A stretch of 64,000 nt of DNA from Brucella cytisi (lineage in GTDB: Bacteria > Pseudomonadota > Alphaproteobacteria > Rhizobiales > Rhizobiaceae): positions 1,116,001 through 1,180,000 of the forward strand of contig JAAVLQ010000001.1 in the NCBI GenBank assembly GCA_012103075.1. Direction: 5' to 3'. The translations under genes and the position numbers were made by a program. This document shows, piece by piece, positions 1 to 64,000 of the stretch (its first letter is position 1; every line of letters starts with the position of its first letter). The notes below the pieces were generated by a model that was not told where the DNA came from, did not search any database, and saw nothing but the letters and a program-made list of their open reading frames with translations.

Positions 1-15
1 ATCGAGCGGGGTTTT

Positions 16-222
16 TCATATCGAGGAGATGCCAAGGCCATCAATTAGCTCTGGTCGCCCCAGCGTGTTCAACGCTTCCTCAACCGCTCGGCGTTCGTCT
101 ATCGGTCCCTGCTGGATCTCCGCAGCAATGGCTTCCAAGGCTTTCATGTCAGCGTCAGCATCGCTGACTTGGTCTTCGATGTGGCAAATAGCGATAGCCA
201 AAGCGGTGGCGAGATGCTGCAT
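16..222 (-). CDS. small hypothetical protein, 68 aa
   Basis: I do not recognise this protein. The start is placed at an ATG one base after the TGA of the upstream gene (stop 224-226). This gives M-QHLATALAIAICHIEDQ and a mostly helical, acidic 68-residue protein without a signal peptide or membrane segment. A longer reading from position 258 would overlap the upstream gene by 35 bases and is less likely. It is the last visible member of the leftward operon of the element. Its neighbours are small element genes, so an accessory or phage-type function is possible, but nothing in the sequence shows one. Confidence 0.5.
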   Translation of the reverse strand: MQHLATALAIAICHIEDQVSDADADMKALEAIAAEIQQGPIDERRAVEEALNTLGRPELIDGLGISSI

Positions 223-223
223 T

Positions 224-451
224 TCACTGACTTCGCTCGACCGCGAAGCTTGGGGCATCTTCGCCTTTCCCTTCCTGCAGAAAGTCCATCAGTTCGCCCA
301 TTAGAACCTCGGCGACCGGCTTTATCATACCAAGCTCAATGACACCCTTATCGGTCTTTATACTGAGAATTCCGAGCAATGGGTCTTGATTTAGAACCTT
401 GTATTTAGCGCCCAGCAGTTTGTCGAATTCATATGGCCCAAACTTAGACAT
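224..451 (-). CDS. small hypothetical protein, 75 aa
   Basis: Unrecognised 75-residue protein beginning MSKFGPYEFDKLLGAKYK. It is predicted soluble, with a beta-rich centre and a helical acidic C-terminus. Its stop is followed almost directly by the start of the 68-aa gene, so the two are probably translationally coupled. A 210-base gap with two hairpins separates it from the large upstream gene ending at 662. Confidence 0.5.
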   Translation of the reverse strand: MSKFGPYEFDKLLGAKYKVLNQDPLLGILSIKTDKGVIELGMIKPVAEVLMGELMDFLQEGKGEDAPSFAVERSQ

Positions 452-661
452 TTAATTTCCCTTCGAATGGCATTTCCTGCACATCATAACAGGAAGGCGG
501 GACGTCCTTCCTCTCTTTTTACCCAGCGGCACAACCCGCTGTCACAATTAAAATACAACCAGAAGTAAAGCGTAAGTGAAGTGCGTAGAGTTGGTTTTAG
601 ATGCTTCAACTCTACGCAAATGCACGCTGCCTTATCGGTATGCAGCCACCCTACACGGCGA
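452..661. other. intergenic gap with two hairpins
   Basis: No gene seen. A perfect 11-bp inverted repeat (GCGTAGAGTTG at 583-593, complement at 607-617, 13-base loop) lies just beyond the stop of the leftward gene at 662 and could end its transcript, but it has no T-run. A second hairpin (AGGAAGG...CCTTCCT) at about 502-522 is followed on the plus strand by a short T-run. Confidence 0.45.
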
Positions 662-1742
662 TCAATGCCATCGCTCTTTGATAGCTGCAATTCGAGTGAA
701 GATACCATCGGCGCCGTCCCTGAATGGATCGAGGTCTGCGAGGTGCTGTCTTGCCCAATGAAGCCATTCTGAGGCTGGCCGATCGTCTATTTCAATCGAC
801 GGGTCGTCCATGCGTCGTTCAATCTCGGCAATAAAGTCAGTCAGAAGATCGTATTGTCGCCAGCCTTTGGCATTCTTTATGAATGTCTGCCAACGCTTGT
901 CATCGATTTCTTTTAGTCTCTGCTGCTCGTATTTCTCATGGCGCTCTCGTTCCCACCGTTCTTCGTCAGCCTTGCATTTTAGTCGCCATTGGCGGGCGGC
1001 CTCAACAAGAGGCGGAATATTGGCAACGACATCAGAAATAACTTCACAGAATGTTATGCGATTATCCTCGACCCATTCGGGCTGTTTTCCTGATTTCCAC
1101 GTTAGCAACTTTACACGTAGAAAATCTGTTGGCTGCAGACTGGGCGGACATTGTTTCTGATAGCGGTCCAACTTTGATCCTTGAAACCACGGAGATTTCT
1201 TCATCTTTTCGACAATGCGAAATTCGAGTTCGATATCATCCAGCCGAGCGTTAATATCACCTTGCAACCATGCCGCAGTCAGCACGCAGCCAGACTTCTC
1301 GATTGCGTGACAAAAGGTGCTCATCGCCCTTATGCGCCTTATGTCCATTGCGGTGAAATCAGGATGTGGATTGGGATGCGCAGTCCGCCCCTGTTGAATG
1401 TATAGCCATATTTCGCGCAGTCTCTCCGATTGTAAATTGACGTAGTCGTTAAAATTCTCCCTGACTAAAGGATGCAACTTTTTTAAGGTCATCCAGACCA
1501 GAATCATCCCGGTCTAATGCTACAATCATGGGCTTGATTGGCTTCGATTTGGCTGTTGGATTTTTGCCAGTTAAGCTTTCAGTAGGTCGCGGCAGGGCTA
1601 TTTTCTTGGCTTTGCAAAACCGGATCAATCGAGGAAGCGTTAATCCAAGCTCTCGAGCAACATCCTCCAAGGGATGATCGGTGACGAGACGCTGCACTTC
1701 GTCGGTTGAAACAGAGTACAGCTTGATCGGGTTCTTTTTCAT
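662..1742 (-). CDS. HTH-headed hypothetical protein of the element, probably frameshifted
   Basis: Two overlapping frames: residues 1-97 from the ATG at 1742, and a 281-codon frame ending at 662. They switch at a run of six A (minus strand) near 1482, where the first reads DDLKK-VASF and the second LKK-LHPLVREN. Removing one A, or adding two, gives one protein of about 359 residues. The first 60 residues look like a DNA-binding helix-turn-helix (DVARELGLTLPRLIRFCKAK). The rest is basic and rich in Trp and charged helices, with a coiled-coil-like stretch (ERWERERHEKYEQQRLKEID). I do not recognise the C-terminal family. Two separate overlapping genes remain possible. It lies downstream of the excisionase-like gene in the same direction. 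Confidence 0.5.
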
Positions 1743-1775
1743 TGCCGCCTCGCTGCTAAGCTGTCTGTAACGGCC

Positions 1776-2041
1776 TCACAAAGGTTGCGGCACGCTCACC
1801 ACTCGGACATCAGGAGGGCTAGTTGGTTTCGCAACCTCTGCTGCCTCTCCATTCTCAATGTCAATTACCGCATCATACGGAATACGATATAAGCGCCCCA
1901 CACGGAAGCATCTCAGCTTTTACGATTAATGAGATCCCGTATGTGTTGAGCGCTGCATTGCCAGCGTGCGGCCAAAGTTTCGGGCGTAAAGGGGATGTTA
2001 TCTGTGGCCACAGTGGCTAACTCCGATCCAAGCCGACGCAT
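1776..2041 (-). pseudogene. excisionase-like MerR/HTH_17 DNA-binding protein, frameshifted
   Basis: Read from the ATG at 2041 on the minus strand, the frame encodes FTPETLAARWQCSAQHIRDL-INR. It hits a stop unless one A is added to the A4 run at 1918-1921. It then continues KKLRCFRVGRLYRIPYDAV and ends with VPQPL and TGA. This is the classic layout of excisionase or plasmid HTH_17 proteins: a helix-turn-helix, then a basic wing with a VGRLYRIP motif. The repaired product is about 88 residues. In integrative elements such proteins set the direction of recombination or control early genes. The role here is inferred, as no integrase is visible in the window. The frameshift matches the error pattern seen across the window and is probably not biological. 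Confidence 0.6.
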
Positions 2042-2074
2042 GATAGCATCATTCTGACCGATCTTCGCCGCTTT

Positions 2075-2407
2075 CTAACAAGGAAACAATAGTGCCGATC
2101 GGTTGCCGTGCCCAATGTGCACACGCCCGCTGGAGCAATTTATTCGAATGTGGTGGAGATAAGGAATTTCAAACTCTTCAATCGGTCGTGCGATTGCTTC
2201 GATTTCATCGAACCGTCGTTTTACGTTCCGAAATACCGCATCAATTTTGGAAGGGCTGCGGGCAGCAATAGCCACGTCGGACAGCCTCACTAGGTCAGGA
2301 TCGCATGTTGCAAGGTGATTGAGAGCAATACGGAGGTTTTCTTCTTCTCGCCCACTGCATGCTTCAATTGCCTCTACAAGAGGCAAGAGCAGTGAAACCT
2401 CAATCAT
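2075..2407 (-). CDS. hypothetical protein, 110 aa
   Basis: Unrecognised protein. The start is taken at the ATG of MIEVSLLLPLVEAIEACSG because it overlaps the stop of the upstream 85-aa gene as ATGATTGA (8-base overlap), a coupling arrangement. A longer reading from 2455 would overlap much more. The product is helical and charged (REEENLRIALNHLATCDPD), with no signal peptide. It is the third gene of the repressor-led operon. Confidence 0.5.
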   Translation of the reverse strand: MIEVSLLLPLVEAIEACSGREEENLRIALNHLATCDPDLVRLSDVAIAARSPSKIDAVFRNVKRRFDEIEAIARPIEEFEIPYLHHIRINCSSGRVHIGHGNRSALLFPC

Positions 2408-2657
2408 GAGGGATCGTCGCGGACGCCAGCCACGGATACTCCACGCGAAGCTCACGAATAGCTGTTTCTAAGCTATCGAATATAGAGCCGCTGTCAGTGA
2501 AGGCAGCCCAGTATTCAGCGTGATAGTCGTACTCCGGTACATCATCAATCCAGAATTTTTCCGCGGTGTAGCTGATTGCGCCATCAGACCGCTGGAAAAA
2601 CACTATTCTTGTTTGTTCGTCTGGACTTAATGCTTGATAGAGGACTGTACGCGTCAT
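2400..2657 (-). CDS. hypothetical protein, 85 aa
   Basis: Unrecognised 85-residue protein, MTRTVLYQALSPDEQTRIVF onward. It is acidic and aromatic-rich (EYDYHAEYWAAF), predicted soluble. Its ATG overlaps the stop of the XRE repressor by four bases (2654-2657), so it is translated with the repressor. Small partner genes directly after repressors are common in phage and toxin-antitoxin-like loci, but nothing here identifies a toxin. Confidence 0.55.
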   Translation of the reverse strand: MTRTVLYQALSPDEQTRIVFFQRSDGAISYTAEKFWIDDVPEYDYHAEYWAAFTDSGSIFDSLETAIRELRVEYPWLASATIPHD

Positions 2658-2896
2658 GGTTGGCGGTTGCGCAGGCGAACGCCGTAGCCGTTGCCATTCT
2701 GGTCAATGAAGATGACACCAGCGGCCTCAAGAGCATTGCGAATCGCGTCCACTGTGCGAGGTTGGGCAGCAAGTTCGCCGCGCTGCGTTTCAAGACGCTT
2801 GATCGACGGTAACGACACTCCGCATGCGTCAGCAAGTTCCTTTTGTTCCCACCGCAATAACGCTCTCGCCGCTCGCACTTGTTCACTAGTTAACAT
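2654..2896 (-). CDS. XRE-family transcriptional repressor, 80 aa
   Basis: A compact Cro/C1-type helix-turn-helix protein: ARALLRWEQKELADACGVSL, then SIKRLETQRGEL and VDAIRNALEAAGVIF. The full length (80 aa) is a single HTH_3 domain with a short tail ending GVRLRNRQP, a form common in rhizobial phage-like elements. It has no dimerisation or cleavage domain, so it probably works as a plain dimeric repressor. The gene faces away from the rightward operon at 3012. The 115 bases between hold three operator-like palindromes, the nearest only five bases before its start codon. Autoregulation and control of the divergent operon are therefore likely (inference). Confidence 0.85.
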   Translation of the reverse strand: MLTSEQVRAARALLRWEQKELADACGVSLPSIKRLETQRGELAAQPRTVDAIRNALEAAGVIFIDQNGNGYGVRLRNRQP

Positions 2897-2900
2897 TTTT

Positions 2901-2984
2901 AATACCTCAGGTATTGACGATGCCTCAGGAATCGAATAATACCTAGGGTATCAAATTGGCGCAACGCAAACCGCCGATCATAGT
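2901..2984. promoter_or_regulatory. divergent promoters with three operator-like palindromes
   Basis: Three related 15-bp near-palindromes: AATACCTCAGGTATT (2901-2915), GATGCCTCAGGAATC (2919-2933) and AATACCTAGGGTATC (2938-2952), with centres 18-19 bp apart. A leftward promoter fits -10 TATTAT (complement of 2936-2941) with a weak -35 TTGCGC (complement of 2959-2964), 17-bp spacer. A rightward promoter fits -35 TTGGCG (2956-2961) and -10 CATAGT (2979-2984), 17-bp spacer. Site 3 covers the leftward -10 and abuts the rightward -35. A half-site, TACCTAGG, also overlaps the ribosome-binding site of the gene at 3012. Confidence 0.65.
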
Positions 2985-3011
2985 TACCAGATCGTTACCT
3001 AGGAGACCACA

Positions 3012-3274
3012 ATGCCACGCACACCAGCGCAGGCAGCCGCTAGAGGCTTGCCTAAAGACCCTTTAGAGGCCGCCAGAGAAGTTTTTTCTTCGCGCTGGAC
3101 GACGCTCTCGGACGGATGGAGAGCGCCATTAGGGTAATGGACATGCTGACCGATAGTACGCCGCAAAATCATGGCGTGGCGGCTTTATTCGACAAGCACC
3201 GTGAAATCGATGCCATGGTTAGGCAAGCTTGGCCAATCGTCGTGGGCCGTCCGGGTTGTGTGGTGACAGCATGA
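3012..3274 (+). pseudogene. hypothetical protein, 87 aa after repair (frameshifted)
   Basis: ATG at 3012 follows a good ribosome-binding site (AGGAGACCACA). The frame reads MPRTPAQAAARGLPKD and stops early. Adding one G at 3114 continues it as DGMESAIRVMDMLTDSTPQ to a TGA at 3272-3274. That stop overlaps the next start as ATGA, which supports the repair. The product is helical and soluble, of unknown function. It is the first gene of the rightward operon controlled from the 2901-2984 region. Confidence 0.5.
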
Positions 3275-3582
3275 GCAAAATCCGCGCACTTTACGTTTTG
3301 GCATGTGCTTGCAGCGACGAGGCGAAAAGCCAGTCTGATAAGGTAAATGACGAAATCTGGACGGCTGTTTGGCACCTTAAAGAAGCCATCCTCAATCTCC
3401 GCGCGCAGTCACGGGCAGACTTGGACGTCAAAATCGCCATTTGGACTGAGCTGGTCGAGGACCCAATGCGCATCCTCGATTCTCATCAGGAGCATTGGCG
3501 CGCGATGATGGCTGACTTTTCACTATTCATGCACGCCGCCGAACACCCTGAGCGATATCCAGAATTAAGGGTGGCGTCATGA
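3271..3582 (+). CDS. hypothetical protein, 103 aa
   Basis: Unrecognised helical protein starting MSKIRALYVLACACSDEAKS. The start is chosen because its ATG overlaps the preceding stop (ATGA). It is rich in Trp, Ala and acidic residues (EIWTAVWHLKEAILNLRAQS) and has no signal peptide. Second gene of the compact rightward operon, with a four-base overlap to the next gene as well. Confidence 0.55.
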   Translation: MSKIRALYVLACACSDEAKSQSDKVNDEIWTAVWHLKEAILNLRAQSRADLDVKIAIWTELVEDPMRILDSHQEHWRAMMADFSLFMHAAEHPERYPELRVAS

Positions 3583-3749
3583 TCGAAGCAGAGCTTAACG
3601 CACGAGTTGAAGATGCAAGGTCCGAGCTCTTCATCCTGACGCTCCTTGTCCGAGATGGCATTGAAAATGGCTTCAATAACAATGCTCTTGAGCTGCAAAG
3701 CTCGCGCGCTGAAGACGCGCTCGAAGCAGTTAAGGAGATATCGGAATGA
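3579..3749 (+). CDS. small hypothetical protein, 56 aa
   Basis: ATG at 3579 overlaps the preceding stop (ATGA), and its own TGA overlaps the next ATG. It encodes an acidic helical peptide, MIEAELNARVEDARSELF to VKEISE. The perfect stop-start coupling on both sides is the main evidence that it is translated. Function unknown. Confidence 0.5.
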   Translation: MIEAELNARVEDARSELFILTLLVRDGIENGFNNNALELQSSRAEDALEAVKEISE

Positions 3750-3847
3750 TCGACCTAGCCTCTTTCGTATTTGGCGTCGTCAGCGGTGTCATAGGCTCTT
3801 GGGCTGTCATAGCCGTTATCGTCTACACCGACCCGCACAGGCGGTGA
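3746..3847 (+). CDS. tiny single-pass membrane protein, 33 aa
   Basis: ATG overlaps the preceding stop (ATGA). The product is almost entirely one hydrophobic segment (LASFVFGVVSGVIGSWAVIA) with a short basic tail (PHRR). Last gene of the rightward operon, seven bases before the tRNA-like sequence. Tiny membrane proteins of this type are common at the ends of phage operons. The role is unknown. Confidence 0.45.
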   Translation: MIDLASFVFGVVSGVIGSWAVIAVIVYTDPHRR

Positions 3848-3854
3848 CAAGTTT

Positions 3855-3930
3855 GCCCGCGTATCGGTCCCGCCTTCTAAGCGGGTAGCCGTAATGGATG
3901 ATGCAGGTTCGATTCCTGCGGCGGGCTCCA
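3855..3930 (+). tRNA. degenerate tRNA-Arg(UCU)-like sequence without a D-arm
   Basis: A 76-base tRNA-like sequence with encoded CCA (3928-3930). The acceptor strands 3855-3861 and 3920-3926 pair at 6 of 7 positions. There is a perfect T-arm (GCAGG, TTCGATT, CCTGC; 3903-3919). A 5-bp stem (CCCGC/GCGGG) closes the loop CTTCTAA (3874-3880), which has the anticodon TCT. Only seven bases separate the acceptor from the anticodon stem, so there is no D-arm, and about 17 bases lie between the anticodon and T stems. A CGG/CCG extension of the anticodon stem is possible. It resembles phage-type tRNA-Arg(UCU) but may not be charged or used by ribosomes. Confidence 0.5.
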
Positions 3931-3934
3931 ATAT

Positions 3935-4066
3935 CCCGGTCACCAGCCGGGAAGGTAATGTGAACTTTTGCACATTACTGCCACAACACGAGGAGACCCA
4001 TCCGGCCTCACCAGCCGGGTCAGCAGTATGCATTTTATGCATACTGCTTCCAAAACACGAGGAGAC
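3935..4066 (+). repeat. two tandem hairpin modules, about 69-bp period
   Basis: Each module has three parts. First, a GC hairpin with a 7-base loop: CCCGG/CCGGG at 3935-3951, and CCGGC/GCCGG at 4002-4018. Second, an AT-rich hairpin: 3954-3982, and a perfect 12-bp stem with a TTT loop at 4022-4048. Third, the identical 13-mer AACACGAGGAGAC (3985-3997 and 4054-4066). The stems differ in sequence between modules while pairing is kept, and the GC-hairpin loops share TCACCA. The 13-mer contains a Shine-Dalgarno-like GAGGAG, but no convincing ORF follows either copy. No T-runs follow the hairpins, so they are not standard terminators. Function unknown. Confidence 0.6.
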
Positions 4067-4096
4067 AGACCCCTGCCAAAATTGGGCGGGGGTAGC

Positions 4097-4252
4097 CCCG
4101 ACCGGCCATGGCGCTGGCGTAAACCATCCGGCGGTCATCGGTCGGGCGAGAATCTAAATGGATCATGCGCCATCCATGTTCCACCGAATCCCCGCCAATG
4201 CTGGGAAAACTGCGGAAAACCCCGTAAACGTGGGAAAACGCATGGCGCATGA
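4097..4252. other. att-like repeat region next to tRNA-Thr
   Basis: No gene. It holds an 8-bp inverted repeat (CCCGACCG at 4097-4104, complement at 4139-4146) and an 11-bp inverted repeat (TCATGCGCCAT at 4163-4173, complement at 4242-4252). Inside the latter are three direct repeats of the form SGGAAAAC (4203-4210, 4213-4220, 4232-4239). It lies 58 bases from the 3' end of tRNA-Thr. Such an arrangement would fit integrase-arm or excisionase sites of an element integrated at the tRNA. That reading is inference, because no duplicated att core can be shown within the window. Confidence 0.4.
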
Positions 4253-4310
4253 CTTTCTAAGCCTGTGCGTCAGCGCATTGCGCTAGTTCTTTGAATTTGT
4301 TGGATGATTT

Positions 4311-4386
<76 letters not shown>

Positions 4387-4536
4387 TTGCGCCCGATTAG
4401 CACAAATGCAGCGCGTGTAAAACGAAAATTCATCGCTAGCAGGTCATGGCAACCGGGTTTTTCATGTGATAGCCAATAGCGGGTTGGGGAAAAAGTGGCA
4501 GCCTTGTCAGAGTTGGCCAGATTCGGGACTGTAAAT

Positions 4537-5307
4537 ATGGAAGATAAATCGCTCGCGCTGCATTTTCTGTCGTCGGGAACCGAAGAATCACTTGTCGCAC
4601 AAAAGAACTCGTTGCCCGCTACGGTCACGTGGCTGCTGAAGATGCCGATATCATCGTTGCGCTTGGCGGCGATGGAACCATGCTTCAGGCGCTTCGCGAT
4701 TTCATGAACAGCGGCACGCCGATCTATGGCATGAATCGCGGCTCTGTTGGCTTCCTGATGAACGAATTCAGCGTGGATGACCTGCCGGAGCGCATTCTGG
4801 CCGCGCAGATGGAAACCATTCGCCCGCTTGTCATGGTCGCCGAAACAGAATCCGACCAATCATTCGAGGCTTTGGCGATCAACGAAGTTTCCCTTTTCCG
4901 TCAGTCCTATCAGGCTGCGAAGATTCGGATAACGATTGACGGCAAGGTGCGTCTGGACGAACTCGTCTGCGATGGTGTGATGGTCGCGACGCCTGCAGGT
5001 TCCACCGCCTACAATCTTTCAGCACAAGGTCCCATTCTGCCGCTTGAAGCGCCACTTCTGGCGCTGACTCCGGTGAGTCCCTTCCGTCCGCGCCGTTGGG
5101 GTGGGGCGCTATTGCCGAAGCACGTAACCGTTCGCATGGATTTGTTGGAAACCGAAAAACGCCCGGTCAATGCGGTCGCGGACAATAATGAGGTCAAATC
5201 GGTCAGGGCTGTTACCGTGCGGGAAGCACCGAACAGCCGGTGGCCATCCTCTTTGATCGAAATCATTCCGGGACGAGCGCATCCTGACAGAACAGTTCAG
5301 GCATTAG
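4537..5307 (+). CDS. ppnK: NAD kinase (frameshifted in this assembly)
   Basis: Phosphorylates NAD to NADP in the cytoplasm. The sequence shows the family signature [15 protein letters not shown], then [23 protein letters not shown] and [17 protein letters not shown]. Start ATG 4537 gives [20 protein letters not shown]. The frame is lost near 4605 (GG read as G). It is lost again near 5237 and 5270, where added bases restore an ending of about ILTEQFRH and the TAG at 5305-5307. The repaired length of about 257 residues is normal for the alphaproteobacterial enzyme. NADP supply is essential, so the frameshifts are best read as sequencing errors. Confidence 0.88.
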
Positions 5308-5566
5308 TTTCAGCGTATAAGTGGCGCGCAAATTCAGCTGTGCAAATGCTCTTTAGCTTTTGATAATTTGAGTAAATTTGTTCAAGTTCCGCTTTGATTT
5401 CGATTGTTGCAGCACAATTAAAGCAATTTGATATCTTTCGATGGTATTTTAGTTGACTTTTTGCAAGCTGTGGACGTAGGCGATGCTGCAAGAAAACGCA
5501 TATTGCGTTGCAGACGCCTTATTCTGCCTTGGTTCCTGCGCCCGATGACGCGGCTGCAATGACAGG

Positions 5567-7062
5567 ATGGGTGGAAATCATTTCCAAACCAAGAGAGCTG
5601 CGCCTCCATTGACGACATTTGCCGAACTCGGTCTTTCCCCGAAAGTGCTCGCTGCTGTAGAAGCGGCGGGATATTCTGCGCCTACACCCATTCAGGCAGG
5701 AGCCATTCCTCCAGCCCTTGAACGCAAGGACGTTCTCGGGATCGCGCAGACGGGAACCGGAAAGACGGCTTCTTTTGTTCTGCCGATGCTTACGCTTCTG
5801 GAAAAGGGCAGGGCACGGGCTCGTATGCCGCGTACGCTCATTCTGGAACCGACCCGTGAACTCGCAGCTCAGGTTGAGGAAAACTTCACCAAATATGGTG
5901 TCAATCATCGGTTGAACGTTGCTCTTCTAATCGGCGGTGTTTCGTTCGATGAACAGGAGCGCAAGCTGGAGCGCGGTGCCGATGTTCTCATCGCAACCCC
6001 GGTCGCCTGCTCGATCATTTCGAGCGCGGCAAGCTACTCCTAACCGGTGTTGAAATTCTCGTCATCGATGAAGCCGACCGCATGCTCGACATGGGCTTCA
6101 TCCCGGACATCGAGCGTATCTGCAAGCTCATCCCGTTTACGCGTCAGACGCTGTTCTTCTCGGCCACCATGCCGCCGGAAATCACCAAGCTGACCGAACA
6201 ATTCCTGCATTCGCCAACGCGCATTGAAGTTGCAAAGGCCTCGTCTACGGCCAAGACTGTGGCCCAGCGTCTGGTGAAATCCAGCAAGAAGGATTGGGAC
6301 AAGCGCGCGGTTCTGCGTGATCTCATCCGCGCTGAAGGTGATACGCTCAAGAATGCAATCATCTTCTGCAACCGCAAGAAGGACGTGTCTGAGCTTTTCC
6401 GCTCCTTGACGCGGCATGAGTTCAATGCGGGTGCCTTGCATGGTGACATGGATCAGCGTGCACGCATGACCATGCTGGCGAATTTCAAGGAAGGCAAACT
6501 GCAACTGCTGGTCGCTTCCGATGTGGCAGCGCGCGGCCTCGATATTCCTGATGTGAGCCACGTTTTCAATTTTGATGTTCCTATCCATTCAGAAGATTAT
6601 GTTCACCGCATCGGCCGTACCGGTCGTGCGGGACGTTCCGGTAAGGCATTCACCATCGTAACGCCTTCGGACACGAAATATCTGGCCGCTATCGAGAATA
6701 TGATCGGCGAAAATATCGAATGGCTCGATGGCGATCTGTCGACACTGCCGGCTTCTGATGAGGCAGACGATCAGCGCAAGGGCAGGAACGCGCGCGGCAA
6801 GGGCAAGGATGCCAAGGGTAAGGAAAAGCCGAAAGACAAGGTAAAGGCAAAGCCTGCCGAAACTCTTGATCCTGCCGAACAGCCGCAGCCTGTGATCGAA
6901 GCCACCGAACGCCGCGATGCGATCCGCGCTTCCAATGACGAGCGCCGCGGCAAGCCGCAGCACGAACAGAAGCGCCGTCGCGATCGTGACGATGACGGCC
7001 CGGCGCCTGTTGGTTTCGGCAACGACATTCCGGCCTTCATGCTGATTCCGACCGGGATCTGA
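5567..7062 (+). CDS. DEAD-box RNA helicase, RhlE-like (frameshifted in this assembly)
   Basis: ATP-dependent RNA helicase of the DEAD-box superfamily. Motifs in order: Q-motif (TPIQAGAIPPAL), AQTGTGKT, PTRELAAQV, ATPGRLLD, VIDEADRMLDMGF, SATMP, IIFCNRKKDV, ARGLDIP and HRIGRTGRAG. After the two RecA domains comes a long basic, low-complexity tail (KGRNARGKGKDAKGKEKPKD onward) typical of RhlE-type proteins. The frame breaks near 6001, where GGG is read as GG within ATPGRLL. The start is uncertain; the ATG at 5567 is the first in frame. It follows NAD kinase after a 260-base gap. Confidence 0.88.
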
Positions 7063-7098
7063 CAGAAGCGGTAGGGCAATGACCAATCGGCTACGAAG

Positions 7099-7455
7099 CT
7101 AACGCTTCGTAGCCGATTTCTTTTTGGGCTTGGTTTTTTCGCTTCGTAGCGCCGCATCATATGCAAGGCGCGCCCAGTGCGTCATAATTTCGGGATCGTC
7201 GAAAGCCTCGCTTGGAACGCTCCAGTATGGCATTGCGATGGGATCGCCGCCCTTGCGACCTTCATAGGTCCACTGGGTTGCGCCTGCGTCGATAAAATCC
7301 GGGATAGTTATTTCGTCAGCCTTGAAGAGCAACTCGTCGCGAACGACGAGCGCAAAGATCAGGCCCTGATGATAAATGCCCTTGCCCCCAAACATGCGGC
7401 GGATACTGATGGGGCCGAAGTTCTGCAACAAATCGCGAAGAGCTTCGTCATCCAT
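7099..7455 (-). CDS. TfoX N-terminal domain protein
   Basis: A 118-residue protein with the TfoX-N signature FGPISIRRMFGGKGIYHQGL, followed by FALVVRDELLFKADE and a C-terminal lysine-rich tail. It carries only the N-terminal domain of the competence regulator TfoX/Sxy, a form common in alphaproteobacteria, where its function is not well defined. The start is set at MDDEALRDLLQNF because this matches the domain boundary; the longer frame upstream reads through the neighbouring gene. It is downstream of and co-oriented with the HesB-family gene, with which it may be co-transcribed. Confidence 0.8.
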   Translation of the reverse strand: MDDEALRDLLQNFGPISIRRMFGGKGIYHQGLIFALVVRDELLFKADEITIPDFIDAGATQWTYEGRKGGDPIAMPYWSVPSEAFDDPEIMTHWARLAYDAALRSEKTKPKKKSATKR

Positions 7456-7478
7456 TAGCTGGCGGACCTTGTCTTGAG

Positions 7479-7858
7479 TTAGGCTGCGCCCTGCATCTGG
7501 CGAAGGCTCTCTGGGGAGGCAGCCTTGATTTCGACGGATTCGCCACAGCCGCAAGCCGATGTCTGGTTCGGGTTGTTGAAGACAAAACCCGTCCGCAGCG
7601 TCGTTACTTCAAAATCCATCTGGGTGCCGAGCAGGAAAAGAACGGCTTCAGGCGCGATGAAGACTTTCGCGCCATCCTTCTCGATCACATCGTCGCCTGC
7701 CTTGGCTTCGGTAACGAGATCGATGGTGTATTCCATTCCGGCGCAGCCACCTTTTTCACACCCACCCGGATACCAAGAGCGCCGTCCCGCGATGCGATGA
7801 TCTCGCGAACGCGATCAGCTGCCTTGTCAGTTAGCGTCATGACTGCGAAACGGCCCAT
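7479..7858 (-). CDS. HesB/IscA-type iron-sulfur assembly protein (frameshifted)
   Basis: A-type carrier that helps transfer Fe-S clusters to apoproteins. It starts MGRFAVMTLTDKAADRVREI. One base missing near 7750 breaks the motif VKKGGCAGMEYT; adding it back joins it to the C-terminal half. The three conserved cysteines are then present (GGCAG, and CGCG near the end). The repaired length is about 126 residues, normal for the family. Two alternative assignments, ErpA and SufA/IscA, cannot be separated by eye. It is followed by the TfoX-N gene. Confidence 0.82.
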
Positions 7859-8048
7859 TTTCTCTCTTCCGGTATCGTGCTGGCATATGGACGAAGAATC
7901 GTCCAATCGTGTCGCAACAGGCTGAGTTTCCTCTGCGCCTGCCACGTTTTCACTATAGTTAGTGTTGTAACATCATTACTGCAATACACCAAATCGGGAG
8001 CGCCCCCGACGCGCTCCGCAAAAACTTTGCTGGGAAGAGGAGAAGCGA

Positions 8049-8693
8049 ATGTCGAATGACCGGATGAAACCTCTGATGCTGGCTGCTGTGATCGGCTTTC
8101 TGGGCACGGGGTTGGCTGGCTTTTCGGACGGAAGCGCTCTGGCGCAAAATCGGCCGAAGGCCGCGCCCGAAGAAACGCCGAGAAACGTTCAGGAAAAGCA
8201 TGACAACGCTTCCAAGCCTGTGGAGGAAACCGAGCCTTCCGAGCAGACGCAGGATGCTGCCGGAGGCGTGACAGTTCCGGATTATCGCGACGATCGCTCG
8301 ACGCCACAGGCTCTGATTGAGTCCTATTACAATGCGATCAACCGCAAGGAATATACCCGAGCCTACGGTTATTATTCCGAGGAAGGGCGTGAGCCGGACT
8401 TCAAGACCTTTGTTAAAGGCTATGAGAATACCAAGAGCGTGCAGGTCGCGCTGCGCAAGACTGATCCCGATCCGGGCGCCGGACAGATCTACTGGAGCCA
8501 GCCACTGGCCATCGAAGCCGAAACGGCGGATGGCAAGAAGGAAGTCTTTACAGGCTGCTACACGATTCACCTCACAAATCCGAGCATGCAGGAAGAGCCG
8601 CCATTCAAGCCGATGCAGATCATGACAGGGTCTTTGACCAAGTCACCTCTGGAATTGGAAAAGAGCGTGCCAGAGACCTGCGAAGCGCCATAA
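8049..8693 (+). CDS. exported hypothetical protein, 214 aa
   Basis: Starts after a strong ribosome-binding site (AGAGGAGAAGCGA). The N-terminus has a Sec signal (MKPLMLAAVIGFLGTGLAGF, cut near SALAQ). A low-complexity Pro/Glu-rich linker covers about residues 35-75. A compact domain follows, beginning TPQALIESYYNAINRKEY and holding RAYGYYSEEGREPDF. That opening is like the first helices of NTF2/SnoaL-fold periplasmic proteins. It has two cysteines in the mature part (TGCYTIH, PETCEAP) that could form a disulfide. Probably periplasmic; function unknown. It stands alone between a divergent HesB gene and the small metal-binding protein. Confidence 0.7.
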   Translation: MSNDRMKPLMLAAVIGFLGTGLAGFSDGSALAQNRPKAAPEETPRNVQEKHDNASKPVEETEPSEQTQDAAGGVTVPDYRDDRSTPQALIESYYNAINRKEYTRAYGYYSEEGREPDFKTFVKGYENTKSVQVALRKTDPDPGAGQIYWSQPLAIEAETADGKKEVFTGCYTIHLTNPSMQEEPPFKPMQIMTGSLTKSPLELEKSVPETCEAP

Positions 8694-8774
8694 GAAGAAA
8701 GGTAGAAAAGCCCTTGACCTTACCATGATGGGAAGCCTCATCTTATGTTCAGTCTGAAAGGAGTGACTGAGTTG

Positions 8775-8972
8775 ATGAAGTTTTCCATTCCCAAGATGAA
8801 GTGCGGCGGTTGTGCCGATAACATTACCGTCGCACTGCGCAAGCTCGATACAACTGCGCCAATCGAAATCGATCTCGACAACAAAGAGGTTGAATTCGAC
8901 AGCACGGTTTCACAGGATGCTGTGCTTTCTGCACTGGCGGCAGCCGGTTATCCGGCATCGAACGCTCAATAA
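8775..8972 (+). CDS. heavy-metal-associated (HMA) domain protein, 65 aa
   Basis: A single ferredoxin-like HMA domain, MKFSIPKMKCGGCADNITVA, with the CxxC copper-binding motif in loop 1. It ends LSALAAAGYPASNAQ. The size fits CopZ-type copper chaperones, which pass Cu(I) to P-type ATPases; no ATPase gene is nearby. The start at 8775 is preceded by AAAGGAG, and the longer frame from 8745 lacks a site. Confidence 0.85.
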   Translation: MKFSIPKMKCGGCADNITVALRKLDTTAPIEIDLDNKEVEFDSTVSQDAVLSALAAAGYPASNAQ

Positions 8973-9306
8973 TGTGATTTCAGAGGTGCTTGTTTCAAAG
9001 CGCTGCGAGCGATAGAGCCCGTCCCGAAAAGTGTGAAACGGTTTCGGGCAGGCTATGTGTTAAAACAGACGCAGAGATGCCGGGAAGCGGAAAGTTTTCC
9101 GGCATTCTCATATCCAGATGCCGACGACTGTAGTGGGTATCAGTGAGCATAAATGCCGCAAATGCTGTGTTTCATTGACTGGACCCGCGATTTTTGCCAC
9201 ATCAACGGCAAATCTCGTTTATGGTGCTCTTTGTGCGTCCAAAAGGATGCACGGGGCTCCAATGGCATGAAACATCGCATTCCGCGACAAGGAAGGGTTT
9301 AGGGCT
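8973..9306. other. intergenic region with palindromic repeats
   Basis: No gene seen. A REP-like palindrome lies at 9017-9053 (GCCC-TCCCGAAA ... TTTCGGGCAGGC). A second hairpin at about 9077-9112 (ATGCCGG...CCGGCAT) may end the upstream transcript. The last 100 bases presumably hold the pcm promoter, with no clear boxes. Confidence 0.45.
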
Positions 9307-9973
9307 ATGGCAGCCGATTTCGGGATCTTCGCACAAAGATGGTCGACAACCAGATCCGTACGACGGACGTAACCGATCTGGCGGTTATCGATGCTTTCCT
9401 GACCGTCCCGCGCGAGGCTTTCGTTCCCGCAGCCCGTCAGGTTCTCGCCTATATCGATGAAGACCAGCTTCTTGAAAGCGAAGGCAAGCAGCCGCGCTAT
9501 CTCATGGAACCTTCGCCTTTCGCCAAGCTCGTGCAACTCGCACGCATCAAGAACACCGACGTGGTTCTCGATGTCGGCTGCGGCACCGGATATTCGGCAG
9601 CCATCCTTTCCCAGCTCGCTGGTTCGGTGATCGGTCTGGAAAGTGATTCCTTATTGTTGGCTGCTGCGACTGCCCGTCTTGCTGAATTCGGCTATGACAA
9701 TGTTGTGATCGTTTCAGGCGAACTGCAGACAGGTTATCCGTCAGAAGCCCCTTACGATGTGATCGTTATTGAAGGCGCAGTCGATTTCGTTCCGGACGCA
9801 CTTCTCAGCCAGTTGAAGGACGGCGGACGCCTCGTTGCCGTTGAAGGCAGGGGAATGCCGGAGTTGCGCGGATTTACGTTAAAGAAAATGGTGTTGCATC
9901 GGGACGTGGTGTGTTCAACACTGCGGTTCGTCTGCTGCCGGGATTCGAGCGCGTTGCGCAGTTCGAATTTTAA
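9307..9973 (+). CDS. pcm: protein-L-isoaspartate O-methyltransferase (frameshifted)
   Basis: Repairs isoaspartyl residues using S-adenosylmethionine. The sequence shows MVDNQIRTTDVTDLAVIDAF, PREAFVPAARQVLAYIDED, the SAM motif VLDVGCGTGYSAAIL and YDVIVIEGAVDFVP. Start ATG 9307 gives MAADFGIF, then one C is missing near 9330 before RTKMVDNQ. A second missing G near 9861 (GMPG) is needed to reach VARIYVKENGVASG and the end at FEF-TAA. Repaired length is about 222 residues. In related genomes pcm lies just before the TolC gene bepC, as here. Confidence 0.88.
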
Positions 9974-10116
9974 TTTTAGTGGATGATACAATTCTGCAAC
10001 GCTGCGGAATTTGTTTGTGCAAGCTCTGGCGGGGGCAATGGAAATAACCGATTTTAGAGGTTATTAGGATTTGCCCGAACCGATCGGTTCGATAGTTGGA
10101 TTCGTTTGTTCTTAAT

Positions 10117-11496
10117 ATGAGGTACCCGGTGTTCAAAACGTGCAAAGGACTGGTAGCGGCCGCAGCATTGTTGTCTGGCACCATTTTAACGGGGCAGGCG
10201 GCGTTCTCGGAGACGTTAACCGGCGCTCTCGTGAAGGCCTACAAGAACAATGCTAACCTGAACTACTCCCGCGCAGGCGTCCGCGTCACGGATGAAGGTG
10301 TGGCCATTGCCAAGTCCGGTTATCGTCCGCAGATTACCGGTTCTTATAACGTAGGGCGTGGCAAGACACCTTCAAGTCAGGGTTATCGCACAACAGGCAC
10401 GTTCGGCATAGAGCTGAACCAGATGCTGTTCGATGGGTTTCAGACCAAGAACAATGTCGCCGCCGCAGAAACGCAGGTCTTCGCCCAGCGCGAAAACCTG
10501 CGTAACGAAGAGCAAAACAGACTCTATGAGGCGGTAACGGCCTATATGGATGTCTATCAGGCTCGCCAGATCGCTGTTCTGCGTGAACGCAACCTTGCAG
10601 CCCTGAACGAGCAGGTTCGTGCGGCCCGTGCCCGTCTCGACGTAGGTGAAGGTACGCGTACCGACGTTGCGCAGGCAGATGCCAGCCGTTCGACGGCTGT
10701 AGCGGCGTTGAATTCTGCCCGTGCGGATGTCAAGTCGGCAGAAGCAACCTATGTGCAGGTTATCGGCGTTCAGCCGGACAGGCTTGCGACTGCAGCCGCA
10801 GCCAAGAACCTGCCGAGCTCGCCAAATCAGGCTTTCTCCATTGCGACTGCCGGACACCCGGGCATTCTTGCCACCCAATATGCCGTTAATGCCGCTGGAT
10901 ATAACGTGAAGGCCAAGGAAGGCGCTCTGCTTCCGTCCGTCGGCCTTACGGCAAGCGCCAGCCACCTTGATACTTATTCCGGCGAGGGCGGCTCGCAGAC
11001 CGATGGCAACTCGGCGTCCATCGGCGTCGGTGTCAGTATCCCTATCTATACCGGTGGCCGTAGTTCGGCTCAGGTTCGCCAGTCAAGGAACAGCTCGGTC
11101 AGGCTCGCATTGAAGTTGACGTCGTTCGCGATCAGGTTCGTCAGGCTATCGGCTCTGCATGGTCGCAGCTTGAAGCAGCCCGCGCATCGGTCAAGGCAAA
11201 TCGTGACGGCATTTCCGCCGCACAGCTTGCTCTCGACGGTGTCATCGAAGAGCGCAAGGTTGGACAGCGCACGACGCTGGACGTTTTGAATTCGCAAAAC
11301 GATCTGATCAATGCACAGATCGCCCCTGGTCGAATCCGAGCGTAACGTTGTTGTCGCCAGCTATGCTCTTCTCAATGCGACCGGTCGCATGACTGCCAGC
11401 CAGATGGGCTTGCAGGTCGCTCAGTACAAGCCGGAAGAACATTACGAAGCCGTCAAGGACAAGTGGTTCGGTCTGCGCACGCCGGACGGTCGGTAA
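10117..11496 (+). CDS. bepC: TolC-family outer membrane efflux channel, BepC-like (frameshifted)
   Basis: Outer-membrane trimeric channel for RND and type I exporters. A Sec signal (VAAAALLSGTILTGQAAF) is followed by two OEP repeats, with ALVKAYKNNANLNYSRAGVR and, in the second half, VSIPIYTGGRSSAQVRQSKE. The coiled-coil segments AARARLDVGEGTRTDVAQAD and IEERKVGQRTTLDVLNSQND are classic. The frame slips near 11083 (one base missing) and near 11325 (one extra C); repairing both gives about 459 residues ending LRTPDGR. ATG 10117 is chosen as it directly precedes the signal peptide. A terminator follows. Confidence 0.88.
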
Positions 11497-11522
11497 TTGC
11501 TTGCAAGCATAGTGAGAATTGA

Positions 11523-11547
11523 AAAGGCGCCTTCGGGTGCCTTTTTG
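11523..11547 (+). terminator. intrinsic terminator after bepC
   Basis: Nine-bp stem (AAAGGCGCC with GGTGCCTTT, one G-T pair), TTCG loop and a T-run. It lies 27 bases after the stop. Confidence 0.85.
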
Positions 11548-11726
11548 TTTACTCTCGATCTGTTTTTTGCGACGTCAGCAATTCTTAACAAATCCATAAA
11601 GCTGTGAGTTTGATCCAGCTTGCCTTGGCCGGGGATTCTCAAACGGATGATCGTCCGCTACCCTTAATCCATTGATTCTCTGTCTTTTGCAGACAATGTC
11701 GCAATACAGGAAAGCGGATAGTAGCC

Positions 11727-12506
11727 ATGGCACAGACATCCAGCGCAGCGCGTGAACCATCGATGGAAGAGATTCTCGCTTCCATCCGCAGGATCATTGA
11801 AGATAGCGATGTCACCCGCCAGCCAGCGCCGGTGGCAACGGCATCTCCGGCTCGTGGAGAGGTTGCCGAATTCCGCCGTCCAGTCACCGAGCTGCCCGTT
11901 GCACAGCCTGAAAAGCCTGCAATGATGCGCAACGTGTTCCGGGACGAACCGACGTTGCGCGGTCCGATTGGCGAACCGGCGCAGGCAGCACCAGAGCCTG
12001 AAATCGAAGCCGATGACGAGGATGAAGTTGTCCTCAATGCGGAGAACGATGATCATTCCGACGCCAAGGCTACGTCATCCTTGGAACTGCCTGCCGAGGC
12101 GGAGATATCTCTGGAGGAAATCGACTTTTCCGTCGAGGCGGAAATTGCCGAAGCAGTCGATGCGTTGCTCGAACCTGAACTCGATACGGACATGGAGCAG
12201 GAGCCTGCAGATATAGCCGAGCCGGAAATCCCGGTTCAGCCCGAGGCGGTAGCGCCAGTTACTGAGCCCGTTGCAAAGATGCAGCCTGCTGCTCATATGC
12301 TGTCGCAGATTGCCGAACGTCAGGTAGCTGCCGCATTTCAGGATTTGAACCATGCGGTTCGGGCCGAGCCGCGCCGTTCATTCGATGATATTGCTGCGGA
12401 ACTGTTGCGCCCTATGCTGCAGGATTGGCTCGACAATAATCTGCCGACGCTTGTTGAGCGGCTTGTCCGGGAAGAAATCGAACGTGTGGTGCGTGGCGAC
12501 CGATAA
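11727..12506 (+). CDS. popZ: PopZ-family polar organising protein (DUF2497), 259 aa
   Basis: Matches the layout of alphaproteobacterial PopZ proteins: a short conserved N-terminal helix (MEEILASIRRIIEDSD), a long acidic, proline-rich disordered linker (about residues 40-190), and a conserved C-terminal helical oligomerisation region (LRPMLQDWLDNNLPTLVERL, VREEIERVVRGDR). PopZ forms a polar matrix that anchors the chromosome origin through ParB and recruits polarity factors. The gene lies just before valS, the usual order in Rhizobiales. The reading frame is intact. Confidence 0.85.
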   Translation: MAQTSSAAREPSMEEILASIRRIIEDSDVTRQPAPVATASPARGEVAEFRRPVTELPVAQPEKPAMMRNVFRDEPTLRGPIGEPAQAAPEPEIEADDEDEVVLNAENDDHSDAKATSSLELPAEAEISLEEIDFSVEAEIAEAVDALLEPELDTDMEQEPADIAEPEIPVQPEAVAPVTEPVAKMQPAAHMLSQIAERQVAAAFQDLNHAVRAEPRRSFDDIAAELLRPMLQDWLDNNLPTLVERLVREEIERVVRGDR

Positions 12507-12669
12507 ACGGTATCGAGCTGATCCATTGAAATGTTCCCGTCTGTGCAGCAGGCGGGTTTTCACTTTAAAAGTCCGAAAGTGGCGCTGTCACTTTTTAAAG
12601 TGATTTGTCAGCTGTTAGTTGCTATTGAGCCTTCAATCCATTCATCGCGCATAAAGACCGGATAATTCC

Positions 12670-15403
12670 ATGCTTGAGAAGACCTATGACGCCGCGGCGA
12701 TAGAGCCGAAAATTGCTGAACGCTGGGAAGAAGCGGGTGCATTCAAGGCGGGTGCAGGCGCGAAGCCGGGAGCCGATCCGTTCGCTGTGGTTATTCCTCC
12801 GCCGAACGTTACCGGATCGCTGCATATGGGCCACGCGCTCAACAACACGATCCGGGACATTATGGTTCGCTTCGAGCGTATGCGCGGCAAGAACGTGCTG
12901 TGGCAGCAGCGGCATGGACCACGCGGGCATTGCAACGCAGATGGTTGTCGAACGCCAGCTGGCTGAACGGCAGGAGCCAAATCGTCATGCCATGGGCCGC
13001 GAGAAGTTCATTGAGCGTGTCTGGCAGTGGAAAGCCGAATCCGGCGGGATGATTTCCAACCAGTTGCGCCGTCTCGGCGCCTCGTGCGACTGGTCACGCG
13101 AGCGCTTCACCATGGACGAAGGACTGTCGCGCGCGGTTCTGGAAGTTTTCGTCTCGCTGTACAAGCAAGGTCTCATCTATCGCGACAAGCGTCTGGTCAA
13201 CTGGGACCCGAAGCTGCTGACGGCAATTTCCGACATCGAAGTCGAGTCGCGCGAAACGAAAGGTCATCTCTGGCATTTCCGTTACCCGCTTGAGAACGTT
13301 CCATTCGATCCAGAGAATCCGCATACCTACATCGTCGTTGCGACGACGCGACCGGAAACCATGCTTGGCGATACCGGCGTTGCGGTCAATCCGAAGGACG
13401 AGCGCTACCACGCTCTGGTTGGCAACGATGTTGTGCTGCCGCTTGTTGGTCGCCATATCCCGATTGTTGCAGACGATTACGCTGATCCGGAAGCCGGTTC
13501 GGGCGCGGTCAAGATTACGCCCGCGCACGATTTCAACGATTTCGAAGTGGGCAAGCGGAATGAGCTGCGCGCTATCAACATTCTGACGACGAATGCGTCG
13601 ATAACGATCAAAGACAATGTTGATTTCCTCGAAGGGTTGCAGCTGACGCCGGAATTGAAGGCGCTGATCCACGAACTTGAGGGACAGGACCGTTTTGCAG
13701 CCCGCAAGCGCATCGTCGAGCTGATGGACGAGCGCGGTTATCTGGAAAAGATCGAGGATCATACGCACGCCGTCCCACATGGTGATCGCGGTGGCGTTCC
13801 GATCGAGCCTTATCTGACTGACCAGTGGTATGTAAACGCTGGCGAACTGGCCAAGCCAGCAATGGCAGCGGTGCGCGAGGGCAAGACAAAGATCGTCCCG
13901 GCGAATTGGGAAAAGACCTATTTCGACTGGATGGAAAACATTCAGCCATGGGCGGTTTCACGCCAGCTCTGGTGGGGACACCAGATACCGGCTTGGTACG
14001 GTCCGGATGGCCAATACTTTGTCGAAAAGAGCGAAGAGGAAGCGAAAGCCGCCGCACGCGCTCACTATGGCGAAGACGTTGCGCTTGAGCGCGACACTGA
14101 TGTTCTCGATACGTGGTTCTCGTCGGCGCTTTGGCCGTTTTCGACGCTCGGCTGGCCGGACAAGACACCGGAACTCGCAACCTATTATCCCACCAGTGTT
14201 CTGGTTACGGGTTTCGACATTCTGTTCTTCTGGGTTGCCCGCATGATGATGATGGGCCTCCATTTCATGGAGGAAATCCCGTTCCATACCGTCTATCTGC
14301 ATGCTCTCGTTCGTGACAAGCACGGCGCGAAGATGTCGAAGTCCAAGGGCAACGTCATAGATCCGCTGGAGCTGATGGATGAATATGGCGCCGACGCGCT
14401 GCGGTTCACCCTTGCGATCATGGCGGCTCAGGGCCGCGATGTTAAGCTCGACCCGGCGCGAATTGCGGGCTATCGCAATTTCGGCACCAAGCTCTGGAAC
14501 GCAACGCGTTTCGCCCAGATGAATGGCGTGAAGCGTGATGCCGGTTTCAAACCGGAAAACGCCAAACTTGTCGTCAATCGCTGGATTCTGACGGAACTGA
14601 CCAACGCAACGCGGGCCGTGACGGAAGGTATCGACACCTATCGCTTCAATGAGGCTGCAGGTGCTGCCTATCGCTTTGTCTGGAACCAGTTCTGCGATTG
14701 GTATCTGGAACTTCTGAAACCGATCTTCATGGGCGACGATGAAGCTGCGAAGGCAGAAGCGCAAGCCACGGCAGCCTATTGTCTGGACCGGTCTACAAGC
14801 TCCTGCATCCGTTCATGCCTTTCATGACCGAAGAGCTCTGGACCCTGACTGCAGGCGAGGGACAGAAGCGCGATACAGTGCTGGCGCTGGCTGCCCGGCC
14901 GGAACTGTCGTTCGAGGACGAGGAAGCTGCGGCTGACATCAACTGGCTTGTTGATCTCGTCACCGGCATTCGTTCTGTTCGTGCGGAAATGAATGTGCCT
15001 GCCGGTGCTATTGCCCCGGTTGTCGTGCTGGATGCCAATGCGACAAGCACAGAACGGTTTGCCCGTCACGACGCTGCCGTCAAACGCCTTGCCCGTGTGG
15101 AGAGCGTCTCGTTCGAAGCACAGGCTCCCCAAGGGGTCGGCCCAGATGCTGCTCGGTGAGACGACAATCTGCATCCCGCTTGGCAAGCTGATCGATCTCA
15201 AAGCTGAAGCTGCACGTCTCGCCAAGGAAGCTGGCAAGATTGCAGCTGAAATGGATCGTATCGAGAAGAAGCTTTCCAACGAAAAATTTGTCGTGAACGC
15301 GCGCGAGGAAGTTGTTGAAGCGGAGCGTGAGCGGTTGGCTGAACTGAAGGAATCGGCGCAGCGTGTGGCAACTGCTGAATCACGCATCCGTGATGCAGGC
15401 TGA
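12670..15403 (+). CDS. valS: valyl-tRNA synthetase (frameshifted in this assembly)
   Basis: Class I synthetase charging tRNA-Val. Visible motifs: [18 protein letters not shown] (HIGH motif as HMGH), the editing-domain region [20 protein letters not shown], the KMSKS signature ([17 protein letters not shown]) and a C-terminal coiled coil ([20 protein letters not shown] onward). The frame changes near 12908 (before GMDHAG), near 14788 (one C missing) and near 15127 (one C too many). The repaired product is about 910 residues, the normal length. ATG 12670 gives [20 protein letters not shown], as expected. The gene is essential, so the shifts are surely errors. Confidence 0.92.
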
Positions 15404-15440
15404 TTTGACCTGACGTAAGAAAACGATTCTCTATCGAATC

Positions 15441-15477
15441 AAACGCCCGGCAGCGCATTTCACTGTCGGGCGTTTTT
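15441..15477 (+). terminator. intrinsic terminator after valS
   Basis: GC-rich hairpin (CGCCCGGCAG ... CTGTCGGGCG) with flanking A and T runs, about 40 bases after the stop. Confidence 0.85.
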
Positions 15478-15795
15478 ATGCGCTCTGATAGGGTTTAGGC
15501 TCGTTTCAAGGGTTGGAACGGCAGATCGAACTCTGGTTTCGATTGTTTTCGACCAATGTTGCGCTTTCGCAACAAGGCGAAAAAGAGGCCGAAAATTGGC
15601 CAATTTGGACCTGTTTTGCCATGTGTCGGGCGATTTCTGCTAATGAAGCGACACGATATTTGATGTTTTAGCCATTTTTGACGAATGCTTCGAAAGTACG
15701 AGGAAGCTAATCCAAATTAATGTATCTTGCGGCCTGAATCCTTCCTGAATTACGTTTCCGTCAACGTTAATACCGTTGCTGTGTGGGAGGACATA
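15478..15795. other. intergenic region upstream of the FadL-type gene
   Basis: No gene seen. It is AT-rich near the right end and presumably holds the promoter of the outer-membrane gene at 15796. No clear operator found. Confidence 0.4.
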
Positions 15796-17035
15796 ATGAG
15801 TGTACAGCGCGTAAAATGGCAGGAACAGTCGCGGCTCTCCTCGGAAGCGCGGTTGCTGCCAATGCAGGTGGCTTTGAGCGTAGCTCGCAGGATTTCGACA
15901 TTCTCTTCGAAAAGGGCAATGCTGTCGAAGCTGGTGGAACTTTTGTGGCGCCGCAGCGTAAGCTGAAGAACATCCGTGGTTCGCGGGTAGGTGCAGCCAC
16001 CGGCGGTATCAATCCGATCACGAGACAGCCTTATGAAACAAGCGTCGATGAAGCAAAGAGCTATTGGGTTCCCAAGGCTTCGGCAAAGTTCGACCTGACC
16101 GACGACCTTGCCTGTGCAGCGCAGTATCGTCAGCCTTGGGGAATTCATACCGACGTTGGCGTTGATACGGTTCGTATGTTCACCGCAATCGATCAGAAGA
16201 TTTCTTCGAACGATTACGGCGTGAACTGTTCGTATCGTTTTGCAGCTGGTGAAAAAGCTATTTCCGTATCCTCGGCGGCGTGAGCTATCAGGAGCTCAAA
16301 GGCGAGCAGACCAAGATGATACCTCCCGGTTCCGCATTCGGTGGCACCTTCCGTATCGGTTCTCTGGATGTTGAGGATGAGGCAGTGGGCTGGCGTCTGG
16401 GCGCTGCCTATGAAATTCCAGAGTATGCGATGCGCGCGACGTTGGTTTATCAGTCCAAGCTCAAGTATAATCTTGAAGGCACGATTGACAATCTGGCGAT
16501 TGTCGGCGGTCGTGGTATCCCGATCAATGTTGAAAGCGATGTTGATACACCACAGTCGGTCGAATTCAAATTCCAGACCGGTATCGCTCCAGACTGGCTT
16601 GCTTTTGGCTCGGTCAAGTGGACAGATTGGTCATCCATAACACAGGTGGATTTCAACGCATCTGACAACAATGTCACTCGCAAGGGTACCACGATCACCA
16701 GTCTGAATCTGTATTATCAGGACGGCTGGACGGTTAGCGGTGGCGTTGGCCACAAGTTTAATGATCAATGGTCGGTGGCCGGTACTGTTACACGGGATCG
16801 CGGAACCAGCACGGGCCTGACCTCGCAGACCGACGTCTGGCTGTTTGGCCTTGGTACCAACTACAAGCCGAACGAACAGTTCGAAGTTCGTCTGGCGGGT
16901 GCCGCCGGTTGGCTGTCTTCGGGTGAACTCGACGATACGGTCGTCAACGGTAAGCCAAACCTAACTGGCTCCAAAGGCGAGTTCGGTAACGACTTCGTCG
17001 GTGGTCTTTCGCTTACTGCAAAGGTCAAGTTCTAA
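15796..17035 (+). CDS. OmpP1/FadL-family outer membrane transporter (frameshifted)
   Basis: Outer-membrane beta-barrel of the FadL family, which takes up long-chain fatty acids and other hydrophobic compounds. ATG 15796 follows GGGAGG and gives MSVQRVK. One A is missing near 15815, after which the signal peptide reads MAGTVAALLGSAVAANAGGF. A second base (T) is missing near 16268 at EKAYFRILGGVSYQELKGEQ. Barrel strands such as WRLGAAYEIPEYAMRATLVY and the C-terminal aromatic end LSLTAKVKF are typical. Repaired length is about 413 residues. It stands alone, with a terminator behind it. Confidence 0.85.
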
Positions 17036-17054
17036 GCTCGACAGATAACAAACG

Positions 17055-17081
17055 AAAAGCCCGGCATTGCCGGGCTTTTTG
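17055..17081. terminator. bidirectional intrinsic terminator
   Basis: AAAAGCCCGGC-ATT-GCCGGGCTTTTT between two convergent genes; A and T runs on both sides allow use in both directions. Confidence 0.88.
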
Positions 17082-17097
17082 TTGGGACCTGCTTGTC

Positions 17098-17979
17098 TCA
17101 GGACTGTTCCAGCCGCGCGAGCAACGATGATGTGTCCCAGCGGTTGCCACCGATCTTCTGTACTTCCTTATAGAATTGGTCCACCAGTGCTGTAAGCGGC
17201 AAAAGTGCTCCATTACGGTCAGCTTCCTCAAGGCAGATGCCAAGGTCTTTGCGCATCCAGTCGACGGCAAAGCCGAAATCATATTTGCCCTCGTTCATGG
17301 TGCCGGACCGGTTTTCCATCTGCCAGGAGCCAGCCGCGCCTTTCGAGATTACCGAAATCAGCTTTTCAATATCGAGGCCAGCCTTCTTGCCGAAATGGAT
17401 ACCTTCTGCCAACCCCTGAACGAGACCAGCAATGCAGATCTGGTTGACCATCTTGGCAAGCTGGCCTGAGCCGACCGGCCCCATGAGGCCGACCATACGT
17501 GCATAAGCATCGATAACAGGCTTTGCGCGCTCGAAAACGGCCTCAGGTGCGCCGACCATGACAGTTAGTACACCGTTTTCAGCGCCGGCCTGACCACCAG
17601 AAACGGGCGCATCAATGAAATGAAAGGCGCGCTTTTGTGCTTCGATATCCAGTTCACGAGCAACCTCAGCAGAGGCTGTCGTGTTGTCGATGAATATCGC
17701 GTTCTTCTTCATGGTTGAGAAAGCGCCGTCCGGGCCGATGGTCACGCAACGAAGGTCATCATCGTTGCCGACGCAGGCAAAAACAAAATCCGCATCGCGC
17801 ACGGCTTCGGCTGGTGTTGCGGCAAAGCTACCACCGAATTCCTTGGCCCATTTTTCGGCCTTTGCTGTCGTGCGGTTATAAACCGTGACGTCGTGACCGC
17901 CCTTGTTCTTGAGGTGAGCTGCCATGGGATACCCCATGACGCCCAAGCCCAGAAAGGCGACTTTAGCGGGTGTCGTCAT
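17098..17979 (-). CDS. 3-hydroxyisobutyrate/tartronate-semialdehyde-type dehydrogenase, 293 aa
   Basis: NAD(P)-dependent beta-hydroxyacid dehydrogenase. It has the Rossmann motif VAFLGLGVMGYPMAAHL, the substrate-binding motif FIDAPVSGGQAGAENG, and the catalytic-lysine region GQLAKMVNQICIAGLVQG. Full family length and an intact frame. Sub-family (HIBADH, GarR or GlyR-like) cannot be decided by eye, so the true substrate is open. The next gene in the same direction, upstream, is a glutathione transferase 29 bases away, so the two may be co-transcribed. Confidence 0.85.
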   Translation of the reverse strand: MTTPAKVAFLGLGVMGYPMAAHLKNKGGHDVTVYNRTTAKAEKWAKEFGGSFAATPAEAVRDADFVFACVGNDDDLRCVTIGPDGAFSTMKKNAIFIDNTTASAEVARELDIEAQKRAFHFIDAPVSGGQAGAENGVLTVMVGAPEAVFERAKPVIDAYARMVGLMGPVGSGQLAKMVNQICIAGLVQGLAEGIHFGKKAGLDIEKLISVISKGAAGSWQMENRSGTMNEGKYDFGFAVDWMRKDLGICLEEADRNGALLPLTALVDQFYKEVQKIGGNRWDTSSLLARLEQS

Positions 17980-18008
17980 TCGTTTATTCCTCTGGATAAT
18001 TCTAGAAA

Positions 18009-18630
18009 TCAGGTGAGAGGCGTCATAACAGCCGCCTGATAGGCCGGACGCTGTTTGAGGCGGCCATACCAGTCTTCAAGGTGCGGGAGAGAGGGGCGCT
18101 CAATCGGAAACTCAAACCGGGCATAGGCGTAGCAACCGGTGGGAATGTCGCCGATGCCAAAATTCTCGCCCGAGAACCAAGGCGTTTCCTTGAGACCTTT
18201 ATCGGCAATCTGCATCGAATGCGCAAGACCCTGAAGACTATGTTCCAGAATGACTGGATCGCGTTCGGCTTCCGGCAGCCGGATCAGATGCTTCATGACG
18301 TTGCTAAAATTGGTGTAGAAGGATGCAGAAGCCCAATCCATCCATTTTTCGGCCTGTGCACGCTTGGCCGGATCTTCGATCCATAGCGTGCCTTTGCCGT
18401 AAGCTGCCGCGAGATACCGCGTGATGGTATTGGATTCCCATAACACTGTGTCGCCGTCTTCCAGCAGTGGGATCAGCCCATTCGGATTGCGTGCGAGGTA
18501 AGCCGGATCTTTCAATCCACCGAACTGGCCTCCTAAGTCTATCTGTTCATAGTCGAGATTGAGTTCGCGCGCCGTCCAGAGCGCCTTCTTCACATTCGTG
18601 GAATTGATACGACCCCAGATTTTTCAGCAT
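18009..18630 (-). CDS. glutathione S-transferase (frameshifted at the N-terminus)
   Basis: Cytosolic GST: thioredoxin-fold N-domain with ARNPNGLIPLLEDGDTVLWE and SNTITRYLAAAYGKGTLW, then an all-helical C-domain (KWMDWASASFYTNFSNVMKH). The start ATG at 18630 gives MLK-IWGRINSTNVKKALWTA once one extra A near 18617 is removed; the first open frame without repair begins only at MKKALWTA. Repaired length is about 206 residues. It may detoxify electrophiles; substrate unknown. Confidence 0.83.
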
Positions 18631-18737
18631 GACTCAACCTGTTACATTACTGTGTGAAGCTGCATTCTAAACAGATCGCCCCGGAAGCTGCAAGGCTGCC
18701 GGGGGCGATATTTTTGTTTTTGCCGGTTTAGTGATCT

Positions 18738-19571
18738 CTAGCGAATGAGATGGCGGGTCAGCCTTCGTTCGAGGAAATCCCAAACGTGCCGCAGGCATTC
18801 GACGATAAACAGATAAATGACTGCAGCCCAGAGATAAGTCTGGAAATCGAATGTCCGCGAATAGGCGCGGCGCGTCTCACCCATCAGGTCAAGCACGGTA
18901 ATGATAGCTACAATCGCCGAGCCCTTGATCATCAGGATGATTTCGTTGCCGTAAGGACGCAACGCCACAATGAGCGCCTGCGGAAGAATAACTTTCCAGA
19001 ACGTCACACGCTTCGAAATGCCGAGTGCCGCAGCGCCTTCCCATTGGCCCAGCGCCACGCTCTGGATAGCGCCGCGGAGGATTTCAGCCTGATAGGCCGC
19101 TGTGTTGAGCGAAAACGCCAGAATGGCGCAATTCCACGCATCGCGAAAAAACACCCAGAGCCCGATGCTTTCAAGAAAAGGACGGAACGTGCCGAAGCCG
19201 TAATAGATAAGGAATGTCTGCGCCAGCAGCGGCGTGCCGCGGAAGAAATAGACATAGCCGAAAGCAATTCCCCGCAGCCACCGACTGTTGGACATGCGCG
19301 CGACAGTGATCGGCAGCGAGAGCAGGGCGCCTATGACAATCGATACGGCAACCAGTTTCAGCGTTATCAGAAGCCCGGACCAGTAGCGTGGCCCATAGGT
19401 TTCAAACAGATCGATACGCCATGCATTGTAGAGATAGATCGCAAGGCCGGCGAAAAGAAGGAACCAGAACGCAACGATGATATGGCCGGCAATGCGCATC
19501 CGCGTCCATTGCTTGACAACGGGTGGCGGAGCCATCGCGGGAATTGTCGTAGTGGAAACAGTCTGGCTCAT
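18738..19571 (-). CDS. polar amino-acid ABC transporter permease (HisM-like)
   Basis: Inner-membrane permease of the HisMQ/GlnP type, about 277 residues. The start is taken at MSQTVSTTTI, two bases before the stop of the upstream permease. It has five to six hydrophobic segments, the family motif YVYFFRGTPLLAQTFLIYYG and the EAA loop AAALGISKRVTFWKVILPQA. It works with the permease just upstream and the binding protein at 20325, forming a set transcribed leftward. No ATP-binding gene is found in this operon. Confidence 0.88.
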   Translation of the reverse strand: MSQTVSTTTIPAMAPPPVVKQWTRMRIAGHIIVAFWFLLFAGLAIYLYNAWRIDLFETYGPRYWSGLLITLKLVAVSIVIGALLSLPITVARMSNSRWLRGIAFGYVYFFRGTPLLAQTFLIYYGFGTFRPFLESIGLWVFFRDAWNCAILAFSLNTAAYQAEILRGAIQSVALGQWEGAAALGISKRVTFWKVILPQALIVALRPYGNEIILMIKGSAIVAIITVLDLMGETRRAYSRTFDFQTYLWAAVIYLFIVECLRHVWDFLERRLTRHLIR

Positions 19572-19572
19572 A

Positions 19573-20294
19573 TTATGCACCTCGCGACCGGTTGGCGCCC
19601 GCATCAGCCCAGCGGGCAATGCGATTGATGAAGTAGGACGAGATGATTGCGAGAACCAGATAGAGCAGGCAGGCTATACCGAAGAACAGAAATGGTTCTT
19701 TGGTTACGCGTGCTGCAATGGAGGTTTGCCGCAGAATATCGGACAATGTGATGACCGAAACCGGGGATGTGTCCTTGAGCAGTACCAGCCACAGATTGGC
19801 GAGGCCGGGCAGGGCGATGCGGATCAACTGCGGCAGGATGACCTTGCGCATGGTCTGCCAGTGCGACAGGCCAACTGCATAACCGCCTTCATACTGCCCG
19901 TGCGGAATTGCGCGAAACGCCGAAAGGAAGACTTCGCTCGAATAGGAGGAGAAGACGAAGCCCAGCGCAACCATACCGGCGCCGAACGCATTGATTTCCA
20001 CATTCGCTTCGATGCCGAACAGACTGAGAAGCCGTTGCAACCCGAGAGAGGCGCCGAAATAAACTAGAAAGAGGGTTAGAAGCTCAGGCAAACCACGAAA
20101 GATTGTCGTGTATATGTTTGAAGCGAGCCGGATCGATGGTTCGGTGGACTGCTTACCGACAGCAACCAGAAATCCGAGTGCGAGACCAACCGGGAGTGTT
20201 GCGAGAGCCAGCGAGACGGTTACCAGAAGCCCCGGGCAATACTGGCACCCCATCCGTCGGGGCCGAAACTCAACAAAGTGGCGTAGTGTTCCAT
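19573..20294 (-). CDS. polar amino-acid ABC transporter permease (HisQ-like, frameshifted)
   Basis: Second permease of the transporter. ATG 20294 gives MEHYATLLSFGPDGWGASIA. One G is missing near 20235 (GGGG for GGGGG), after which the frame continues RGLLVTVSLALATLPVGLAL. It shows the motif TTIFRGLPELLTLFLVYFGA and the EAA loop GGYAVGLSHWQTMRKVILPQ that contacts the ATPase. Repaired length is about 240 residues. It lies between the binding protein and the other permease. Confidence 0.88.
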
Positions 20295-20324
20295 GCGCCT
20301 ATTCTTTTTCCTAAAGGCATTTGC

Positions 20325-21245
20325 CTATGTTTTTATCGCCTGCGAGGTTTTGCCCAGCGAGGCTTGTGCGGCATGCCCATACAAATGTTTTGCGCCGATC
20401 TGCGGAAAGCGAACCGGCGCATAGGTGTCAGTTTTGATTAATTTTTCGGCGCCATAAGCATCGAAGTCAAAGTACTTGTCGTTGACTTCCTTGTACTTGC
20501 CGTTTGCTCGGATCGCCTTGATGGCTGCGTTGAATTTTTCAACCAGCTCCGGACGGCCCTTCTTGAAGGCAACGCCAGCGCCCGGACCATGGATCTCGAT
20601 AACCGGCGGGAAAGTGCCGACCATCTTGCAGCAGGCGCCATCCGGCGACTTCAGCCATTCGGCCAGTGTCACGCTATCGTCGTTGACGGCATCGAGACGA
20701 CCATTGGCGAGATCGAGACGGTATTCCTCAGCAGTCGGATAGGCCTTGATCGTGCTGTCGGTAAAGGTCTTTTCCGAGTAGTTGGAGTGCGTGGTGGAAA
20801 CCTGAACGCCAATGGTCTTGCCGGCGAGGTCTTCCTTGGTCACGCCCTTGATGTCGGTATCCTTGGGAGCTGCGATGCCGGGAGGTGTGTTGTAATATTT
20901 GTTGGAGAAGTCGACCTGCTTCTTGCGCTCGTCCGTGATGGACATGGAGGCGATGAAGGCATCGAACTTGCCAGCCTGAAGGGCAGGAATAGCGCCGTCC
21001 CATTCCCGGGTGACGAATTCGCACTGCGCCTTCATTTCTTCGCAAAGCGCCTTGGCGATATCGACGTCAAAGCCCGAGAGGGTGCCGTCTGGCTTGATGA
21101 AGTTGAATGGAGGATAGGCGCCTTCGGTGCCAATCTTGAGCTTGAGTGGCTCTTCTGCATTTGCAACACCGGCAGTCATGCTGCCGATCGTAATTGCCAG
21201 CGCCGCAACAGATGCCGCAGCAGCGATACGCTTCAATACGCGCAT
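20325..21245 (-). CDS. periplasmic amino-acid binding protein (SBP_bac_3)
   Basis: Sec signal ending TAGVANA, then the mature start EEPLKLKIGTEGAYPPFNF. Family motifs GFDVDIAKALCEEMKAQC and DGAIPALQAGKFDAFIASMS are present, with a Cys pair DGACCKMVG. The frame runs 43 codons past the normal end: after DFDAYGAE it reads KLIKTDTYAP. Removing one A from the A5 run near 20445 would give GAEN-TAA, the same ending as the paralogue at 40851, so the long tail is probably an artefact. It starts the ABC operon. The close paralogue at 40851 shares most of its sequence. Confidence 0.88.
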   Translation of the reverse strand: MRVLKRIAAAASVAALAITIGSMTAGVANAEEPLKLKIGTEGAYPPFNFIKPDGTLSGFDVDIAKALCEEMKAQCEFVTREWDGAIPALQAGKFDAFIASMSITDERKKQVDFSNKYYNTPPGIAAPKDTDIKGVTKEDLAGKTIGVQVSTTHSNYSEKTFTDSTIKAYPTAEEYRLDLANGRLDAVNDDSVTLAEWLKSPDGACCKMVGTFPPVIEIHGPGAGVAFKKGRPELVEKFNAAIKAIRANGKYKEVNDKYFDFDAYGAEKLIKTDTYAPVRFPQIGAKHLYGHAAQASLGKTSQAIKT

Positions 21246-21583
21246 TTTTAGTCCTCTCGTTTTGTTCTGGCTGGTTCCCTGATTATTTCTTCTGGTTCAG
21301 CCGCTTAAGGGGTAGTCACGACCGTGAAACTTTAAATTGCACGTTTGGTAGCGGATTCCCCGGCCACTACCAATAGATGGTTGAGCCGATTATGCGCAAT
21401 ATTTTTTCGCGCTTCCGTCCCAGCATCAGATGTGCAAACAATATTCCCACCATTTTGAGACGGTTGGCAAGATGGTCTGCGTAATTAAATTGTGTGTCCA
21501 AGGGGAATTCCTCGGCGTTTTCTGCATGCCTCCACCGAAAAGCGGTGAATTGTGTCGTAAAAGGGGTGATTATAGAGAGTCTC
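21246..21583. other. intergenic region upstream of the ABC operon
   Basis: No convincing gene. It presumably holds the promoter of the binding-protein operon and the tail of the mobB transcript. A short minus-strand ORF at 21367-21600 looks random. Confidence 0.4.
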
Positions 21584-22087
21584 TCAAAGACCCATCTCAC
21601 CTTCGATGAAATCGGCTATTTGCGCTATATCATCGATACCGAACACCGGCACTTTTTCGCCGGGTTGCGGCTGGTTGCTGGCGATGGCGACGATAGCGGG
21701 ATCGTCAGCGGAAAGAGCTGGCCCGGCGTGGCCAGATTCACGACGCAGTTCGATTTTCTTGTGCGTCTCGCGCTTGTAGCCTTCGACCAGAATCAGATCG
21801 CAAGGCGCCAGCTTGGCCGCAATCTCCCATAGAGAAGGTTCTTCTTCGCCCGTGCCTTCATGCATGATCGCGTAGCGCTGCGACGAGACGATAGCCACTT
21901 CCGCTGCTCCGGCCTTTCGATGACGCCGTGAATCGGTGCCCTCATGATCGATATCGAAATTATGATGGGCGTGCTTGATGGTGGCGATACGGTATCCGCG
22001 TGCCGTCAGGCATGCGACCAGACGCTCGGTCATTGTCGTCTTGCCGGAATTTTTCCAGCCGGTAATACCGAAAAGCTTCTGGTTCAT
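21584..22087 (-). CDS. mobB: molybdopterin-guanine dinucleotide biosynthesis protein MobB
   Basis: GTP-binding accessory protein of the molybdenum cofactor pathway, working with MobA. It shows the P-loop GITGWKNSGKTTMTERLVA, then IKHAHHNFDIDHEGTDSRRH and LILVEGYKRETHKKIE. It is 167 residues, intact and of normal length. Its ATG overlaps the mobA stop (ATGGAATGA), so the two are coupled; mobA lies upstream. Confidence 0.9.
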   Translation of the reverse strand: MNQKLFGITGWKNSGKTTMTERLVACLTARGYRIATIKHAHHNFDIDHEGTDSRRHRKAGAAEVAIVSSQRYAIMHEGTGEEEPSLWEIAAKLAPCDLILVEGYKRETHKKIELRRESGHAGPALSADDPAIVAIASNQPQPGEKVPVFGIDDIAQIADFIEGEMGL

Positions 22088-22716
22088 TCCATCGCCTCAA
22101 CCAGTTTTCGGGCGACGAAAAGATCGTCGGGCCGATTGATATTGAAGAACGGATCATATGTTTCCGGGCTATCACCAACGAAGGCAAGCGGAAAATCGAC
22201 TGTCTCAAATCCGATATGTTCGGCGAACGCGAAGACGCTGGCCCTGCTGGTATTGGCGAGCCGGTGACGAGTTCATCAGTCAGCCCGGTTTCCCACAATC
22301 CAAAAAATAGGATGGACCCGTTGAAGAGAACTGGCGAGAACGACCCGCGCCCCGGTTTGATTCCGACGCTCAAGAAGGCGGTCCGCGAGGTCGTGAGGCA
22401 GGAAAGGTGTATCCGCTGCTGTCGTCAGCAGGAGCGAAGATGCGCTTGCCTGCATAAGAGCAGTCATAATGCCGACCAACGGGCCACCGTGCTTCGCGGG
22501 TAGGTCCTTGATCACCAATACCCCCAGATCAGTCAGGCGGGGGTCACCACTATTCGCGTTGATGACAAGCGTTTCGACTTGCGTTTCGATCCGCCTGACG
22601 ACATGGGAAATGATGGTGCCGGTCTTGCCGAGCGGCTGAAGGAACTTGTCGCCAGCAACGCCGCCCTGCTGCATGCGGCTGGAGAGCCCGCCAGCGATGA
22701 TTGCGCCTGCCATCAT
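22084..22716 (-). CDS. mobA: molybdenum cofactor guanylyltransferase MobA (frameshifted)
   Basis: Attaches GMP to molybdopterin to form MGD. The nucleotidyltransferase motif IIAGGLSSRMQQGGVAGDKF is clear, followed by LLTTAADTPFLPHDLADRLL. One extra T near 22302 and one missing G near 22262 break the C-terminal third. Repaired, it reads IFGLWETGLTDELVTGLANT, then FETVDFPLAFVGDSPETYDP and ends LVEAME. Repaired length is about 210 residues. Its start overlaps the stop of the EamA gene, so three genes run as one transcript. Confidence 0.88.
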
Positions 22717-23635
22717 GAGGGTTCCACGCCGGTCGGGATCGTCGCCAATGTGCTTTTGTTGTGCTCCCGCTTCTTCAACACGTTCTCACGATAGACCATA
22801 TAGATGCCACTTCCGACCACCAGAACCGATCCTATGATCGTATATATGTCGGGCGCTTCGCCAAAAATCAAAGTGCTGAGGCCGATTGCCCAAAGCAGGC
22901 TGGAATAACGGAACGGGGAAACAAACGATACTTCACCTTCACGCATGGCTAGAATGATGAAGTGATATCCGACAAGGAGAAGAACAGCAGCGATGACCAT
23001 GGCGCCGACTGCTGTAATTCCAACGGGCTGCCATCCGCCCATTGGAACGGTCAGCGCGCCGCCGGTCAATGTTATCGCGCCTGCGGTCAATGTCGAAAGA
23101 TAGAGGGTCGGTACATGCGCGGGCACGCGGCGCGTGGCGATATCTCGCGTGGCTGCAAAACATACGCTGGCAAGAAGTACTGCGACGGCCGCGAGGCTTG
23201 CAGCGCCGTCAGTTCCGGGCCGGATGATGATGAGGACCCCACAAGGCCGACAAGGATACAGGACCAGCGACGCCAGCCCACTTTCTCCTTCAGGAAGAGT
23301 GCTGCTCCAAGCGTTACGACAAGCGGCGTCGCCTGAAAGACTGCAGAGCAGAATGCCTGCGAGAGGTGGCCGAGGGAATAAATATAGGTGATGGTGGCGA
23401 CAACTTCGCCTACGACGCGCAGGATTGTCATCTTTTCAAGCGACAGATTGCGCAATGCACCGTGGCGCCAAGCGAGCAGGCCGATCAGCACCGTGGCGAA
23501 TATGCCTCGGATCAGCATGTACTGTCCGCTGTTCATCTCGGTCAGGAGGTATTTTGTGATCGTATCGCCAATGGTGAATGTGCCCATGGCGAGAAGCATG
23601 AAAATACTTGCGCGAAAATTTGCTGACTGCGGCAC
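22713..23635 (-). CDS. EamA/DMT-family membrane transporter (frameshifted)
   Basis: Ten-helix drug/metabolite transporter. It has two EamA halves: MLLAMGTFTIGDTITKYLLT and ILRVVGEVVATITYIYSLGH in the first, and YHFIILAMREGEVSFVSPFR with IFGEAPDIYTIIGSVLVVGS in the second. One G missing near 23238 separates the halves. Repaired length is about 307 residues. The substrate is unknown. It lies upstream of mobA with a 4-base overlap, an arrangement that may be a transcription convenience and not a molybdenum role. Confidence 0.83.
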
Positions 23636-23726
23636 GATACAGAATCCAGTTTAAGATTGCATACCGTTTTAAAGTCGATCTCGCGACAATTATTTCAGGT
23701 CGTTTGCTTTTTGAAGTATAAACAGC

Positions 23727-24764
23727 TCAGCCGCCGGTAAGACTCATGTGACGCGCCACTGCCGGGCGATTGTGATCGCGGTCGATGATGAAATCATGCC
23801 CTTTCGGCTTGCGCGAAATAGCTTCATCAATCGCCTGATTGAGCAGCAGGTCGCTTTCGCTTTGCCGCAACGCCTTGCGCAGATCGGCATCGTCGTTCTG
23901 GCCGAGGCACATATAGAGCATACCGGTGCAGGTGAGCCGGACGCGGTTGCAGCTTTCGCAGAAATTATGCGTCATCGGCGTGATAAAGCCGAGCCGTCCG
24001 CCAGTTTCCTCAATCGTCACATAACGGGCAGGGCCGCCTGTACGGTAAGGAATATCTGAAAGCGTGAATTGCTGCGACAGATCCTCGCGCAACTGCGAGA
24101 GCGGCAGATATTGGTCCGTACGGTCGAACTCGATCTCGCCCATGGGCATTGTTTCGATGAGCGTCATGTCCATGCCGCGGCCATGGGCCCAGCGGATCAG
24201 TTCAGGAATTTCGTGATCGTTGAAATCCTTCAACGCGACCGCATTGATCTTGACGCGGATACCGGCACGTTGTGCGGCTTCAATACCCTCAAGAACCCGA
24301 GGAAGGTCACCCCAACGGGTAATCTGATGGAATTTTTCAGGATCAAGCGTATCCAGCGAGACATTGATACGGCGTATGCCGCATTCCGTCAGCTCGTCGG
24401 CAAAGCGTGAAAGCTGCGATCCGTTCGTGGTCAGCGTCAATTCATCCAGCGCACCTGATTTCAGATGGCGCGACAGCTGCCGGATCAGGTGCATGATGTT
24501 TTTGCGCACCAAAGGCTCGCCACCGGTCAGGCGCAGTTTCCTGACACCCTTTTCGATAAAGGCGGTGCAAAGCCGGTCCAGTTCCTCAAGCGTCAGCAAA
24601 TCCTTCTTGGGCAAGAACGTCATGTGTTCCGCCATGCAATAGGTGCAACGGAAATCACAGCGGTCCGTCACTGAAACGCGAAGGTAGGTGATGGCACGCC
24701 CGAAAGGATCAATCATGGATCCAGTCGGGGAAACAAGTGGCCGAGCTTGGTTTGTGTACATCAT
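23727..24764 (-). CDS. moaA: GTP 3',8-cyclase MoaA
   Basis: Radical-SAM enzyme for the first step of molybdenum cofactor synthesis. It shows the N-terminal cluster motif CDFRCTYCM, then [20 protein letters not shown], the C-terminal cluster [20 protein letters not shown], and the conserved Gly-Gly end (LTGG). It is 345 residues and intact. A short in-frame alternative start, [14 protein letters not shown], lies 16 codons downstream. The mobAB genes lie on the same strand further downstream with the EamA gene between. Confidence 0.93.
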
Positions 24765-24945
24765 TAAGCCGTTGTTTCCACAGGAAACGGAGGAAAATCC
24801 GCGTTGTCTACCTAGAAATAGGATCTGCGAGCCTCAATGTCCAGTTTCACGCACGCGAAGCTCTTTCAATAATGACCGCGACTATTGCGATATTTTAACG
24901 CGGGGCCTATCAAAAGCTGGCAAAGAACCAAGCTGGAGAACGGTG

Positions 24946-25290
24946 ATGAGTGAGGTCTGGCCGACAGAATTGCGTGTTTCGCACGACCGCAAACTGCTGA
25001 CTGTGGCGTTCGATGATGGCCAGAAATTCGAGCTGACCGCCGAGTTGTTGCGTGTCCTGTCGCCTTCGGCAGAAGTGCAGGGACATTCACCGGCGCAGCG
25101 CATCACAGTTGGTGGCAAGCGGGCCGTCGAAATCATGAAAATGGAGCCGGTCGGTAATTACGCCGTCCGTATAACGTTCGATGATATGCACGATACCGGC
25201 CTGTTTTCGTGGACCTATCTCCACAAGCTCGGCACGGAGAAGGGCACCTTATGGCAGACCTACCTTGATGAGCTTGCCGAAAAGGTATGA
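24946..25290 (+). CDS. DUF971 protein (gamma-butyrobetaine hydroxylase-like N domain), 114 aa
   Basis: Starts after GGAGAACGGTG with MSEVWPTELRVSHDRKLLTV. The motif GNYAVRITFDDMHDTGLFSW and the following TYLHKLG are characteristic of DUF971 proteins, often linked to Fe-S cluster metabolism (Apbc/Mrp neighbourhoods). It is divergent from moaA. Its function is not established. The longer open frame upstream has no start signal of its own and is ignored. Confidence 0.8.
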   Translation: MSEVWPTELRVSHDRKLLTVAFDDGQKFELTAELLRVLSPSAEVQGHSPAQRITVGGKRAVEIMKMEPVGNYAVRITFDDMHDTGLFSWTYLHKLGTEKGTLWQTYLDELAEKV

Positions 25291-25317
25291 AGCGGGATCG
25301 CTGATCCCGCCTACCGA

Positions 25318-25772
25318 TCAGTCTTTCTCCAGCATTTCTGATATGCGCCGCATCACATCGCCCATCGCGTTGCACTGCGCATTTGTCGATTGCGCCATGA
25401 CGCGGTCAATCAGGTCGGTATAGACCGTCAGCGCATATCCCAGAAGCTTTTCGCCCTTGGCAGTTAGTGTCAGTCGTATCACACGCTTGTCTGCCGGATC
25501 GCCCTCGCGCACCAGCAAGCCTCGCTTTTCGAGCTTCGGCAGCAGCATGGTGATGTTCGACCGCCCGACGAGAATGCGGCGTGCAAGATCGTGCTGGGAT
25601 TCGCCGGGATGGCGATAAATATTCATCAGCACATCGAGATCGGCGATCTTGAGATCGAAAGCCGACAGCCCCGGGCGAGGGCGCGTTCCACCGCTTTGCC
25701 GGCACGCGCAACAGCAATCCAGTTCTTGAAGCGCGGATTGTCCCACGGCATTTTTTGAGTCTTGTCTTGCAT
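25318..25772 (-). CDS. MarR-family transcriptional regulator (frameshifted)
   Basis: Winged-helix repressor. ATG 25772 gives MQDKTQKMPWDNPRFKNWIA, then VARAGKAVERALAPGLSAFD once one base is added near 25674. The HTH core follows (DVLMNIYRHPGESQHDLARR, VGRSNITMLLPKLEKRGLLV) and the wing DPADKRVIRLTLTAKGE. Repaired length is about 151 residues. It faces away from an alpha/beta hydrolase gene with a palindrome between, so it probably regulates that gene and itself. Confidence 0.85.
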
Positions 25773-25788
25773 TTTGTTCATTCTTGTA

Positions 25789-25818
25789 CAATTATTTGTT
25801 CAGGATTGAACATAATTG
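25789..25818. promoter_or_regulatory. palindromic operator candidate for the MarR protein
   Basis: CAATTAT...TGTTC-AGGATT-GAACA-TAATTG: 5-bp perfect inner arms (25797-25801 and 25808-25812) extended by CAATTA/TAATTG. It lies between the two divergent starts. Confidence 0.55.
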
Positions 25819-25828
25819 AGGCCCTGTC

Positions 25829-26737
25829 ATGACGTCGTTTTTTCTTTGCAGGTTACGCGATTCGGTCTGGGTCTGCTTGGCCGCATTGATGCCGACAAGG
25901 CAGGTCGCGCCGCGTTCAGGATTTTCTGTCGAACGCCAAGCCGCAAGCCGAAGACCAAGGCCTATGCCGCGCGGCTTGAGCAGGCGAGCAATGAACTCAG
26001 CCGGGCAAAGCGGCTCGATCTGATTATCGATCGCGGGCTTATCGCAACCTATCTGTTCGAACCCGATATTTATGTGGGAAGAACGTCGCTCGTCGTCCAT
26101 GGCTGGGGATCGCGCACAGCGGATATGATCACGATCATTCGCGAGCTTGTTGCATGTGGCGAACGGGTTGTTTCCATCGACCTGCCGGGGCATGGTGCAT
26201 CGGCAGGCCGCACCCTCAACATGATACAGGCAATTGCCGCCGTCGATGTTGCGTGGCGCCAGTATGGACCGTTCGATGCGATGATCGGCCACTCATTCGG
26301 CGGTGCGGTCATCGTCAATGCCGCTGCAGGCTCTCTCGGTTGCTACCGGTCACATCGTCCGGCAAAGTTGGTGACCATTGCTTCCCCGCACTCCATGGCA
26401 AGCGTCTTTGACGGTTTCGGCAAAATGCTTGGGCTCGGTCGTGATGTGCGCATCGCAATGAAGGAACAAGTCCGTTACATCGCGGCGCACCCGATCACGG
26501 ATTTCGACACCGATGTTCATTTGCGGCGCATGACGATCCCGACACTGGTCATCCACGCGCATGACGACAAGGAAGTGCCCGCCATCTGTGCTGAAATGGC
26601 TGGCAAAGCTGGCCCCTCATGTCAAGGTGCACTGGGCGAATGGCCTTGGGCATCGCCGCATCATTGCGAGCGCTGAAGTGGCGTCCTTGGTGGCTGATTA
26701 TCTTGATGACGGCCCGCGATTAAGGCTGGTTGCCTGA
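25829..26737 (+). CDS. alpha/beta hydrolase (frameshifted)
   Basis: Serine hydrolase of the alpha/beta fold. It has the oxyanion-hole region TSLVVHGWGSRTADM, SIDLPGHGASAG, the nucleophile elbow IGHSFGGAVI, the acid region VIHAHDDKEVP, and a catalytic His in NGLGHRRII. The last part needs one A removed near 26595; it then reads CAEWLAKLAPHVKVHWANGL and ends LRLVA-TGA. The start at 25829 assumes one missing T in a T-run; ATG 25816 without repair is the alternative. The product is about 302 residues. Regulation by the adjacent MarR protein is likely. Confidence 0.78.
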
Positions 26738-27372
26738 TGATGTTTCGGTGAGGACAAGCTTCTCCCAACCGGCCATAGCGCCCAATGCCGTTGCGGTGAG
26801 ATCGTGCCGCGTTCCGCCATCGCGCGCGAGAATGGACATGCCGTTCTGGACTGTCGCGTAAAAATCGCGACTGCTTCGCAATTGACCGATGCGGGAATAT
26901 CGCCGTCACGAATGCCACGTTCGAGCCGCTTTTTCAGGGTTTCGATATTGATCTGGCGGTGATTGCGCAGCACGTCACAGACTTTGTCGCTTGAATGCGT
27001 CCGATGCAGCGCATCCAAGGCAATCATGCAGCCCCGTGGCACGGATTCCTCGCAATAGGCATCTATCGTAGCAAGCAGAAAACGCTCAAAAGCCGCACGA
27101 ACATTCGCCGTTTCATCCAGTGTCGACCAGATTTCAATGCCTACTTCACCCGCATAAAGGGTGAGGGCTTGAAGATAGAGCTCTTCCTTGCTTCCGAATG
27201 CCGCATAGAGGCTTGGCGCATTGATGCCCATTGCCGTCGTCAGATCGGCCAGCGACGATCCGTCGAAGCCTTTTCCCAGAATATAAGCATCGCAGCACGA
27301 AGCGCTGTTTCGCAGTCGAAGCTGCGGGGGCGTCCTTTTCTGCCACGTCCGAACCTTTCTGTATCGATCATT
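26720..27372 (-). CDS. TetR-family transcriptional regulator (frameshifted)
   Basis: ATG 27372 gives MIDTERFGRGRKGRPRSFDC. One G is missing near 27272; the HTH then reads IFWEKGFDGSSLADLTTAMG-INAPSLYAAFGSKEELYLQA. A second slip near 26865 breaks the C-terminal ligand domain at FYATVQNGMSI, a motif of the AefR/YxaF-like TetR proteins. Repaired length is about 217 residues. It is divergent from the SDR gene at 27444, with a palindrome between. Its 3' end overlaps the convergent hydrolase by 18 bases. Confidence 0.85.
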
Positions 27373-27416
27373 AAATAAATCGCTTGACGGTTCTGCGCAA
27401 GCCTGTCAGCAATTAT

Positions 27417-27432
27417 GTATCAATCGATACAG
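27417..27432. promoter_or_regulatory. palindromic operator candidate for the TetR protein
   Basis: TGTATC-AATC-GATACA, 12 bases before the SDR start. A related half-site (TGTATCGATC) overlaps the TetR start codon region at 27361-27370, which supports autoregulation. Confidence 0.6.
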
Positions 27433-27443
27433 AAAGGAAATGG

Positions 27444-28188
27444 CATGTCGGCGGAAGCTTTGAACGGAAAGGTTGCCTTCATCACCGGTGGAAGTCGCGG
27501 CATCGGTGCAGCGATTGCACGACGGCTCGCGAAAGATGGTGCGGCAGTTGTCGTCACTTATGTGAACGGCAAGGAAAAAGCTGAAGCCGTGGTTTCCGAA
27601 ATCGTAGCCAATGGTGGCAAGGCTCTGGCGCTGAAAGCCGACAATCGCGACGCGAGCCAGATTACGGCGGCAATCGAGAACGCGGTCAAGGATTTCGGTC
27701 GTCTCGATATACTGGTCAACAGCGCTGGCATCTGGCATGCGGCCCCACTGGAAGAAGTCACACTTGCCGACTTCGATGAAGTGATGGCTGTGAACTTCCG
27801 GGCTGTCTTTGCCGCCGTTTCAGCGGCCACACCACACCTCGGTGCTGGCGGACGCGTCATCACTATTGGCTCGAACCTCGCCGAAAGCGTGCCGTGGCCG
27901 GGCATCAGCCTTTATGCGGCAAGCAAGGCGGCGCTGATCGGTTTGACGAAAGGTCTGGCGCGTGACCTCGGTCCAAAGGGCGTCACGGTCAATGTCGTTC
28001 AGCCCGGCTCCACTGATACGGATATGAACCCTGCTGCTGGGGAGCATGCTGAACAGCAGTGAGCTTATCGCAACCGGCAGTTTCGGTTCGCCTGACGATA
28101 TTGCAAGTCTGGTGGCCGGCTTGCCAGCGCCGAAGGGCGTTTCGTATCCGGAGCTACGCTCACCATCGATGGCGGCACCAACGCCTGA
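27444..28188 (+). CDS. short-chain dehydrogenase/reductase (frameshifted)
   Basis: Classical SDR, FabG-like: cofactor motif VAFITGGSRGIGAAIARRLA, NSAGIW (NAG-type motif), active-site Ser then Tyr-x3-Lys in SLYAASKAALIGL, and the end TLTIDGGTNA. Frames slip near 28055 and near 28127 (GG read as G at VAGLASAEG). Repaired length is about 248 residues. It is the likely target of the divergent TetR repressor. Substrate unknown. Confidence 0.86.
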
Positions 28189-28193
28189 AACAG

Positions 28194-28218
28194 AAAGGGC
28201 AGCTTGCGCTGCCCTTTT
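28194..28218 (+). terminator. intrinsic terminator after the SDR gene
   Basis: AAAGGGCAGC-TTGC-GCTGCCCTTT, six bases beyond the stop, followed by T. Confidence 0.88.
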
Positions 28219-28277
28219 ATTTGCTTAGAGCTCAGATATGATTGTATCAGATTTGTGCTCTAAGCGTTTGTTTCGTC

Positions 28278-28322
28278 GCATTATCCTACGCAAAACCGCT
28301 TCGCACTTTTGCTGGAAATGCT
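28278..28322. repeat. 45-bp Brucellaceae palindromic repeat, copy 1
   Basis: Identical over 45 bases to 47074-47118. It folds as GCATT-TCC-GCAAAA paired with TTTTGC-GGA-AATGC around a CCGCTTCGCA loop. GCTCTAA-like boundaries flank it. It ends directly against the fumarase stop codon and may act as an RNA-stabilising or terminating hairpin. Confidence 0.75.
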
Positions 28323-29939
28323 TTAACCCAGATTGAGTTCCTTGAAGAAATCGTTGCCCTTGTCATCGATGACGATGAAGGCCGGGAAATCTTCCACTTC
28401 GATACGCCAGATCGCTTCCATGCCGAGTTCCGGATATTCGACGACCTCGACCTTCTTGATGCAATCCTGTGCCAGACGGGCAGCTGGGCCGCCGATGGAG
28501 CCCAGATAGAACCCGCCGTGCTGGCCGCAGGCTTCGCGCACCTGACGCGAACGGTTGCCCTTGGCGAGCATCACCATTGAGCCGCCAAAGGACTGGAACT
28601 GGTCCACATAGAATCCATGCGGCCTGCCGTGGTTGGCCCGAATGAGCCGGAGGCATAACCGGCAGGCGTCTTGGCCGGGCCTGCATAATAGATAGGGTGG
28701 TTCTTGAAATAATCCGGCATGGCTTCACCGTTTTCAAGCCGCTCGCGAATTTTGGCATGAGCCAGATCGCGTGCCACGATGATGGGACCGGAGAGCGACA
28801 GACGCGTCTTGACCGGGTGTTGCGACAATTCCTTGAGAATGGCCTGCATCGGCTGGTTGAGGTCAATCTTGACCACATGCGACGACAGTTTTTCCTCATC
28901 GATATCCGGCATGTATTTGGCCGGGTTGGTTTCCAGTTTTTCCAGAAAGATGCCGTCCTTGGTGATCTTGCCCTTGGCTTGACGGTCGGCCGAGCAGGAA
29001 ACACCGATGCCGATTGGCAGCGAAGCGCCATGGCGCGGCAGGCGAATGACGCGGACGTCATGGCAGAAATACTTGCCGCCGAACTGAGCGCCGACGCCGA
29101 GAGATTGTGTCAGCTTATGGATTTCAGCTTCCATTTCGAGGTCGCGGAACGCATGTCCGGTTTCGGAACCCTTGGTCGGCAAGCTGTCCAGATAGCGTGT
29201 CGAGGAAAGCTTGACCGTCTTCAGGTTCATCTCAGCTGAAGTGCCGCCAATGACAATCGCCAGATGGTATGGCGGGCAGGCGGCAGTGCCTAGGCTCAGG
29301 ATCTTGTCCTTGAGGAAGTCGATCATGCGGTCATACGTCAGTAGTGACGGTGTTCCCTGATAGAGGAACGTCTTGTTCGCCGAACCGCCGCCCTTGGCAA
29401 CAAAAGGAACTTGTAGGCATCTTCGCCTTCTTCATAGATATCGATCTGAGCAGGCAGATTGTTTTGGTGTTCTTTTCCTCGAACATCGAAAGAGGCGCCA
29501 GCTGCGAATAACGCAGGTTCTTCTTGTTGTAGGCGTCCAGTACACCGGCACCAAGTGCGTCAGCGTCACCGCCCTCGGTCCAGACGCGACGGCCCTTCTT
29601 GCCCATGATGATGGCCGTGCCGGTATCCTGACACATGGGGAGCACGCCGCCAGCGGCGATATTGGCATTCTTCAGAAGATCGTAGGCAACGAAACGGTCA
29701 TTGTCCGTTGCTTCCGGGTCTTCGAGAATATGGGCAAGCTGCTGCAGGTGGCCGGGACGAAGCAGATGGTTTATATCGGCGAAAGCCGTTTTCGAAAGCA
29801 GGCGAAGCCCTTCCGGATCGACAGTCAGGACTTCCTGTCCCTTGAATGTATCGACAGAGACATGATCGGAAGTCAGCTTGCGATAAGGGGTGTCGTCTTC
29901 ACCAAGAGGAAAAAGATCGGCGGCGCTTGCTTCTGCCAT
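28323..29939 (-). CDS. fumA: class I fumarate hydratase (Fe-S, frameshifted)
   Basis: Interconverts fumarate and malate in the TCA cycle. Start ATG 29939 gives [20 protein letters not shown]. Family motifs: [58 protein letters not shown], and in the C-terminal beta domain [20 protein letters not shown]. The [4Fe-4S] cysteines lie in these segments. The frame slips near 29465, near 29400 and near 28612. Repaired length is about 538 residues, the normal size for the tandem alpha-beta form. Single gene; the 45-bp palindrome abuts the stop. Confidence 0.92.
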
Positions 29940-30281
29940 CGCGGTACCTCGCTTGCTTGCCAGTTGCGCCAGCCGGAGGTCGTCATCGTTTCCGGCTAGC
30001 GCGATATGTGTTGATCGAAGTTCCGAAGAAGAGCTTCGGAACCATAGTCTGTGGGGCTTTTAGCGCGATGCGGGGTGGATGCCACTGCGTCACTTTGTTC
30101 ATTAAGGCATTCCGGGTTCGTCTCCCGAGAAGAAGCCTCAAACAATTGTGATGAACGCAAAACGGAAAATTGCTTCAGGAAACAATAGCGTTAAAAGTTT
30201 CTATACGAGATTGGTAAATTCTACGGGTGAGATTCGGACGGATTCGCTTTTGAGCGAACGCATTAACTTTGGCGGTTTGAA
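29940..30281. other. intergenic region between divergent fumarase and L,D-transpeptidase
   Basis: No gene seen. It presumably carries both promoters. No clear operator found. Confidence 0.4.
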
Positions 30282-32284
30282 ATGCAGTTTTCCAGACACT
30301 CGCAGATGGATGAAAAGAGCAGCGCCGCACGCGGACAAAATATCCGCCGCGCAGCCGCGATAGCTCTGGCAGCTTCGGTGTTTTTCCCCACGACACAGGC
30401 CCGGGCCGCAAATTCCCTGTTGGAGCTTTTCCAGCAGCGTCGCCAGCAGCAGGTACAGCCTGTTCAGCCGCAAGTCGCTCCTCGTGCGCCTGTAGCGCCG
30501 AATACCGCCTCTGCCCCTCGTGCTGCCGTGCGCAGCCTTCCGCCAGTCCAGCGCGTGACCGTCAAAGGGCCGCAGATTTACGACTATAAGCCCTATTCTT
30601 TGGTCAATATCGATTTCAGCGCGCTCGATATGCAGGTAACTGCAGCAACCGAACCAGTGACTGTCGATCCACTGACATCAGGCATGTCGCCGATCCGTCC
30701 GCAGGTTCGCGAAGAAACGCCAGTCAGCGCGCTTTCGATGCAGCGACGAATTATCTAAAATCCGTTAACGTCAAAGCTGAAAAAGAAATCGCACAGGCGA
30801 TCGTCGACTATTATTCAAGTCAGCGCTCTTTCATGTGGTCGGCCGACGATAAAGTGCTCGACCGCGCCAAGAATGTCGCGGCGTTCTTTGCTCGTGCCGA
30901 TGAAGACGGGCTCAATCCTGATGAATACGCAGTTACGATCCCCGCTGACAATTTCGATGCCGCTGCTGAAGCCGACCGCCAGCAGAAGCTTGCCGAGTTT
31001 GAAATTCACATGTCTGCCCGTGCGCTGCGCTGCGCTATGCCATCGATGCAGGCGAGGGACGCGTAATCGCGGACCGCCTCAGCGGTTTCCACGATCTGCC
31101 GCGTGACCGTGTCGATCCGAAAGCCGTTCTCGAAAAGCTGGCATCGGAAAGCGATCCAGCTGCCTATCTGCATGGTTTTCAGCCGAGCAATGAGCAATAT
31201 GCGGCATTGAAACGCGAGTTGGCGAATACCGAGCCGACATCTGCCGAACCAATCCGCGTCTCGCTGAATGGCATCATCAAACCGGGCGATACCAACGACC
31301 AGCTCAGCAAGGTGGTTGCGCTGATTTCGAGACATGCGCCTGCTGGCTATCTGGCCGAGCACAAGCAGGTGCTGGACACGCATGCGAGCGGCGACGTCTA
31401 TGATCCGGAACTGGTTTCTGCAATCAAGGACTATCAGAAGCTTTCGGGCAGCACGCCGGACGGCATTATCGGTCGCAATACGCTTTCAGCCCTTCAGGGC
31501 GAGCAATCTTCCATCAAACGCGACCGTATCCTTTATTCCATGGAGCGCCTGCGCTGGGCTGCCGCATGATTTTGGCACGCGTTACGTGATGGTCAATCAG
31601 CCGGCTTACCGTGCGGAATATTTCGAGGACCGAAAAGAAAAGCTGGCCATGAATGTGGTTATCGGCTCTCCAACCCATCAGACCTACTTCTTCTACAACA
31701 AGGTCCAGACGGTGGTTTTCAATCCGTCTTGGGGCGTGCCGCGCTCGATCATCCTGAACGAGATGCTGCCCAAGGTCATGCGTGATACGAGCTATCTCGA
31801 CCGCAATGGTTACGAGGTTTATGCAGGTGGCAAGAAGGTTTCCGCCAGCGCCGTCAACTGGAGTGCAGTTGCTGCGGGCAAAGCCCATGTCGGCATTCGC
31901 CAGAAGCCGAGCCTCGACAATGCGCTGGGTGAGCTCAAGATTCTGTTCCCGAACGCGCATGATATCTACATGCACGACACACCGGCCAAATCCTATTTCA
32001 GTCGCGACATGCGTGCCCTGAGCCATGGCTGCATTCGTCTGGAACGCCCACGCGATATGGCGGCGGCGGTTCTGGGAACATCGGTGACGGATCTCGAAAA
32101 ATATTTCGGAAAGAATGAGCGCGGCATCAAGGTCAAGGAGCCTGTGCCTGTCTTTATTTCCTATTTCACTGCATGGCCGGAAGCGGATGGAAAAATCCAT
32201 TATTACGGCGATGTTTACGACCGTGATTCCGGGTTGCAGAAAGCTTTCGACAAGACCGAGAGCTCTCGTCTCGCAGCGCTCTGA
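30282..32284 (+). CDS. L,D-transpeptidase with peptidoglycan-binding domain (YcbB-like, frameshifted)
   Basis: Periplasmic enzyme that makes 3-3 peptide cross-links or links proteins to peptidoglycan. It has an N-terminal signal (RRAAAIALAASVFFPTTQAR), a Gln/Pro-rich linker, a scaffold domain (NYLKSVNVKAEKEIAQAIVD onward), a PG-binding repeat (ISAIKDYQKLSGSTPDGIIG-like), and a YkuD domain with YMHDTPAKSYF and SHGCIRLERPRDMA holding the catalytic Cys. Frames slip near 30740, 31035 and 31567. Repaired length is about 668 residues, matching the large YcbB type. Confidence 0.88.
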
Positions 32285-32462
32285 AATCTCTCCCATATCA
32301 AAACAGAACGGTAATCATCGACGGGTGGTTGCCGTTTTTCTTTCAAGGCGAGAGCTATCATGGGAAAGATAGAAATCTCTATGGAAACAAGCTTGTGAGA
32401 CGCTTGACTTATGCAGCCGCTGGCCAGTATATCCGCACCACCTTGATTGAGCTTGGCTCATC

Positions 32463-32537
32463 GGGCGTGTAGCTCAGCGGGAGAGCATTCGCTTCACACG
32501 CGAAGGGTCACAGGTTCAATCCCTGTCACGCCCACCA
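32463..32537 (+). tRNA. tRNA-Val (anticodon CAC)
   Basis: Complete 75-base cloverleaf starting GGGCGTGTAGCTCAGCGGGA. Anticodon stem TTCGC/GCGAA closes the loop TTCACAC, and CCA is encoded. The region downstream holds only tiny orphan ORFs. Confidence 0.95.
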
Positions 32538-32715
32538 TTCACTTCATTGAAATTAAAGAAAAATCCCTATTCATCAAATCTCATAATTCGACAAACACTG
32601 GAAATCTGCACTGCCCGGTTTTTCAAAGTGCCATTGGTGCAAAAAGAAGATGCTGAAGCTGCAGTTCTGAGGTAATGCTCCTCGCGATTGATAGCTGTAT
32701 GGAAATATTCAGAAG

Positions 32716-32844
32716 ATGGAATGGATTCCGATATTCTTCGTGGTGTTCAAGGTACTCGTGTTAGGCGCGGCGATGTTCTTCGCCATTAAGTGGCATTACA
32801 ACGAAGATAAAAAGAAAAAGAATAACGAAATGAGCGAACCGTAA
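32716..32844 (+). CDS. small membrane protein, 42 aa
   Basis: ATG 32716 gives MEWIPIFFVVFKVLVLGAAM-FFAIKWHYNEDKKKKNN. One hydrophobic helix comes first, then a strongly basic cytoplasmic tail. Short but with clear composition and no frame problem. No family recognised. It follows tRNA-Val by 178 bases. Confidence 0.5.
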   Translation: MEWIPIFFVVFKVLVLGAAMFFAIKWHYNEDKKKKNNEMSEP

Positions 32845-33003
32845 GAGCCCAGCGCATCACGCACGGCACCGCACTTATTGCCTGAACAAAACCCGCCGAA
32901 GCGGGGCAATGACTGCTGATCCCGCGTCAACAGAGCTGGATCGGTTTTCTTCTGCGCCTCAATGGCGATGTGTCTACGCCAAAACCAGTTGTGAAGGCGA
33001 ATA

Positions 33004-33201
33004 TCAATTCCAGAACAGGTAACGGTCCTGCCAGACAACTCGGCACTGAGTTTCTATTTCAGCAGCGGATCGATGCGGGAATTCGTCGTGGAGACGTTCG
33101 GCAATCGGATTCAGCGAGAGGGTCTTGGGCATAATCAATTCGGCCCGGTCGGCCCGGGCGCTAATAGCATTCAGCAACAGAGCGTCTTCTGATCTCATCA
33201 T
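33004..33201 (-). CDS. small hypothetical protein, 65 aa
   Basis: Reads MMRSEDALLLNAISARADRA and ends WQDRYLFWN. The middle (AERLHDEFPHRSAAEIETQC) looks like a helical regulatory peptide. The start region is close to the divergent ORF at 33259. Unrecognised; it may be real, but the evidence is only composition. Confidence 0.35.
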   Translation of the reverse strand: MMRSEDALLLNAISARADRAELIMPKTLSLNPIAERLHDEFPHRSAAEIETQCRVVWQDRYLFWN

Positions 33202-33258
33202 AGAATATCCTTATGGTAATAGGCATAAGCCAGTCTTGAAAAATGCAAAGCAGGAAAT

Positions 33259-33528
33259 GTTCGCAAAGGGATTGGCTGAAGTTCTGACAGCGGACGGGCA
33301 TATCAGCGAGCCGGATTTGAGCCTAACCTTGGCAACAAAATACGCCTGAAAGCAAATGAAAACATTTTGAAGCGAATTGATGAAATACGCGCCAGAGTGA
33401 CTGAAATGGCCGAATGGAAGGCCGTAGACAGGTTGCGCATGTACGCTGACATTGACGAAAAAGCGAAGACGAAAGCTCCACGTGTCGCCGTATCTGCAAT
33501 TGCGGAAGCGAAACGAAATGCAGGGTAA
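33259..33528 (+). pseudogene. hypothetical helical protein, about 90 aa (frameshifted)
   Basis: The frame from ATG 33259 reads MFAKGLAEVLTADGHISEPD-LSLTLATK and stops. Adding one A to the A4 run near 33338 joins it to a clean charged-helix frame: IRLKANENILKRIDEIRARV, then TEMAEWKAVDRLRMYADIDE, ending AEAKRNAG-TAA. The repair is of the same kind as elsewhere in the window. The product is probably soluble; no family recognised. Confidence 0.45.
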
Positions 33529-33608
33529 TCAACCGAAGCGGGTCAGGTTGTTATTGGATTCGACTGTTGAAGTTCGTCGGTCGCTACGCCCACTCTCAGT
33601 GGCAAATT

Positions 33609-33698
33609 TCAGGGACGTTCATATCTCCAAAGCATGATGCACGCCGCTATTACTACCGCAGACGTCAGCACGCCTATGACAATAGAGAATAGAACCAT
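33609..33698 (-). CDS. tiny membrane peptide, 29 aa
   Basis: ATG 33698 on the minus strand has AGGGG seven bases upstream. The product is one hydrophobic segment (LFSIVIGVLTSAVVIAACIM) and a short tail LWRYERP. Evidence is the start signal and the composition only. Confidence 0.35.
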   Translation of the reverse strand: MVLFSIVIGVLTSAVVIAACIMLWRYERP

Positions 33699-34183
33699 TG
33701 CATTACCCCTGCTGCCTTCGTTTTTCTTTATTGAGCGGGAGAATGACTGAGGAAAACCACTTCGTCAGGTCCACAATGACGAATCAACATTCCATGCCTT
33801 TGAATTGACGAGTCGCGGTTTTCAGCTTTCCAGCCTGAACTGGACAATACCGGCAATCGTCTGTCTTGCGACGTATATTTCTTGTTGCTGTTATAAAACT
33901 TTCACCGTTGCCGGATAGGCGAGGGCGTCCGCTCGGTAGCGGATCGGAAGGGCATAAGGGGCAGAATAAAATTATCGCTGATATGATGGATTCGTTGCGT
34001 GCTGCGATGATGACAGGAATTATTGCGTCGTAATTCTTACGTAATAAAGTCTACGTAATACATATGAAGTAAATTTTATATCATATATAAATAATTCACA
34101 AAAATTACATTGATTAAAGAATACTCAAATCATTGTGGATAAATATATCGATTGCGTCTAACTCATCTATTGGAGACGCATTT
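33699..34183. other. gene-free AT-rich leader of the porin gene
   Basis: No ORF supported. The right part is strongly AT-rich, with two TACGTAATA repeats about 18 bases apart near 34035-34060. It likely includes the porin promoter and long leader. Confidence 0.4.
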
Positions 34184-35170
34184 ATGAGTATCAGAACAAT
34201 TCTAATCGGTTCAGCAGCATCGCTCGTAGCGATTTCTGGCGCGCAAGCAGCCGATGCAATCGTGACGACTGAGCCGGAAGCCGTGGAATAGTCCGCGTAT
34301 GCGATGCATACGGTGCTGGCTATTTCTACATTCCGGGAACGGAAACCTGCCTTCGCATTCATGGTTATGTTCGCTACGACGCAAGCGGCGGCGACAACAA
34401 TTATGCTCGCACCCCCGCACAGCTGGAGCGCGACACGGAACAAGCTGGCTCGCGTCAGCCTTCGTTTCTCGACCGCTTCCGAAATGGAACTCGGCACGCT
34501 CAAGACTTATAGCGAGCTGCATTACAACTGGAACGGCGACGGCAACGGCAAGGCTAACAACTACAATGGTGGCCTCCACCAGCGCCCCGCTGCGTTACGC
34601 ATATATCCAGCGTGGCGGTCTGCGCATCGGTCTGGATGAATCGGCTTTCGTCACCTTCACCGGCTAACTCGGCAACGTCATCAGCGACGACGTGATCCTT
34701 GCTGGCGGCTACCGCACCAACCTTATCAGCTATACTTTCAAGGGCGGGAACGGTTTCTCGGCCATTGTCTCCTTTGAAGAAGGTGGCAACACCGACTCGA
34801 ACGAAGACGTCACCATCAAGGATTACATGTCGCATGTGGTCGGTGGCCTGAAATACGAGCAGAGCTGGGGCAAGATCGCCGGTGTCGTCGCCTATGACGC
34901 CCGTAACGAAGAATGGGCTGGTAAGGTCCGCGGCGATGTCAACATCACCGATCAGTTCTCGGTCTGGTTGCAGGGCGCTTACGAGTCCAACGACGATCAT
35001 TACGGCACGTCGGGCGGTTATCGCGTTCGTATCGTCGACTCGTTCTACGGTACCGGGCGGTGACTGGGCAGTCTGGGGCTGTGCAACCTACAAGGCAACC
35101 GGCAAGGGGACCTTCAATGTACGGCAAAGACGCCCGGCCGGGCAAGATCCGCTTCCAGCGCTCGTTCTAA
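34184..35170 (+). pseudogene. Omp2-type porin, decayed
   Basis: ATG 34184 gives the porin signal [20 protein letters not shown] and the mature start [20 protein letters not shown] (one base missing near 34290), with [20 protein letters not shown]. This is the general-porin N-terminus of Brucella Omp2a/Omp2b. Further frameshifts follow. In [19 protein letters not shown] a TAA (34666-34668 region) stands where a Tyr codon is expected, a substitution and not an indel. Near 35110 the sequence jumps from FNV almost directly to the porin C-terminus KIRFQRSF, so about 60 residues of the barrel are missing. I read it as a true pseudogene with added sequencing indels. Confidence 0.75.
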
Positions 35171-35251
35171 TACTCTAGCTGATAGTGCCAGATTCGGCAC
35201 ACGCATTGTCGTAGAACTATGATGACCTCCAGTCCATGTTTCTAGCGACAG

Positions 35252-35283
35252 AGGCGGCGCCCATTCGGTCGCCGCCTTTTTGT
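35252..35283 (+). terminator. intrinsic terminator after the porin
   Basis: AGGCGGCG / CGCCGCCT stem with a 10-base loop, then a T-run, 80 bases beyond the porin end. Confidence 0.85.
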
Positions 35284-35415
35284 GTTTTATAGTGAAACAC
35301 ACTATTTCGCGCTACGGCCTGTCGACTGAAAAGCTGTTCGAACTCGGCCAGATACGGCAAGCTTGGCTTGCTGTGACAGTTCTCTTCACTATCTATAATT
35401 CAAAAGGGAGCTTAG

Positions 35416-36490
35416 ATGACGGTGAGAATGATGAGTGTGGATGCCTATAGTTCGATGACAGAAAAGACGCCTTTTTCGGTTCCTGCCAATGAAGTCGAGC
35501 GACTTGAAAGCGTCCGCACCCTCGTTTCTGTGACCAGCCTTGGACTGCCTGAGCTCGATACACTCGTATCGCTTGTGAAAGACGTTTTTGACGTCAGCAC
35601 ATCTGCTCTCAACATCATCGATGAGGACTGGCAGCGTGTTGCTGCCAATGCTGGCGAAAAAGTCAGCAGTTGTCCACGCGAGTTGACCGCCTGCACCTTC
35701 GTGGTGGAAAGCGGCGAGCTATTTGTGATCGAAGATTTGGTAGAGAACGATTTCTTTTGCAGCATGCCGTATGTGACTGGAGAACCGCGTTTTCGCTTTT
35801 ATGCTGGTGCACCGGTGTCTGTCGATGCTGGATTGACGGTTGGCTCCTGTGTATTGTCGATAGCAAGCCGCGAAAGATTTCCGATATGGAACGCGCCAAG
35901 CTTGAGGATTTTGCCCACATTGCGAGTGGATTGCTGCGGCTGCAAAGGACCAACAAATTCCTCAGCGACGATTCCACCGCTCTCAAGCGCCTCGCACTGA
36001 CCGACCGCCTGACCAAACTTTATAACCGCGGGGCTCTCACCGAACTTGCCATTCCGATGATCGAAAAGCCTTGCAGCAGGGCAAGCCGATTGGTGCGCTG
36101 CTGATCGATCTCGATCGGTTCAAGGCGGTTAACGACACCTACGGCCACCTGATGGGCGACGCGCTTCTGATCGAAGCTGCTCAACGTTTGCGTTCCGCCT
36201 TAAGGGAAACAGATATTCCGATGCGTGTGGGCGGTGACGAGTTTGCCGTCATTCTTCCTGATGAAGATTGCATGGAAATCATCGAGACTGTGGCAGGAAG
36301 GGTGGTTGAGGCTTTTCGTGAACCTTTCCTCATCCACGGCGTCAATCTGGATGTTTCGGCAAGCGTCGGCGCAGTTCTTGCACCACGCGACGGTACAACG
36401 CCCTCGGCACTGGCCCGCAATGCGGACATTGCGCTCTATGAGGCAAAGGGCAAAGGTCGCAACTGCTATAGTATCTTTAGTCAGAATTAA
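35416..36490 (+). CDS. GAF-GGDEF diguanylate cyclase (frameshifted)
   Basis: Likely makes c-di-GMP. Start ATG 35416 follows AAGGGAG. Residues about 25-170 form a GAF-type sensor (VFDVSTSALNIIDEDWQRVA, FVVESGELFVIEDLVENDFF, FRFYAGAPVSVDAG). The GGDEF domain follows: LTDRLTKLYNRGALTELAIP, ALLIDLDRFKAVNDTYGHLM and the active-site motif RVGGDEFAVILPDEDC. It is intact at GGDEF, so activity is expected; an I-site RxxD is not obvious. Frames slip near 35853 and 36070. Repaired length is about 358 residues. No EAL domain and no membrane segment, so cytoplasmic. Confidence 0.87.
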
Positions 36491-36552
36491 ATAAAATATA
36501 ATAAAAACAGTTTGATATGCATATTGCCGAGATCCTGCATTAACTAAATAGC

Positions 36553-36583
36553 AAAAGCCCGGACTGAGCAGTCCGGGCTTTTT
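36553..36583. terminator. bidirectional intrinsic terminator
   Basis: AAAAGCCCGGACT-GAGC-AGTCCGGGCTTTT between convergent genes. Confidence 0.88.
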
Positions 36584-36602
36584 ATATTCTTACATCCGCC
36601 TC

Positions 36603-37145
36603 TTAATCGAGTATGTAGCAGGCCTTGGCCTTACCGCGCGCTGGATCGCCGAAGGCGCGATTGTCACATTGGACGCCATTGCGGAAGGCGCCTTCCGTGA
36701 ACCGGCCATTTGCGCCGTAGCGGACGCGCTTGCGACCGTAGAAATCGCAGAACCCGCCTTCCTTCGCACAACGGCTCCAGTCGCGATCGCGGTCATCATA
36801 GCGATCATAGCGATCATAGCGATCCGGGCGACCGGGGCGATCATGGCGGCGGGCCTATCTTCCCAGCGATCCTGAACTACGAAGGAGCAGCTTTTCTTTT
36901 GCCGGGCGCCGGGTCACCGAAGGCGCGGTTCGAACAGGTGACCTGTGGCCGATCAATGAAGCGCGACGTATTCTGTCCGCCGGTGCCATAGACCACTTCA
37001 GCCGGATAAGGCAGCTGGCAGACACCGTTTTCGCTCGCGCAGCGCTGCAATTGGCTGCGGACGCCGGCGTTACAAGCGGGGAAAGGACGGCCACCGGGCC
37101 GCCAAGGCATAGTGAAGCAACAGTCGTCTTGAGTGCAGGTGTCAT
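36603..37145 (-). CDS. secreted Cys-rich protein with two copies of one domain (frameshifted)
   Basis: From ATG 37145 a signal-like N-terminus (MTPALKTTVASLCLGG) leads, after a frame slip, to two repeats. Copy 1: LQRCASENGVCQLPYPAEVV, VTCSNRAFGDPAPGKRKAC. Copy 2: WSRCAKEGGFCDFYGRKRVR, VQCDNRAFGDPARGKAKACY. Each has four or more cysteines and an NRAFGDPA motif. A Tyr/Asp/Arg linker (RYDRYDRYDDRDRDW), encoded by tandem 9-bp repeats, joins them. At least two more slips lie near 36880 and 36850. Probably periplasmic or surface exposed, with disulfides. I do not know its function. Confidence 0.65.
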
Positions 37146-37581
37146 GATGAGTCCCTCTGATATCGATGAAATATGCTTTAGTTCCGATATCTTGAACAGT
37201 GGATGAATGCGCAGTTCACAAACAGCTGCAAGCTTGTAACGCCTGACAGGAATTTTGCGGGCGTCGAAGAACTGGAACGAATGTGGGATCGATAATCATT
37301 TCCTGCCCTGATTTGCTTGGGTCAAGAGTGAGGATCGGAAATGCACCATCTGCCTTCAGTTTCAAATCGATCATTATTGTTCTGGCGGCCATGATTGCCG
37401 CCGGATTTTTTATGTCGGCCACAAAACCAAAGAAGTGTGCCAGACCTCGGTTGTTCAACACAGCGCGCTTTCGGAAGCTGGAATATAGTCCGGCTTGCCA
37501 CGTTGGGACCGGCTTCCTTTCCGGCAGGTTTCATGAAATGAGAGTGAAATACTCACGTTCACTCTTCGGAAGGTTGCCCAC
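37146..37581. other. intergenic region, no supported gene
   Basis: Overlapping short ORFs on both strands (for example one with FKSIIIVLAAMIAAGFFMSA on the plus strand) lack start signals and family features. A small membrane peptide cannot be excluded. Confidence 0.35.
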
Positions 37582-38631
37582 ATGCACGGCGAATACAAAG
37601 TCCACGGCGGAAAACTTGTCGTTGTCGATCTGGATGTTCGTGACGGACGTCTCAGCGATGTGCAGGTGGCGGGCGACTTCTTCCTTGAACCGGACGAGGC
37701 TCTGGAGGACATCCGCAACTCTATTGAAGGTCTTTCAGCCGACTCCTCGTCGGAGCAGATTGCCGACGCGGTGAGGGGCAGGCCTGCGGCCCGACGCCAT
37801 GATGCTCGGCTTCAGCCCGGAAGCGGTCGCGATTGCCGTCCGGCGTGCCTTGGGTGTTGCACGCACGTGGCGGGATTTCGAATGGCAGATCGTTGAAATG
37901 CCAGCAGTTTCCCCTGCCATGCATCTCGCACTGGACGAGGTTTTGGCACGGGAAGTTGCCGCTGGACGTCGGGCACCGACATTGCGCTTCTGGGAATGGG
38001 AACGCCCTGCCATCATCATTGGCGCGTTTCAATCGCTGCGCAATGAAGTCGATATTGAAGCGACGCAGGAATTCGGTATTGAAACTGTCCGTCGCGTTAC
38101 CGGTGGCGGTTCGATGTTCGTGGAACCCGGTACCACCATCACCTATTCACTTTATGCGCCCGGAGAACTCGTAGGGGATATGAGCTTCGCCGATTCCTAC
38201 GCATTTCTGGATGACTGGGTGTTGAAAGCGCTCAACTCGCTCGGCATAGATGCTTTCTATAAGCCGCTGAACGATATTTCGAGTTCCAAGGGCAAGATCG
38301 GCGGCGCTGCGCAGAAGCGCTTCTCCAAGGGAACGGTTCTCCACCATGTCACCATGGCCTATGACATGGATGCGAAAAAATGGTGAAGGTCTTGCGTATC
38401 GGGCGTGAGAAGCTGAGCGACAAGGGCACGGCCAGCGCAGTCAAGCGTGTCGACCCGGTTCGCAGCCAGACGGGACTACCGCGCGAAGAGGTCATCAAGC
38501 GCATGAAGGATATGTTCGTGTCTCTGAATGGAGGCGTGGGCGGCAAGATTACGCCGGAAGAATATGAAGCTGCGGAAAAGCTCGCGGTGGAGAAATTCTC
38601 GACCGAACAATGGTTACGTAATATTCCCTGA
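37582..38631 (+). CDS. lplA: lipoate-protein ligase A family (frameshifted)
   Basis: Attaches lipoate to E2/GcvH proteins. The catalytic domain shows MHLALDEVLAREVAAGRRAP, RFWEWERPAIIIGAFQSLRN, the motif VRRVTGGGSMFVEPGTTITY and SSKGKIGGAAQKR with the conserved Lys. An N-terminal domain of about 80 residues (HGEYKVHGGKLVVVDLDVRD) resembles the accessory lipoate-ligase C domain, here placed first. Frames slip near 37775 and in the A-run near 38381. Repaired length is about 350 residues. It lies before an ABC-F gene, 120 bases away. Confidence 0.83.
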
Positions 38632-38751
38632 GCCTTCCGTCTGACACTTGGTCGCGAAGCGGGGTGACTTGCCCGTGCTGTCATGGCATAGGGAAGCCGC
38701 AACGCGACAACCGTACGTTCCCCCCTCCACTCAACAAAGTCCTCCCGTTCC

Positions 38752-40375
38752 ATGATCCGCATCGACAATATCAGCAAGTCCAACAGCCATCGCATTCTCT
38801 ATATCGAGGCTTCCGCTGCTTTGAACCGTGGCGAAAAGATCGGCCTTGTCGGTCCCAACGGTGCGGGCAAGACAACCCTGTTTCGCATGATTACCGGCGA
38901 TGAACTGCCAGACGAAGGGCAGGTCTCTGTCGAAAAAGGCGTGACGGTTGGTTATTTCGATCAGAATGTCGGCGAGATGGGCGGTCGTTCTGCCGTTGCG
39001 GAAGTGATGGAAGGTGCAGGGCCTGTCAGCGTGGTTGCAGCAGAACTGCGCGACTTGCTGGAAGCCGCGATGGTCGATCCGGATCGTATGGACGATATGG
39101 ATGCGATCATCGAACGCTATGGTGAAGTGCAGGCGCGCTACGAGGAGCTGGATGGCTACGGTCTCGATGGCCGTGCGCGCGAAGTTCTGGCAGGTCTCAG
39201 CTTCACGCAGAAAATGATGGATGGCGACGTCGGTAATCTTTCTGGGGGTGGAAGATGCGTGTTGCGCTGGCGCGTATTCTGCTGATGCGTCCGGATGTGA
39301 TGCTGCTCGACGAACCGAGCAATCATCTCGATCTCGAAAGCCTCATCTGGCTGGAAGCATTCCTCAAGAACTACGACGGCGCGTTGCTGATGACTTCGCA
39401 CGACCGCGAGTTCATGAACCGCATCGTGACCAAAATCATTGAAATCGACGGCGGCTCGCTCACAACCTATTCCGGCGACTATGCCTTTTACGAGGGCCAG
39501 CGGGCGCTGAATGAAAAGCAGCAGCAGGCTCAGTTCGAACGCCAACAGGCCATGCTTGCCAAGGAAATCAAATTTATCGAGCGCTTCAAGGCGCGCGCGT
39601 CCCATGCCTCGCAGGTCCAAAGCCGTGTGAAGAAGCTGGAGAAGATCGATCGGGTGGAGCCGCCACGCCGTCGCCAGACGGTCGCTTTCGACTTTGCCCC
39701 GGCACGACGTTCGGGTGAGGACGTCGTGAGCCTCAAGGGCGTTCACAAGACCTATGGAAGCCGCACGATCTATGACGGTTTTGACTTCATGGTTCGCCGC
39801 CGTGAACGCTGGTGCATCATGGGCATCAACGGTGCAGGAAAATCGACGCTGCTGAAACTGGTTGCAGGCGCTGCCGAACCGGACAAGGGCAATGTCAACG
39901 TCGGTGCCAGCGTTAAGCTCGGCTATTTCGCGCAGCATGCGATGGATGTGCTCGACGGTGATGCTACAATTTTGGAATGGCTGGAAGAGCGCTTTCCAAA
40001 AGCAGGGCAGGCCCCACTTCGGGCACTCGCTGGCTGCTTCGGATTTTCCGGCGACGATATCGAAAAGAAGTGCCGTGTGCTTTCGGGCGGTGAAAAGGCG
40101 CGTCTTGTCATGGCGGCCATGCTGTTCGATCCGCCAAATTTCCCGGTCTGGACGAACCGACCAACCACCTTGATCTCGACACGAAGGAAATGCTCATCAA
40201 AGCGCTTGCCGCCTATGAAGGCACTATGCTGTTCGTATCGCACGACCGGCATTTCCTCGGCGCCTTGTCGAACCGGGTTCTGGAACTGACACCAGATGGC
40301 ATTCATCAATATGGCGGCGGCTATACGGAATATGTGGAGCGGACGGGGCAGGAGGCTCCGGGGTTGCGTTCATAG
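38752..40375 (+). CDS. ABC-F family ATPase (frameshifted)
   Basis: Two ABC domains on one soluble chain, without membrane segments, as in ribosome-acting ABC-F proteins. Domain 1: Walker A LVGPNGAGKTTLFRM, signature LSGGWKMRVALA, Walker B VMLLDEPSNHLDLES. The inter-domain arm (EKQQQAQFERQQAMLAKEIK onward) is followed by domain 2: GINGAGKSTLLKL, LSGGEKARL and LDEPTNHLDLDT. Frames break near 39245 (six G read as five) and near 40150 (one C missing). Repaired length is about 541 residues. It likely aids translation; which ABC-F subgroup is not decided. Confidence 0.88.
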
Positions 40376-40399
40376 GACGCTTCAATTGACTATTTTGGC

Positions 40400-40438
40400 G
40401 CGCATCCCGAAAATCGTTTCACACTTTTCAGGATGCGC
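40400..40438. repeat. REP-like palindrome
   Basis: GCGCATCC-GAAAA ... TTTTC-GGATGCGC, followed by TCTAA. It is related to the palindrome at 9017-9053. Dispersed palindromes of this type are common between genes in Rhizobiales. Confidence 0.7.
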
Positions 40439-40539
40439 TCTAACGACAAAATTTGCGTCGCTTAATCAAAATAAGCCATTGATGCACATGCGCGGTTCAG
40501 TTAGAAACGCGCTGTAAAGGCTTCGAGCCTTCCGGCAAT

Positions 40540-40616
40540 GCACCCGTAGCTCAGCTGGATAGAGTGCTGCCCTCCGAAGGCAGAGGTCACAGGTTCGAAT
40601 CCTGTCGGGTGCGCCA
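40540..40616 (+). tRNA. tRNA-Arg (anticodon CCG)
   Basis: Complete 77-base cloverleaf starting GCACCCGTAGCTCAGCTGGA. Anticodon stem CTGCC/GGCAG closes the loop CTCCGAA, and CCA is encoded. Confidence 0.95.
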
Positions 40617-40850
40617 TTTATTTCATGAGCTTGATGAACCGCCTTGTGCGTGCGATCAGGACAGAATCGAGAACTATTTCCTCAAGTAAAAAGCATTGTG
40701 CAAGCTCCACCGAACCATCTATTGATAGCGACGGGGGAGAAATTTTGACGAGTCGGCAATTTGCATTGCCAACTTGAAACTCCCCTTTGCAAAGGGCTGA
40801 ACCAGAAGATCAATTCTGGAATGAGCCGAAATGAAATGGGAGGAATCTGA

Positions 40851-41658
40851 ATGCGCGTTTTAAAGCGTATCGCTGTGGCAGCTTCGATTGTGGGGATCGC
40901 GGCAACGGCAGGTGGACTGGTAGTTGGCGCTGCAAGCGCCGAAGAACCCCTGAAACTTGTAATCGGAACGGAAGGTGCCTATCCGCCGTTCAATTTCACC
41001 AATCCAGATGGCTCGCTGTCGGGCTTCGATGTCGATATCGCAAGGGCGCTCTGCGAGGAAATGAAAGCCCAGTGCACATTTATCACGCAGGAGTGGGACG
41101 GCACTATTCCGGCACTTCAGGCAGGGAAGTTCGACGCTTATGTATCCTCCATGTCCATCACGGATGAACGTAAGAAACAGGTCGATTTCTCCAGTAAGTA
41201 TTACAACACGCCTCCCGGCATCGCGGTGCCCAAGGATAGCGCCATCAAGGGTGTGACCAAGGAAGACCTTGCGGGCAAGACAATCGGCGTTCAGGTGTCA
41301 ACGACGCACGCCAACTATGCCGAACACGCTTTCACCGATAGTACAATCAAGGCCTATCCAACCGCCGAAGAATACCGGCTGGACATGGCAAATGGCCGCC
41401 TTGATGCCGTCAATGACGACAGTGTAACGCTGAGCGAATGGCTGAAGACGCCGGATGGCGCCTGCTGTAAGATGGTCGGCACTTATCCGTCTGATGACAA
41501 CATCCATGGTGTCGGTGTCGGCGTTGCCTTGAAGAAGGGCCGTCCTGAACTGGTCGAAAAGTTCAACAATGCCATCAAGGCGATCCGCGCAAACGGCAAG
41601 TACAAAGGAAGTCAACGACAAGTACTTTGATTTCGACGCTTATGGCGCGGAAAACTGA
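40851..41658 (+). CDS. orphan periplasmic amino-acid binding protein, paralogue of 20325
   Basis: Starts MRVLKRIAVAASIVGIAATA, with a signal peptide cut near GAASA, then EEPLKLVIGTEGAYPPFNF. It is nearly colinear with the binding protein at 20325, sharing long blocks such as SMSITDERKKQVDFS and AYPTAEEYRLD. One extra G near 41608 shifts the end; repaired, it finishes NDKYFDFDAYGAEN-TGA (about 268 residues). No permease or ATPase gene is next to it, so it may deliver ligands to the transporter at 18738-20294 or to another one (inference). Confidence 0.87.
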
Positions 41659-41692
41659 TCGCACAGAAATCGCGCAGAACCAAAAGGCCGTT

Positions 41693-41753
41693 AGCCGTCC
41701 TTCTAACAACAACGCCGCCCAATTCGGGCGGCGTTGTTGTTAGAAGGACGGCT
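41693..41753. terminator. very long perfect hairpin, 28-bp stem
   Basis: The arms 41693-41720 and 41726-41753 are perfect complements around a 5-base loop (AATTC). The inner part is GC-rich (CGCCGCCC/GGGCGGCG) and looks like a normal terminator hairpin, but no T-run follows. It lies 35 bases beyond the orphan binding-protein gene. The outer 12 bp (AGCCGTCCTTCT) are unusual for a terminator. Confidence 0.7.
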
Positions 41754-41861
41754 CGCGCACGCGCAATAGCTAATCCATATAATTACGAGGCATTTGTTGG
41801 CGTTGAGAATTTCTCCGCCAACGAGGACCATGATTGATCTTCCAGCGCAAGGGAGGTCAAA

Positions 41862-41981
41862 GTGTATCAAATACTATGCCTGACAGTTTCAGGCTTCGTG
41901 CTTGTTGCAATTTATTCATTTTACGGCCGGGAAAAGCCCGGACTATCCTATTCCGCAGCCAAACGGCTGCATCTGCGATAA
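41862..41981 (+). CDS. small membrane protein, 39 aa, GTG start
   Basis: A GTG start is preceded by GGGAGG at a normal distance. The product VYQILCLTVSGFVLVAIYSF is one hydrophobic helix followed by the basic tail YGREKPGLSYSAAKRLHLR. Evidence is the ribosome-binding site and the composition. No family recognised. Confidence 0.45.
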   Translation: MYQILCLTVSGFVLVAIYSFYGREKPGLSYSAAKRLHLR

Positions 41982-42065
41982 AAATTGCCAGCCAATCTCG
42001 GCTTGTCTGGATGTTTGCCAGCCTGTGAACTGAAGATTGCCGGAGCACTGAAATCAGGAGTCCAA

Positions 42066-42562
42066 ATGCGATCTGAAAATCTTGTTATCCGCGCAGTGGA
42101 ATCCACCGATGCAGAAGGCCTCACCCGGCTGCAAAACATGCCGGGATTTCGGTTTGGTACTTTACGCACCCCGTTCCAGCGCCTCGATACCGCAAAAAAT
42201 AGCTGGATTCACTCGGGCCGGAATCGACGGTGATTGTTGCGACGATCAATGAAGAGATCGTCGGAAACGCTGGCTTGCTGCGACATAGGGGGCGACGGAG
42301 CCACGCCGCGGACGTCATGATGGGAATAGATGACGGGCATGTCGGCAAGGGGATCGGCACGGCACTTATGACTGAGCTGATCGAGATCGCCGACAACTGG
42401 CTTGATTTGAAGCGGCTTGAATTGACAGTTTATGTCGATAATGCCGCTGCGATCCATCTCTATGAAAAGTTCGGTTTCGTCTCGGAGGGCATTCACGTGA
42501 AAGATGCTTTCCGAGACGGAGAGTTCGTCGATTCACTAGCAATGGCGCGACTCAATTTCTAG
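42066..42562 (+). CDS. GNAT-family N-acetyltransferase (frameshifted)
   Basis: ATG 42066 gives MRSENLVIRAVESTDAEGLT. One or more slips near 42200 lead into the rest: STVIVATINEEIVGNAGLLR, then the acetyl-CoA motif VGKGIGTALMTELIEIADNW and the typical end LTVYVDNAAAIHLYEKFGFV-SEGI. It is a RimI/YhhY-type acetyltransferase of about 165 residues. Substrate unknown. Confidence 0.8.
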
Positions 42563-42577
42563 TTTACCCTTCGGAAA

Positions 42578-43182
42578 CTATCGCACCGCCACGACGGCTG
42601 CCCAGTCCGTGGAACGTTTATCGTAAGCACCGCCAGCCCAGCATTCTATCGTGATATCAGACCAGTGGCCATTCTTGCCCCAGCATAGCCGAAGCTCTTC
42701 GGGTGATAGATAGTTGTAATAGCGGTCAAGTGCGTCGCGGCCTTTCTGTCGCCCCGGTCTTGAAGCTTGCCCAAACGATGCCGCCTTTCGCCAACGCAGC
42801 GTAAGTTTTCTCAATGATGGGGGCGAGCTCACCTCTGGGCACATGGGTCAGTGATGCGCAAGCATAAATACCGTCATATTCCGGACCGCGGAAAGTTCGT
42901 CGAACATCATCGTTCTCACAGGCTGTCCCAGTCGCTTCGAAGCGATTGCGGCCAGTTCGGCGGAACCGTCTGTTGCATCGAGCTGAAATCCCGATTCCAG
43001 AACCGCGCGTGCATCAGTCCCCGAACCAGTTCCTAATTCGAGAATCGGTTGCATAGGCGACGGCATTTGAATTGTAGGATCCCAACGTATTGTCCTGCAT
43101 ATGCTCGAAAGCCCTCCGTACCGTGTTTTAACAGGTCCGGAAATTCCCGAACTCTGTGGATTCTTATATGGTGAAGCCGCAT
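42578..43182 (-). CDS. class I SAM-dependent methyltransferase (multiply frameshifted)
   Basis: The repaired sequence from ATG 43182: MRLHHIRIHRVREFPDLLKH, GTEGFRAYAGQYVGSYNSNA, then the SAM motif ILELGTGSGTDARAVLESGF and DATDGSAELAAIASKRLGQP. The C-terminal part is RYYNYLSPEELRLCWGKNGH and ends DWAAVVAVR. At least three slips (near 43090, 42895 and 42770) are needed. The product is about 203 residues. The substrate is unknown. It is convergent with the GNAT gene. Confidence 0.72.
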
Positions 43183-43324
43183 CGCATTGAAAGCCTTGGG
43201 GAGCCTTATGAACCGGCATTCCCGGTTCTCGGTGATCCTCCGCTTGGGGCGTCAACAATGGCATGCAGAATAACGTTGCATTTTCGCCACAATGCGTTGC
43301 ATAGATGCAACGCTATTGGATAAC

Positions 43325-45649
43325 ATGGTTAATATGAGCGCGGCGAATCTGACGACGGACATGAACAGCGAGAAGCAATCATCGCAAGGCGGCGAGGGGC
43401 GCAGGCTTCTGGCCCTTCCGGGCATTATCACCGTCGTTTCAGCGCTGATTACGGCGTCGATTTCCTTTGCTATTCTGATTGGCATTACCCCGATCACGCC
43501 CGACCGGACTGTCACGTTGGCATTGGTCATCATCAATGTCGCTTTGATTCTGTTCCTTATCCTGCTGATTTGCCGCGAAGTTTATCGCATCGTCATGGCT
43601 CGCCGGTTTGGAAAAGCCGCTTCGCGCCTGCATGTTCGCATCGTTGCGCTGTTTTCGCTGATCGCGGCGGTTCCTGCCATCGTAGTGGCCATCGTCGCGT
43701 CCGTGACGCTCAATCTGGGTCTTGATCGCTGGTTCGATACCAATACGCGCGATATTGTGAGTTCATCACAAAGCCTGACCACGGCCTATATCCGCGAAAC
43801 TGCGCTCAACTTGCAAAGCACGTCCTACTCGATGCTGCAGGATCTCGATGCACAGCGCACCATCTACAGTCTTGATCGGGGCGGCTTCGTCCAGTTGATG
43901 ACGCTGCAGACGCGTGGTCGCGGTCTGCTTGGCGCGTTTCTGGTGCGGGAAAATGGTGAAGTGGTCGTCAAGAGCGATACCGGTGTCGAAGAACGTCTGC
44001 CGCCCCCGACTGAAGATGCACTGAAGACTGCACCTGACGGCAAGCCGGTTATCATCCCTCCGGGAAACAGTAATTTCGTCGGTGCCATCATCAAGATGCG
44101 CGAGATACCAGACGTTTATCTCTATACCGTTCGCGCGGTGGATTCGCAGATTCTCGATGCCATGCGCCTGATGGAAGCCAACACCCAGCGCTATCAGGAA
44201 ATGGACGCGAACCGCATTCCAACACAGATCGCGTTCGCACTGCTCTATTTCGGTCTGACGCTGATCGTTCTGCTTTCGGCGATCTGGACTGGTATTGCCG
44301 TCGCCGACCGATTGGTGCGTCCGATCCGGCTTTTGATCGGTGCGTCGGATGACGTGGCGGCCGGTAATCTCGATATTTCTGTTCCGGTGCGGGCTTCGGA
44401 CGGTGACGTAGGCGCGTTGTCGGGCACTTTTTCAATAACATGGTTGCTGAACTTAAGAGCCAGCGTAACGAGCTGATCTCCGCCAAGGATCAGATCGACG
44501 AGCGCCGCCGCTTCTCCGAGGCTGTGCTTTCCGGTGTAACAGCCGGCGTCATCGGCATCGAAACGGATGGTTGTATCTCTATTCTGAACCGTTCCGCAGA
44601 GCATATGTTCGGTGTCATATCGGATGATGCCGTTGGCAAAAACCTTAGCAGCATAGCGCCAGAGATCGGGCAGGCTTTCGAGGTCGCCCGTTCAACGGGA
44701 CGCGCCGTACACCGCGAGCAGGTCAGCATGACCCGCGGCGGCGTGGCGCGCACGTTCAACGTGCAGGTGACCGTCGAGGATACGGAATCCGAAGATCATT
44801 CCTATGTGGTGACTGTGGATGACATCACTGATCTGGTGCAGGCGCAACGTTCGTCGGCCTGGGCAGATGTCGCGCGGCGCATTGCGCATGAGATCAAGAA
44901 TCCGCTCACGCCGATCCAGCTTTCCGCCGAACGCATTCGCCGCCGTTATGGCAAGGTGATTACCGAGGATCGCGAGGTTTTCGACCAATGCACGGATACG
45001 ATCATTCGCCGGTGGGCGACATCGGGCGCATGGTCGATGAATTCTCCGCCTTTGCCCGCATGCCGAAGCCTGAAATGCGGCTTATGGACATGCGCGAGAC
45101 ATTGCGCGAAGCCTCCTTCCTGATCGAAGTCAGCCGCAGCGATATTCGCTTCCAAAACGATTTCGGCCCAGAGAAACTGGTCGGTTCCTTCGACAGTCGC
45201 CTGCTCGGCGGGCGTTCGGCAATGTTATCAAGAATGCCAGCGAAGCCATTGACGGACTTCCGAAGGAAGATCGCGCCAAGAAAGGCGAAGGCGGGCATAT
45301 CATCATCCGTTCTTATCAGGCGGATGGGCAACTGGTTGTCGATGTTATCGACAATGGCAAAGGTCTGCCGGGCGACGACCGCCAGAAGCTGCTCGAACCC
45401 TATATGACGACGCGCGAGAAGGGCACCGGACTTGGTCTCGCGATTGTCCGTAAGATCGTCGAAGATCATGGCGGGCATCTGGAATTGCATGACGCGCCTT
45501 CGGATTTCCACGGAGGTCGAGGCGCGATGATACGCATGATCTTCCCGCAAGCGTCTGCCAGCGATGCTGGTGCGGAAGCGGGACTTGCCGGCGAAGCTGG
45601 CGCCAATGCGGAAAATGACCAAAAGAACATAGCTGGACAGGTGATTTGA
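43325..45649 (+). CDS. ntrY: nitrogen-regulation sensor kinase NtrY (frameshifted)
   Basis: Membrane histidine kinase paired with NtrX. It has three N-terminal membrane segments (GIITVVSALITASISFAILI, TLALVIINVALILFLILLIC, VALFSLIAAVPAIVVAIVAS), a periplasmic sensor region, a fourth segment (FALLYFGLTLIVLLSAIWTG), HAMP, PAS, the H-box RRIAHEIKNPLTPIQLSAER, and an ATPase part with DVIDNGKGLP and GTGLGLAIV. Frames slip near 44430, 45010 and 45222. Repaired length is about 775 residues. The exact start among several close ATGs is uncertain. The TGA is one base before the ntrX start. Confidence 0.9.
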
Positions 45650-45650
45650 T

Positions 45651-47012
45651 ATGGCTGCCGATATTCTTGTAGTTGATGACGAAGCGGATATCCGGGAACT
45701 TGTTGCAGGTATCCTGAGCGATGAAGGCCATGAAACCCGCACGGCTTTCGACGCGGACAGCGCGCTTGCGGCGATCAACGATCGCGTTCCCCGGTTGGTT
45801 TTTCTGGATATCTGGCTGCAGGGCAGTCGTCTGGACGGTCTGGCGCTGCTCGATGAAATCAAGAAGCAGCATCCCGAGCTGCCAGTGGTGATGATTTCCG
45901 GCCACGGCAATATCGAAACTGCTGTGTCGGCGATCCGGCGCGGCGCCTACGATTTCATCGAAAAGCCGTTTAAGGCTGATCGTCTGATCCTCGTTGCGGA
46001 ACGGGCGCTTGAAACCTCGAAGCTAAAGCGCGAAGTCTCAAACTTGCGCAAACGTACCGGCGACCATCTGGAATTGATCGGCGCGTCGCTTGCGTTGAAC
46101 CAGTTGCGCCAGACCATTGAGCGCGTGGCGCCGACCAACAGCCGCATCATGATTACTGGCCCGTCGGGTGCGGGCAAGGAACTTGCCGCGCGCGCCATCC
46201 ATGCGCAGTCGAGCCGTGCCAGCGGGCCGTTCGTGACGGTGAATGCTGCGACCATCACGCCAGAGCGTATGGAGATCGAACTTTTCGGTACCGAGATGGA
46301 TGGCGGCGAGCGTAAGGTGGGCGCTCTGGAAGAAGCCCATGGCGGTATACTTTATTTGGATGAAGTCGCGGATATGCCACGCGAGACGCAGAACAAAATT
46401 CTGCGTGTGCTTGTCGACCAGCAGTTCGAGCGCGTTGGCGGCACCAAGCGAGTCAAGGTGGATGTACGCATCATTTCCTCGACGGCACAGAACCTCGAAG
46501 GCATGATCGCGGAAGGCACATTCCGAGAAGACCTGTTTCACCGTCTGTCGGTTGTCCCTGTGCAGGTGCCGCCGCTTGCGGCCCGTCGCGAGGACATTCC
46601 GTCCCCGGTCGACTACTTCATGAAGCAGATTGCCGAACAGGCGGGTATCAAGCCGCGCAAGATCGGGCCGGATGCGATGGCGGTTCTGCAGGCGCATAGC
46701 TGGCCGGGCAATCTTCGCCAGCTTCGCAACAATGTCGAACGCCTGATGATTCTGGCGCGTGGCGACGATCCTGAAGCGCCAGTGACGGCCGATCTTTTGC
46801 CAGCCGAAATTGGCGACACCCTACCGCGTGCTCCGACAGAATCCGACCAGCACATCATGGCGCTTCCGCTACGCGAAGCGCGCGAGCGTTTCGAGAAGGA
46901 ATATCTGATCGCCCAGATCAACCGATTCGGCGGCAATATTTCGCGCACGGCAGAGTTCGTTGGCATGGAGCGTTCCGCGCTGCATCGCAAACTGAAGTCT
47001 CTGGGCGTATAA
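45651..47012 (+). CDS. ntrX: nitrogen-regulation response regulator NtrX
   Basis: 453 residues, intact. Receiver domain with the phospho-Asp in RLVFLDIWLQGSRLDG. Then an AAA+ domain: Walker A ITGPSGAGKELAARAI, Walker B GGILYLDEVADMP. The segment where sigma-54 activators have GAFTGA reads FGTEMDGGERKVGALEEA, so the sigma-54 contact loop is missing, as is known for alphaproteobacterial NtrX. The C-terminal Fis-type HTH is NISRTAEFVGMERSALHRKL. It works with NtrY in nitrogen and redox/microaerobic regulation. Confidence 0.95.
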   Translation: MAADILVVDDEADIRELVAGILSDEGHETRTAFDADSALAAINDRVPRLVFLDIWLQGSRLDGLALLDEIKKQHPELPVVMISGHGNIETAVSAIRRGAYDFIEKPFKADRLILVAERALETSKLKREVSNLRKRTGDHLELIGASLALNQLRQTIERVAPTNSRIMITGPSGAGKELAARAIHAQSSRASGPFVTVNAATITPERMEIELFGTEMDGGERKVGALEEAHGGILYLDEVADMPRETQNKILRVLVDQQFERVGGTKRVKVDVRIISSTAQNLEGMIAEGTFREDLFHRLSVVPVQVPPLAARREDIPSPVDYFMKQIAEQAGIKPRKIGPDAMAVLQAHSWPGNLRQLRNNVERLMILARGDDPEAPVTADLLPAEIGDTLPRAPTESDQHIMALPLREARERFEKEYLIAQINRFGGNISRTAEFVGMERSALHRKLKSLGV

Positions 47013-47073
47013 GCATTTAGCGCAGTCCAGCTAAAGACGACACGCTGGAGCCGCTCTAAATATCTGTTTTGTT

Positions 47074-47118
47074 GCATTATCCTACGCAAAACCGCTTCGC
47101 ACTTTTGCTGGAAATGCT
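47074..47118. repeat. 45-bp Brucellaceae palindromic repeat, copy 2
   Basis: Identical to 28278-28322, and flanked by CTCTAA on both sides. It lies between ntrX and trkA and may form a transcript hairpin. Confidence 0.75.
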
Positions 47119-47142
47119 CTAATTGTCTCGGACGGAGCAGTC

Positions 47143-48518
47143 ATGCGGGTAATCGTTTGCGGAGCAGGGCAAGTCGGATACGGCATCGCCGAGCGGCTTG
47201 CCGCCGAAGAGAACGACGTCTCAGTTATCGACACATCCGCACGCCATGTCGAGATCGTGCGCGATACGCTCGATGTGCGGGGATTTGTCGGTCACGGGTC
47301 GCAACCCGATGTGCTTGCAGCTGCGGGCGCAGACGAAGCAGATATGATTATTGCCGTCACATTGTCCGACGAGGTCAATATGGTGGCCTGCCGGTGGCGC
47401 ACTCGGTCTTCAACGTGCCGACCAAAATTGCCCGCATCCGCGCTCAATCCTATCTGAAGGCCGAATATCAGGACCTGTTCCTGCGCGAAAACCTGCCAAT
47501 TGACGTTATCATTTCGCCTGAGCTGGAAGTGGGCGAGGTGGTTCTGCGGCGCATCGCTTTGCAGGGCGCGACGGACGTATTGCGCTTCGCGGACGACAAG
47601 ATCATCGGCCTTGCTATCGAATGTCTCGATGAATGTCCTGTCATCAATACCCCGCTGAAACAGCTGACGGACCTGTTTCCCGATCTTGCAGCGACTGTCG
47701 CCGGTGTGGTGCGCAACGATAGTCTGTTCATCCCGCGATCTTCCGACGAATTGAATGCCGGTGACCTCGCGTATGTCGTGACAACGCGCGAACAGGTCCG
47801 TCGCACATTGGGTCTGTTCGGGCACGAGAAACCGGAAGCCAGCCGCATCGTTATCGCGGGCGGCGGCAATATCGGGCTCTATGTGGCCAAGGCCATTGAG
47901 GATCGCAAGTGGAACACGCGCGTCAAGATGATCGAGAGCGAGCACGAGCGCGCGTTTGCGATTGCCGATCAGCTGAAGCGCACCATGGTCCTGCATGGCA
48001 GCGCGCTCGATCAGAACCTTCTGCAGGAAGCCGATATTCAGGATGCCGACCTGATGGTCGCGCTCACCAATCAGGATCAGGTCAATATCCTGTCAAGCAT
48101 CATGGCCAAACGGCTGGGCTGCAAATCCAACATGGCCCTGCTCAACACGGTCGCCTATCAGGATTTTACCCACATGGTGGGGATCGACGCCTACATTAAT
48201 CCGAAGGCGGTCACAATCTCAAAAATCCTGCAGCATGTGCGCCGGGGCCGAATTCGCGCGGTCTATAGTGTTTATCGCGACATGGCCGAACTGATCGAGG
48301 CCGAAGCGCTGGAAACGTCATCGCTCGTCGGTGCGCCGCTGCGCGACCTCGACCTACCGGAAGGCTTGCGAATCGGGGCGATCTATCGGGACGGGCAGGT
48401 GATCCGCCCCAATGGCGATGTAAGGATCAAGCCGAAGGACCGCGTCGTCATTTTTGCAACATCCGACGCCGTAAAGCATGTAGAGCAGATGTTCCGTGTT
48501 AGTCTCGAGTTCTTCTGA
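47143..48518 (+). CDS. trkA: Trk potassium uptake regulator TrkA (frameshifted)
   Basis: Peripheral NAD-binding subunit of the Trk K+ uptake system. Two RCK units, each with a Rossmann motif: MRVIVCGAGQVGYGIAERLA and SRIVIAGGGNIGLYVAKAIE. TrkA-C parts (VINTPLKQLTDLFPDL, SLVGAPLRDLDLPEGLRIGA) follow each. The frame slips near 47390. Repaired length is 458 residues, as normal. It follows ntrYX, the usual alphaproteobacterial order. Confidence 0.92.
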
Positions 48519-48565
48519 TCACAGTTGTGTGTTAGCCCACGCCCAGATTACGGCTTGGAGCTGGT

Positions 48566-49394
48566 ATGGATATCTGCACGTTCTGGTACGGCTCGCGTTT
48601 GCGTGAGGTCGATTGCATTTGCCTAGCATCGATGGTGATGACGGGTCAAAGTGTGAAGCTCTTTGCTTATGGCCCGATAGAGAATGTGCCACCGGGCGTT
48701 GAACTGCATGATGCCGGCAGCATTTTGCCGGAAACGGTATTCACCGGGCTTGACCCGGCCTATCCAAACTTCCGCTCCAAACGAACAATCGTTCAATTCA
48801 GCGATATTTTCCGTATCATGCTGATGAAATATCAGCAGGGTGTCTGGCTGGACACGGATGTCTATCTTCTCAAACAGTTTCATCCAGATCCGCGCAAACC
48901 GTATCTTGCCCGGGAGAATCGCTTTCGGGTTGGTGTGTCGGCGCTCTACCTTCCGCACGATCATCCGATTATTGGTGAATTCGAGGCTTACATAGCGGCG
49001 ACCTATCCGCTACCGCGCTGGCTGGGCCTACGCCGAGGCAAATTGCGTCCGCTTTACTATCGCCTTATCGGCAAGGAAGTGACGCCTGCCTCGATTGGCA
49101 TCACGGTCTTCGGCAATGACGGAATTTCTCGTTTGGCCCGCAAGTATGGGATTTTCAAGAACGCGGCCCCCGGGAGAACTTCTATTACTGGGTCGGCAAG
49201 GACGCCACGCGCATCTATGATCCGGCCTATGGTCTCGAGCCGGTCAACCATCCGGACTTTATAGGCTTTCATATACATAAAAGCACAAGGAGGTCGTTTC
49301 GCTCCAGCCGGGAACTTTTTACATGTGGGCGATGGATCGGGTGCAGTCACTGCTTGAATTGCAACAAAATGAAGAGCTTGTCGTGGCTGATTGA
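48566..49394 (+). CDS. glycosyltransferase with DXD motif, GT32-like (frameshifted)
   Basis: Starts MDICTFWYGSRLREVDCICL. The DXD motif in YQQGVWLDTDVYLLKQF, preceded by SDIFRIMLMK, is typical of GT32/capsular-type alpha-glycosyltransferases that bind nucleotide sugars through a metal ion. No membrane segment. Slips near 49172 and near 49282 break the C-terminus, which repaired reads ENFYYWVGKDATRIYDPAYG, KEVVSLQPGTFYMWAMDRVQ and ends ELVVAD. Length is about 277 residues. A role in surface polysaccharide synthesis is plausible but not shown. It sits between trkA and hfq. Confidence 0.75.
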
Positions 49395-49624
49395 GATAGC
49401 GAAACCATCTGACCTGACGGAATTTGCCGGGCGACTAATGAAATTGACGGTTGCGCAAAGATTCCCATCCTGTTAACCGAAGCTAAATAGCGAAGCAGTT
49501 GTCTTTCCACAGCAATTGCAGTCGAGCCCCGGTTTTGCACGCTCCGGTGCTTGATTTATGTACATGCGCGTGTTCGTTTAACACATCGCGAGCTGGCTGC
49601 TGATCGATTAAAGGAATAAAAACA

Positions 49625-49861
49625 ATGGCTGAACGATCGCAAAATCTACAAGACCTTTTTCTGAATTCTGTACGTAAGCAGAAAATTTCCCTGACGATTT
49701 TTCTTATCAATGGCGTGAAACTGACCGGCATTGTAACGTCGTTTGATAATTTCTGCGTGCTTCTGCGCCGTGACGGTCATTCGCAGCTTGTCTACAAGCA
49801 TGCGATTTCGACGATCATGCCAAGCCAGCCTGTACAGATGTTCGAAGGCGAAGAAGCCTGA
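49625..49861 (+). CDS. hfq: RNA chaperone Hfq
   Basis: 78 residues, intact. It has the Sm1 region [20 protein letters not shown] and the Sm2 motif [14 protein letters not shown], and the distal and lateral surface residues appear normal. It forms a hexamer that helps small RNAs pair with mRNAs. Like other alphaproteobacterial Hfq it lacks a long C-terminal tail. It is followed by hflX. Confidence 0.97.
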
Positions 49862-50101
49862 CGCTTTCCGAATTCCACTGGGGCGCGATGGCTTAAGACG
49901 TTTCGCTCCAGTTTATTGTTTCTGCTGATGATAACCGGACACGCTCTGCCTGTCCGGTTATCTTGCTTAAACAATCCGGGGCGTCTTTCATTTGAAACAG
50001 CTTTAGCGGCGACTTATCTGCAATGCCAGATAGTGCATTAACCTGATCTTCATCAGTCCAAATGCATCCACGACAGTTTCCGCGTCCCGGAGTGAATATA
50101 T

Positions 50102-51522
50102 TTGTCCAAATTCAAGGATAAAAAGCCGACATCTGCCGATGCTGACAAGGCTTTCGAGCTTTTAGAACCGGGGCCCACAAGGGCCGCGGTCGTCGTTCCC
50201 ATCCTGCCGGAGCGGTTTAATACGGGCACGTCGGCGGAAGATGGGGCTGCCCCCGAATTTCAGCGCTCGAACGAGGCGCGCCCGAGGAAGCCGTCGGGCT
50301 TGCCCGGGCAATCAATCTCGACATCGAACATGCTGAAATTGCGATTGTCTCCAATCCACGGCCTGCGACCTTGCTTGGCGCGGGAAAGGTGGAATCCATC
50401 GTCGAAACCGTCAAGGAAAAGGCCATCGGGCTGGTTATCGTCGATCATGCATTGACACCAGTACAGCAGCGCAATCTCGAAAAGGAATGGAACGTCAAGG
50501 TCATCGACCGCACGGGGCTCATTCTTGAAATTTTCGGTGAGCGCGCGCGCACCAAAGAAGAAGCTGCCTTGCAGGTCGAACTGGCCCATCTGAATTATCA
50601 GAAGGGTCGTCTAGTCAGAAGCTGGACCCACCTTGAACGTCAGCGCGGTGGTGGCGGCTTCCTCGGTGGTCCGGGTGAAACCCAGATCGAAGCCGACCGC
50701 CGCTTGCTGCAGGACAAGATTCTGAAGATCAAGCGCGAGCTTGAAACGGTGGTGCGCACCCGCACACTGCATCGTCAGAAGCGGCGCAAGGTGCCGCATC
50801 CGATCGTGGCACTTGTCGGTTATACCAACGCCGGAAAATCTACGCTTTTCAACCGCATGACGGGCGCGGAAGTGTTGGCCGAAGACATGCTCTTCGCCAC
50901 GCTTGATCCGACATTGCGGCGTATTCGCCTTCCGCATGGTGAAACGGTTATCTTGTCGGATACGGTCGGTTTCATCTCGAACCTGCCGCACCACCTCGTC
51001 GCTGCCTTCCGCGCCACCCTTGAAGAAGTGGTGGAGGCGGATCTGATCCTGCATGTCCGCGACATTTCCGATCCGGACAATGCCGCGCAGGCGGAAGACG
51101 TGGAAAGTATTCTTGCTGGCCCGGGCATCGAGCCGCAGGACCGCAAGCGCGTGGTCGAAATCTGGAACAAGATCGATAATCTCGACGAGAGCGGGCGCGA
51201 GGCAGCGCTGCGTCTGGCCGCAGCCGGTAGCGAGGAAGGGCGTCCGATCCCACTGTCAGCCATTACCGGTGAAGGTGTTGACAGGTTGCTTTCACTTATC
51301 GAAACCCGGATAGCGGGCTCGCTCGGCCCGGTCGATGTCGTGCTGTCACCATTCGAGCTTCATCTTCTCGACTGGATTTACCAGCACGGCAGCAGTGTCG
51401 AACGCGAGAATCTGGAAGATGGTTCCGTTCGCATCAAAGCGCGACTGACCGAAGTGGCCCGCAAAACGCTGGACGAGAAGCGCGGCATTCGCCCCGAAAA
51501 GCCGGAGTCGGATTGGGAGTGA
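50102..51522 (+). CDS. hflX: ribosome-associated GTPase HflX (frameshifted)
   Basis: TRAFAC GTPase that splits stalled ribosomes. It has an N-terminal HflX domain (NPRPATLLGAGKVESIVETV, then RTGLILEIFGERARTKEEA), the Gly-rich GGGGFLGGPGETQIEADRRL, G1 LVGYTNAGKSTLFNRMTG, G3 LSDTVGFI and G4 WNKIDN. One slip near 50282 (EARPEEAVGLARAINLDIEH after repair). A TTG at 50102 is the first in-frame start and gives MSKFKDKK; another start is possible. It follows hfq, the usual order. Confidence 0.9.
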
Positions 51523-51630
51523 GGCAGGTAGTGCTACGCCACTTGCGGAACAGGGGCGCAACGCCCTATGTATGGAACACTTACGATTCAGAACTATTCA
51601 CTTCGCCATAAATATATCCAGAGGCCCATA

Positions 51631-52259
51631 ATGAGAGATCCGATCGAAACCGTCATGAACCTCGTCCCGATGGTGGTTGAGCAGACCAACCGTGGCGAAC
51701 GGGCCTATGATATTTTCTCGCGCCTTCTCAAGGAGCGCATCATCTTCGTGAACGGACCGGTTGAAGACGGAATGTCGATGCTGGTTTGCGCACAGCTTCT
51801 CTTTCTCGAGGCCGAAAACCCGAAGAAAGAGATCAACATGTACATCAATTCGCCCGGCGGTGTCGTAACCTCCGGCATGGCGATCTATGACACGATGCAA
51901 TTCATCCGTCCGCCGGTTTCCACGCTTTGCATGGGCCGGGCTGCTTCGATGGGCTCGCTGCTCCTGACCGCCGGTGCGACCGGCCAGCGTTATGCTCTGC
52001 CGAATGCCCGTATCATGGTCCACCAGCCATCGGGCGGTTTCGGGGACAGGCCTCGGACATCGAACGTCATGCGCAGGACATCATCAAGATGAAGCGCCGT
52101 CTGAACGAGATTTACGTCAAGCACACGGGCCGCGATTACGAGACAATCGAACGCACGCTCGACCGCGACCATTTCATGACCGCGCAGGAAGCGCTCGAAT
52201 TCGGCCTTATCGACAAGGTGGTTGAATCGCGCGACGTGGGCGCGGACAGATCGAAGTAA
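51631..52259 (+). CDS. clpP: ATP-dependent Clp protease proteolytic subunit (frameshifted)
   Basis: Serine protease tetradecamer partner of ClpX. Start ATG 51631 gives [20 protein letters not shown]. It shows the active-site Ser in [18 protein letters not shown], the His in [12 protein letters not shown], and the C-terminal part [20 protein letters not shown] and [12 protein letters not shown]. One base is missing near 52044 ([11 protein letters not shown]). Repaired length is about 209 residues. clpX follows after 396 bases. Confidence 0.93.
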
Positions 52260-52655
52260 GAGCCGGAATCTCCGGCTCGCACCTGTTTTAGCGCTCTTTG
52301 CCACAAAAGGGGCCCAATTCTTGCAACTACGTGATGGTTAACGCGCCACGTTAAGCATCTGTTGGGGTTCGGGGCGCTAAACTTGGTCAGATTATGCCGA
52401 ATCTTTGCCGGGAACTTATTTTTCATTTGTTCGACGGTGCAGCTTCTGCAAAAGTCGCCAAATGGCTCCTTCGGTCGGGGAGTCATACGGTGACAGGAAT
52501 CCTGAGACTACAGGCCCTACATGACAGGCAGCGCGTATCTGCTGCCGTTGTGACCAGCGGGAGGCGCGTTTCTCCTCCAGCACTGGGTCCGAACCGGAAG
52601 AAACGATCGATATGAACGCCCAAGGTTCATTTCGGTCAATTGAAAGGAAACTGCG
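52260..52655. other. intergenic region between clpP and clpX
   Basis: No gene seen. A short hairpin (GAGCCGGA-ATC-TCCGGCTC) directly follows the clpP stop at 52261-52279, without a T-run. The rest presumably holds a separate clpX promoter. Confidence 0.4.
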
Positions 52656-53930
52656 ATGAGCAAAGTCAGCAACAGCGGCGGCGATTCCAAGAATACGCTT
52701 TATTGCTCGTTCTGCGGCAAAAGCCAGCATGAAGTGCGCAAGCTGATTGCAGGCCCGACCGTTTTCATCTGCGACGAGTGCGTCGAACTCTGCATGGACA
52801 TCATCCGCGAGGAAAACAAATCCTCGATGGTGAAGTCGCGCGAGGGCGTGCCTACGCCGCAGGAAATCATGGCCGTCCTTGACGATTACGTCATCGGCCA
52901 GAAGGATGCCAAGCGCGTTCTGTCGGTTGCGGTACACAATCATTACAAGCGTCTCGCCCATCAGTCCAAGAGCAGCGATATCGAGCTTGCGAAGTCGAAC
53001 ATTCTTCTCGTCGGTCCGACGGGTTGCGGCAAGACCTATCTTGCCCAGACGCTCGCACGCATCATCGATGTGCCATTCACCATGGCCGATGCGACGACAC
53101 TGACGGAAGCAGGTTATGTCGGTGAAGATGTCGAGAACATCATCCTGAAGCTGCTTCAGGCCGCCGATTACAATGTGGAACGTGCGCAGCGCGGCATCGT
53201 CTATATCGACGAAGTCGACAAGATCAGCCGCAAGTCGGATAACCCGTCCATCACGCGCGACGTGTCGGGCGAGGGCGTCCAGCAGGCGCTTCTGAAGATC
53301 ATGGAAGGCACCGTCGCTTCCGTGCCACCGCAGGGTGGCCGCAAGCATCCGCAGCAGGAATTCCTGCAGGTGGACACGACGAACATCCTCTTCATCTGCG
53401 GCGGCGCTTTTGCTGGTCTCGACAAGATCATCTCCGCACGTGGCGAGAAGACGTCCATCGGCTTCGGCGCCACCGTTCGTTCGGTCGATGAGCGCCGTAT
53501 CGGTGATGTCTTCAGGGAGCTGGAGCCGGAAGATCTTCTGAAGTTCGGCCTCATTCCGGAATTCGTCGGTCGTCTACCAGTGATCGCGACACTCGAAGAC
53601 CTCGATGTCGATGCTCTGGTGCAGATCCTGACCGAGCCGAAGAATGCGCTCGTGAAGCAGTATCAGCGCCTGTTCGACATGGAAAGTGTCGAGCTGAGCT
53701 TCCACGACGACGCCCTGCGAGCGATTGCCAACAAGGCGGTCGAGCGCAAGACGGGTGCACGCGGTCTGCGTTCGATCATGGAAAAGATCCTGCTCGACAC
53801 CATGTTCGAGCTTCCGACGCTGGAAGGCGTGCAGGAAGTGGTTATTTCCGGCGATGTGGTGGATGGCAGCGCCCGTCCGCTCTATATCTATGCCGAGCGC
53901 CGGGATGAAAAGGGTAATGTTTCTGCTTAA
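52656..53930 (+). CDS. clpX: ClpX, ATP-binding subunit of ClpXP
   Basis: 424 residues, intact. It has the N-terminal zinc finger [11 protein letters not shown]...CDECVELC, Walker [19 protein letters not shown], Walker [14 protein letters not shown] and [13 protein letters not shown] (pore region near). The C-terminal region is [20 protein letters not shown]. It unfolds substrates and feeds them to ClpP. In alphaproteobacteria ClpXP also degrades cell-cycle regulators. Confidence 0.97.
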
Positions 53931-53950
53931 GCGGGGACACCTAATCCATA

Positions 53951-53974
53951 AAAAGGCCGCGCAAGCGGCCTTTT
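53951..53974 (+). terminator. intrinsic terminator after clpX
   Basis: AAAAGGCCGC-GCAA-GCGGCCTTTT, 20 bases beyond the clpX stop. The following 260 bases up to lon hold no gene. Confidence 0.88.
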
Positions 53975-54235
53975 CATGTGCAAACTTGCGCCGGGCTGAT
54001 CCTGTCACTATTGCAGGCACAGCAATCGGGGTACAGCCTAAGCTAGATATTGTACTTAATGACGGTACAGCGCAGGATAGATGACGATTCTACGAAAGCC
54101 GTCCCGATCGAGGCTATTGAATTGCCGGGTTCGGCTCTCCAAGTATGGAACGAAGCACATTCGTGACCTGCCTCATGATGAAAGGGGGCGCGGACGTGGC
54201 AGTCAGGTTGAAAGACCTGAGAAAGGACTTGAGTT

Positions 54236-56673
54236 ATGACGGGTACTGAACAGAAGACCCCATTGGGTGGCTCTGAAGCGGGCGGTTCGGACGGGCTCTA
54301 TGCCGTTTTGCCGTTGCGTGACATCGTCGTTTTCCCGCATATGATCGTTCCGCTTTTTGTCGGCCGCGAAAAGTCCATTCGCGCGCTGGAGGAAGTGATG
54401 GGCGTGGACAAGCAGATTCTGCTTGCCACCCAGAAAAACGCTGCCGATGACGATCCGGCACCGGACGCGATTTATGAAATCGGCACGATTGCCAATGTAT
54501 TGCAGCTCCTGAAGCTGCCGGACGGCACCGTCAAGGTGCTGGTCGAAGGCACGGCGCGCGCCAAGGTTTCCAAGTTTACCGACCGCGAAGATTATCACGA
54601 GGCCTATGCTGCGGCTTTGCCGGAGCCTGAAGAAGATGCCGTCGAGATCGAGGCGCTTGCCCGCTCGGTGGTTTCCGACTTCGAAAACTACGTCAAGCTG
54701 AACAAGAAGATTTCGCCGGAAGTGGTTGGCGCCGCCAGCCAGATCGACGACTATTCGAAGCTTGCCGACACGGTTGCCTCGCATCTCGCGATCAAGATTC
54801 CCGAGAAGCAGGAAATGCTGTCGATCCTCTCGGTGCGCGAGCGCCTTGAGAAGGCACTGTCCTTTATGGAAGCCGAAATTTCGGTTCTTCAGGTTGAGAA
54901 GCGTATCCGCAGCCGCGTCAAGCGCCAGATGGAGAAGACGCAGCGCGAATACTATCTCAACGAGCAGATGAAGGCGATCCAGAAGGAGCTTGGTGATGGC
55001 GAGGACGGTCGCGATGAAGCGGCTGAACTAGAAGAACGCATCAACAAGACTAAGCTTTCCAAGGAAGCCCGCGAAAAGGCCCGGGCTGAGCTGAAGAAGC
55101 TGCGCAGCATGAGCCCGATGTCTGCCGAAGCAACGGTCGTTCGCAACTATCTCGACTGGCTGCTGTCCATTCCGTGGGGCAAGAAGTCGAAGATCAAGCA
55201 GGACCTGAACTTTGCCGAAGGCGTACTTGGCGACGATCACTTTGGTCTTGAAAAGGTCAAGGAGCGCATTGTCGAGTATCTCGCGGTGCAGGCTCGCTCG
55301 ACCAAGATCAAGGGCCCGATCCTCTGCCTCGTCGGACCTCCCGGCGTCGGCAAGACCTCGCTTGCCCGTTCGATTGCCAAAGCTACCGGCCGCGAATATG
55401 TCCGTATGTCGCTCGGCGGCGTCCGTGACGAGGCTGAGATCCGCGGTCACCGCCGCACCTATATCGGTTCGATGCCCGGCAAGGTCATCCAGTCGATGAA
55501 GAAGGCGAAGAAGTCCAACCCGCTCTTCCTGCTCGATGAAATCGACAAGATGGGTCAGGATTTCCGCGGCGATCCGTCATCGGCCATGCTCGAAGTGCTG
55601 GATCGGAACAGAACTCGACCTTCATGGATCACTACCTTGAGGTGGAATATGATCTGTCGAACGTCATGTTCGTGACGACGGCCAATACGCTGAATATTCC
55701 CGGTCCATTGCTGGATCGTATGGAAGTCATCCGTATCGCCGGCTACACCGAGGATGAAAAGCTCGAGATCGCCAAGCGGCACCTGTTGCCGAAGGCAATC
55801 AAGGATCACGCCCTACAGCCGAAGGAGTTTTCGGTCACGGACGATGCGCTGCGCAATGTTATCCGCCTCTACACGCGGGAAGCAGGTGTGCGTAGCCTCG
55901 AACGCGAATTGATGACTCTGGCACGTAAGGCCGTGACCGAAATCCTGAAGTCGAAGAAGAAGTCGGTGAAAGTCACCGAAAAGAACCTCTCCGACTATCT
56001 GGGTGTCGAGCGGTTCCGCTTCGGTCAGATCGACGGCGAAGATCAGGTTGGCGTCGTGACAGGTCTTGCCCGGACGGAAGTTGGCGGTGAATTGCTGACC
56101 ATCGAAGGTGTCATGATGCCCGGCAAGGGCCGCATGACCGTCACGGGTAACCTCCGCGACGTGATGAAGGAATCGATCTCCGCAGCGGCTTCCTATGTCC
56201 GCTCGCGTGCCATCGATTTCGGCATCGAACCTCCATTGTTCGACAAGCGCGACATCCACGTGCACGTGCCGGAGGGTGCTACGCCGAAGGACGGTCCGTC
56301 CGCCGGTATCGCCATGGTCACGGCGATCGTATCCGTGCTGACCGGCATTCCGGTTCGCAAGGACATCGCAATGACGGGCGAAGTTACCCTGCGCGGTCGT
56401 GTCCTGCCAATCGGCGGCCTGAAGGAAAAGCTCCTCGCAGCTCTGCGCGGCGGCATCAAGAAGGTTCTGATCCCGGAAGAAAACGCCAAGGATCTGGCGG
56501 ATATTCCGGACAATGTGAAGAACAGTCTTGAGATCGTTCCGGTGTCCCGCGTGGGTGAAGTCCTCAAGCATGCTCTGGTTCGCGAACCTGAGCCGATTGA
56601 ATGGACCGAGCCGGCAACCCCGGCGACCGTGCCTTCGGTCGAGGAAGAAGCAGGGGCCACGACCGCTCATTAA
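54236..56673 (+). CDS. lon: ATP-dependent protease Lon (frameshifted)
   Basis: Starts [20 protein letters not shown] and has the N-terminal substrate domain [20 protein letters not shown]. The coiled-coil region is [20 protein letters not shown]. The AAA+ domain has [20 protein letters not shown] and [12 protein letters not shown]. The Ser-Lys protease dyad lies in [12 protein letters not shown] and [20 protein letters not shown]. One C is missing near 55604 ([20 protein letters not shown] after repair). Repaired length is 812 residues, the normal size. Confidence 0.95.
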
Positions 56674-56798
56674 GGCATTTCCGGCAAACGTGCGAAGCGG
56701 TTTGCTTACAGGTAATGCACCGAAATGAGCGTCCAGCGGGCGATTCTGATTCAGTCAGATTGCCCCGCTGGAAGGCGTCTATCAGGACCAACAATTGA

Positions 56799-56854
56799 AA
56801 TGCCGGGCAATTTGCCCGGCATTTTGTGTTTAACCCCGGTTTTCCGGGGTTTTT
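56799..56854 (+). terminator. two tandem intrinsic terminators after lon
   Basis: First: AATGCCGGGCAA-T-TTGCCCGGCATT with T (56799-56825). Second: AACCCCGG-TTTT-CCGGGGTT with T-run (56832-56854). Together they insulate hupB from lon. Confidence 0.88.
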
Positions 56855-56948
56855 CACGTTGACAGGCTTGGTTTGTGAAACGATTTGAATAAACTCCGAC
56901 CAATCCGGTCACGTTATCCGTTCCGGTAGATAAAGAAAGGAAATGCCA

Positions 56949-57225
56949 ATGAACAAGAACGAATTGGTTGCCGCAGTTGCGGAAAAGGGCGGTTTGACGA
57001 AGGCTGATGCCGGTACTGCTGTTGACGCCGTACTCGCTGCTGTTACCGGCGCCCTGAAGGCTGGTGAAGAAGTCCGTCTGCCCGGCTTCGGCGTTTTCTC
57101 CGTTTCGCATCGCGCTGCCTCGACCGGCCGTAACCCATCGACCGGCAAGGAAGTTGCTATTCCGGCTCGCAACGTGCCGAAGTTCTCGGCTGGCAAGGGG
57201 TCTGAAGGACGCCGTAAACGGCTAA
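56949..57225 (+). CDS. hupB: DNA-binding protein HU (frameshifted at the end)
   Basis: Starts MNKNELVAAVAEKGGLTKAD after AAAGGAAATGCC. It has the HU core GEEVRLPGFGVFSVSHRAAS and the DNA-binding arm TGRNPSTGKEVAIPARNVPK. After FSAGKG one extra G (GGGG near 57198) shifts the frame; repaired, it ends LKDAVNG-TAA at 57225, giving the normal 91 residues. HU bends and compacts DNA as a dimer. The unrepaired frame would add an aberrant tail to 57293. Confidence 0.94.
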
Positions 57226-57311
57226 TCATGATCTTGAGAGTGAAAGCTCTTCGAACGGATCGTGACGTTAAATTTCCAGCCATCGTGGCATGATCGCGAA
57301 TGACTGTCGAG

Positions 57312-57337
57312 AAGGCCCGGTTCAGCCGGGCTTTTTT
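57312..57337 (+). terminator. intrinsic terminator after hupB
   Basis: AAGGCCCGG-TTCAG-CCGGGCTTTTTT. Confidence 0.85.
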
Positions 57338-57385
57338 CGTAAGTGTAGTAAGCGTGAATAAGTGCTTGCAACCGGATGTTGGCTT

Positions 57386-57478
57386 CTAAGAACCAAAAAT
57401 ATCCGTCAGGATTCTGGCCAGTGCGAGAACGGCTGCCAATGGTAGCAGCCAGTCGAAAAATATATCCGGGTTTTTCAT
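57386..57478 (-). CDS. tiny membrane peptide, 30 aa
   Basis: MKNPDIFFDWLLPLAAVLAL followed by ARILTDIFGS. One hydrophobic helix; no clear ribosome-binding site. Weak evidence. Confidence 0.25.
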   Translation of the reverse strand: MKNPDIFFDWLLPLAAVLALARILTDIFGS

Positions 57479-57661
57479 GAGTGAAAGAGTGCTCGGCTGA
57501 TGTTACGAGATTGCACCGCCAAATGACACCATTTGGCGGCTCAATGGACTAGCGGACAATCTTCAGCAGGGAAGTGCGCTTCCCGAAGATCATATCGGTG
57601 CACAATGTGCCTTTACGAGAAAGTCTGTAGGTACCAGCAGGCCGCGTATCGCAAATGGACT

Positions 57662-57807
57662 TCACAAAACGCAGTGCTGATACGCGATCTGTGAAAAGTC
57701 CCCGACAAGTCCCAGCCGGTCATAGACGACCCAGCGCCGTGCGGCTTCCTTGTCGACGATGAAGCGCGGCAGTGGAACGGCGGCGTTTCTCTGGTTTTTG
57801 TGGTCAT
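57662..57807 (-). pseudogene. small hypothetical protein, 48 aa (frameshifted)
   Basis: ATG 57807 gives MTTKTRE. Adding one A to the AAA run near 57787 continues it as NAAVPLPRFIVDKEAARRWV, then VYDRLGLVGDFSQIAYQHCV, L and TGA. The unrepaired frame has no sensible composition. Soluble, no family recognised. It lies 33 bases from the small membrane-protein gene upstream. Confidence 0.4.
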
Positions 57808-57839
57808 AGCGAGTGCTCCATCCAGAGACGCAACCACTT

Positions 57840-58028
57840 TCACTGTGTAAGTTGCATGATGAGGAACGTCACCAGAACGCCGGCTCCAATCACTGTCATC
57901 AAGCGGAGCAGTATGCTGATGTCTTGGCGCAATTCTTCCTCGGTAATGGCTGAACTGATGTTCCGGGACCCTGCATGCTTACGCTTTGCTTTGCTCAGGT
58001 GTAAAAACAGGCCCAATTTTCCGTACAT
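57840..58028 (-). CDS. small membrane protein, 62 aa
   Basis: MYGKLGLFLHLSKAKRKHAG, then an acidic helix and the C-terminal hydrophobic segment LLRLMTVIGAGVLVTFLIMQ. A tail-anchored layout. Unrecognised; it lies between the dapA-family gene and a smaller ORF on the same strand. Confidence 0.45.
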   Translation of the reverse strand: MYGKLGLFLHLSKAKRKHAGSRNISSAITEEELRQDISILLRLMTVIGAGVLVTFLIMQLTQ

Positions 58029-58099
58029 GATCGAAACCTCACTTCTGATGGTTGCACGAATGTTTCAATTGCTGGGGGCTGGGCTGGGCTGGCGGTGTT

Positions 58100-59065
58100 T
58101 CAGCGCGCCGCCAGTGTGATGGAAAGTGTCGCTTGCTGATGCTGCGCTATGAGCGCCGAGGGTGATTCTTCCACATGGTCAATGGCAGCACAGGCCCGGC
58201 GAATGGCGCTGGCGGTTTCTTCGCTGACGCCAACCAACGGCAGCCGTACATCCGGTGACAGACCGCGCCGATGGTGCAAGGCGTACTTCACCGGAACGGG
58301 ATTGGTATCTTGTTCCATGGCAGTCAGAAGAGGCTTCAATTTGAAGCCGAGCGTTCTGGCACCGCAGGCATCGGCTCGCTTACAGGCTTCGTAAAGTTTG
58401 ACAGTGGTTGCTGGAAGCACATTCGAAATGACTGAAATCATTCCGTCTCCTCCCTCAAGATTGAAGGAAACCGCGGTCGCGTCATGTCCTGATAGTTGTA
58501 TCAGCCGATCGCCCATACGACGAATGATGCGTTTGGGCCGGTCGAGTTCACCAGTCGCGTCCTTGATACCAATGACGGTCGGGATTTCACTCAGCCGTTC
58601 GATAGTTTCCAGAGAAAGATCGACGCCGGTTCGCTTCGGGACATTATAAAGGATGATTGGTATCTGAACATTGCGAGCCACGGCTTCGAAGTGGCGATAC
58701 AAGCCTTCCTGAGACGGGCAGTTATAGTATGGCGTCACAATCAGGGCGGCGTCAGCACCGCAGGCAGCTGCAGCGCTCGTCAATGCAATTGTCGATAGAG
58801 TATCGTTGGTGCCTGTTCCTGCAACAACGGGTACACGTCCTGCAGAGACGTCAACACAGGTTTTGATGAGGCTGATCTTTTCCGCCGTATTGAGAGTTGG
58901 GGCCTCTCCGGTCGTGCCACAGGGAGAAAGAGCATGGATGCCTTCTCCAATCTGCCACTCCACCAACTCGGCGAAAGCCTTGTGCGCCACTTCTCCGTTT
59001 TCAAATGGGGTAACAAGAGCGGTTGTTACTCCGCGCAATCTGGTTCTGAGTTCGTCATAAGCCAT
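58100..59065 (-). CDS. dihydrodipicolinate synthase (DapA) family lyase
   Basis: Class I aldolase of the DHDPS/NAL family, 321 residues, intact. It starts MAYDELRTRLRGVTTALVTP. The motif SPCGTTGEAPTL, the Tyr in PIILYNVPKRTGVDL and the Schiff-base Lys in TVIGIKDATGELDRP are all present. Condensation of pyruvate with aspartate semialdehyde for lysine synthesis is possible. But it is longer than typical DapA (about 293 residues) and has no lysine genes nearby, so a sugar-acid or hydroxyproline role is also possible. Confidence 0.8.
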   Translation of the reverse strand: MAYDELRTRLRGVTTALVTPFENGEVAHKAFAELVEWQIGEGIHALSPCGTTGEAPTLNTAEKISLIKTCVDVSAGRVPVVAGTGTNDTLSTIALTSAAAACGADAALIVTPYYNCPSQEGLYRHFEAVARNVQIPIILYNVPKRTGVDLSLETIERLSEIPTVIGIKDATGELDRPKRIIRRMGDRLIQLSGHDATAVSFNLEGGDGMISVISNVLPATTVKLYEACKRADACGARTLGFKLKPLLTAMEQDTNPVPVKYALHHRRGLSPDVRLPLVGVSEETASAIRRACAAIDHVEESPSALIAQHQQATLSITLAAR

Positions 59066-59370
59066 TGTTCTGAATCTCCGTTACCCGAACCTTCGACCGC
59101 AAACGAACCTCGCATATGTCGCAGAAGCCATTCAGAACGCAGTCTTGCCGGGCGTGAACAAGCTATGAGTCCCGGCGTATAAATTCGAGATCGGGAACAG
59201 ACCCGGAGTATTAGAAAGTCGTATATTGCCTCTGAGCATGATGTGACCGCGCTGGCCGTTATATAGCCACTAACGCTTTAATTCTCAGGTCCTTGCCCGC
59301 TCAGACAGAGGAGCATACGCAAAAAGCCGGGCACTGGGCCCGGCTTCCGATAACTCTCTTTGCCTGCCGC
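59066..59370. other. intergenic region between dapA-family gene and uvrA, with uvrA terminator
   Basis: No gene seen. At 59320-59346 a hairpin (AAGCCGGGC-ACTGG-GCCCGGCTT) with a T-run on the minus strand is a good intrinsic terminator for uvrA. The rest likely holds the promoter of the dapA-family gene. Confidence 0.6.
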
Positions 59371-62293
59371 TTATTCAGCAGCCTCTGAACTGCGCTTGGG
59401 ACGGCGTTCCAGCAGTTCCTTGAGGAAGTGGCCGGTGTAGGAGCGTTTTTCCTGCACGATGTCTTCCGGACGGCCCACGGCAACAATCTCGCCGCCGCCA
59501 TCGCCACCTTCCGGTCCAAGGTCGATGACCCAGTCGGCAGTCTTGATGACTTCGAGATTATGCTCGATCACAACGACTGTGTTGCCCTGTTCCACCAGCT
59601 CGTGCAGCACTTCAAGCAGCTTCGCCACATCGTGGAAGTGCAGGCCGGTTGTTGGTTCGTCCAGAATATAGAGCGTGCGGCCCGTTGCGCGGCGTGACAG
59701 TTCCTTGGCAAGCTTCACGCGCTGTGCTTCCCCGAAAGCGTCGTCGCCTGCTGGCCGACCTTAATATAGCCGAGACCCACCTTGACGAGCGTTTCCATCT
59801 TGTCGCGAACGGCAGGCACGGCGGAGAAAAACTCCGCGCCTTCCTCGACTGTCATATCCAGCACATCGGCGATGGACTTGCCCTTGAACAGGACTTCCAG
59901 CGTTTCGCGGTTGTAGCGTTTGCCGTGACAGACATCACAAGTCACATAGACATCCGGCAGGAAGTGCATCTCGATCTTGATGACGCCATCGCCCTGACAG
60001 GCCTCGCAGCGTCCGCCCTTCACATTGAACGAGAAGCGGCCCGCCTGATAACCGCGCGCCTTGGCTTCCGGCAAACCCGCAAACCAGTCGCGGATCGGTG
60101 TGAAGGCGCCGGTATAGGTTGCCGGGTTGGAACGAGGCGTACGACCAATCGGCGACTGGTCGATATCGATCACCTTGTCGAGGAACTCCAGCCCCTCGAT
60201 GCGGTCATGCTCCGCCGGATGTTCACGTGAACCCATGATGCGGCGCGAAGCGGCCTTGAACAGGGTTTCAATCAGAAAGGTGGACTTGCCGCCGCCTGAA
60301 ACGCCGGTGACAGCGGTAAAGGTTCCTAGCGGAATATCCGCCGAGACATTTTTCAGATTGTTGCCCCGCGCGCCGACGACCTTGATGCGTTTGGACTTTG
60401 AAATCTTGCGACGTTCCGCCGGAACGGCAACTTCCATCGCGCCTGACAGATATTTGCCGGTCAGCGAGTTCGCATTGGACATCACGTCCTGCGGCGACCC
60501 TTGAGCGATGATCTTGCCGCCATGGACACCTGCCGCAGGGCCGATATCGACCACATAGTCGGCAGTCAGGATCGCATCTTCGTCATGCTCGACCACGATG
60601 ACCGTGTTGCCGAGATCGCGCAGATGGCGCAGCGTGTCGAGGAGACGCGCATTATCACGCTGATGCAGGCCGATGGATGGTTCATCCAGCACGTAAAGCA
60701 CGCCGGTCAGGCCGGAACCGATCTGCGAGGCAAGACGGATACGCTGGCTTTCACCGCCCGACAGCGTGCCGGAATTGCGCGCCAGCGTCAGATAGTCGAG
60801 GCCGACATCGTTGAGGAACTGCAGGCGCTCCCGGATTTCCTTGAGGATGCGGGCGGCAATCTCGCGCTGCTTGTCGTTAAAGCTGCTATCGATGTCGCGG
60901 AACCGGGCGTCGGCCTTGCGGATCGACATTTCCGTGATCTCGCCGACATGCTTCATGCCAACCTTGACCGCAAGCGCTTCCGGCTTCAGGCGGTAGCCGT
61001 TACAGGAAGGGCAGGGGAGTCGAGGCCATGAAGCGCTCGATATCTTCGCGCGACCGGGCAGAGTCGGTTTCCTTCCAGCGGCGCTCCAGATTGGGGATCA
61101 CGCCTTCAAAAGGCTTCGTCGTCTGGTAGGAACGCAGGCCGTCATCATACTGGAAGGTGATTTCCTTGCCCTTGGTGCCATAGAGAATGGCCTGCTGGGC
61201 TTCTTCCGAAAGATCAACCCAGCGCGCACCGATCTTGAAGCCATAGGCTTTTGCCAAGCGCTTCCAGCGTCTGATTGTAATAGGGCGACGAAGACCGCGC
61301 CCATGGGGCAATCGCGCCGTCCTTCAATACTGCCGTTTCGTCGGGAACGATCAGGTTCGGATCAATGGCCTGCTGCGTGCCGAGACCATCACAGGTCGGG
61401 CAGGCGCCGAACGGGTTGTTGAACGAGAACAGGCGCGGTTCGATTTCTGGAATGGTGAAACCGGAAACCGGGCAGGCAAACTTTTCCGAAAACAGAATGC
61501 GCTCATGCGTTTCGTTGGCCGACTTGTTGGCACCACCACCTTCAGCCGTTTCTTCAGGCGGCAGCGGCTTATCAGCAAACTCGGCGACGGCCAGACCTTC
61601 GGCAAGCTTGAGGCAGGTTTCAAGACTGTCGGCGAGGCGGGTCGACAGGTCAGGCCGCACCACGACACGGTCGACTACGACATCGATGTCGTGCTTGTAC
61701 TTCTTGTCCAGCGCCGGAACATCGGCGATTTCATAGAAGGTACCGTCCACCTTGACGCGCTGAAAGCCCTTCTTCTGAAGCTCTGCCAGCTCCTTCTTGT
61801 ACTCGCCCTTGCGGCCACGAACGATGGGCGCGAGGATATAAAGGCGCGTGCCTTCTTCCAGCGCCATGACCCGATCAACCATCTGGCTGACGGTCTGGCT
61901 CTCGATGGGAAGGCCGGTTGCAGGCGAATAGGGCACGCCCACGCGCGCAAAGAGCAGGCGCATGTAATCGTAGATTTCGGTGACGGTGCCGACCGTCGAA
62001 CGCGGATTGCGGCTCGTCGTCTTCTGCTCGATGGAAATGGCAGGAGAGAGGCCGTCGATCTGGTCGACATCCGGCTTCTGCATCATTTCGAGGAACTGGC
62101 GCGCATAGGCCGAAAGACTTTCGACATAACGGCGCTGGCCTTCCGCATAGATCGTATCAAAGGCAAGCGAGGATTTGCCCGAGCCGGAAAGCCCTGTCAT
62201 CACGATCAGCTTGTCGCGAGGCAGATCGAGATCGACATTTTTCAGATTGTGTTCGCGCGCGCCACGTATGGAAATGAATTTCTGATCGCTCAT
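59371..62293 (-). CDS. uvrA: excinuclease ABC subunit A (frameshifted)
   Basis: Damage-sensing ATPase of nucleotide excision repair. It starts [20 protein letters not shown]. First Walker [18 protein letters not shown]; zinc site regions KFACPVSGF and [11 protein letters not shown]; second ABC domain with [15 protein letters not shown] and the zinc finger [20 protein letters not shown]...CDVCHGKRY. The C-terminal part is [20 protein letters not shown] and ends [10 protein letters not shown]. Frames slip near 61255, 61010 and 59740. Repaired length is about 974 residues. A LexA box lies upstream of its start. Confidence 0.95.
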
Positions 62294-63284
62294 TCCGCGT
62301 CCTGCCTGCTCATGATGCCATGGATAACGGGCGCCGAATGGTAAAACACGTCGCGCCGGTGTCTAATATGGGGTGAAACCCTCCAATAAGAAGGGGCTCC
62401 GGTCATTCATCGGTGCACTCTTATCATTAGAACAAATATCGAACAACCAGCCTTCTGATAGGCGATACGAAATGTGAACGCAAGAGCGTTGACTGTCACT
62501 CCTGACAGGAGCAGACTACCCTTACTCGCTGATAGCGGAGAGGTGCCGCGGTGGGATGACACGGCATCGGCAAGAGGTCCGCAGGAGGCGGGGAGACCCA
62601 GTAGGGAGGTAAAGGAGCATGAGTCCACCTGACTACAGTGCCTAGCTTTCACAGAGATGAAAGCACAATCCGTTTCGGTTGCGGCAGCATCTTTTCGCAA
62701 GGAATGATGCCTCGTTGATCGAAAGTGTGATTGCCGACAATTTGAATTTGCGCGGAATGCAAATGGCCGTGCGCCTTTGTGATCCGAAAAGACCTGCCGA
62801 CGAATTAATGTCGACACATGAGCATTGCTCAAACCCCAAGCCCTGCGCGCCAAAGATACAGTGAGCGGCAGGGCTTTTCCTTGGAAGCTGATCCCGTTTG
62901 CCAAGCGCAGGCAGCTATTGCTTTATGACGGTAGTCGGCAAGGCTGTTTTGAAATTAAGGCAGATGCAGTTTCAGCCTCTGAAATGAGGAAAACTGCACT
63001 ATCAGCGCGGTAAACGGTGCAAAAACCCACTGAAATTTATGGCGAACACAAGGCTTTTTAATGTTGGAAGGTTGCATTTTGAACAAAACAAGAACATAAA
63101 CTCTGTGGACATTGAAGAATTCACCGGCCCGGATTGAGCACGCTTTGAGCCAGTCCTGTAAGGTGAACATATGAGTTTGTGGTGATGGCGCATTGTTGCG
63201 CCTGATCTTTCATTTGAAAAGTGCCTCTTGTCCGCGCGAAGCAGTGCGGAAAGAGTGTGCATGCAAGACCCGGAGTAATTTTCG
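62294..63284. other. long intergenic region between divergent uvrA and ssb
   Basis: Almost 1 kb without a convincing gene. It carries a LexA box (62430-62444). A purine-rich stretch at about 62530-62630 has several GGGAGG- and GGAGG-like runs and could be structured RNA, but I cannot identify it. A 165-codon minus-strand frame at 62407-62904 has no family features. Confidence 0.45.
62430..62444. promoter_or_regulatory. LexA (SOS) box, alphaproteobacterial type
   Basis: GAAC-AAATATC-GAAC, which on the uvrA strand reads GTTC-N7-GTTC, the known alphaproteobacterial LexA motif. It lies about 137 bases upstream of the uvrA start and could also serve ssb. Confidence 0.75.
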
Positions 63285-63803
63285 ATGGCTGGTAGCGTCA
63301 ATAAAGTCATTCTGGTCGGCAATCTTGGTGCCGATCCGGAAATTCGTCGTCTGAATTCCGGCGACGTGGTTGCCAATCTGCGCATTGCAACGTCGGAAAG
63401 CTGGCGCGATCGCCAGAGCGGCGAACGCAAAGACCGCACCGAATGGCACAGCGTTGTCATCTTCAATGAGAACCTCGCCAAGGTTGCGGAACAGTATCTG
63501 AAGAAGGGCGCCAAGGTTTACATCGAAGGCGCGCTCCAGACCCGCAAGTGGCAGGATCAGAACGGCAATGACCGTTATTCGACGGAAGTCGTGCTGCAGA
63601 AGTTCCGTGGTGAACTGCAGATGCTCGATAGCCGTGGTGAAGGCGGCGGTGAAGGCCGTTCGTTCGGCGGCGGTGGCGGCAACCGCAACCAGATGTCTGA
63701 CTATTCTGGTGGCGGCGGTGATTTCGGCTCGTCCGGCCCATCCAATCAGGGTGGCAGCAGCGGTGGCTTCTCGCGCGATCTGGACGACGAAATTCCATTC
63801 TGA
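63285..63803 (+). CDS. ssb: single-stranded DNA-binding protein
   Basis: 172 residues, intact. OB-fold domain [20 protein letters not shown], then [20 protein letters not shown] and [21 protein letters not shown] Gly-rich linker with GGGGGNRNQ and [10 protein letters not shown] leads to the acidic protein-binding tip DDEIPF. It binds ssDNA as a tetramer and recruits repair and replication proteins. Divergent from uvrA, with the LexA box between. Confidence 0.97.
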
Positions 63804-63839
63804 GAACGGATATAATCCAGTTTATAAGTTAAATTTGAT

Positions 63840-63865
63840 AAGGCGCTGTTTTACAGCGCCTTTTT
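63840..63865 (+). terminator. intrinsic terminator after ssb
   Basis: AAGGCGCTGT-TTT-ACAGCGCCTT and a T-run, 36 bases beyond the stop. Confidence 0.9.
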
Positions 63866-63917
63866 ATTGGATCATACTTCCGATTCTCTAGGAAAATGAT
63901 GTCTGATCGCGAGCTCG

Positions 63918-64000
63918 TCAGCGTGATTTGCCCTCAAATTTAACCTGCTCACCGTCTTCTTTGGTGAATGATGCGACCGGATTTTCCAGAAGCGGCAGAA
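63918..64000 (-). CDS. C-terminal end of a gene cut by the window
   Basis: Minus-strand frame running out of the window: LPLLENPVASFTKEDGEQVK, then FEGKSR-TGA. It has coding-like composition and the ssb terminator between. Too short to identify. Confidence 0.4.
   Translation of the reverse strand, partial: LPLLENPVASFTKEDGEQVKFEGKSR

What the first reader, a model, noticed from the sequence alone, without database searches (positions are those of the whole stretch)
3935..4066. Two tandem hairpin modules with compensatory stem changes
Seen: two units about 69 bp apart, each a GC hairpin with a TCACCA-containing loop, then an AT hairpin, then the identical 13-mer AACACGAGGAGAC. The stem sequences differ between units (GTAATGTG versus AGCAGTATGCAT) but pairing is kept, which suggests selection on structure. 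They follow the tRNA-like sequence on the same strand. The 13-mer looks like a ribosome-binding site but no ORF follows. This is the most unexplained structure in the window.
Basis: seen in the sequence. Interest (0 to 1): 0.72.

Follow-up and report, generated by a model that had tools for sequence, protein, structure and literature searches.

The report
Start-signal hairpin pair without genes
Beside a phage tRNA gene that lacks one of the usual tRNA arms sit two copies of a folded "start here" signal that related phages put in front of many genes, but here no gene follows, so the copies probably act as RNA in their own right.

Summary
Two 69-nt units (3932-4067) each carry a GC hairpin with an ACCA loop, an AT hairpin and AACACGAGGAGAC. 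They lie at the right end of a ~40.8-kb prophage integrated at tRNA-Thr. In relatives the AT stem changes sequence but keeps pairing: 8 of 11 pairs carry double changes, 28 cells against 7.1 in shuffles. The motif belongs to a genus-specific phage start signal: in eight fetched prophage regions 75 of 95 CACGAGGA sites stand before an ATG ORF, and 23 of those 75 leaders also have an ACCA-loop hairpin (shuffles: mean 1.4). The AT-hairpin form is different: 10 copies at 8 loci, each locus 3' of a phage tRNA-Arg(UCU), 8 of 10 copies without a start codon. I read them as structured, ORF-less copies of the phage's start leader, kept by selection, probably binding decoys; the decoy step is inferred. 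Closest known: start-associated sequences (SAS/ESAS) of actinophages, whose repeats were judged not to pair as RNA. In passing: the tRNA-like sequence is a covariation-supported tRNA-Arg(UCU) without a D-arm, also in Escherichia, Pseudomonas and Streptomyces phages.

The parts
3855..3930 (+). tRNA-Arg(UCU) without D-arm: 7-bp acceptor, U8-A9, extended anticodon helix, loop CTTCTAA, T-arm, encoded CCA
   Evidence: Missed by ARAGORN and by Rfam with default filters; Rfam tRNA 29.7 bits (cut-off 29) with lax filters; 12-sequence covariation, 16 of 21 pairs with double changes; model R2 95 bits, a sequence the model was built from
3932..3998 (+). Module 1: GC hairpin, AT hairpin, AACACGAGGAGAC
   Evidence: R1 74.4 bits, a sequence the model was built from; fold z -3.0
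3985..3997 (+). 13-mer, start-leader motif with Shine-Dalgarno core AGGAG, no start codon after it
3999..4067 (+). Module 2: GC hairpin, AT hairpin, AACACGAGGAGAC
   Evidence: R1 83.6 bits, a sequence the model was built from; fold z -5.9
4054..4066 (+). 13-mer, second copy, no start codon after it
4069..4093 (+). Third hairpin right after the second 13-mer, with counterparts of different stem sequence in L047, L048 and L049
   Evidence: compared by eye
4095..4148 (+). Long GC-rich hairpin (ends approximate); similar one in L047 and L049, shorter one in L062
   Evidence: compared by eye
4311..4357 (.). attR: 47-column, 97.9% identical direct repeat of the 3' part of tRNA-Thr; the other copy lies 40.8 kb to the left (about -36456 in window numbering)

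Best explanation
The two units are ORF-less tandem members of a start-leader family that prophages of this genus use: in part of the copies a hairpin showing ACCA in its loop, an A/C-rich stretch, then (A)ACACGAGGAG and normally ATG. Shown: the motif family, its place before ORFs, the distinct AT-hairpin subclass 3' of tRNA-Arg(UCU), and conservation of pairing in the AT stem. Decoy step about 0.35 on its own; the rest about 0.75.
For: AT-stem covariation. In the own genome AACACGAGGA occurs 14 times, 6 of them in the 40.8-kb prophage of a 5.87-Mb genome; 9 of 14 have an ATG 6-9 nt on, 2 are the modules, 3 are neither. Leader pattern with ATG: 25 of 35 genus genomes, 317 matches (my sum of the table, several rows per site) against 3 for the reversed control; the other genomes of the family sample have 0-4 each, controls 0-2. 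In eight regions 75 of 95 CACGAGGA sites precede an ATG ORF of 30 codons or more, 4 a shorter one, 16 none. ACCA-loop hairpin in 23 of 75 leaders, shuffled mean 1.4, max 4 of 100 shuffles, with different stems and loops such as CCACCAA, CTACCAA and CTCACCA; 23 hairpins listed with slightly other rules. AT-hairpin form: 8 of 8 loci lie 3' of tRNA-Arg(UCU); in 6 of 8 the module match starts 2 nt after CCA, whether the tRNA is a normal cloverleaf (L047, L056, L062) or D-arm-less. No reading frame is kept across the modules. A second kind of ORF-less copy, 99-113 nt upstream of an ORF-linked one, is in 7 of 8 regions.
Against: No transcript data, and the simple scan finds no promoter on either strand in 2850-4550. 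The strand is not settled: module helices have 3 G.T against 4 A.C cells, and in 8 of 9 regions the minus strand folds slightly better; ORF-linked hairpins lean to the sense strand, 5 G.T against 2 A.C. Two of ten modules do have an ATG 6 nt after GAGGA, with ORFs of 11 and 34 codons. 52 of 75 ORF-linked leaders show no ACCA-loop hairpin by my rules, so the hairpin is not a necessary part of the signal. The eight regions are the own prophage and seven regions chosen after the leader or module hits. One copy (L056) has a decayed motif. No binding factor is identified.
Confidence: 0.6

Rival explanations
1. Relics: leaders of small genes lost from this prophage end by recombination between the repeated motifs; no present function.
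For: The same motif starts genes in this prophage and its relatives; in L050, L051, L053, L054 and L055 a gene with the motif before it follows further down; L056 shows a decayed motif.
Against: AT-stem compensation, and the 10-mer AACACGAGGA intact in 9 of 10 copies; no start codon in 8 of 10 copies in different phages; no R1 match of 45 bits or more stands before an ORF longer than 11 codons, while the weak matches before ORFs lack the AT hairpin.
Confidence: 0.2
2. DNA-level palindromes: binding sites of a DNA-binding protein, or recombination or integration sites near attP.
For: Stems are nearly all Watson-Crick (139 of 149 cells); position near the host tRNA in most loci; the SAS authors prefer DNA-binding sites for ESAS (PMC3203893).
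Against: Two different stem sequences in one phage; about 1 kb from the host tRNA in L051 and L055; fixed order with a Shine-Dalgarno motif.
Confidence: 0.12
3. Antisense reading: the minus strand, co-directional with the nearby host tRNA gene in 8 of 8 loci and, in this phage, with int in the circular form, makes an RNA with CUCCUCGUGUU between hairpins that pairs with the phage start leaders and keeps them off in lysogens.
For: Orientation of the host tRNAs and of int; anti-leader complementarity follows from the sequence; slightly better folding of the minus strand in 8 of 9 regions.
Against: tRNA orientation is what any prophage at a tRNA 3' end gives; G.T counts do not favour it; no promoter found on this strand either; a more G/U-rich strand folds better by composition alone.
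Confidence: 0.1
4. Cis-acting transcript element: put-like antiterminator or a ribosome-bound stabiliser of the STAB-SD type (both recalled).
For: Two adjacent hairpins plus an untranslated Shine-Dalgarno motif in what looks like an early operon.
Against: About 1 kb from the divergent gap; no Rfam match to the modules; ORF-linked leaders of the same family point to translation.
Confidence: 0.12

Closest known systems
SAS / ESAS of cluster K mycobacteriophages (PMC3203893) and the SAS/ESAS-like motifs of Microbacterium cluster EF phages (PMC7302621)
   Same: A conserved 13-nt motif, with AGGAG in cluster K, just before the starts of many phage genes, scarce in the host, with a second element upstream of some copies (an inverted repeat in cluster K); rare copies without a gene.
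   Different: Sequence unrelated (ACACGAGGAG against GGGATAGGAGCCC). In cluster K the authors see little support for pairing of the repeats in mRNA; here pairing is kept while sequence changes. ACCA loop. Tandem ORF-less copies tied to tRNA-Arg(UCU).
Sponge RNAs of the CsrB/RsmY kind (recalled)
   Same: Would work like them if the modules titrate a translation factor: repeated hairpins and GGA-containing single strands.
   Different: Only 1-2 copies per phage, GGA not in a hairpin loop here, CsrA binding not tested; not filed as a member.
HK022 put RNA (recalled)
   Same: Two adjacent hairpins in an early phage operon, about 65-70 nt.
   Different: No Rfam match; an added Shine-Dalgarno motif; position away from the presumed promoter region.

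Membership tests
Start-associated sequences (SAS/ESAS) | ~13-nt motif with SD core a few nt before start codons of many genes of one phage | tested here: met
   For the motif family: 75 of 95 sites in eight regions, 4 in the own prophage. Not met by the two window copies themselves.
Start-associated sequences (SAS/ESAS) | Concentrated in phages, rare in host chromosomes | tested here: met
   6 of 14 genome sites in the prophage; listed genus matches cluster in stretches of about 50-80 kb; 0-4 per genome elsewhere in the family.
Start-associated sequences (SAS/ESAS) | Upstream inverted repeat in part of the copies that does not pair as RNA (cluster K) | tested here: not met
   Hairpin with ACCA loop in 23 of 75 leaders; AT stem of the modules covaries.
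Start-associated sequences (SAS/ESAS) | Consensus GGGATAGGAGCCC | tested here: not met
   Sites here are (A)ACACGAGGAG.
Canonical tRNA (RF00005) for 3855-3930 | Acceptor, anticodon and T arms, CCA | tested here: met
Canonical tRNA (RF00005) for 3855-3930 | D-arm | tested here: not met
   No D-arm in 12 of 12 aligned sequences; an extended anticodon helix with covariation instead.
put antiterminator RNA | Promotes antitermination through contact with RNA polymerase | not testable with these tools
   Only shape compared, from recall; no Rfam hit to the modules.

The most novel reading that the evidence does not exclude
tRNA and modules are one phage translation-takeover cassette: a natural D-arm-less tRNA-Arg(UCU) is co-transcribed with structured ORF-less copies of the phage's private start signal that titrate the factor or the ribosomes reading that signal, so the phage tunes its own gene starts with an RNA decoy. 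(That the tRNA without D-arm is a real, conserved RNA I hold at about 0.75 by itself; that it works in translation is untested.)
Probability: 0.2. Interest if true: 0.85.

Novelty: new variant of a known kind. Interest (0 to 1): 0.55.

Why it matters
A private start signal with an RNA hairpin, used before many genes of one phage group, gives a concrete case for the open question of what start-associated sequences do; the ORF-less copies under structural selection suggest that the signal is bound by something other than a ribosome that goes on to translate. [quoted passage not shown]

Tried and rejected
Rfam gathering search of the window: only three ordinary tRNAs. Viral contigs: one search gave 9 stretches, of which L062 is a real module, L065 a look-alike leader with hairpin and ATG in a contig that shares nothing else that I saw (undecided), and 7 look like chance; one search gave 2, L062 and an ORF-linked leader (L247); one search gave 9, L062 and 8 that look like chance. 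blastn of 3930-4160 against phages and plasmids: no match. Hidden ORF across the modules: no frame kept; single loci do have open frames, such as 87 aa sense and 127 aa antisense in the window. Palindromes near 2900-2960, presumed operators, do not resemble the AT stems (by eye). Strand by wobble pairs: undecided. Inverted repeat 4163-4182/4233-4252: I took it at first for a terminator; related words lie beside the left att, so integrase arm sites are more likely. Papers: no paper for a D-arm-less tRNA together with phage or prophage; two searches gave one paper each, judged from the listing; none of the 40 titles listed (of 58 papers) is about phages; PMC7609411, a review of non-canonical tRNAs, does not contain the word phage. 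For start-associated sequences the listed papers (7 of 8, 9 of 10) are actinophage papers or reviews and one Citrobacter phage announcement. Searches gave one off-topic paper and none.

Full report
What is there. The two units at 3932-3998 and 3999-4067 are as described. They belong to the right end of a prophage: a 47-column, 97.9% identical repeat of the tRNA-Thr 3' part lies at 4311-4357 and again 40.8 kb to the left, and in between are integrase, helicase, terminase and tape-measure genes. Order at the right end: minus-strand genes, the last a small helix-turn-helix protein (2657-2896; HTH_3 24.2 bits, cut-off 23), a divergent gap near 2950, small plus-strand ORFs, a tRNA-like sequence (3855-3930), module 1, module 2, a third hairpin, a long hairpin, attR. 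Four small ORFs near here (window 662-1507, 2075-2455, 3229-3582, 3579-3749) match no PHROG.

Relatives. DNA search found the region or parts of it, in some only the tRNA, in 10 of 35 genomes of the genus, the own one included. Two relatives can be named from equal contig lengths in titled records: Ochrobactrum sp. CM-21-5 (G313) and Brucella haematophila CCUG 38531 (G189). A covariance model from six modules finds matches at E 0.01 or better in 18 of 35 genomes of the genus. The strong ones (45 bits or more) number 8 places in 6 genomes, both window copies included; a viral contig (L062) adds one, and a weaker second copy in G325 (26 bits) makes ten. The model's own six sequences are among these ten. 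In the family sample (297 genomes) the matches outside the genus are weak (31 bits or less), and those I printed do not look like the module.

Structure. On the ten modules 95.3% of helix cells pair and 8 of 16 pairs have changes on both sides, with 28 such cells (7.1 in shuffles, 0 of 500); slid helices pair in 26-41%. All eight pairs are in the AT helix. The alignment was fitted to the model, which leans towards the structure; a plain MAFFT alignment of eight modules shows 7 of 16 pairs with double changes. The GC helix is almost constant.

The 13-mer. In the own genome AACACGAGGA occurs 14 times (the reversed word 4 times); 6 lie in this prophage, 4 of them before ORFs of 73-146 codons. Weak model matches in the genus show the same leader without the AT hairpin directly before ORFs. 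A pattern for it gives 317 matches in 35 genomes (25 with any) against 3 for the reversed pattern (my sum, overlapping rows). In the 297-genome family sample the genomes outside the genus have 0-4. In eight regions, the own prophage and seven taken because matches cluster there, 75 of 95 CACGAGGA sites precede an ATG ORF of at least 30 codons, 4 a shorter one, 16 none. ACCA lies in the last 16 nt before the motif in 62 of 75, and a hairpin with ACCA in its loop precedes 23 of 75 (shuffled mean 1.4, max 4). The stems of those hairpins differ, most loops are alike. This is a start-associated leader with, in part of the copies, a hairpin.

Why the window copies are special. The AT-hairpin form occurs at 8 loci, all 3' of a tRNA-Arg(UCU); in 6 of 8 the match starts 2 nt after CCA, in L051 and L052 about 210 and 340 nt on. 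The tRNA is a normal cloverleaf in L047, L056 and L062 and D-arm-less in the other five. In 8 of 10 copies no ATG, GTG or TTG lies 2-13 nt after GAGGA; the other two have ORFs of 11 and 34 codons. ORF-less copies of another kind lie 99-113 nt upstream of an ORF-linked copy in 7 of 8 regions. Loss of a gene in one prophage does not explain this pattern.

How it most likely works. By position and core the leader is a translation start signal; the extra conserved parts (CACG, ACCA loop) have no clear pairing partner in the ribosome (inference) and suggest a dedicated reader. I favour a decoy or platform, at about 0.35 for that step. Relic, DNA-level, antisense and cis-acting readings remain open and are listed with their tests.

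Comparison. The nearest known kind is SAS/ESAS in actinophages (PMC3203893: section 15 read in full; PMC12699233 and PMC7302621: passages). The layout is the same; the sequences are unrelated, and the cluster K authors see little support for hairpins of the ESAS repeats in mRNA, whereas the stem here does pair. It works like SAS, but I do not file it as a member.

The tRNA next door. 3855-3930 has acceptor, anticodon and T arms and CCA but no D-arm; a 4-bp extension of the anticodon helix takes its place. In 12 aligned sequences 16 of 21 pairs have double changes. Ten rows come from this family's genomes and two (Bitten, Mildred21) from phage records; left out were L052 (same as L009), L014/L055 and L051 (longer linker) and Francob. 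Model R2 gives 60-97 bits once each in 9 of 35 genus genomes; one of these (G303, L345) lacks the extension helix too. In 289 genomes of the class, under stricter filters, every listed match other than the window's own is at or below 46 bits, and the 21 best of those that I checked (L310-L330) are ordinary tRNAs. Phage records of Pseudomonas (Bitten, 73 bits), Streptomyces (Mildred21, 72; Francob, 56) and Escherichia (Bas93, 57) hold it (Bitten and Mildred21 were in the model). It is not annotated in Bitten, Bas93 and Francob, and in Mildred21 it is called tRNA-OTHER. An Arthrobacter phage hit (Talia1610) gave no R2 match.

Limits. No expression data; unsettled strand; an assembly of modest quality; most genomes without names; short calibration of the models.

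Noticed in passing
window 3855-3930; L048, L050-L055, L011-L013, L015, L016; L256, L257, L259, L348: tRNA-Arg(UCU) without a D-arm, with an extended anticodon helix and a conserved linker around GUAA-GGA, in prophages of this family and in Escherichia, Pseudomonas and Streptomyces phages; not annotated in 3 of the 4 phage records that I opened and matched.
   Followed up: partly
G016:C2, G299:C2, G303:C14, G297:C22, G305:C2, G016:C4, G189:C1 (loci L290-L308, L053, L055): A second conserved ORF-less copy of the start motif 99-113 nt upstream of an ORF-linked copy; in L050 and L051 the fold puts the motif inside a GCCAAGG/CCTTGGC hairpin.
   Followed up: partly
window 4163-4182, 4233-4252; L058 3625-3648: Words like ATGCGCCAT repeated on both sides of the att core: probably integrase arm-type sites.
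   Followed up: no
L058 10312-10523: tRNA-Met and tRNA-Thr(TGT) genes inside the prophage.
   Followed up: no
L058 3681-4830: The integrase appears split into two minus-strand ORFs; only the larger matches an integrase family. Assembly error or a real break.
   Followed up: no
L065 460-530: A look-alike leader (long hairpin with ACCA in its loop, then AACACGAGGAG and ATG) in a viral contig that otherwise looks unrelated; chance or kinship undecided.
   Followed up: no
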